A stretch of 26,284 nt of DNA, from the IMG/VR virus record IMGVR_UViG_3300006919_000373, positions 1 through 26,284 of that record. One strand, 5' to 3'. Every line of letters starts with the position of its first letter. Within the stretch, counting starts at the first letter, position 1. Shown here one piece after another: positions 1-26,284 of the stretch. Position numbers and translations under genes: made by a program. The notes beneath the pieces were generated by a model. The model saw nothing but the letters and a program-made list of their open reading frames with translations. It was not told the DNA's origin and searched no databases. The stretch is from a virus.

Positions 1-2
1 AA

Positions 3-179
3 AAAGCAGATCTAGTAACAAATGACATTGACGAAGTAGCACGTACACTATTAGGCCCAAATGCCACAGGAAAAGACATTGGCAGTGTGGAGCAAATACT
101 AGCCGCATTGGGTAAAGAAGCAGGCGATGCACTACTTGCTGATCTTCGCAATGATCCAAATTGGAAAGAACTTGACTGA
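3..179 (+). CDS. C-terminal end of an unknown protein (partial)
   Basis: An open frame enters from the left edge and gives the last 58 residues of a protein ending in NWKELD. It contains a GPNATGKD stretch and an alanine/leucine-rich helix, with no motif I recognise. Its TGA shares one base with the ATG of the next gene (TGATG), so the two are probably translated together. The start and function lie outside the window. A virion or head-associated role is suggested only by the neighbours. Confidence 0.6.
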   Translation, partial: KADLVTNDIDEVARTLLGPNATGKDIGSVEQILAALGKEAGDALLADLRNDPNWKELD

Positions 180-1309
180 TGAGAGCCAAACAATTTCTTA
201 AAGAAGATTGGGTGTGCGGCAAGTGCTATAGCGATCCTTGCGCTTGTGAGGCACTCACTGAAGCCACACAAAAAGGCAGAGATTACAATCACCTAGAAGA
301 TTTAGTAACGTTTGAAGGCAGCAAAGGCGCATTGCAAGCCGCCAGCATATTACAAAGACTAGGACAAGATTCAAAAGATGTGAGTATCAAATGGGACGGT
401 AACCCTACACTGTTTTGGGGACGTGAACCAGATGGTACTTTTGTAATGACAGGTAAAAATGGTTGGGGAAAGAATAAATCAACCAGCAGTGGTGCGCTAG
501 CAGACTTTATAATGAACACTGGACAGGGTGAGGAATGGCGCAAAGACTTTGCTAGCGACATGGCAGGTGTATTTGATACCTTGGAAAGAAACACTCCTGC
601 TGACATGCGTGGTTATGTGTATGGAGATTTATTGTACACACCTCGAAAACCTTTTGTGACTTCTGACAAAGGAATACAATTTACACCAAACAAAGTAACA
701 TACACAGTAGATCCTAAAAGTAAACTAGGACAGCGCATTGCCAATAGCAGTGTTGGTATTGTAGCACACACCTATCACGATGAGTTTGGTAGTAAACAAG
801 GCACACCTATCAAAGACACAAACAGTGTAAACAGCAACGAAGTGGTGGTGTTAGGTCAAACATACGTAACACATCAACCCAAAGTTGATACAAGTGTAGT
901 TCAAGATATAGTTAGTACGGCAAATGCGAACGCACAAATAATAGACAATTGGTTAGCGCCGGAGCAGGGGCTGAGTAGAAAAGATGCAATACTCTATAAC
1001 TATGTTAACCAAATGACCAAGCAAGGTAAGTTAGCACAACTCAGGACAGGATTTTACGATTGGTTAAAAACCAGCAAGGTCAGCAAAGGACAGCAAGCAA
1101 AACTAATGGCAGGCGATGACAAAGGGTTAGATGCTATACTAGAGCTGGTTGTCAAAATACAAACAGCTAAAAATGATATCATTGATCAATTAGACAGTGC
1201 AGGTTCTGACGTAACAGCGACTACAAAAGGCGAGCGCGGCGGCGAAGGATATGTGGCTACTAGAGACAAAATCAAATTGGTACCACGACATCGCTGGACA
1301 CCAAACTAA
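179..1309 (+). CDS. Putative nucleotidyltransferase/ligase-like protein with KxDG motif
   Basis: This 376-residue protein resembles an uncharacterised family common in marine T4-like phages. Residues 71-74 read KWDG within VSIKWDGNPT, like the motif I lysine of covalent nucleotidyltransferases (DNA and RNA ligases, capping enzymes). A GKNGWGKNK segment follows at 92-100, a GYVYGDLLY segment at 145-153 could be a motif III-like strand, and VGIVAHTY lies at 192-199. I did not find a convincing motif V. The N-terminus is unusual: MRAKQFLKED, then cysteines 13, 16, 21 and 23, which could bind a metal. The first ten residues resemble a T4 capsid-targeting peptide (see findings). The start shares one base with the previous stop. 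Ligase chemistry is inferred from the motif only; it could be a fold relative without activity. Confidence 0.5.
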   Translation: MRAKQFLKEDWVCGKCYSDPCACEALTEATQKGRDYNHLEDLVTFEGSKGALQAASILQRLGQDSKDVSIKWDGNPTLFWGREPDGTFVMTGKNGWGKNKSTSSGALADFIMNTGQGEEWRKDFASDMAGVFDTLERNTPADMRGYVYGDLLYTPRKPFVTSDKGIQFTPNKVTYTVDPKSKLGQRIANSSVGIVAHTYHDEFGSKQGTPIKDTNSVNSNEVVVLGQTYVTHQPKVDTSVVQDIVSTANANAQIIDNWLAPEQGLSRKDAILYNYVNQMTKQGKLAQLRTGFYDWLKTSKVSKGQQAKLMAGDDKGLDAILELVVKIQTAKNDIIDQLDSAGSDVTATTKGERGGEGYVATRDKIKLVPRHRWTPN

Positions 1310-1317
1310 GGTAAATA
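1310..1317 (+). promoter_or_regulatory. T4-type late promoter box (GGTAAATA), 5 bases before an ATG
   Basis: GGTAAATA matches 6 of 8 bases of the T4 late box TATAAATA. It lies just after the stop at 1309 and ends five bases (CTAGT) before the ATG at 1323. In T4 the late start site is about six bases after the box, which would place transcription start on the A of the ATG. No Shine-Dalgarno sequence precedes that ATG. It shares CTAGT plus ATG with the box at 25213. Confidence 0.55.
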
Positions 1318-1322
1318 CTAGT

Positions 1323-2120
1323 ATGGAAAAGTATACAGCAAAACAATATGCAGAAATGGCAGGAGGTCACACAGTGAGCGAGGAAAAGAAAAGTCTTAAT
1401 CTTGGATTCATTGGCAGTGAACTCACTGAAAGTAGAATGTTTAGAAGTAAAGGTCGTGTAGAAGGCACCAGCAATAGAGATATGGCTGATCTTGCCTTTA
1501 TGAACTTGATAGCACTGTACATACTGTACAATGAGTATGATTTTGCTCCTGCTGCCAAAGGCTATGCAAAAAAGACCATGCAAAGTGGAAACTTTAACAA
1601 TTTTAGAATTGGTGGTACTGATCTATACATGGCGCTGAACAGTCTTGCAAGCGGTACTAGCACTGCTAGAGATAAAGATCAAATGCAGCAAGCAAGAATT
1701 AATTTACCTGAAGTTAAAATTAAAAACTTTTTAAATCAAATGCGCAACGGTAGACCTATCACAGGCCCGCAAGTATTTTTTATGAATCTAGAGCGTGGAT
1801 TGGATATTCAAAATTCTAACTATCGCAGTGTGCGTAGGCTAGCACAAGATTGGCCAAGATTAAACACCATGCAAAAGCAACTAGTGATCACTAGAATGTT
1901 ACAGTATTTTAGAACCAATGCACTGCGTAGTGAACTGTACAGTTTTATCAGAGATATTGCTAGAAGTCAAGGTCTTGAAGTACGCAATGCACACAATGCA
2001 GAAAAGCCTAAGATGAGAGGCAGTGATACACTGGCTAGAGCCGCTGCAATGGCAGCTGCTGGCGCAGGTGGATTTGTTGCAGGTAGAGCGTTAGGAAAGT
2101 GGGCTGTAGGCGGTGATTAA
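1323..2120 (+). CDS. Unknown protein, probable late/virion protein with hydrophobic C-terminus
   Basis: A 265-residue protein beginning MEKYTAKQYAEMAGG. The frame is open further upstream to an ATG at 1251, but that would overlap the previous gene by 59 bases. The ATG at 1323 sits exactly five bases after a late box, so I chose it. The middle is helical and rich in Asn, Arg and Met. The C-terminus (about residues 236-262) is an alanine/glycine-rich hydrophobic segment, GAGGFVAGRALGKW, that could be a membrane or glycine-zipper helix. No enzyme motif is visible. The neighbourhood suggests a structural or head-interior role, but this is a guess. Confidence 0.75.
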   Translation: MEKYTAKQYAEMAGGHTVSEEKKSLNLGFIGSELTESRMFRSKGRVEGTSNRDMADLAFMNLIALYILYNEYDFAPAAKGYAKKTMQSGNFNNFRIGGTDLYMALNSLASGTSTARDKDQMQQARINLPEVKIKNFLNQMRNGRPITGPQVFFMNLERGLDIQNSNYRSVRRLAQDWPRLNTMQKQLVITRMLQYFRTNALRSELYSFIRDIARSQGLEVRNAHNAEKPKMRGSDTLARAAAMAAAGAGGFVAGRALGKWAVGGD

Positions 2121-2538
2121 TTACACAGCTTATACACTGGTAGATATAACACAAACAAACGAATCTCGGATTAAAAAAAATAACACACAACAATATCTAC
2201 AACAACAAAATTTAAACACATTGATACAATCTATAGGCATAAGAAGTCAGCCTGTTAGTCCCTCTATCTATACTTTAATGGCACAAGATATAGTTGAATA
2301 TGGCTTTGGAACTCAGTATCAAGGACTACATACAGTATGGAGAATGGACTTTGGTATAGAGCATACGGATGTTTTTAGTTACAACAATAATAAATTCTAT
2401 CATTTAATAAATGATACAGATGGTATAGCAATTGTAACCAAATTAGAAGAAACTGCTGAATTAAAAACCAAATGTTTTGAAACATCAGATGCTAGAAGAG
2501 TTAACTTACTGTTTAAAAGAAACTATGACATGCTATAA
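2113..2538 (+). CDS. Unknown conserved-looking protein, GTG start
   Basis: A 141-residue protein beginning MINYTAYTLVDITQTNESR. The start is GTG at 2113, overlapping the previous gene by 8 bases, so translational coupling is likely. An opening of the type YTLVDIT is one I associate with hypothetical proteins of marine T4-like phages. The C-terminal half (about 70-140) looks like mixed beta strands with little cysteine and no metal or nucleotide motif. The late box TATAAATA directly overlaps its end. Function unknown. Confidence 0.75.
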   Translation: MINYTAYTLVDITQTNESRIKKNNTQQYLQQQNLNTLIQSIGIRSQPVSPSIYTLMAQDIVEYGFGTQYQGLHTVWRMDFGIEHTDVFSYNNNKFYHLINDTDGIAIVTKLEETAELKTKCFETSDARRVNLLFKRNYDML

Positions 2539-2541
2539 ATA
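2534..2541 (+). promoter_or_regulatory. T4-type late promoter box (TATAAATA)
   Basis: A perfect TATAAATA overlaps the stop codon of the preceding gene. The first ATG downstream is at 2546, four bases away, and opens only a 16-codon frame (2546-2596, MKGTTLRHTLGTVKIL) that I do not accept as a gene on present evidence. The transcript would run through the repeat-containing intergenic stretch to the gene at 2735. Confidence 0.6.
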
Positions 2542-2550
2542 CAATATGAA

Positions 2551-2640
2551 AGGCACAACACTTAGGCACACTTTAGGCACCGTCAAAATTTTGTAACTTT
2601 TTGACCGTCAAATTTTATAGACCGTCAAAATTTTGAAACA
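2551..2640. repeat. Two interleaved families of short direct repeats in an intergenic region
   Basis: AGGCAC occurs at 2551-2556, and TTAGGCAC at 2562-2569 and 2573-2580. ACCGTCAAAATTTTG then occurs at 2579-2593 and 2621-2635, with a near copy ACCGTCAAATTTT at 2604-2616. The middle copy contains the dyad TTTGAC-C-GTCAAA (2600-2612). AGGCAC recurs once more near 2686. Such repeats suggest protein-binding sites or a recombination scar; nothing identifies the binder. Confidence 0.7.
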
Positions 2641-2712
2641 GGATTTTGTACATTAAATATTATTAACAAGGCAAACATACTATAGAGGCACCCTGTTTTA
2701 ACTAAGTCACTA

Positions 2713-2727
2713 GAAGTGACAGGAAAG
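2713..2727 (+). other. Small hairpin upstream of the coiled-coil membrane protein gene
   Basis: GTCACT-AGA-AGTGAC, a perfect 6-base-pair hairpin with a three-base loop, lies before the AGGAAAG Shine-Dalgarno-like stretch of the gene at 2735. It could influence translation of that gene. There is no following U-run, so it is not a terminator. Confidence 0.4.
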
Positions 2728-2734
2728 CTGAACT

Positions 2735-2989
2735 ATGTCAACCGAGACAACTTCGCTAGAGCGACAAAATTTAGAAGCCCATGTGGATCTTTGTGCAGAA
2801 AGGTACAAAGGATTGGAATCACGATTGGATCGTGTGGAGAAAGCTGTTGGCGATCTTCACAAAGACATACAGGAGATGAGAGAAGAAAATCTCAAGATGC
2901 ATCAAAGCAGCAACAGAATATTATTGGGCGCCGCTGCAACAGTTGTTGCAGGTATACTATCAACTATTATTGTATTGTTGATGAATTAA
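2735..2989 (+). CDS. Small coiled-coil protein with C-terminal membrane anchor (holin/XhlA-like)
   Basis: An 84-residue protein. Residues 8-58 form a charged coiled coil (LESRLDRVEKAVGDLHKDI region) and residues 62-83 form one uncharged membrane helix ending LLMN. This arrangement resembles the XhlA/haemolysin-type proteins that accompany phage holins, but the same architecture also occurs in other phage membrane proteins, so the role in lysis is inference. Its start has AGGAAAG 7-13 bases upstream. A perfect late box begins eight bases after its stop and serves the next gene. Confidence 0.7.
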   Translation: MSTETTSLERQNLEAHVDLCAERYKGLESRLDRVEKAVGDLHKDIQEMREENLKMHQSSNRILLGAAATVVAGILSTIIVLLMN

Positions 2990-2996
2990 ACTTCCG

Positions 2997-3004
2997 TATA
3001 AATA
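2997..3004 (+). promoter_or_regulatory. Perfect T4-type late promoter box, 5 bases before an ATG
   Basis: TATAAATA followed by CACAT and then the ATG at 3010. The spacing is the same five bases seen at 1310, 12875, 19678 and 25213. The T4 rule would put the transcript start at the ATG itself, giving a leaderless mRNA. Confidence 0.75.
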
Positions 3005-3009
3005 CACAT

Positions 3010-3300
3010 ATGAACTTACAAGAACTTGATACCACTACCGTGATTGAAGCTCAATTGGTTTGGGCTCGCAAAGGAAACAAAGTTTCCAAAAAATATCGTT
3101 GTTCTGTTGGACAACGAGCAGGTAGATTGGTGAGCAATCCAAGTCAGTGTAGTGCTCCTATTGATATCAAAAAACGGTTAACTCTAAGAAAGACCAAAGC
3201 AAGAATGGGCGCACGTATGGCACGTAAAGCACAGCGTACCAAAAAGTTTAATCCAGCAAGTAAGGCTGTACAAAGATTGAATAAGGTTAGCAAGAGATGA
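3010..3300 (+). CDS. Small very basic protein, possibly nucleic-acid binding
   Basis: A 96-residue protein starting MNLQELDTTTVIEAQLVWAR. The second half (from about residue 55) is extremely rich in Lys and Arg: DIKKRLTLRKTKARMGARM and KAQRTKKFNPASKAVQRL. Similar small basic proteins with KYRCSVGQRAGRLVSNPSQC-like centres are familiar from marine T4-like phages. The frame is open upstream to 2716, but the ATG at 3010 follows a perfect late box at fixed spacing, and the upstream part overlaps the 2735 gene. It overlaps the next gene by ATGA. DNA binding or packaging inside the head is plausible but unproven. Confidence 0.8.
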   Translation: MNLQELDTTTVIEAQLVWARKGNKVSKKYRCSVGQRAGRLVSNPSQCSAPIDIKKRLTLRKTKARMGARMARKAQRTKKFNPASKAVQRLNKVSKR

Positions 3301-3713
3301 AAATATTTGAAGTAATCAGCGAAGACAAAAAAACATGGTACAAAGACGGTGTTGAAATGTGCAGCAAAGATTGCTGCGGTCAACCTGTGAGTGAATGCAC
3401 ATGCGGACCAGACTGCAAGCACTGCAACTGTTATGAAAAAAACAACAAAGTAGAAGAAAGCCCAGCTGGGTATGGAATGCGTGATGGTGATAGCATGGGA
3501 ATGAGCAATGCCAGTAGACGTCAAGGACAAGCTGATGCAATTAACCAAACCAAACGAATGAACAATCGAGGTGCTGATCAAAGCAGAGAAGCAAACATCA
3601 GTGCTAGAGCACAAAACAGACGCATCAACAGATTGAGTAAAAAAATACCCACAGGACTTCCGCAACGTATTCTCAATCCACAACAAGCACAGGCACCGGA
3701 GCAACAGTCATGA
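3297..3713 (+). CDS. Cysteine-rich protein with capsid-targeting-like N-terminus
   Basis: A 138-residue protein beginning MKIFEVISED. Eight cysteines fall between residues 22 and 45 (22, 26, 27, 34, 36, 40, 43, 45) in a C-x3-CC ... C-x-C-x3-C-x2-C-x-C arrangement, which suggests a compact metal-binding knuckle. The rest is polar, Asn/Gln/Arg-rich and probably unstructured, ending QAPEQQS. The first nine residues resemble the T4 internal-protein signal, with ISE followed by D as a possible gp21-type (L/I)xE cleavage site. It overlaps the previous gene (ATGA) and the next gene by 4 bases. Function unknown; a head-interior protein is my best guess. Confidence 0.75.
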   Translation: MKIFEVISEDKKTWYKDGVEMCSKDCCGQPVSECTCGPDCKHCNCYEKNNKVEESPAGYGMRDGDSMGMSNASRRQGQADAINQTKRMNNRGADQSREANISARAQNRRINRLSKKIPTGLPQRILNPQQAQAPEQQS

Positions 3714-3934
3714 GAGCAATGATTACCAAAGGTGGAATTCAAACCTGGATTAATTCCAGAGAAAATCAGTTTATCGAACAGTATTTTAAATCAGATGAAC
3801 TGTTAGAAGCAGAAAATTTAAATGAACGTGAACGTTATATAGCACAGAATCTAGTGACTAGAGGTGTATTAGACAAAGACGTAAACGAAGGCAAAGCTAG
3901 TTACAAACTTAACATCAACAAAATGGCGAGGTAA
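3710..3934 (+). CDS. Small unknown protein, possibly winged-helix-like
   Basis: A 74-residue protein beginning MRAMITKGGIQTWIN. Residues 38-72 (NERERYIAQNLVTRGVLDKD and onward to KASYKLN) have the pattern of a helix followed by a small wing, loosely like a winged-helix domain, but this is a weak resemblance. It overlaps the previous gene by 4 bases (ATGA) and is followed two bases later by the next ATG, so it belongs to the 3010-4419 unit. Confidence 0.7.
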   Translation: MRAMITKGGIQTWINSRENQFIEQYFKSDELLEAENLNERERYIAQNLVTRGVLDKDVNEGKASYKLNINKMAR

Positions 3935-3936
3935 TC

Positions 3937-4419
3937 ATGGATCACGAAACCAAAGCAATGTTTGATATTCTCAACAAACTGGATAGAGTAGACAAAACAA
4001 CACGTATGGTTGCAGAAAATGCAGAACGTGATGTTGAATTAAAAATGGCAATCACACAAAAAGTCAACGAAAACAGCATCGGTGTACAAAACTATCGCAT
4101 AGATATTGTACTGCAAGAATTTGCTGGCAGACAAAAAAAGTTTTACAACATTGTAGAAGGTGATCTTATACTGCACAGAGAACTAGCACTGTTTGAAACA
4201 GCCATGGGTGTTGTTAAAAAACTCATGACAAACAAACACGGTGGCATCAACGATCTTGTTAATTTTGACAAAGAATATGCCAATAACCTGTATGAAGTTT
4301 ACATGCACAACACTAGAATTAAAACAGGTAAAATCAATGAAGATGTTGCTCAGGCCAAACTGGATAGAGCCAAGCAAAAGATGTACGAAGCAAAAAACAA
4401 AATATTAAAAAAACTATAA
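3937..4419 (+). CDS. Unknown helical protein
   Basis: A 160-residue, mostly alpha-helical protein (MDHETKAMFDILNKLDRVDK at the start, and a lysine-rich helix ending KNKILKKL). No catalytic motif is visible. GAGG lies seven bases before the ATG. It closes a tightly packed group of four genes (3010-4419), and its stop codon overlaps the next late box. A scaffold or head-associated role fits the context but is not shown by the sequence. Confidence 0.75.
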   Translation: MDHETKAMFDILNKLDRVDKTTRMVAENAERDVELKMAITQKVNENSIGVQNYRIDIVLQEFAGRQKKFYNIVEGDLILHRELALFETAMGVVKKLMTNKHGGINDLVNFDKEYANNLYEVYMHNTRIKTGKINEDVAQAKLDRAKQKMYEAKNKILKKL

Positions 4420-4422
4420 ATA
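4415..4422 (+). promoter_or_regulatory. Perfect T4-type late promoter box
   Basis: TATAAATA overlaps the stop codon of the preceding gene. The next ATG is at 4448, 25 bases downstream, so this transcript would have a leader of about 20 bases (unlike the five leaderless cases). The leader has only a weak GGGA Shine-Dalgarno candidate. Confidence 0.65.
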
Positions 4423-4447
4423 CATTATATAGAACGGGAATAGAAAC

Positions 4448-6073
4448 ATGTATCTAAACGATTTAACAAGTGCCAAGCACAACGTAGAAAAACTAAATCG
4501 TATTCTAGCTGACAGTTTCAACCATGAGGTTGATCTATCAAGTATGAATATGGACAGTTTGAATCGTATGCTCAACACTACAGAAGCCAAAATGATGGCT
4601 ATTAAAGAAAGCGATTTAAAATACTGGGAGAATCCACAATACAACAAACTAGGACTCATCCAGCACCAACTTAAAACTTACATCAACGAAGTTGCTCCAA
4701 CACGTACAGATGGCCGTAAAATGAAAGCCAAAACTGAAAGTGTTGTAATGGAAGACGAGCTAGAACAAGCAGAAGTGCTACTAGCAGCTCAAGAGCTGGT
4801 TGATGAACTACAAAAAATGGTAGAAGACATTGCAGAAATGCAAGTACAAAAACTGATGCCAATTGTAGACGCAATGAAAGAGCAAGTGGGCTTTGAACAA
4901 GCAGAAGCATACAACAATGCAGTTGATGCAGCACTAGGTGCTCTACTAGATCAAAGCAAATCAGCCAAAGAATCAGTTGAAAATGCTACACTAGCAGCCA
5001 GAGGAGAAGCACCTGCTACTCCAATGCCAACAGACATGGGCATGGACGCAGAAGGTGACATGGATGTAGATGTAGACATGGGTGATGATTTTGACGGTGA
5101 TGATGCAGCCGCAGGCGAAGACAATGCAATTGGCAGAGAACTCAAAGGCGAAAGCGCAATTGCTGACATGGAAGGCAGTGCGTTAGCTGAAAAAAAGTTT
5201 CTAGAGAGTAAAGACAGGCTCTTTAAAATGGTTGAGAGTGGCCAAATGTCTCAAGAACATTTCATTAACGTAATCAATGAATTGACTGAAGATCCAACAG
5301 ATGCGGAACAAGTTAGTCTAAAACAAATGTTTGCAGCGGATGAATATATTGACAAGAAAAAGGCTGGCAAGCCTTGGTACTACAGTACTCCTGATGAAAA
5401 GGATTGGAGGAACGAGTTCAGGGCAAAATATAAAAATAATCCTTTAAAAAACTGGAAAACACAAGCTCCATTAGATGGTGGAATTCCACAAGGTACAACC
5501 AAAGGTGGTCCTAGCAAACTACGTCAAAGACAAATGGGCATGAAGGGTGCAGCACAAATGGCTCCGGCTCCAAAAGATTATTGGGCAGGTAGACCAAAGA
5601 CTAGACCAGACGGTACACCTTTTAATACTATGGCTCCGCCGCCAACAGGACCAGGCGGTGACGAAGCATTACCTAGATCAAAGCCTCAGCGTAGACCAAA
5701 GACTAGACCAGGCGGTGACAGAAAAATGGACAGTGACAATCGTGCAGCCAATCCAAATTACGGTACTGGAAAAGATGCAAAAGGCATGCCTTATCTATCA
5801 AAACCAAAACTAGGGGCGCTGCGAGCAATGACTACCGGTGAAATAGCAGCTAGAGATTATGGCGGTGATGTAAAAGGCGGTGAATTTGGCGGTATTATGG
5901 CAGATCCAGTAAAAAGAGTTGGAACTGGAACAGCTAAACCAGCAGGATTGGCAAATTTAAAAACACTGCCTGGAACAGCTAAACCAGCAGGATTGGCAAA
6001 TTTAAAAACACTGCCTGGCACAGCTTACCCAGCAGGAAAACTGAGAAAAATTGGCAGGTTGGGCTCAAAGTAA
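4448..6073 (+). CDS. Large acidic/repeat-containing protein, probable head or scaffold protein
   Basis: A 541-residue protein. Residues 1-185 are helical with coiled-coil character (EDELEQAEVLLAAQELVDEL region). Residues about 196-225 are an extreme Asp/Met/Gly stretch with many acidic residues. The region near 310-340 (KPWYYSTPDEKDW) looks like a conserved short domain. The C-terminal 170 residues are low-complexity, rich in Lys, Pro, Gly and Arg, with two RPKTRP repeats and a perfect 45-base duplication near the end. Acidic helical protein with a basic disordered tail fits a prohead core or internal head protein of a T4-like phage, but no named family is certain. It is directly followed by the next gene with no gap (TAA then ATG). 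Confidence 0.7.
   Translation: MYLNDLTSAKHNVEKLNRILADSFNHEVDLSSMNMDSLNRMLNTTEAKMMAIKESDLKYWENPQYNKLGLIQHQLKTYINEVAPTRTDGRKMKAKTESVVMEDELEQAEVLLAAQELVDELQKMVEDIAEMQVQKLMPIVDAMKEQVGFEQAEAYNNAVDAALGALLDQSKSAKESVENATLAARGEAPATPMPTDMGMDAEGDMDVDVDMGDDFDGDDAAAGEDNAIGRELKGESAIADMEGSALAEKKFLESKDRLFKMVESGQMSQEHFINVINELTEDPTDAEQVSLKQMFAADEYIDKKKAGKPWYYSTPDEKDWRNEFRAKYKNNPLKNWKTQAPLDGGIPQGTTKGGPSKLRQRQMGMKGAAQMAPAPKDYWAGRPKTRPDGTPFNTMAPPPTGPGGDEALPRSKPQRRPKTRPGGDRKMDSDNRAANPNYGTGKDAKGMPYLSKPKLGALRAMTTGEIAARDYGGDVKGGEFGGIMADPVKRVGTGTAKPAGLANLKTLPGTAKPAGLANLKTLPGTAYPAGKLRKIGRLGSK
5926..6037 (+). repeat. Perfect 45-base tandem duplication plus a partial third copy
   Basis: Units 5926-5970 and 5971-6015 are identical at all 45 bases and keep the frame, giving two copies of GTAKPAGLANLKTLP in the 541-residue protein. 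A degenerate third start, GTAYPAGKL, follows at 6016-6037. Perfect identity, including third codon positions, points to recent duplication by slippage or unequal recombination. Confidence 0.95.
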
Positions 6074-6388
6074 ATGTTAATCAATGAAGTTATAAGTGAG
6101 AGTCAAGATGAGGTATTAAATGCTCTAGAAGAAATAATTACTAGAGCAAAAGCCAATGGCAAAATCAAAATACCTACCAACATGGTTCTTGCTAAACTTC
6201 ATGCTATGGGCTATAGTATTGATATTAAAAGTTTACTGGATTTACTGCCAACTATTACAAGTGTAGGATCTAGCAACAAAAAAGACATCACACTGGATAC
6301 AGCAATTCCCCGTTCTAACGCTGATCCAGAAGACAACACAGTTGCTAAGATGGCTAAAAAACAAATGCAAAAGGATGACAAACTGTGA
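6074..6388 (+). CDS. Unknown small protein with capsid-targeting-like N-terminus
   Basis: A 104-residue protein beginning MLINEVISESQDE. It starts at the base after the previous stop. Residues 10-70 look helical (VLNALEEIITRAKANGKIKI, then MVLAKLHAMGYSIDIKSLLDLL), like a small helical bundle; the last 30 residues are polar and charged. The N-terminus nearly repeats that of the gene at 3297 (MKIFEVISED). It overlaps the next gene by 4 bases. Function unknown. Confidence 0.75.
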   Translation: MLINEVISESQDEVLNALEEIITRAKANGKIKIPTNMVLAKLHAMGYSIDIKSLLDLLPTITSVGSSNKKDITLDTAIPRSNADPEDNTVAKMAKKQMQKDDKL

Positions 6389-7008
6389 CATATTATATTA
6401 ATAAAACAGAAGCCAGATCAATGGCTAGAGCAGACCTTACAATATATGATGAGGTCAATGCACTTATGAGACAGGTCATCCAAGATGCAGGCAACGGCTT
6501 GTACGAAACCACAGTAAGTGATGGTACTACAATGACAGAAAGTACTCCTACAATTACTATTACCGGTACACAAGCCAATCCAACTATTGTTGGTACACCT
6601 ACACTTATCATTGCCGGTACTACAATTACATTGGGCACTAGTGGTACTAACTTAAACAGTATTATCAGTGATATCAACGACTCAAATACTGCAAACTTGG
6701 TTGCTAGCAAAAATAGCAGCAACAATCTTGTGTTAACATACACAGCACCTGCCAATACAACATGGAATGTTGTGGTTGGTGCTGGTACAGCTAATGCTAG
6801 TCTTGGGTTAGCAGACAATATCACACACACTGCAACAAATCCAGACAGTGTAAGTTACTATCAAGTGTGGCAAGGTACTATTGCAGACAGACCAAAAACA
6901 GATCAAATGCAACAAGTGATACTGTATTTCCAAAACTTAGGATATACAATTGACCGTTTGATCAACAGTAGTACAAGAAAAACTTTTAAATGGGTCATTA
7001 GCTATTGA
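6385..7008 (+). CDS. Probable virion protein with an inserted flagellin-hook-IN-like domain, GTG start
   Basis: A 207-residue protein starting at GTG 6385 and overlapping the previous gene (GTGA). Residues 1-38 are helical (ARSMARADLTIYDEVNALMR). Residues about 65-150 are a Thr/Ala/Asn-rich beta region with a pattern TLIIAGTTITLG ... SIISDINDSN ... NLVLTY ... VVVGAGTANASLGLAD, closely like the hook IN motif of flagellins and flagellar caps. The C-terminus (160-207) returns to a conserved-looking helix, DQMQQVILYFQNLGYTIDRL. A beta domain inserted into a helical phage protein is typical of surface-exposed decorations. Exact virion location is unknown. Confidence 0.7.
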   Translation: MTYYINKTEARSMARADLTIYDEVNALMRQVIQDAGNGLYETTVSDGTTMTESTPTITITGTQANPTIVGTPTLIIAGTTITLGTSGTNLNSIISDINDSNTANLVASKNSSNNLVLTYTAPANTTWNVVVGAGTANASLGLADNITHTATNPDSVSYYQVWQGTIADRPKTDQMQQVILYFQNLGYTIDRLINSSTRKTFKWVISY

Positions 7009-7033
7009 CATTGACCTAGTATAGTGTTACATT
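7005..7033 (+). promoter_or_regulatory. Sigma70-type promoter for the PD-(D/E)XK nuclease gene
   Basis: TTGACA (7005-7010) and TACATT (7028-7033) are separated by 17 bases. The ATG of the next gene starts six bases after the -10 box, so the transcript would be leaderless or nearly so. The -35 box overlaps the stop codon of the previous gene. No Shine-Dalgarno sequence can be seen. Confidence 0.6.
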
Positions 7034-7039
7034 AACAGT

Positions 7040-7714
7040 ATGTTAAACATCACTACACCCTATCCTTATAAAGAATTTAAAAGAAAGAGCGTCAATGGAA
7101 AACGTCTATACGAAAATCCGTATGGCGATCCTGTCCCTAGTGTTACAACAATATTGGATAAAACGAAACCTCGTGAAAAACGTGAGGCACTCGCCAATTG
7201 GAAAAAACGGGTGGGCGAAGCAAATGCTCAAAGAATAGTTACTGAAGCGGCAAATGTTGGCACAATAATGCACAACATATTAGAACACTGGGTAAAGAAC
7301 GAAGAGTACACAGGAGAGACTATACTGCAAGCCAAAATGATGGCAGACACAGTAAAGCAAAACATAGAACAAGACTTGGATGAAGTGTGGGGTAGCGAAG
7401 TTAATCTTTGCTATCCACAATTGTATGCAGGTACGACTGATTTAGTTGGTGTGTACAAAGGTGAACCGCATATTATGGACTTCAAGCAAACCAACAAGCC
7501 TAAAAAGCGTGAATGGATTGATGATTACTTTATGCAAGCCGCAGCATATGGAATGGCACACAATGAAGTGTTTGACACAAAGATTGAACGTGCTGCTATC
7601 TTTATGTGTAGCAGAGATCTAGAATGGCAACTGTTTGAAGTTGGCCCAGAAGAATTTGAAATGTGGACAGAAAAGTGGGCTCAGAGAGTCGCAGAGTTCT
7701 ACAACTTGTCATAA
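7040..7714 (+). CDS. PD-(D/E)XK superfamily nuclease (RecB/Cas4-like exonuclease)
   Basis: A 224-residue protein with the full set of RecB-type nuclease motifs: His78 in VGTIMHNILEHW, Glu120, Asp134 in GTTDLVG, Asp147 and Lys149 in IMDFKQ, and Gln166 in YFMQAAAYG. These bind the metal and catalyse DNA phosphodiester cleavage in this superfamily. Single-domain nucleases like this are common in marine T4-like phages and probably act in recombination, replication or host-DNA breakdown. It lies alone between presumed structural genes behind its own sigma70-type promoter, suggesting earlier expression than its neighbours. Confidence 0.9.
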   Translation: MLNITTPYPYKEFKRKSVNGKRLYENPYGDPVPSVTTILDKTKPREKREALANWKKRVGEANAQRIVTEAANVGTIMHNILEHWVKNEEYTGETILQAKMMADTVKQNIEQDLDEVWGSEVNLCYPQLYAGTTDLVGVYKGEPHIMDFKQTNKPKKREWIDDYFMQAAAYGMAHNEVFDTKIERAAIFMCSRDLEWQLFEVGPEEFEMWTEKWAQRVAEFYNLS

Positions 7715-7717
7715 ATA
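7710..7717 (+). promoter_or_regulatory. T4-type late promoter box (CATAAATA)
   Basis: CATAAATA overlaps the nuclease stop codon and precedes the tail-fibre-type gene. The leader contains AGGAG ending seven bases before the ATG at 7736, so this late gene does have a Shine-Dalgarno site, in contrast with the leaderless group. Confidence 0.6.
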
Positions 7718-7735
7718 CTGTATCAGGAGCACGAA

Positions 7736-8389
7736 ATGGCAGATACAAGAATTAGTAAAATTAAAGTAAGGCAGGGTAATTTTTCAGACCTTCCTACACT
7801 TGATCCAGGAGAATTTGGATTCGCTAAAGACGTAAGACGTCTTTTTATTGGTAATGATACAATCAGTGTTGGTACTGGTAACGGTGTGCTTACACAGTTC
7901 ACAGTTCCTATTGGATTAACTGAGCCAGGCGTGCTTAGAGTTTTTGTAGACGGTGTTGCAGTAAATGCAAGCGACTATACACTGATTGGAACAACACTAA
8001 CATTTAGTAGTGCTCCTACAGGTGCTATTACAGTTGGATTTAACAGCGAAGTTGATCTTGGAGAACAGCCTGTACAAGAAATACAACTAGCAGCAAATGC
8101 TACCAACAGTGATACAGGATTTCAAGTGGACACAACACAGTACAATGTAATAATCATGGATTATACACTAAAAAGCACAAACGGTGTAAGAGTAGGACAG
8201 ATACGTTTTGCTACAGATACCGGTGCAAGCACAACTACTATTGATGATAACTACACAGAAACCGGTGTAGTCAATGTACAATTTAATGTTGACATTGCAA
8301 CTGCCAATACTATGAAACTACAATATTCAGACTACGATAATCTTATTAGCACATTCAAATACACGTATCAAACTTGGAACAGCAATTAA
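7736..8389 (+). CDS. Tail fibre/receptor-binding-type virion protein
   Basis: A 217-residue protein. Its N-terminus (residues 5-40: ISKIKVRQGNFSDLPTLDPG, then EFGFAKDVRRLFIGND) matches the attachment 'head' domain found at the start of many phage tail fibres and tropism proteins. The rest is beta-rich, with Thr, Val and Asn repeats and little charge (VLRVFVDGVAVNASDYTLIG). It is short for a whole fibre, so it may be a small fibre, a fibre-base or a baseplate decoration. It has an AGGAG ribosome site behind a late box. Confidence 0.75.
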   Translation: MADTRISKIKVRQGNFSDLPTLDPGEFGFAKDVRRLFIGNDTISVGTGNGVLTQFTVPIGLTEPGVLRVFVDGVAVNASDYTLIGTTLTFSSAPTGAITVGFNSEVDLGEQPVQEIQLAANATNSDTGFQVDTTQYNVIIMDYTLKSTNGVRVGQIRFATDTGASTTTIDDNYTETGVVNVQFNVDIATANTMKLQYSDYDNLISTFKYTYQTWNSN

Positions 8390-8829
8390 ACCATAGAGCT
8401 TGGTTTGAATCTCCCAGTACACGTTTAAAAATGTGGCGGGAGTTTAGGCAGAGCTTGGATATAGAAAATACTTTGGAAGTATGTCAAACTGTCATTGACT
8501 GGTGGAAAAGTTCACCTATTATGGCAATAAGCATAGATCCAGTAGATTATAAAAGATGGCCTACACCTTGGGAAATGTTACACAAAGGAGATTTTTGTGA
8601 AAACAGTTTAGCCTTAGGTATGAGTTATACAATATATTATGCAAACAACCGTATACCTAATAGGATGGTTTTTGTACAAAATAAAAAAGATAGCATACAA
8701 AAATTATGTGTGCTAATTGATGAAAAATACTTGCTTAATTACCGTCACGGCGTTATAAGTAGTAGACCCGAGTCTGAAACAATTATCTATGACGTAGATA
8801 TAGACCGTGTGGTTAAGCACAATTATTAA
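8374..8829 (+). CDS. Unknown protein
   Basis: A 151-residue protein overlapping the previous gene by 16 bases. It is rich in aromatics (WFESPSTRLKMWREF, then VIDWWKSSPIM and RWPTPWEML). A single CENSLALG stretch near residue 75 and a lone His at about 125 could be read as a cysteine-protease-like pair, but nothing else supports that. Proteins with this WPTPWEML signature are familiar hypotheticals of marine T4-like phages. Function unknown. Confidence 0.7.
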   Translation: MEQQLNHRAWFESPSTRLKMWREFRQSLDIENTLEVCQTVIDWWKSSPIMAISIDPVDYKRWPTPWEMLHKGDFCENSLALGMSYTIYYANNRIPNRMVFVQNKKDSIQKLCVLIDEKYLLNYRHGVISSRPESETIIYDVDIDRVVKHNY

Positions 8830-8856
8830 AAAAATAATAAATGAGAGGACACTAGC

Positions 8857-11163
8857 ATGACTGAGATTCACGTAACAAAACGCAATGGTACAAGAGAACC
8901 AATTGACTTAGACAAATTACACAAAGTAGTTTTTTATGCAACAGAAGGTATCAATGGCGTTAGTGCTAGTGAAGTCGAAATCAAAAGCAGTATCCAATTT
9001 TACAATGGAATTACCAGTAGTGAAATTCAAGAAACACTTATTAAAAGTGCAGCTGATTTAATCTCAGAAGAAACTCCTAACTATCAGTGGGTAGCAGGTC
9101 GTCTTATTAACTATCATTTACGCAAACAAGTGTATGGTGATTTTGAGCCAGCACATTTATTTGAAATAGTACAAAAGAATGTTGAAGATGGTTGGTATGA
9201 TCAAGGACTATTAGAAGCCTACAATGAACAAGAATGGAATGAGCTAAACGATTATTTAAAACACGACAGAGATGAAAACTTTACATATGCTGCAATGGAA
9301 CAATTCCGTGGCAAATATTTGGTACAAAATCGTGTAACAAATGAAATAAAAGAAACACCACAGGTAGCATACATGTTAATTGCTGCAACACTGTTTGCAG
9401 ATTATCCACGAGAAACAAGACTTAAATGGGTTAAAGATTATTACGATGCAACTAGCAATTTTTATATCAGTTTGCCTACTCCTGTTATGGCCGGGGTTCG
9501 TACTCCGCAGCGTCAGTTTAGTAGTTGTGTTCTTATTGAAACTGGTGATAGTCTTGATAGCATTAATGCTACTACTAGTAGTATTGTAAAATATGTAAGT
9601 CAAAAAGCAGGTATTGGTGTTGGAGCAGGAAGCATACGTGCGCTAGGATCTCCAATTCGTAAAGGCGATGCTTATCACACAGGTGTTATTCCTTTTTATA
9701 AAATGTTCCAAAGTGCTACTCGCAGTTGCAGCCAAGGTGGTGTGCGCAATGGTGCTGCAACACTTTATTATCCAATTTGGCATTTAGAAGTTGAAGACTT
9801 ACTTGTACTTAAAAACAACAAAGGCACTGATGACAACCGTGTAAGACACATGGACTATGGTGTTCAATTTAACAAACTGTTCTACGAAAGATTGATCAGT
9901 AATGGTAATATCACACTGTTCTCACCTAGTGATGTGCCAGGCTTGTACGAAGCATTCTTTGCAGATCAAGACAGGTTTAGAGAACTATATGAAACAGCAG
10001 AACGTAATACAAAACTGCGTAAAAAAGTAGTTAGTGCAACCGAACTATTCAGTCAGTTTATGGAAGAACGCAAAAATACAGGACGCATTTATTTACAAAA
10101 TGTAGATAATGCTAATACCCACAGTTCGTTTAAACAAGACATTGCGCCAATACGTCAAAGCAACTTGTGTGCAGAAATCGATTTGCCTACAAAACCTCTC
10201 AATGATTTTAATGATGAACAAGGCGAAATTGCACTGTGTACATTGAGTGCTATCAATTGGGGCAATATCAAAACACCACAGGATTTTGAAAAGCCTTGTA
10301 CACTTGCAATCAGAGGATTAGATGCACTATTAAGTTATCAAAACTATCCAGTCAAAGCAGCATACAATGCTACAATGGGTAGACGTCCATTGGGTGTTGG
10401 CATTATTAATCTAGCATATTGGATGGCTAAAAATGACATGACATACAGCAATCCTGATTTGGCAAAAATTGACGAGTTTGCAGAAGCTTGGAGTTACTAT
10501 CTAATCAAAGCCAGTGCAGACCTGGCAGCAGAACAAGGCGCTTGTTTGTGGAATGATCAAACAAAATACAGCGACGGTATTACGCCCAATCAAACATACA
10601 AACAAGATGTAGATGAATTAGTACCTCATCAAGAGCGTATGCCGTGGAATGAACTGCGTCAACAACTGCGTGAAACAGGTATTCGCAACAGCACACTAAT
10701 GGCATTAATGCCAGCAGAAACAAGCGCACAGATTTCAAATGCTACAAATGGCATTGAACCTCCACGCAGTTTAGTAAGTGTTAAACAAAGTAAACATGGT
10801 GTGCTTAAACAAGTTGTGCCTGGCATTCATCATCTCAAAAACAAGTACGAATTGCTATGGGATCAACGTAGCCCAGAAGGTTATATGAGTATTATGGCAA
10901 TACTACAAAAATATATCGACCAAGGCATTAGTGTGAACACAAGCTATAATCCTACGTTTTATGAGGATGAAAAGATCAGCATGAGCGAAATGCTAAAACA
11001 CTTGATGATCTTTTACAAGTATGGTGGTAAGCAATTGTATTACTTTAACACATACGACGGACAAGGTGAGATTGATGTTGACAAACTAAACGAACCTGCT
11101 AATATAGAAATCAACGAAGATTATCAAATTGAAGAAGAAGATTGCGAAAGCTGTGTAATATAA
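8857..11163 (+). CDS. nrdA: Class Ia ribonucleoside-diphosphate reductase, alpha subunit
   Basis: A 768-residue catalytic subunit that reduces ribonucleoside diphosphates to deoxyribonucleotides. An ATP-cone domain starts at the N-terminus (VTKRNGTREPIDLDKLHKVV). Active-site cysteines are Cys224 (SSCVL) and Cys461 (CTLSAINWG), with the thiyl residue Cys438 in NLCAE flanked by Asn436 and Glu440, each one position before the Escherichia coli number. The radical-transfer tyrosines are the YY pair at 728-729. The C-terminal CESCVI carries the redox pair Cys763/Cys766 that receives electrons from glutaredoxin. Length is close to the E. coli 761. GAGGAC lies before the ATG. It forms an operon with nrdB and the glutaredoxin gene. 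All key residues are present, so it should be active. Confidence 0.98.
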   Translation: MTEIHVTKRNGTREPIDLDKLHKVVFYATEGINGVSASEVEIKSSIQFYNGITSSEIQETLIKSAADLISEETPNYQWVAGRLINYHLRKQVYGDFEPAHLFEIVQKNVEDGWYDQGLLEAYNEQEWNELNDYLKHDRDENFTYAAMEQFRGKYLVQNRVTNEIKETPQVAYMLIAATLFADYPRETRLKWVKDYYDATSNFYISLPTPVMAGVRTPQRQFSSCVLIETGDSLDSINATTSSIVKYVSQKAGIGVGAGSIRALGSPIRKGDAYHTGVIPFYKMFQSATRSCSQGGVRNGAATLYYPIWHLEVEDLLVLKNNKGTDDNRVRHMDYGVQFNKLFYERLISNGNITLFSPSDVPGLYEAFFADQDRFRELYETAERNTKLRKKVVSATELFSQFMEERKNTGRIYLQNVDNANTHSSFKQDIAPIRQSNLCAEIDLPTKPLNDFNDEQGEIALCTLSAINWGNIKTPQDFEKPCTLAIRGLDALLSYQNYPVKAAYNATMGRRPLGVGIINLAYWMAKNDMTYSNPDLAKIDEFAEAWSYYLIKASADLAAEQGACLWNDQTKYSDGITPNQTYKQDVDELVPHQERMPWNELRQQLRETGIRNSTLMALMPAETSAQISNATNGIEPPRSLVSVKQSKHGVLKQVVPGIHHLKNKYELLWDQRSPEGYMSIMAILQKYIDQGISVNTSYNPTFYEDEKISMSEMLKHLMIFYKYGGKQLYYFNTYDGQGEIDVDKLNEPANIEINEDYQIEEEDCESCVI

Positions 11164-11172
11164 GGAAATAAG

Positions 11173-12300
11173 ATGAGTGTACTAAATGCAAACCAAAGAA
11201 ACAAGCACCTAGAAAGTTTGATGTTTTTAGATCCAAACGGTGGTGTAGATATTCAACGTTACGATACGTTGAAGTATAAACAGTTTGACAAACTAACTGA
11301 CAAACAGTTGGGTTTCTTTTGGCGTCCAGAAGAAGTAGATGTATTAAAAGATGCAGCAGATTTTAAGAAGCTAACTGAACACGAAAAGCACATTTTCACA
11401 AGCAATCTCAAAAGACAAATCTTGCTGGACAGTGTACAAGGTCGTGCACCTGCAGACAGTTTCAATCCACTAGTAAGTTTACCTGAATTAGAAAACTGGG
11501 TAACAACTTGGACATTTAATGAAACTATTCACAGTCGCAGTTACACACATATTATTCGCAACGTATACAGTAATCCTAGTGTTGTTTTTGATGAAATGAT
11601 GGACATTCAAGAAATTGTTGATTGTGCAAGCGATATTAGTAAACACTATGACGATCTCATTGAAATGGGTCAATGGTATAATCTATTGGGTGAAGGTACG
11701 CACACTGTAAATGGTAAAAAGATCACAGTTGATTTGTACGAACTTAAAAAGTTAATTTACAAAGCTATGGTAAGTGTAAACATCTTAGAAGGTGTTCGTT
11801 TTTACGTTTCATTTGCTTGTAGTTGGGCGTTTGCTGAACTTAAAAAGATGGAAGGCAATGCCAAGATTATCAAATTGATTTGTCGTGATGAAAACGTACA
11901 CTTAGGTAGCACACAAACACTGCTAAAACTCATGCCTAAGGATGATCCGGACTTTGCAAAAATTGCTGAAGAAACCAAAGACGAAATGATACAATTGTTC
12001 ATTGATGCTGTGGATCAAGAAAAAGCATGGGCAGAATATTTGTTCAAAGATGGCAGCATGATTGGACTTAACACACAACTGCTAAATGAATATGTGGAGT
12101 GGACTGCCAACAAACGTATGACTGCTATTGGATTGCCTAGCCCATACAAAGGCGGCAGCAATCCTTTGCCTTGGACACAAAAATGGATTGCTGGTGCAGA
12201 AGTACAGGTTGCTCCACAAGAAACAGAAATATCAAGCTATGTTATTGGCGGTACAAAACAGGATGTAAATGGTAGTACATTCCAGGGCATTAAACTATGA
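11173..12300 (+). CDS. nrdB: Class Ia ribonucleoside-diphosphate reductase, beta subunit
   Basis: A 375-residue radical-generating subunit, the same length as the E. coli protein. Iron ligands are Asp86 (LLDSVQGR), Glu117 and His120 (FNETIHSRSY), Glu206 (ILEGVRFY), and Glu240/His243 (RDENVHLG). The radical tyrosine is Tyr124 in RSYTHIIRN. The TTTGAC-type tail and C-terminal residues probably dock NrdA. It starts ten bases after nrdA behind AAGGAAA and overlaps the glutaredoxin gene by ATGA. It has a tyrosyl-radical ligand set of class Ia rather than the Mn-type or Tyr-less variants. Confidence 0.98.
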   Translation: MSVLNANQRNKHLESLMFLDPNGGVDIQRYDTLKYKQFDKLTDKQLGFFWRPEEVDVLKDAADFKKLTEHEKHIFTSNLKRQILLDSVQGRAPADSFNPLVSLPELENWVTTWTFNETIHSRSYTHIIRNVYSNPSVVFDEMMDIQEIVDCASDISKHYDDLIEMGQWYNLLGEGTHTVNGKKITVDLYELKKLIYKAMVSVNILEGVRFYVSFACSWAFAELKKMEGNAKIIKLICRDENVHLGSTQTLLKLMPKDDPDFAKIAEETKDEMIQLFIDAVDQEKAWAEYLFKDGSMIGLNTQLLNEYVEWTANKRMTAIGLPSPYKGGSNPLPWTQKWIAGAEVQVAPQETEISSYVIGGTKQDVNGSTFQGIKL

Positions 12301-12572
12301 TCACATTGTACAGCAAACCATTGTGTCCTTATTGTGAAATGGCAAAGCATTACTTGACAAAAAACGAAATTGAATACGAAGAAATTAGAGTGGATACCAA
12401 TCCCGAAGCTCGTGAGTTTTTACTAAATGAAGGGCATAGAACTATGCCACAGATTTATCACAACGGAAAACTACTGGTAGCCGGTGGCGGGCAAGCACTT
12501 GTTCGTATGAATCCAAATACAGTAAAAGAACTCATAGGAGAAGTTGTAGATGTTAGTGATTTCAAACTTTAG
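12297..12572 (+). CDS. grx: Glutaredoxin (electron donor to the ribonucleotide reductase)
   Basis: A 91-residue glutaredoxin with the redox site Cys10-Pro-Tyr-Cys13, the cis-proline motif TMPQI (Pro51) and the GGG turn at 63-65 that contacts glutathione. It overlaps nrdB by four bases (ATGA). In T4 the analogous small thiol protein (NrdC) supplies electrons to the phage reductase; position and motif make the same role very likely here. The symbol follows family usage; nrdC is an alternative. Confidence 0.93.
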   Translation: MITLYSKPLCPYCEMAKHYLTKNEIEYEEIRVDTNPEAREFLLNEGHRTMPQIYHNGKLLVAGGGQALVRMNPNTVKELIGEVVDVSDFKL

Positions 12573-12876
12573 TAAAGGAGACACTGTTACAGTTAAATTG
12601 AGCACAGGCGAAGAAATAGTTGGTAGATTTGATAGCTCAAGTGCAGATGATCTTAAACTAGTAAAACCCACAGTGCTTACACTCAATCCACAAAACGGAC
12701 AAGCCATGCTTATTCCTTGGCTAATGAGTATTGATACAGGTAGCAGTGAACCAATCAGTATAAAAGGTTCTCAAATAGTTGCTACTGCTCGACCCAACAA
12801 GGGACTGAGCGACGGATATATTCAAAGTACCAGCGGCATTGCTCCGGCTAGCAGTCTTGAGGGTCTTAAACTCTAA
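12550..12876 (+). CDS. Sm/SH3-like beta-barrel protein, unknown function
   Basis: A 108-residue protein. Residues 9-45 (KGDTVTVKLSTGEEIVGRFD, then KLVKPTVL) follow the pattern of an Sm/LSm or similar small SH3-like barrel: alternating hydrophobic strands and G-x-F-D. The C-terminal 40 residues are polar. It overlaps the glutaredoxin gene by 23 bases and has GGAG ten bases before the ATG. Barrel-type small proteins of marine T4-like phages occur near baseplate genes, and its downstream neighbour is a spike-tip protein, so a virion role or RNA binding are both possible. The fold call is by eye only. Confidence 0.65.
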   Translation: MLVISNFSKGDTVTVKLSTGEEIVGRFDSSSADDLKLVKPTVLTLNPQNGQAMLIPWLMSIDTGSSEPISIKGSQIVATARPNKGLSDGYIQSTSGIAPASSLEGLKL

Positions 12877-12882
12877 TAAATA
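12875..12882 (+). promoter_or_regulatory. T4-type late promoter box (AATAAATA), 5 bases before an ATG
   Basis: AATAAATA overlaps the previous stop and is followed by CTTGC and the ATG at 12888. It is one of five boxes with identical five-base spacing. No Shine-Dalgarno sequence lies in between. Confidence 0.65.
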
Positions 12883-12887
12883 CTTGC

Positions 12888-13190
12888 ATGGCAAGATGGG
12901 TACACAGAGAATTTGATTTTAGAGATTGCGGAGCAACAACGATAACTGTTTGTCCTGATGTAAGGGTAAACAGTAGACGTATTAGTATCGATGGTGATCC
13001 CAACACTGATAAAGGCGGTAGTCTGATAGCCACTGACACAGTGGGCAGTGTTAGAGCTATGGCAATTCCTGTGATATTGATAAGAGATCCTGCTAATCCA
13101 GATAGCAAATGTCCAGGAGATAGTCACTGTAATCCAAGAGCCAAAACAGCAAGTCCTGATGTACGTGCCGGTGGGAACAATAATCCATGA
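12888..13190 (+). CDS. PAAR-like tail-spike tip protein (T4 gp5.4-like)
   Basis: A 100-residue protein the size of T4 gp5.4 (97 residues). It has a beta-rich core of short strands (ITVCPDVRVNSRRI, then DKGGSLIATDTVGS), a GSVRAMAIPVILIRDP stretch, Cys/His candidates for a metal site (CPGDSHCNP near the C-terminus) and a repeated PDVR motif. PAAR proteins cap the central spike of contractile tails and sharpen the puncturing tip. The start follows a late box, and it overlaps the next large tail gene by ATGA, as expected for a virion pair. The cysteine/histidine pattern is not the canonical PAAR one, so confidence is moderate. Confidence 0.6.
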   Translation: MARWVHREFDFRDCGATTITVCPDVRVNSRRISIDGDPNTDKGGSLIATDTVGSVRAMAIPVILIRDPANPDSKCPGDSHCNPRAKTASPDVRAGGNNNP

Positions 13191-15718
13191 GTTTTAGAGA
13201 TTTTAAACAAGGTTTGCAAAATGCAAACGACTATTTAGATGCTCAGCATCATATCAGTGGTACTATTGCTGCTGGCGCTGATGCACTGAGAGTTACTAGT
13301 CAAGCACAATACAGTTTCACACTCAGAGAAATCTTATGTCAAGTACTGAGTGGCAATGGTATGAAATTACCAAATGTGCAACTGTGTTTGCATGCTAACA
13401 TTCAAGAGTTATTAAAAATTCCAAACATACAAGGTGAGATTGCAGATGCACTAAATCAATTGTTAGGCGGCGTAGAGCAATTTATGGATCATACTAAAAT
13501 AGACAATGTTTTAGGAAGATTAAACATGGTGTTAGGAGAAGCTCAGAACGTTGCTAATCTTATCAACTTCTGTAGTGCTCCTGTAGATCCAATTGCTATT
13601 CCTAATATGTTGGAACGTGCAATGGGCAGTTTCTTAGGAGCAGGTAAACAACTTGCTAATGACATTGGTAGTATGGATCCTGGTAATGTTTGTGCATGTA
13701 TTAGTACCAATGGCGGATTTAATGCCAGTGTATTCAACGGCGGCGTACTAGGAAATATTGCCAATCAAATTGATGCAATAACAAGTGGGTCGTTAATACA
13801 AAGCGAAATTGATAGAATTGTAAACGATGTTAAGGGTATTACAGATAGAATTACTAGCTTAGTAGATTTTGAAAACAATATTATTGGTTCTTATTCACCT
13901 GGTGGTAGCCAATTTGCAACACCGGACAGCGGATGTAATAGTGAAATTGGTGTGTTGCACAATCCAGGATCAGGACCTATTAGTGGTAATAGCAGAATTT
14001 CAACACAATTAAAAAGTTTATACGACAGGCTTGCAGCTTATCCTGTGCAGTATAGTTTAGGAAGTGGAAAAGACAATACCACAGGTCATCAGTACGATGC
14101 TAATAATAATCGCATTGTTAGTGGAGAAGTAATAGAATATCCTAACATTTTTCATCTGTTACTAGATGACGAAATGCTAAACTTGTTACGTGCAGCCGAT
14201 AATCCAACACCAACGATTGAAAGTCAAATTCCGGTTTATGACTATTGTGGTAACATAATAGGTTATACACAAGAGTTTGAACAAAGGGAACAAGAAAAAA
14301 GTCAAGGAAATACACCAACTATACCTAACAGTCCGGGTTATCGAGCAGGCGGGCTAATCACTGACACAGCTAGTCAAGTAAGTGATAATGTGTCAGTTAG
14401 TGGTACCACAGTAATTAATAACTTTAATAACACAGGTAATACACTGTATCTAGTAAGTAGTGAACAAGCACAACTTGCACTAAATGCAAACACAGACGAC
14501 ATTGTAATTAGAACTGATATTTTAACAATCTTCACTCGTAAAGATACAGGAGGTTTTAACACAGGAACACTAGCAGATTATCAGCAAGCAACTAGCACAT
14601 TGTTTGACTTTTTAAACAACTTAAATGTAGAAAGTGGCAGTGGTGTTATTGTTAAAGATGCAGGTGTTAGTAGAGCAAGGCAAGTTGAAGGTAAAGCAGG
14701 AGAAACTCGTGTAATCAATGGTGACGGCGCTGGCGGTAACATTAGAGTTGAACTAGAAGAAAATACTAGAATACCAGGAACAGCAGCTATTAGAATACCA
14801 GCTGGTACAACTGCACAGCGGCCAAACACAGAAATTGGCGAAATACGCTATAACACAGATACACACAATATCGAAGCATATTACGGAGATACAAACACTT
14901 GGCGTAATATTGCTAGCGGCGGCGGTAGTGGATCAATTTCAAGTGCTAGCAATGTTGGAACAGGCAGCGGTGTATTCAAACAAGCTAGCGGAAGTGATTT
15001 AGAATTTAGATCACTTGTAAATGCCGGTGGCATTAGTATTACACAAAATGCAGATGATCTTACAATTACTGATACTATTACAAGTAGCAATGTAGGTGGT
15101 GCTAATCAAGTATTCAAACAACGTACAGCAAATAATTTTGAATTTAGAACACTGACTAGCAGCGATAGCAGTGTTGTAATTACACAAAATGCAGATACAA
15201 TCGATCTCAGCGGAGATCCAAATGTAAAGAAAACACAAGTCACAACTACAGGAAGTGGTGCAACAGCAATTCAAGTTAACGGAGTTTATCCAGAACCAGC
15301 TAGTGGGAAAACTTGGTTTTTCACTGCTTATGCTATTGGTCGTGCAACCACAGGTCAAGTACAAGCATTTAAGATTGAAGGACTAGCAGACAATCAAACC
15401 GGAACTACTAGTATTGTGAGTAACACTGTGATGAAAACAGACTATCAACGCACTACAACAGACACAGTGCAAGCTATATGGGATCCGTTAACTGCATATA
15501 TAACCAATGATAGTGTTGAATATGACGGTAACATATACCAAGCTAATACTAACGTGGCTTCAGGTGAACTAAGTCCAGATCAAAATGCTAACTGGACTGT
15601 AACTTACACTGGTTGGAACTTTAGTGCTGAAATAGACAATGGTCTTAAATTTAAAGTTAAAGGCGATGCAACAGCTAATGTTAGTTGGGATGTAAGAATC
15701 ACATATTTAGAAGTATAA
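13187..15718 (+). CDS. Large baseplate/tail-fibre-type virion protein
   Basis: An 843-residue protein. Residues 1-230 are helical and cysteine-containing (LREILCQVLSGNGMKLPNVQ region), a likely anchoring part. About residues 395-520 are disordered, Asn/Thr-rich. Near 548-575 a GEIRYNTDTHNIEAYYGD segment is typical of phage fibre shafts. Two homologous modules follow at about 585-625 and 631-670 (each with VFKQ, EFR and ITQNAD). Near 764-800 a TAYITNDSVEYDGNIYQAN pattern resembles CBM5/12 chitin-type carbohydrate modules. This suggests a surface-binding fibre or baseplate spike. The gene overlaps the PAAR-type gene and ends in a late box. Receptor specificity is unknown. Confidence 0.75.
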   Translation: MSFRDFKQGLQNANDYLDAQHHISGTIAAGADALRVTSQAQYSFTLREILCQVLSGNGMKLPNVQLCLHANIQELLKIPNIQGEIADALNQLLGGVEQFMDHTKIDNVLGRLNMVLGEAQNVANLINFCSAPVDPIAIPNMLERAMGSFLGAGKQLANDIGSMDPGNVCACISTNGGFNASVFNGGVLGNIANQIDAITSGSLIQSEIDRIVNDVKGITDRITSLVDFENNIIGSYSPGGSQFATPDSGCNSEIGVLHNPGSGPISGNSRISTQLKSLYDRLAAYPVQYSLGSGKDNTTGHQYDANNNRIVSGEVIEYPNIFHLLLDDEMLNLLRAADNPTPTIESQIPVYDYCGNIIGYTQEFEQREQEKSQGNTPTIPNSPGYRAGGLITDTASQVSDNVSVSGTTVINNFNNTGNTLYLVSSEQAQLALNANTDDIVIRTDILTIFTRKDTGGFNTGTLADYQQATSTLFDFLNNLNVESGSGVIVKDAGVSRARQVEGKAGETRVINGDGAGGNIRVELEENTRIPGTAAIRIPAGTTAQRPNTEIGEIRYNTDTHNIEAYYGDTNTWRNIASGGGSGSISSASNVGTGSGVFKQASGSDLEFRSLVNAGGISITQNADDLTITDTITSSNVGGANQVFKQRTANNFEFRTLTSSDSSVVITQNADTIDLSGDPNVKKTQVTTTGSGATAIQVNGVYPEPASGKTWFFTAYAIGRATTGQVQAFKIEGLADNQTGTTSIVSNTVMKTDYQRTTTDTVQAIWDPLTAYITNDSVEYDGNIYQANTNVASGELSPDQNANWTVTYTGWNFSAEIDNGLKFKVKGDATANVSWDVRITYLEV

Positions 15719-15721
15719 ATA
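15714..15721 (+). promoter_or_regulatory. T4-type late promoter box at the end of the tail gene
   Basis: A perfect TATAAATA overlaps the tail gene stop. There is no gene start within the next 100 bases apart from a 13-codon frame at 15822, so if active this box would run through the AT-rich hairpin into the early-type small-gene cluster. It could also be a chance match, since stop codons favour TAAATA. Confidence 0.45.
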
Positions 15722-15724
15722 CTG

Positions 15725-15767
15725 TGTCAACAAAAAAATGTATTTTTTTGAATCTTTTTTGTTGACA
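15725..15767. promoter_or_regulatory. 13-base-pair inverted repeat overlapping a -35 box (operator or terminator)
   Basis: TGTCAACAAAAAA (15725-15737) and TTTTTTGTTGACA (15755-15767) are perfect inverted copies with a 17-base loop, in which CAAAAAAA and TTTTTTTG can form a second, inner hairpin. The right arm contains the -35 box TTGACA (15762-15767). It may act as an operator for the promoter, a bidirectional terminator after the tail gene, or both. Confidence 0.65.
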
Positions 15768-15790
15768 TTCGAGTCGTCTTGCCATAAACT
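15762..15790 (+). promoter_or_regulatory. Sigma70-type promoter for the small-gene cluster
   Basis: TTGACA and TAAACT are 17 bases apart. The spacer holds GTCGTCTTG, close to one half of the palindrome in the promoters at 17349 and 18122. A perfect CTTACT-T-AGTAAG dyad (15791-15803) begins just after the -10 box, over the expected start site, and may be another operator. Confidence 0.75.
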
Positions 15791-15821
15791 CTTACTTAGT
15801 AAGAAATTATGGAGAGATGTC

Positions 15822-15863
15822 ATGGCACATCGAATATTAAACTATAGGCAAAAGAGAGGCTAA
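15822..15863 (+). CDS. Possible 13-residue leader peptide
   Basis: ATG to TAA encodes MAHRILNYRQKRG. GGAGAG lies six bases before its ATG, and its end overlaps the AGAGAGG ribosome site of the next gene, so it could be a translated leader that couples or limits translation of the gene at 15868. It is too short to establish from sequence alone. Confidence 0.3.
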   Translation: MAHRILNYRQKRG

Positions 15864-15867
15864 AAGA

Positions 15868-16158
15868 ATGAGGTCTAAAGACACTGGCAATGGAAGAAGA
15901 ATACTGGCAAAGGTAGAGGTCCCATTAAGCGTAGAAGATATTGCAACATATGCATTGCGATATTTAGAAGAAGCTGGAGATGATGATCCCAAGGATACAC
16001 TAATCAACAGCAACAAAAGAGAAATTTTTAATATGGCAAAGCTAGCCATATTTCGTTGGGGAACTGAAGAACCCCGAGCATATGTAGCAGAACATATGAA
16101 TGGACATTTTCAACCAATTGAACAAGTTGTAAAACACAAGTTTCCGGAGTGCGATTGA
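15868..16158 (+). CDS. Small unknown protein
   Basis: A 96-residue protein with AGAGAGG eight bases before the ATG. Residues 20-70 look helical (SVEDIATYALRYLEEAGDDD, KREIFNMAKLAIFRWG). No catalytic, nucleotide or metal motif is visible. It is the first gene after the sigma70-type promoter and shares one base with the next start (TGATG), so it is probably expressed early. Confidence 0.75.
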   Translation: MRSKDTGNGRRILAKVEVPLSVEDIATYALRYLEEAGDDDPKDTLINSNKREIFNMAKLAIFRWGTEEPRAYVAEHMNGHFQPIEQVVKHKFPECD

Positions 16159-16493
16159 TGACAAATGTGATTGATTTTCAGGTTGAACGTGCTGTTAGAA
16201 AAAGTGGTATAAAAGATAAAGCACTGTTAAAAGATATTATCAGTGAAGGTTACGATCCTTGCGATCCGATAGAAGTAAGCAACTACTATAGTTGGAAACA
16301 GTTCGAAGGCGGTATTTCAACAGAATTAGAACACAATTGGTCAGACGAAGCAATTCGAAACTTGCTTACTGATATCAAACTATTTGACCCTGATCAGCCT
16401 TATACTGTAACTACATCTAACGATTTAGATATACTGTATGATGGTGATTATGAGATTATTATAGATGACACTAAATCTTCTTCCGATTCTTAG
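16158..16493 (+). CDS. Small acidic unknown protein
   Basis: A 111-residue protein. The frame opens at a GTG at 16149, but the ATG at 16158 has GGAG eight bases upstream and overlaps the previous stop as TGATG, so I chose it. It is acidic, ends DTKSSSDS, and has a helical N-terminal part (VIDFQVERAVRKSGIKDKAL). Short acidic proteins from early phage regions often bind host proteins, but no target is suggested by this sequence. Confidence 0.75.
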   Translation: MTNVIDFQVERAVRKSGIKDKALLKDIISEGYDPCDPIEVSNYYSWKQFEGGISTELEHNWSDEAIRNLLTDIKLFDPDQPYTVTTSNDLDILYDGDYEIIIDDTKSSSDS

Positions 16494-16965
16494 TTCTTCG
16501 TTAGTAAACATCAGACCACTTGCATCAGAAGATTTTGATGGCTTATACGATGCGGCAAAAGATCCTGATATTTGGTCAGGAATGCCTGCAAAAAATAGAT
16601 GGCAACCAGAAGTTTTTAAAAAATGGTTTGATTATCTTATAAACACAGATGCACTAGCAATCTTAGATGGCAAAAAAATAATAGGTACTACAAAATACTA
16701 CTATATGTCAGACAATAGATTGTTTATGGGGAGTACTTTTCTTGCAAGAGAATACTGGGGTGGTAAGTACAATCGTGAATTTAGATATATGTTAATCAAT
16801 CATGCATTTGAGCATGTTGACAAAATACACATACACATATCTCCAGATAATCCTCGCAATCAACGTGCTACAGAAAAACTAGGGTTTACACATGAATATA
16901 ATGAATATGTGCAATTCAGACGTCCAGAACCACAACTACAAATGACTTATGTGTTACACAAATGA
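16465..16965 (+). CDS. GNAT-family N-acetyltransferase (RimJ-like)
   Basis: A 166-residue protein of the acetyltransferase fold. It begins with a VNIRPLASEDFDGLYDAA strand-helix (residues 14-31), contains a REYWGGKYNRE segment (95-105) in the acetyl-CoA pyrophosphate-binding position, and ends with an NQRATEKLGF motif (132-141) typical of the RimJ/RimL type (Acetyltransf_3). The substrate is unknown; modifying a host protein or a small molecule are both possible. It overlaps the previous gene by 29 bases and the next by 4 bases. Confidence 0.85.
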   Translation: MTLNLLPILSSSLVNIRPLASEDFDGLYDAAKDPDIWSGMPAKNRWQPEVFKKWFDYLINTDALAILDGKKIIGTTKYYYMSDNRLFMGSTFLAREYWGGKYNREFRYMLINHAFEHVDKIHIHISPDNPRNQRATEKLGFTHEYNEYVQFRRPEPQLQMTYVLHK

Positions 16966-17156
16966 ATATATGTAAAAAACATCACCTATTATTTGTACCA
17001 ACAGAAAACGGTAATCATCAGGCGATAGACACATGGTGTGGACACACAGTGAATGGAATTGTATGGTATTGCAGTGAAAAATGTATGAGCACAGGCAAAG
17101 AAGGAAAGCCCCTTACATACATATCAACCGACGATGAACCCATAATGAATGACTAG
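16962..17156 (+). CDS. Small Cys/His protein, probable zinc-binding
   Basis: A 64-residue protein with Cys4, His7/His8, Cys26, His28, Cys37 and Cys41. The WYCSEKC segment resembles a zinc-ribbon knuckle. It overlaps the GNAT gene by ATGA. Metal binding is inferred from residue spacing; function is unknown. Confidence 0.7.
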   Translation: MNICKKHHLLFVPTENGNHQAIDTWCGHTVNGIVWYCSEKCMSTGKEGKPLTYISTDDEPIMND

Positions 17157-17166
17157 AAGGTAATTT

Positions 17167-17352
17167 ATGCTAGTAAAATGTATAGACGGAACAGTTCAAA
17201 TTAATTTGGTATTCAAAGATACCAAGAGATGGCAAATTCAAATGCTTACTGCAGGCACAGATTTTACTATCACTGACAACATGCAGGCTGAGTTTGAACC
17301 TGTTACAGAAAAAACTACAATTATTTTAGAAAAAGATACAGAAAAAGGTTGA
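17167..17352 (+). CDS. Small unknown beta-rich protein
   Basis: A 61-residue protein of alternating strands (VQINLVFKDTKRWQIQMLTAG), with AGAAGG six bases before the ATG. The -35 box of the next promoter overlaps its stop codon. No recognisable domain. Confidence 0.65.
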   Translation: MLVKCIDGTVQINLVFKDTKRWQIQMLTAGTDFTITDNMQAEFEPVTEKTTIILEKDTEKG

Positions 17353-17377
17353 CAGCAAGACGTCTTGAGTGTAAAGT
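17349..17377 (+). promoter_or_regulatory. Sigma70-type promoter with palindrome CAAGACGTCTTG
   Basis: TTGACA (17349-17354) and TAAAGT (17372-17377) are 17 bases apart. The spacer contains a perfect 12-base palindrome (17356-17367). The core AAGACGTCTT recurs in the promoter at 18122 in the same position relative to -35, so a shared regulator is likely. It drives the gene at 17411. Confidence 0.75.
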
Positions 17378-17410
17378 ATATATGTAAGTTGAGAAAAAAG
17401 GAACTTAGAT

Positions 17411-17728
17411 ATGCAAGTAGCAGTTATTCATTCAGCGTTTGAAGATACACCTAACACAGTAGCATTTGTTGATGTGCCAGATGGTACAAGTGACGAAGAA
17501 GCTATGAACTATGCATATCGTTGGACAAACAACGTGATGGGCTCATGGAGCCGCAAAGAGAAATTTTTTGAAAATGGAGAAGCTAACGGCGACTACAATG
17601 ACGCTGTTACAGTAATGGCACCGTTGCACGAAGGTGGAATGGGTCTCCGGTCAACATCAATGGGTGACTATATGTTGGTTGGCAATAAAAAATATAAAGT
17701 AGCCATGTTTGGCTTTGAGGCAGTATAA
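17411..17728 (+). CDS. Small unknown protein behind a regulated promoter
   Basis: A 105-residue protein with AAGGAA seven bases before the ATG. It looks mixed alpha/beta (VAVIHSAFEDTPNTVAFVDV, then EAMNYAYRWTNNVMG and YMLVGNKKYKVAMFGFEAV). No motif identifies a function. It belongs to the group of small proteins with strong sigma70-type promoters, probably early. Confidence 0.75.
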   Translation: MQVAVIHSAFEDTPNTVAFVDVPDGTSDEEAMNYAYRWTNNVMGSWSRKEKFFENGEANGDYNDAVTVMAPLHEGGMGLRSTSMGDYMLVGNKKYKVAMFGFEAV

Positions 17729-17762
17729 TACGGGAGCAGTACTTAGGGAGGATAATTTAACC

Positions 17763-17776
17763 GGGCAATGATGCCC
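17763..17776 (+). other. Small hairpin in an 81-base leader
   Basis: GGGCA-ATGA-TGCCC lies between the gene ending at 17728 and the membrane-protein gene at 17810. The leader also holds GGAGG at 17747 and an AAAGGAAA ribosome site. It may regulate translation; I could not match it to a known riboswitch class. Confidence 0.4.
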
Positions 17777-17809
17777 ACCTAACTACTCAGCAAGAAAAGG
17801 AAACCTCAA

Positions 17810-18070
17810 ATGAGTAACACACTTTATAAACAAACCGCAATTGAATTTGGTAAGATTGCATTTAATGCTACAAAGATTCTTGCCGTCAGTGCTACTGCAT
17901 TGGTAGCATGTATGGCATTTTTCCGTTACATTATGGAATGGGATCTTAACAGTTCTATGTTCGGTGGTCTGACACTATACTTTGTATTGGGTGCTATGTA
18001 TTGCATGATTGATATGGCAACACACCGTGCTCGTCTAAAGGAAAAATATCCAGACATTGATTTTTCTTAA
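17810..18070 (+). CDS. Small membrane protein with two transmembrane helices
   Basis: An 86-residue protein with hydrophobic helices at about residues 19-41 and 50-70 and a charged C-terminus (HRARLKEKYPDIDFS). AAAGGAAA precedes the ATG. Two-helix proteins from early phage regions may affect the host membrane or exclude other phages, but nothing here decides this. It is followed by a strong terminator. Confidence 0.75.
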   Translation: MSNTLYKQTAIEFGKIAFNATKILAVSATALVACMAFFRYIMEWDLNSSMFGGLTLYFVLGAMYCMIDMATHRARLKEKYPDIDFS

Positions 18071-18090
18071 AGAAAAATTATAAGCTATTG

Positions 18091-18120
18091 AAAGTGCAGG
18101 ATTCTTTCTTGCACTTTTTT
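18091..18120 (+). terminator. Rho-independent terminator
   Basis: AAAGTGCA (18091-18098) pairs with TGCACTTT (18110-18117) around an 11-base loop, and the right arm runs into a T run ending at 18120. It closes the 17411-18070 transcript immediately before the next promoter. Confidence 0.85.
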
Positions 18121-18121
18121 C

Positions 18122-18150
18122 TTGACAGTAAGACGTCTTGATGCTATATT
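18122..18150 (+). promoter_or_regulatory. Strong sigma70-type promoter with palindrome AAGACGTCTT
   Basis: TTGACA (18122-18127) and TATATT (18145-18150) are 17 bases apart, a near-consensus promoter. AAGACGTCTT (18130-18139) lies in the spacer exactly as in the promoter at 17349. It drives the gene cluster from 18181. Confidence 0.85.
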
Positions 18151-18180
18151 GTATGTGTAAGTTAGACAAAGGAGTTACTT

Positions 18181-18330
18181 ATGTTTGCAGTAGTAGATTT
18201 TGACCGTCAACAGTCATTCTTTTTCACCAGCCTCCAAGCAGCGTCAGATTTTATCACGCAGTACCCTGTGCAGGAAACTGTTGTTGTAGTTGACCTGTCA
18301 GAAGGTCATGCAGTATGTGAACAACTTTAA
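18181..18330 (+). CDS. Very small unknown protein (49 residues)
   Basis: ATG to TAA encodes 49 residues beginning MFAVVDFDRQQSFFFTSLQA. AAAGGAG precedes the ATG by six bases, and the gene sits directly behind a strong promoter, which together make it a credible gene despite its length. No motif recognised. Confidence 0.7.
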   Translation: MFAVVDFDRQQSFFFTSLQAASDFITQYPVQETVVVVDLSEGHAVCEQL

Positions 18331-18344
18331 AAAAGGAGTTGCAA

Positions 18345-18530
18345 ATGATTAGAATTTTCAACAGTGCAGTACCCGGAGAGCGTGAAATAGGCTTAGACGA
18401 GGTTAATGTTGTAACTATGAAAATGGACTATGACGGTGCACCTTACATGTTGTTTGAGCATGAGGACTTTCCACTTGGTGCTCTTAAAGCAACGTTCAAT
18501 GGAAACAATTGGGAGTGTGATTTAAACTAA
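18345..18530 (+). CDS. Very small unknown protein (61 residues)
   Basis: A frame starting MIRIFNSAVPGEREIGLDEV. A TTG six bases upstream keeps the frame open, but the ATG at 18345 is better placed, with AAGGAG six bases before it. The protein looks beta-rich. It overlaps the next start by one base. Function unknown. Confidence 0.7.
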   Translation: MIRIFNSAVPGEREIGLDEVNVVTMKMDYDGAPYMLFEHEDFPLGALKATFNGNNWECDLN

Positions 18531-18703
18531 TGAGTATCCAAGAAACACTTGAATCTATTGACAGCAAACTAGACGAAGTAGATGAACTCATTATGAGCAT
18601 GCCACTTCAAAACAGTGTAAAAAAACAGTTGACAGCACACCTGTATACCATGTATGCTGAACTAGAAGAAGCTGTTGAGCTTCGTCCTGCAGACTTTAAT
18701 TAG
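18530..18703 (+). CDS. Very small helical protein (57 residues)
   Basis: ATG at 18530 shares a base with the previous stop (TAATG). It encodes a 57-residue acidic helical protein starting MSIQETLESIDSKLDEVDEL. It is placed in series with its neighbours, so a coupled small operon is likely. Function unknown. Confidence 0.65.
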   Translation: MSIQETLESIDSKLDEVDELIMSMPLQNSVKKQLTAHLYTMYAELEEAVELRPADFN

Positions 18704-18713
18704 GAGACCAAAG

Positions 18714-18884
18714 ATGGTAGACGTTTTAGAAGATATCGATGTAATTGAAAATGCTCTTATTGCATTTCAAGAAGGTGCTAGCGATGAAAAATATGCGGCA
18801 CTTTGGAGTTTGGAAAAACTCTTGCTCAAGAAAAAAGACATGGTTGCAGAGTTTGAAGCTACTGCGCCTGTTGAATGTTCTTGA
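18714..18884 (+). CDS. Very small helical protein (56 residues)
   Basis: MVDVLEDIDVIENALIAFQE starts at 18714, with TAGGAG eight bases upstream; a longer frame from 18675 overlaps the previous gene and lacks a ribosome site. It is helical and ends ATAPVECS. The next promoter overlaps its stop. Function unknown. Confidence 0.65.
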   Translation: MVDVLEDIDVIENALIAFQEGASDEKYAALWSLEKLLLKKKDMVAEFEATAPVECS

Positions 18885-18909
18885 CAAACGCAGTCAACAG
18901 TACTATATT
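18881..18909 (+). promoter_or_regulatory. Strong sigma70-type promoter
   Basis: TTGACA (18881-18886) and TATATT (18904-18909) are 17 bases apart. The arms TTGAC and GTCAA (18894-18898) form a dyad over the -35 box, related to the dyad at 23993. It drives the gene at 18932, whose leader is only about 16 bases long and holds AAAGGAG. Confidence 0.8.
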
Positions 18910-18931
18910 GTTTACAAAGGAGTGTAATACA

Positions 18932-19156
18932 ATGAGTACCTACGAAGTTGAAACTGTGTTTTATAACAATCACGGTGGTATCCAAACAAAAACTTGTGAC
19001 TTGTTCAGTACAAAGCAACAGGCAGTAAAGCACATGAACAGTCAAATCAAACAAAAAACATATTTGGTGCAACGTGGTAAAATTAAAGACGGGCTTGTTC
19101 AATTAATCGACGAGAATGGCAAAATTAAAGAACAGCTCAGTCTTGGTGAACTATAA
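18932..19156 (+). CDS. Small unknown basic protein (74 residues)
   Basis: Starts at 18932 behind AAAGGAG and a strong promoter; the longer frame from 18875 overlaps the promoter, so the short start is right. It is rich in Lys and Gln with a short beta/helix pattern (YEVETVFYNNHGGIQTKTCD). No recognised domain. Probably early. Confidence 0.75.
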   Translation: MSTYEVETVFYNNHGGIQTKTCDLFSTKQQAVKHMNSQIKQKTYLVQRGKIKDGLVQLIDENGKIKEQLSLGEL

Positions 19157-19173
19157 ACAAATTGAGGCAGAAA

Positions 19174-19677
19174 ATGAAACGACTTCTATTGAGCATCATT
19201 GCAATTATGATGACAACCAGCGTTAGCTCAGCTAATCAAGAGTTTGCGGGCTACAGCGAAGAAACATTCCCTGAAACATACTGTATGGCACTAAACATCT
19301 ACTACGAAGCACGTGGTAGTAGTTTAGCAGATCAAATTGGTGTAAGTGATGTTGTATTAAATCGTGTGCGTGACAGTCGCTATCCTAATACAGTGTGTGA
19401 AGTAGTCAAACAAGGCAAACAAGATGCCAATGGCAAGATGATTCGAAATCGTTGTCAATTTAGTTGGTATTGTGATGGTAAAGCTGATGTACCCAAAGAC
19501 GAAGATTCTTGGATAGCAGCACAAACACTTGCTTGGCGCATTATGAAGTTCGAAGAGTTTCGAGGACTTACAGAAGGTGCTACACACTATCATGCCAATT
19601 ATGTAAAACCCAATTGGGCTCGAGACATGACATTTGTAGGCACAATAGGAGTACACAAGTTTTATCGATGGGATTAG
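19174..19677 (+). CDS. Exported SleB-family cell-wall hydrolase (probable endolysin)
   Basis: A 167-residue protein of the SleB/CwlJ hydrolase family. Residues 1-20 are a Sec signal peptide (MKRLLLSIIAIMMTTSVSSA), with cleavage likely after SSA. The catalytic core has YYEARGSSLADQIGV (the YYEAR glutamate is the expected catalytic acid), VVLNRV, RCQFSWYCDGK and a GATHYHANYVKPNW ending. It cleaves peptidoglycan. The signal means the phage exports it through the host secretion system rather than relying only on a holin. GAGG precedes the ATG; a longer frame from TTG 19162 is less likely. Confidence 0.9.
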   Translation: MKRLLLSIIAIMMTTSVSSANQEFAGYSEETFPETYCMALNIYYEARGSSLADQIGVSDVVLNRVRDSRYPNTVCEVVKQGKQDANGKMIRNRCQFSWYCDGKADVPKDEDSWIAAQTLAWRIMKFEEFRGLTEGATHYHANYVKPNWARDMTFVGTIGVHKFYRWD

Positions 19678-19685
19678 CATAAATA
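19678..19685 (+). promoter_or_regulatory. T4-type late promoter box (CATAAATA), 5 bases before an ATG
   Basis: CATAAATA starts at the base after the hydrolase stop and is followed by ATTGT and the ATG at 19691. It belongs to the five-box series with fixed five-base spacing and no ribosome site. Confidence 0.6.
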
Positions 19686-19690
19686 ATTGT

Positions 19691-20395
19691 ATGCTAGTAA
19701 ACGAAATTATATCAACAAACTTGAGTGAGGGTCCTAACGATCCTCACATTTTTAAAGCAGTATTCCTAGCAGGAGGACCCGGCAGTGGCAAAAGCTACGT
19801 TGCCGGTAAACTTTTGAGTGGATACGGATTAAAAACTGTAAACAGCGATGACATATATGAATATCTAGCTAAAAAAGATGACTTAGATTTAAGTGATCCG
19901 GATCAAGTTTACAGTGACAAAGGTCAAGAAGTACGCAATCGTGCCAAAGAATTAACCATGTCACGGCAAGCAGGATACATTGATGGTCGTCTTGGTCTTG
20001 TTATTGATGGTACTGGTAAAGATGTTGGTAAAGTACAAAAGCAAAGTGATTTGCTCAGAGATATTGGTTACGAAACTGTTATGTTGTTTGTGAACACCAG
20101 TGAAGAGGTTGCACAACAACGTAATAAAATGAGAGACAGAAGATTACCCGACAATGTTGTGAGCAAAATGTGGGCTCAAGTACAAGACAACATTATGGGA
20201 TTCCAACAAGTTTTTGGTAATAAGAATTTTTATGTAGTTGACAACAGCGGTGGACTAGAAGATCCAGAGCGTGGAAAAAGTTTTGATGAAATTTACAAAG
20301 ATATCAGATCATGGGTAAACACTCCAACACGCAATAGACAAGCCAATGCATGGCTTGCAGATCAGCAACAAAATAGTGCGAAATCCGATAAATAG
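19691..20395 (+). CDS. P-loop kinase with capsid-targeting-like N-terminus
   Basis: A 234-residue protein. The Walker A loop is GGPGSGKS (residues 28-35), with SDD at 52-54, a Walker B-like VIDGTGKD at 104-111 and a basic lid (QRNKMRDRRL). This resembles predicted phage and zeta-toxin-type small-molecule or nucleotide kinases; the substrate is unknown. The N-terminus, MLVNEIISTNLSEG, starts like other possible internal-head proteins, with NLSE followed by G as a candidate protease site. It follows a late box, so it is likely expressed late or packaged into the virion. The end is polar and disordered. Confidence 0.8.
   Translation: MLVNEIISTNLSEGPNDPHIFKAVFLAGGPGSGKSYVAGKLLSGYGLKTVNSDDIYEYLAKKDDLDLSDPDQVYSDKGQEVRNRAKELTMSRQAGYIDGRLGLVIDGTGKDVGKVQKQSDLLRDIGYETVMLFVNTSEEVAQQRNKMRDRRLPDNVVSKMWAQVQDNIMGFQQVFGNKNFYVVDNSGGLEDPERGKSFDEIYKDIRSWVNTPTRNRQANAWLADQQQNSAKSDK
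20387..20394 (+). promoter_or_regulatory. T4-type late promoter box (GATAAATA)
   Basis: GATAAATA overlaps the kinase stop. The next ATG is at 20421, so a leader of about 20 bases with AAAGGA is expected. Confidence 0.5.
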
Positions 20396-20420
20396 TATAT
20401 AAGACAAAGGATTTTGCAAG

Positions 20421-20768
20421 ATGTACACATATCAATGCAATACAATAAGAGTGATAGACGGCAACACAGTTGATGCAATCATTGACTTGGGGTTCAATGT
20501 GACTATCAGACAACGAATTAAATTATATGGAGCAAACGTCCGAGACATTAGAAGTTTGGACGACGCTGAAAAAGCTCAGGCTCTAGCAAGTAAAAATCGA
20601 CTAACAGAACTATTAGGGTCTGAATTTATTTGTGAAACCATTTTAAACAAAAGAGGTAAAGCAGGACGTATTATGGGAAAACTTTCAATTGTAGATAATA
20701 CAGGAAAACTATTAGATGTTTCCAGTATTATGATAAATGAAGGTTTTGCTGAAAGGTTTGGAGACTAA
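20421..20768 (+). CDS. Degenerate staphylococcal-nuclease-like protein
   Basis: A 115-residue protein of the SNase/thermonuclease fold. It has VIDGNTVDAIIDLGF at residues 11-25, where the usual catalytic Asp of D-G-D-T is Asn15; RQRIKLYGANVRDI at 30-43, where the usual TPE segment is replaced; and KRGKAGRIMGKL, matching the region with the third catalytic arginine. Loss of the metal-binding aspartate suggests weak or no nuclease activity, so it may be a nucleic-acid-binding relative. The frame ends before the membrane-protein gene, whose ribosome site overlaps its end. Confidence 0.8.
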   Translation: MYTYQCNTIRVIDGNTVDAIIDLGFNVTIRQRIKLYGANVRDIRSLDDAEKAQALASKNRLTELLGSEFICETILNKRGKAGRIMGKLSIVDNTGKLLDVSSIMINEGFAERFGD

Positions 20769-20772
20769 GCGT

Positions 20773-22803
20773 ATGCTTTTTGGAATACTAACAATGTTTA
20801 TTGCACTGTGTATCAGTGCCGTGGCAATTTACTACAGTGTAGCTGGGTTGGTTGCAATTTTTGCCGCCGCTGCTATACCAATTATTATCATGGGTGGTGT
20901 ATTAGAAATTGGTAAATTGGTTACCGCTGTATGGCTTCACAGATATTGGAGTAAGGCTGCATGGTGGATGAGAACATATCTCAGTGTTGCAGTGGTAGTA
21001 CTCATGTTTATTACCAGCATGGGTATTTTTGGTTTCCTATCAAAAGCACACATTGAACAAACCAGTGCCGCACAGGAACAAGTGGCACAACTTGAACGCA
21101 TGGAAGAAGAAATTGTTCGTCAGCAAGAAATAATTGCTAGGGCAGAACAGCGTATTGCCAAAGGCGAAACAGATGCTGACAAACAAGATGTGGGAATTCA
21201 AGATAAAATTGACAGAGAACAAGAACGCATTGACAGTGCATACACAAGGCGTCAACCTAGCATTGATGAACAACAAGCTATTATCACTGCACAAGAAACA
21301 GCACTAGCAAATCGTGTTGCAGTTTATGAAGATGAAATTATCAGTTTGGACACCGAATTAACTAGATTAAATGGTTTAGTTGAAGAGTATAGAGCAGAAC
21401 TTGCAAATGCTAGTGTTGCCAGTGTTGAACAACAAGTACAGCCATATAGAGATCAAATTGCACAGTTAGATGTAGATTTAGAACGTATTAACACACAAGC
21501 AAACGAATACGAACAGCGTATCAGTGGTGTAGAAGCAGATACAAGTGCAGTTGATCCTATACTAGAACAAATACGTGCAACTGAAGAATTAATTGTTGTA
21601 ACCACAAACAAATTGCAAAGTACAGAGCGTGACAAGATCAAAGAAGGTCAAGCAGTTATTGGTGTAACCAGTGACGGACTGTTTGGTAGCAATACACGCA
21701 GAGCTCTAGCAACGTGGGTAGAAGCTCAACAAGCTCGCATTCAACAATTGCAAGCACAAGAAGTTGAATTGCGCACTAGAGCTCAAGATGCTGTAGATAC
21801 AGAACGTGCTAGACTTACTGAACTAGTAAAAGACCTGCGTGGTACACAAACACAGCGCATCGACGAACGCAAGCAAGCATTATTAGATACCATTGATCGC
21901 ATTCGTAGTGATGCAGCAAGTGGATTAGAAAGTCAACGAGCTGGTATACAATCAAAAATTGACAGTGTATTAAACACAGATATTCCTGCTAACAGAGAAG
22001 CAAGAAAAATTGCACAAACAACTATTACTGAATTGCGCAATCAAGAAGATCCGAGAATTGAAACAGCCAGAGCAGAGATTGCTAGAATACGTGCAGTTGC
22101 AGAAGACGAAATTGCTAATGCTCAAGCAGTGATTGAAAAACTTAGAGCTCAAATACAAGTGGGTGAAAATGCTGATTTGGATACATTAATAGACGAGCAA
22201 AATACCCGTATTAAAGCGGCAAACAACGAAATAGATCGTATTATCGAAGAAAAGTTCAAACTAGAAGCTGAAGCACGTAAACTAGAAGCAGAGGTGGGAC
22301 CTGTAAAATACATTGCAGAATTTGTGTATGGAGAAGCTGACAGAGACATACTAGAAGAAGCAGTTCGTTGGGTTATACTTACAATTATATTTGTGTTTGA
22401 TCCACTAGCAGTTATGTTGTTGATAGCAGCACAGTATACATTTGAATGGAATCGAAAACCTCGGGCAAAAAAGCCTGAACCTGTTGTTGAACCAATTGAA
22501 GAAGAACAAACAGGCGTAACAGATGATGGTAGCATTGATGAAGTAGAAGCATCAGATGCTGATATTGAACAACTACTAGAAAAAGCAGATCCAGAAGTGC
22601 TTGAGGAAGTTGCCAAGGAACTGGAAAAAGAAGTTGACAAAACACCATATGACCCTTATACTGATACAAGAGCTGACGAAGAACTTGATGCACAAGAATT
22701 AAGTCAGCGTCATAATATGAAACTTTATTCACCTGATGGTAGATTAGCCGGCACAGGTAAAACAATTAAAAGTATAAGAATCAGATCAAAGGACAACGAA
22801 TAA
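20773..22803 (+). CDS. Large membrane coiled-coil protein with peptidoglycan-binding-like motif
   Basis: A 676-residue protein. Two or three membrane helices occupy about residues 2-90 (with WLHRYWSKAAWW between them), a charged coiled coil fills about 95-510, and one more hydrophobic segment spans 531-556 (VILTIIFVFDPLAVMLLIAA). The tail is very acidic. In the middle of the coil, near 298-318, TSDGLFGSNTRRALATWVEA resembles the D-G-x-F-G-x-x-T core of PG_binding_1 domains, so the coil may touch peptidoglycan. ATG 20773 has GGAG nine bases upstream; the frame is open to 20737, but that start overlaps the previous gene. Lysis control or tail-to-envelope contact are possible roles. Confidence 0.75.
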   Translation: MLFGILTMFIALCISAVAIYYSVAGLVAIFAAAAIPIIIMGGVLEIGKLVTAVWLHRYWSKAAWWMRTYLSVAVVVLMFITSMGIFGFLSKAHIEQTSAAQEQVAQLERMEEEIVRQQEIIARAEQRIAKGETDADKQDVGIQDKIDREQERIDSAYTRRQPSIDEQQAIITAQETALANRVAVYEDEIISLDTELTRLNGLVEEYRAELANASVASVEQQVQPYRDQIAQLDVDLERINTQANEYEQRISGVEADTSAVDPILEQIRATEELIVVTTNKLQSTERDKIKEGQAVIGVTSDGLFGSNTRRALATWVEAQQARIQQLQAQEVELRTRAQDAVDTERARLTELVKDLRGTQTQRIDERKQALLDTIDRIRSDAASGLESQRAGIQSKIDSVLNTDIPANREARKIAQTTITELRNQEDPRIETARAEIARIRAVAEDEIANAQAVIEKLRAQIQVGENADLDTLIDEQNTRIKAANNEIDRIIEEKFKLEAEARKLEAEVGPVKYIAEFVYGEADRDILEEAVRWVILTIIFVFDPLAVMLLIAAQYTFEWNRKPRAKKPEPVVEPIEEEQTGVTDDGSIDEVEASDADIEQLLEKADPEVLEEVAKELEKEVDKTPYDPYTDTRADEELDAQELSQRHNMKLYSPDGRLAGTGKTIKSIRIRSKDNE

Positions 22804-22808
22804 ACCCA

Positions 22809-23243
22809 ATGAGGGAAAACGCAATATACACAGTAACTCCGCCTGATATGATGTTGCCAGAAAGCGGGCCTATTATAACAGTAATAAGTAGTAGTGCTGA
22901 CTTTGTACAAAAAATTGAATTATTGTATGAAAATATTTTTAAAAATGTCAGTGTTACACTGTATCATCCAAATGGCAAGGTAACAGAGTCTAATAGTGCT
23001 TGGGTAATAAGTATGGTTAGATTTAGCGACACAGTTTATGTAGATTTGGATGATGTTAACGAACTTAGCCTTGCACTAATTTTATTGAGTAGCAAAACAA
23101 CTATTTTTATAAATCAGCGTAACAAAAAGAAAGGACTAGTAAAACTGTTAAACAGCATGACAATACAAAATAAAAAATTTACTATTGTAGACAGCATCGA
23201 CGAATACAGCGATATGGTACTAGAGAGTGTACTTGATGCGTAG
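22809..23243 (+). CDS. Unknown protein
   Basis: A 144-residue alpha/beta protein (GPIITVISSSADFVQKIELL, then LVKLLNSMTIQNKKFTIVDS) without motifs I recognise. It begins six bases after the previous stop and overlaps the IF-3 gene by 8 bases, so it may be translated with the translation-factor pair. Function unknown. Confidence 0.7.
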   Translation: MRENAIYTVTPPDMMLPESGPIITVISSSADFVQKIELLYENIFKNVSVTLYHPNGKVTESNSAWVISMVRFSDTVYVDLDDVNELSLALILLSSKTTIFINQRNKKKGLVKLLNSMTIQNKKFTIVDSIDEYSDMVLESVLDA

Positions 23244-23763
23244 ATTTCAAAAAGTTGCACCTAAGCAACCTATAAACGAAAATATACAGCACAATACACT
23301 GAGAGTAGTCGGAGAAGATCAACAATTTGGAATTGTTAGTTTAGACCAGGCATTGGAATTAGCTAAACAACACCAAACAGACCTAGTAGTAATAAGTGAA
23401 AAAAGCGATCCGCCGGTAGCTAAACTATTAGATGCTAATAAATATTTCTACGAACAAAAAAGACGTGAAAAAGAAGCAGCTAAAAAACAGCGTGAAAATC
23501 AAATTGTAATCAAAGAAGTTCAGTTTAGATTGGGAATTGGTGATCATGATTTTGACATAAAACTCAAAAACATTGAAAAGTTTTTAAGCAAAGGCAACAA
23601 AGTAAAATGTGTAATACGATATAAAGGCAGAGAAAATGCCAATAAACAACAAGGGTTTGCGATAATTGATCGTATTACTGAAAGTCTAGAAAATACTGAC
23701 TGGGAAAGCAAGCCAAATCTAAATGGAAACCGATTAATCGGTGTACTAACGAGGAAAGAATGA
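23236..23763 (+). CDS. infC: Translation initiation factor IF-3
   Basis: A 175-residue IF-3. The N-domain (residues 12-70) includes PINENI, EDQQFGIVSLDQAL and DPPVAKLLDANKYFYEQ. The linker is lysine-rich (75-90). The C-domain (91-175) has IKEVQFRLGIGDHDFDIKLK, a GNKVKCVIRYKGREN core and a NGNRLIGVL ending, all strongly IF-3-like. IF-3 binds the 30S platform, blocks 50S joining and proof-reads the start codon and initiator tRNA. Phage copies are unusual. I chose ATG 23236; a GTG at 23227 would add MYL. It overlaps S21 by ATGA, implying stoichiometric expression. Confidence 0.95.
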   Translation: MRRFQKVAPKQPINENIQHNTLRVVGEDQQFGIVSLDQALELAKQHQTDLVVISEKSDPPVAKLLDANKYFYEQKRREKEAAKKQRENQIVIKEVQFRLGIGDHDFDIKLKNIEKFLSKGNKVKCVIRYKGRENANKQQGFAIIDRITESLENTDWESKPNLNGNRLIGVLTRKE

Positions 23764-23987
23764 GCAGAGATAGAACTGAAAAACAAGGACTTTATGTAGA
23801 AGTTCGTAATAATGATGTAGGTCGTGCTTTACGCAAACTTAAAAAATTAGTAAATCAAGAAGGCGTTATAAAAGATCTAAGATCTAAAGAATATTACGAA
23901 AAACCAAGTGCTAAGAAAAAACGTGAGAAAGCACAAGCTAGAAAACGTTGGTTAAAAACTGTTGAAAAAAATAAAGAAAATTGGTAA
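23760..23987 (+). CDS. rpsU: Ribosomal protein S21
   Basis: A 75-residue S21. It has VEVRNNDVGRALRKLKKLV, then YYEKPSAKKKREKAQARKRW, the family pattern of a VRN-x-ALR-x-LKK start and a KPS-x-K-x-KR-x-A tail. S21 sits near the 3' end of 16S rRNA and the anti-Shine-Dalgarno region and is needed for efficient initiation on natural mRNAs. Phage-encoded S21 is known in pelagiphages. It overlaps IF-3 by 4 bases. The promoter of the downstream RNA begins seven bases after its stop. Confidence 0.95.
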   Translation: MSRDRTEKQGLYVEVRNNDVGRALRKLKKLVNQEGVIKDLRSKEYYEKPSAKKKREKAQARKRWLKTVEKNKENW

Positions 23988-23992
23988 AAAAG

Positions 23993-24022
23993 GTTGACAT
24001 TTGTGTCAACAAATACTATATT
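23993..24022 (+). promoter_or_regulatory. Strong sigma70-type promoter with operator-like dyad
   Basis: TTGACA (23994-23999) and TATATT (24017-24022) are 17 bases apart. The perfect dyad GTTGACA-TTTG-TGTCAAC (23993-24010) covers the -35 box. Transcription should begin near 24029. The downstream 500 bases encode no protein, so it drives the candidate structured RNA. Confidence 0.85.
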
Positions 24023-24028
24023 AAAAGC

Positions 24029-24475
24029 ATAACAAAGACGACGGTCTGAGTTAGATAGTGCAAGGAAACGCTGCTTACAGAGGCAGTAACTTGGCTAGTA
24101 GCTGTAGTGGCACTGCATGAGCCTGGAGACAGGAAGATGCAGATTTTGGAAGTAACTATCCAATGCTAGGCTTCGCTGGATATGGACAGGATCTGTGCTG
24201 GCGCTTGTGGGTAATCCTTAGTCCCACCTATCAAATATTATAGTGTTTTAATATACACACCAGAGTAGATGCACCTGCTTTCCTGTGCATAGGACAAGAG
24301 TTGAAAAACCGCAAGTGAGTGTGTATATTAAAGCGTTATGTATTGAACGCTTTGATCCGAACTGTAACAAGAAAGGAGACTCACTAGACAAGAATTATAG
24401 TGGGACGACTAGAAAAACAGAGAGAAGGGTTGCGCCGTAATACGCACGTTAGGGACCACGGTTAGTCCCTAGATA
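24029..24475 (+). ncRNA. Candidate large structured non-coding RNA
   Basis: About 450 bases behind a strong promoter with no open frame of useful length and many matching stems. They include CTGCTT/AGGCAG (24071-24086); CTGCAT/ATGCAG (24113-24142) enclosing CCTG-GAGA-CAGG with a GNRA tetraloop; TATCCA/TGGATA (24157-24182); GTGGG/CCCAC (24207-24227); a perfect 14-base-pair long-range stem, 24247-24260 with 24319-24332; inside it ATGCAC/GTGCAT (24269-24290); AGCGTT/AACGCT (24332-24351); CTCACTA/TAGTGGG, with one GU pair, near 24380-24405; and TAGGGAC/GTCCCTA (24450-24471). I could not match it to tmRNA, RNase P RNA, 6S or a group I intron. The 3' end is uncertain; it may be the last hairpin. 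Confidence 0.65.
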
Positions 24476-24479
24476 AATA
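24472..24479 (+). promoter_or_regulatory. Late-box-like sequence after the last hairpin (GATAAATA)
   Basis: GATAAATA directly follows the TAGGGAC hairpin. It may be a late promoter for the phasin-like/Hsp20 genes or a chance match. Confidence 0.35.
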
Positions 24480-24508
24480 AACTTGTAGATGCCAATAGGG
24501 TCTACGTA

Positions 24509-24516
24509 TATAAATC
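24509..24516 (+). promoter_or_regulatory. Probable late promoter box (TATAAATC) before the phasin-like gene
   Basis: TATAAATC ends 20 bases before the ATG at 24537, with AAAAGGAG between them. It differs from TATAAATA by one base. Confidence 0.45.
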
Positions 24517-24536
24517 TTGCTTAAAAGGAGATTGAC

Positions 24537-24734
24537 ATGCAAGCACAATATTTTAATAACCTTGTGGATCAAATCCACACACAAACAAAAACTTTCCTAA
24601 ACACAATTGATCCAAGTGAACAGTACACAAAGCCTGTTAAAGCTATGGCTGAAGCAAATACTGAATTTGCTAAAACTTGGGCAAACGCAACAGAATCAAT
24701 GACAACCGCATATACAGCGGCATTGAAAGCGTAA
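24537..24734 (+). CDS. Small phasin-like helical protein
   Basis: A 65-residue helical protein (FNNLVDQIHTQTKTFLNTID, then AEANTEFAKTWANATESMTT) with no charge clusters and repeated alanine/threonine heptads. Amphipathic helices of this kind and the length of the unit resemble phasins, which coat storage granules and also act as chaperone-like proteins. AAAAGGAG lies six bases before the ATG. It sits 11 bases upstream of Hsp20, which fits a stress or assembly pair. The phasin call is by resemblance only. Confidence 0.6.
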   Translation: MQAQYFNNLVDQIHTQTKTFLNTIDPSEQYTKPVKAMAEANTEFAKTWANATESMTTAYTAALKA

Positions 24735-24745
24735 GGAGAGAAGCT

Positions 24746-25177
24746 ATGAACAGATTAACTACATTAGACATTAACAAACTCACCCCTTATGCAGTAGGCT
24801 TTGATAGAGTATTTGACGATATGTTCAAATATGTACAACACAATGCCAATAGCACAGGTTATCCACCTTACAACATTGTTCGTGATGGTGACAAGTTTCA
24901 AATTGAAATTGCACTAGCAGGTATTGCCAAAGAAGATTTGGAAATCACTGTAGCAGAAGGTGTACTTACAATTGAACACAATCCAGAAGGCGAAGTTGAA
25001 CAACCAGGCTGGACATGGATCCACAAAGGCATCAGTCAGCGTAAGTTCAAACGTAACTTTACACTAGCAGATGATGTTGTGGTTAATGGTTCACGTATGG
25101 AAAATGGTATGTTGTTTATCGAACTAGAACGTATTATTCCAGAAGAGAAAAAACCACGTACTATTGAAATAAAATAA
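24746..25177 (+). CDS. Small heat-shock protein Hsp20 (IbpA-like)
   Basis: A 143-residue alpha-crystallin protein. The domain spans about residues 43-130: PPYNIVRDGDKFQIEIALAG, AKEDLEITVAEGVLTI, FKRNFTLADDVVVNG and NGMLFIELER. The C-terminal RTIEIK provides the I-x-I anchor. It holds unfolding proteins in a refoldable state, perhaps during virion assembly. Hsp20 is a frequent auxiliary gene of marine T4-like phages. ATG 24746 has AAGGAGAGA upstream; a longer frame from 24677 overlaps the previous gene and is unlikely. Confidence 0.93.
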   Translation: MNRLTTLDINKLTPYAVGFDRVFDDMFKYVQHNANSTGYPPYNIVRDGDKFQIEIALAGIAKEDLEITVAEGVLTIEHNPEGEVEQPGWTWIHKGISQRKFKRNFTLADDVVVNGSRMENGMLFIELERIIPEEKKPRTIEIK

Positions 25178-25184
25178 AATAAAG

Positions 25185-25204
25185 TGGGGGGAGAAATCCC
25201 CCCA
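25185..25204 (+). terminator. Strong hairpin, possible terminator
   Basis: A 7-base-pair stem, TGGGGGG with CCCCCCA, and a six-base loop (AGAAAT) follow the Hsp20 stop. The following TGATTT is too broken for a clean U-run, so termination efficiency is uncertain. It separates Hsp20 from the late box of clpS. Confidence 0.6.
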
Positions 25205-25212
25205 TGATTTAC

Positions 25213-25220
25213 GATAAATA
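25213..25220 (+). promoter_or_regulatory. T4-type late promoter box (GATAAATA), 5 bases before an ATG
   Basis: GATAAATA then CTAGT and the ATG at 25226, an arrangement almost identical to that at 1310. No ribosome site lies before the ATG. Confidence 0.65.
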
Positions 25221-25225
25221 CTAGT

Positions 25226-25528
25226 ATGGAAGCAACACACACAACCACAAACAATGATATGAATATTGTTTATCAACGACCTAATAAATTTAGAGTCGTG
25301 CTTCACAATGACAACACTACACCTATCGAGTTTGTGATTGAATTGCTTAAAAATATATTTGGTCACAATGACGAACAAGCACAAAATATTACATTGCAAG
25401 TTCACAATGAGGGCAAAGGAACTGCCGGTGTATACTACTACGAAATAGCTGAGCAAAAAGTAGCCGAAAGCACTATGATAAGTCGCACAGCAGGATTTCC
25501 ACTTTCTCTTGATATTGAAGAGGTTTAA
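25226..25528 (+). CDS. clpS: ClpS adaptor protein
   Basis: A 100-residue ClpS. The core has FRVVLHNDNTTPIEFVIELL (residues 22-41), then AQNITLQVHNEGKGTAGVYY and EIAEQKVAE. Substrate-binding residues Asn28, Asp29, Thr32 and His60 match the N-degron pocket. The usual Met gatekeeper (after TP) is Ile34 here, a change that could alter which N-terminal residues are chosen. ClpS delivers N-degron proteins to ClpAP; a phage copy could redirect host protein breakdown. It starts directly after a late box without a ribosome site. GMP reductase follows with no gap. Confidence 0.93.
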   Translation: MEATHTTTNNDMNIVYQRPNKFRVVLHNDNTTPIEFVIELLKNIFGHNDEQAQNITLQVHNEGKGTAGVYYYEIAEQKVAESTMISRTAGFPLSLDIEEV

Positions 25529-26284
25529 ATGAGAATTGAAGATGAAACAAAGTTGGACTACAGTGATGTCTTGATCCGTCCAAAGCGTAGTACTTTGGGT
25601 TCACGCAAAGAAGTACGCATGGAGCGTACATTTACATTTGCACATGGTCAAAATTACGAAGGCATTCCAATTATGGCTAGCAACATGGATGGTGTTGGTA
25701 CTTTTGCTATGGCAGACAAACTAGCAGAAAATGGTATTTTTACTTGTCTTGTAAAAACATACAGTGTGCAAGAATTGATAGATTACTTTGACAGTGACAT
25801 GCCTACACGCACAGACAATGTTGCTATGAGTATTGGTATTAAACAAGAAGATCAAGACAAGTTTTGCACAGTGTATGAACAAGTTGGTAATCATCTTAAA
25901 TACGTTTGTATTGATGTTGCCAATGGATACAGTCAGCGTTTTATAGAATATGTCAAAGAATTTAGAACGCTGTATCCTGATATTGTGATCATTGCTGGCA
26001 ACGTTGTTACAGCAGATCAAACACAGGAGTTAATACTAAATGGAGCAGACATCGTCAAAGTCGGAATCGGGCCAGGGTCGGTTTGTACGACTCGCATACA
26101 AACTGGGGTGGGCTATCCCCAACTTAGTGCGGTTATTGAGTGTGCTGATGCGGCGCATGGGCTGGGAGGACATATTATTGCTGACGGCGGTTGTACTTGT
26201 CCTGGTGATGTGGCAAAGGCTTTTGCTGCCGGTGCTGACTTTGTGATGCTAGGTGGAATGCTTGCTGGACACGATGAAGGCGGT
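25529..26284 (+). CDS. guaC: GMP reductase (partial, runs off the right edge)
   Basis: An IMPDH/GMPR-family TIM barrel that converts GMP to IMP. The first 252 residues are here: [20 protein letters not shown] at 10-29, [27 protein letters not shown] and [12 protein letters not shown], in which Cys186 is the catalytic cysteine (same number as E. coli GuaC). The absence of an inserted CBS domain after DVLIRP and the short length favour GuaC over IMP dehydrogenase. It begins at the base after clpS. It would raise the IMP/AMP purine pool for phage DNA. The stretch 26042-26165 has much more G+C and different codons than the rest. Confidence 0.9.

Follow-up and report, generated by a model that had tools for sequence, protein, structure and literature searches.

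A patchwork of structured RNA elements with a manA-lineage core upstream of Hsp20 in a marine T4-like phage

Results

Organization of the locus

The DNA analysed here (the window) is an IMG/VR virus record of 26,284 bases from a marine T4-like phage, in which the genes flanking the RNA of interest encode IF3, S21, Hsp20, ClpS and an IMP dehydrogenase/GMP reductase. Folding and covariation indicate that positions 23993-24475 hold strongly structured RNA (Table 1). The 172-kb record G001 carries the same locus (L002), identical to the window over 23990-24480 (491 bases), and a search of cultured phages for close DNA relatives of the window gave no match. The initial annotation had noted about 450 bases without a gene, and indeed no open reading frame of at least 60 amino acids lies in 23990-24480. 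The many stems it described are also borne out: the minimum free energy of the region is -132.5 kcal/mol, compared to -116.8 ± 6.2 kcal/mol for 100 dinucleotide shuffles (z = -2.5, with 0 of 100 shuffles as low), and many of the stems are backed by covariation as well as by folding.

GOLLD and ROOL are large structured phage non-coding RNAs, and the Rfam library holds families for both, as well as for tmRNA and RNase P. When the window was searched at gathering thresholds, no family reached its cut-off, these four included, and ARAGORN detected no tRNA or tmRNA in the window. Weak Rfam matches to let-7, Mu-gpT-DE, SNORD51 and others were treated as chance.

Table 1. Features of the RNA locus and of the genes behind it (window coordinates)
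Feature	Position	Strand	Basis and remarks
Sigma-70 type promoter: -35 TTGACA (23994-23999), 17-nt spacer, -10 TATATT (24017-24022)	23994..24022	+	Sequence; predicted early/host-RNAP promoter of the RNA
7-bp dyad GTTGACA/TGTCAAC over the -35 box	23993..24010		Sequence; lineage-specific
manA-lineage RNA domain, helices P0-P8 and pseudoknot AGGAU/AUCCU	24033..24235	+	R1, 207.2 bits (the window itself is among the 35 training sequences of R1); RF01745; covariation
Module B, 16-bp closing helix around a 37-nt core (24263-24299)	24245..24334	+	Pattern scan, sequence
Hairpin AAAGCGTT/AACGCTTT between B and C	24330..24353	+	Sequence; overlaps the B helix by five bases
Module C	24362..24420	+	Strict pattern, 9 stretches
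Module D, short pseudoknot S0/S1 and hairpin S2 with loop CACGGUUA	24417..24471	+	R2, 68.3 bits (the window is one of the 31 training sequences of R2); covariation
T4-type late promoter element GATAAATA	24472..24479	+	Motif position; predicted start ~24485
ROSE-like thermometer: hairpin I GTAGATGCC-AATA-GGGTCTAC and anti-Shine-Dalgarno hairpin TCTTGCTT/AAGGAGA	24485..24533	+	ROSE_3, leader motifs
ORF65	24537..24734	+	'Phasin' of the initial annotation
Hsp20, IbpA-like small heat-shock protein	24746..25177	+	PF00011, E = 2.8e-18; phrog_432

The near-consensus promoter proposed for the RNA is present and agrees with the consensus at 11 of 12 positions (scored on L002, which does not differ from the window here). 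A -35/-10 match of at least 10 of 12 bases was found in 21 of 21 nonredundant loci of the Hsp20 group, a non-random set picked via S21 and Hsp20, and in 12 of 12 cultured phages (10-12 bases each), compared to 1.0% of random 61-nt stretches. The annotated dyad GTTGACA-TTTG-TGTCAAC is likewise present; operator control as a common feature was rejected, however, since the dyad is not conserved among the promoters of relatives. A dyad of at least 6 bp overlapping the -35 box occurs in 4 of 18 distinct Hsp20-group promoters (shuffle mean 0.25) and in 2 of 50 others (0.375). Perfect dyads of 6-9 bp with differing letters also lie over the -35 box in L020, L222 and L223.

The manA-lineage domain

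The first ~205 nt of the region had been taken as undescribed, but they belong to the manA lineage. In an Rfam search at an E-value threshold, all of RF01745 (model positions 1-192 of 192) aligned with 24034-24237 at 41.3 bits (E = 3.5e-9), which is below the curated cut-off of 55.2 bits. That cut-off was exceeded by 2 of 18 relatives searched at the same locus (L005, 75.6 bits; L020, 56 bits) and by 3 of 10 further relatives searched (L156, 69.2; L183, 60.5; L191, 60.1 bits). Among 26 whole records, some of them without the RNA, RF01745 matched 10 at E = 0.001 and only 2 above the cut-off; the manA lineage here is therefore divergent, and by its sequence 24033-24235 is identified as a divergent manA RNA. 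It shares with RF01745 the P1 strands GAUAG/CUAUC, a 5' hairpin with a GACG loop, a terminal hairpin and a suspected pseudoknot, as well as an occurrence in marine T4-like phages and, among other genes, before ibpA, as given by Weinberg et al. 2010 (PMC2864571). It differs from the published family in its score below the cut-off, in being joined to B, C and D, in the context of most relatives examined, which is that of a free-standing RNA, and in a pseudoknot that is now backed by covariation.

Covariation is strong in this domain. An alignment of 35 diverse relatives, from which L144, L177 and L187 (chance matches in coding sequence) and L182 (a broken copy) were left out, has 89.0% of its cells paired, compared to 68.7% when shuffled and 38.5-45.2% when slid, and 409 cells changed on both sides, compared to 135 and 58-105, respectively. 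Changes on both sides were seen in 42 of the 56 pairs. The GNRA hairpin nested in another stem, correctly described in the initial annotation, corresponds to P5b within P5 (CCTG-GAGA-CAGG inside CTGCAT/ATGCAG). The pattern with which manA was scanned for, giving at least 119 stretches, demands TAGTGCAAGGAA and TAACTTG, so that no variation in helix P2 or in part of P1 could appear.

The manA pseudoknot carries a question mark in Weinberg et al. 2010 (PMC2864571). Among the 35 relatives, all five of its pairs show changes on both sides and 74.4% of the cells are paired, with pairings such as AGGAU/AUCCU, GCUGAU/AUCAGU and AUGAUC/GAUCAU in individual sequences. By rule, the pairing is absent in 6 of the 35, and several others have only three pairs or pair elsewhere. 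The aligned sequences thus suggest that the pseudoknot is better supported in one subtype than in the other.

The R1 model, which was built without any cyanophage copy, nonetheless detected the full-length manA of the cyanophages S-SSM5 (E = 1.2e-14) and P-SSM4 (4.3e-13), and also the full-length copies of P-HM2, P-RSM4 and P-TIM68; the copy of HTVC008M was likewise detected over its full length, but weakly (E = 9e-5). A smaller R1 search detected those of P-SSM3, P-RSM6, P-HM1, metaG-MbCM1 and P-SSM2. R1 overlooks divergent copies, and four cultured copies were missed in a search of 42 records; the P-SSM7 copy was missed by R1 and detected by blastn. The record G018 has an RF01745 match of 39.3 bits at 65747-65924 on the minus strand (L282), away from the Hsp20 of that phage and missed by R1, which may represent another divergent branch of manA. 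In bacterial and archaeal genomes, the pattern matched five times, with two of the matches real by R1, and this manA subtype is therefore nearly confined to virus records. The two are L402 on a Marinifilum MAG contig (3925-4148, minus strand; 93.7 bits) and L404 on a gammaproteobacterial MAG contig (151.7 bits), perhaps phage contigs; by eye, a tRNA-like sequence directly follows the RNA in L402. Hypothetical-protein annotations overlie manA in P-SSM4 (164884-165057), P-HM1 (112705-112881), P-HM2 (4849-4953), S-SSM5 (116417-116623) and HTVC008M (4993-5163), and these proteins are probably non-genes.

Modules B, C and D

The long-range helix annotated as 14 bp is present, formed by 24245-24260 with 24319-24334, and by eye it is longer, with 16 pairs. 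It closes module B. The B core pattern was found in 28 stretches, in 15 of which (L384-L396, L398 and L399) it lies between ..CTCCACCA and ..GATGGGG of a permuted tmRNA; the 37-nt core of the window recurs letter for letter in 11 of these 15 loci, all in other marine phages. Searches with Rfam alpha_tmRNA and/or tmRNA_permuted confirmed 8 of the 8 B-carrying loci searched. B is thus not quite undescribed, as it has a known position as the intervening segment of permuted (alpha-type) tmRNA (RF01849/RF04321). The window itself lacks a tmRNA and has the intervening segment alone in common with these genes. Mature tmRNA is without such intervening segments (PMC11915505).

For C and D, Rfam gave no match, and the initial description of the RNA as undescribed holds for these two parts. 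The strict C pattern was found in nine stretches, all on Hsp20-group contigs, although the window's own C fails it. In L189, a C-like piece seems by eye to precede a terminator.

Module D was found in 94 stretches by pattern scan. Across 31 sequences, 90.6% of the cells are paired (at most 57.6% when slid) and 83 cells are changed on both sides (at most 14 when slid); since the set was filtered on four S2 pairs, only S0 and S1 provide independent covariation evidence, S1 with 96.0% of cells paired and S0, a weak helix, with 71.8%. A kissing loop CCGU/ACGG looked plausible by eye and was rejected, as it failed in relatives. In a search of 24 records, some chosen for holding D, the 17 matching records had one copy each except G045, which had two, and none was found in the four cultured phages searched. 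D lies upstream of Hsp20 in 35 of 39 Hsp20 loci; in L067 it precedes ClpS, with no Hsp20 found, and in L121 it lies behind Hsp20. Elsewhere, 27 of the 40 cases listed have a start codon 19-34 nt downstream of D, and the genes that follow it include a gp33-like late regulator (phrog_254) and a gp44-like clamp loader (phrog_168). Examples of D are L307, L308, L314, L317, L323 and L361; other small ORFs, without a PHROG match, lie behind it in L322 and L338. On this comparative evidence, we consider D a covarying, previously undescribed element of 45 nt that occurs in marine phages.

The modules are gained and lost separately. L096 carries the promoter with B, C and D but no manA, B is missing from L006 and L020, and L029 and L031-L036 are among the loci that have D and the thermometer without manA there. 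In an R1 search of 44 sources (43 Hsp20-group loci and the window), the RNA was present in 22. Because the pieces come and go independently, the region does not behave as one RNA. The view of the initial annotation that it is one undescribed large ornate RNA of the GOLLD or ROOL kind draws on its length, its number of stems and its low folding energy, but the homology to manA, the lack of a GOLLD or ROOL match, and modules that are smaller than those RNAs and have separate histories make this highly improbable. The region is instead a patchwork of a manA relative, a piece shared with phage tmRNA genes (B), C, a small undescribed element (D) and a probable heat-sensing switch. The initial annotation had thus picked out a real object and described its anatomy well, but the object is a mosaic whose core is known.

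Predicted late promoter and candidate thermometer before Hsp20

The stretch delimited in the initial annotation ended at 24475, short of the thermometer. The published cyanophage late promoter is NATAAATA (PMC2984593), and the element GATAAATA of the window conforms to it at promoter spacing. In each of the 24 leaders, ATAAATA or CTAAATA precedes hairpin I by exactly 5 nt, and a late transcript would therefore start at the thermometer. The plus strand of the window has 11 NATAAATA sites, 8 of them within 160 nt before a listed ORF; among the others, those at 2534 and 2997 are farther from an ORF and that at 23437 lies within IF3.

The matches of ROSE_3 (RF02523) to the window (21.8 bits, E = 0.044) and to the relative L005 (29.9 bits, E = 6.8e-5 in 121 nt) do not reach the cut-off of 43. 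All 24 leaders contain TCTTGCTT and AAGGAG, and in predicted folds the UYGCU strand pairs with the Shine-Dalgarno sequence of the small heat-shock operon. The distant Hsp20 leaders L027, L121 and L123 keep both hairpins, with compensating changes in hairpin I. Like known ROSE elements, this one lies directly before a small heat-shock operon and has a GAUGCC..GGGUC hairpin and a UUGCU anti-Shine-Dalgarno strand against AAGGAGA; unlike them, it is found in a phage, scores below the cut-off and has a late-promoter site at its 5' end. It is a probable heat-sensing switch before a heat-shock gene. No phage ROSE thermometer was found in the literature, as judged by titles and abstract openings.

The Hsp20 protein scored 117.7 bits against NCBIfam IbpA, under the cut-off of 212. 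ORF65 had no match in Pfam, PHROGs or NCBIfam, and its labelling as a phasin found no support there.

manA copies in related phages

The promoters, terminators and neighbours of manA were surveyed among R1 matches that are not truncated by a contig end and have at least 60 nt upstream; L182 and L187 were left out. Copies with identical flanks entered the count a single time, sequences related to one another are still among them, and neighbours were assigned by nearest-ORF rules, not gene calls. Among the matches listed, what follows 92 nonredundant copies is an MGRP-type gene in 44, the Hsp20/ROSE set in 20, an MPSF-type gene in 3 and another gene in 21, with the contig ending in 4. Outside the Hsp20 set, 58 of 71 copies among the matches listed have a promoter with at least 10 of 12 consensus bases (1.0% of 1383 random stretches), and 53 of 68 have an intrinsic terminator within 160 nt, 47 of them starting within 30 nt of the RNA end (1.4% of the random stretches). 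An earlier terminator count among the matches listed, which included three chance matches, gave 49 of 69 compared to 1-9 in shuffles. In the cultured phages, a terminator was found by rule in 4 of 12 copies, and by eye only P-HM1 and P-SSM7 have one directly at the RNA end; manA may have a leader role in these phages.

Ten non-Hsp20 copies among the matches listed are promoterless (score 6-8). L156, L183 and L191 lie immediately after a permuted tmRNA, identified by Rfam in the latter two; L192, L197 and L220 lie within tRNA clusters; and L142, L170 and L238 come after element D, with downstream open frames on the opposite strand that have no PHROG match. L149 (487-716) is a manA without a promoter match and without upstream D or tRNA, preceded by a different sequence in which inverted repeats are visible by eye. 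Arrays of stable RNAs were also observed, with D, permuted tmRNA and manA in series in L156 (5215-5830) and L183, while in L191 D is downstream of manA. By ARAGORN, 8 of the 79 non-ROSE copies listed have a tRNA or tmRNA within 700 nt (93 of 3000 random points, at 800 nt), a modest enrichment.

R1 matched once per record in 28 of 28 matching records of the 42 searched, where a single copy means one detected copy, since R1 overlooks divergent ones. Neighbours vary also within the larger records: in G001, an MGRP-type gene (34% identity) at 69 kb lies 50 kb from the RNA, which, like Hsp20, is located at 19 kb; in G040, 24 kb separate the RNA (28 kb) from Hsp20 (52 kb); and in G034 (256 kb), which carries the RNA, no match to Hsp20 was detected. 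In L182 (4199-4366), a late promoter and the MGRP gene come after a manA copy that is broken midway; the RNA can therefore be lost while the MGRP gene stays.

These surroundings bear on the published view of manA as a metabolite-sensing riboswitch that controls the next gene, in the window ORF65/Hsp20, by transcription termination. Weinberg et al. 2010 (PMC2864571) place manA mostly in possible 5' UTRs, that of ibpA included, and grade it 'Y' for cis-regulatory and 'y' for switch; it is still classed as cis-acting in a 2025 review (PMC12197685), and within the sources covered, which were available in part, nothing was found that departs from this label. Like many riboswitches, the RNA often has a terminator behind it, and the majority of the copies listed have a downstream mRNA on the same strand. 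However, an anti-terminator mechanism was rejected, as the terminator arm pairs with its own RNA no better than chance (4.96 nt compared to 4.86 nt in 48 loci). Moreover, a NATAAATA late site lies within 330 nt after the RNA in 48 of 65 non-Hsp20 copies among the matches listed (54 of 1021 random stretches, 5.3%), and copies occur among tRNAs, after tmRNA and before opposite-strand frames, with one detected copy per record, varying neighbours and no metabolic theme shared by the neighbours seen. In cultured phage P-TIM68, the gene annotated at manA is convergent with it. On balance, we regard a riboswitch as improbable. Given the promoter, the terminator and the changing neighbours, manA is most likely a free-standing RNA gene; from these sequence contexts, it is probably a phage RNA in its own right and not a riboswitch.

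The Hsp20 set differs in that a terminator was found in 0 of 21 copies, and there manA may therefore simply be a leader. The whole 500-nt leader of the window group could then be one cis-acting 5' UTR of the ORF65/Hsp20 operon, in which manA, B, C and D would serve the stability or the translation of the early mRNA and the ROSE hairpin would act as the final gate. This reading, which overlaps in part with our preferred explanation, fits the position of D before most Hsp20 genes and the loci in which the cassette remains with Hsp20 where S21 has moved (L010, L024 and L104). It is nevertheless rather unlikely, as several Hsp20 loci keep D and the thermometer without manA, a late-promoter site separates the RNA from the thermometer in all 24 leaders, and the same manA occurs elsewhere without an adjacent Hsp20. 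The latter is seen in L222, which differs from window positions 24028-24243 at 4 of 216 nt, including a compensating pair in P5 (24115 and 24140), and then has a terminator in place of B.

Discussion

The best explanation, and in our judgement a probable one, is that the locus is composite, with a free-standing manA RNA acting in trans, a late promoter and a ROSE-like thermometer. We hypothesize that early transcription begins near 24028, from the host-type sigma-70 promoter, and that the first 205 nt of the transcript fold as the manA-lineage RNA. In most related phage contigs examined, this RNA appears to be a separate gene, with its own promoter and with a terminator or tRNA/tmRNA neighbours, and it would most likely act in trans as a stable phage RNA. 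In the window group, where the terminator is missing and the RNA is joined to B, C and D, the early transcript might consequently continue into ORF65/Hsp20, or be cut at B-D, which would release the RNA. B and D are found elsewhere in or beside stable-RNA genes. The late promoter would start a second, short transcript at the thermometer, containing only the thermometer, ORF65 and Hsp20, and the thermometer is predicted to close the ribosome-binding site of ORF65/Hsp20 when cold and to open it when warm.

The initial annotation had raised a ribosome-directed role from the position beside S21 and IF3. As an argument this is weak, because it is Hsp20, not S21, that the RNA stays with (L010, L024, L093 and L104), but the idea is indirectly revived by the relatives that lie beside tmRNA and tRNA genes. 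The S21/IF3 gene set, together with these neighbours, gives a hint of a link between manA and translation. A precedent is provided by T4, which encodes stable RNAs of its own without known function.

A more detailed version of the preferred explanation can be offered as a tentative and doubtful proposal. manA would be a single-copy, trans-acting stable RNA of marine T4-like phages that functionally belongs to their tRNA/tmRNA set; in the window lineage its terminator would have been replaced by B and D, borrowed from stable-RNA genes, the early transcript would be cut into manA and an mRNA, and the late promoter and the ROSE element would gate Hsp20 by temperature. D would represent a new processing or regulatory class that also occurs before gp33, gp44, tmRNA and manA.

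The interest of the locus lies in the evidence from relatives on the manA core, in element D and in the phage thermometer. As far as a limited search of the literature, covering titles and abstract openings, shows, the heat-sensing leader would be new for a phage, and D offers a new covarying element for studies of RNA processing. manA has been an orphan riboswitch candidate since 2010; should it prove to be a free-standing RNA, attempts to find its ligand would be misdirected, and a widespread non-coding gene would be added to those of abundant ocean viruses.
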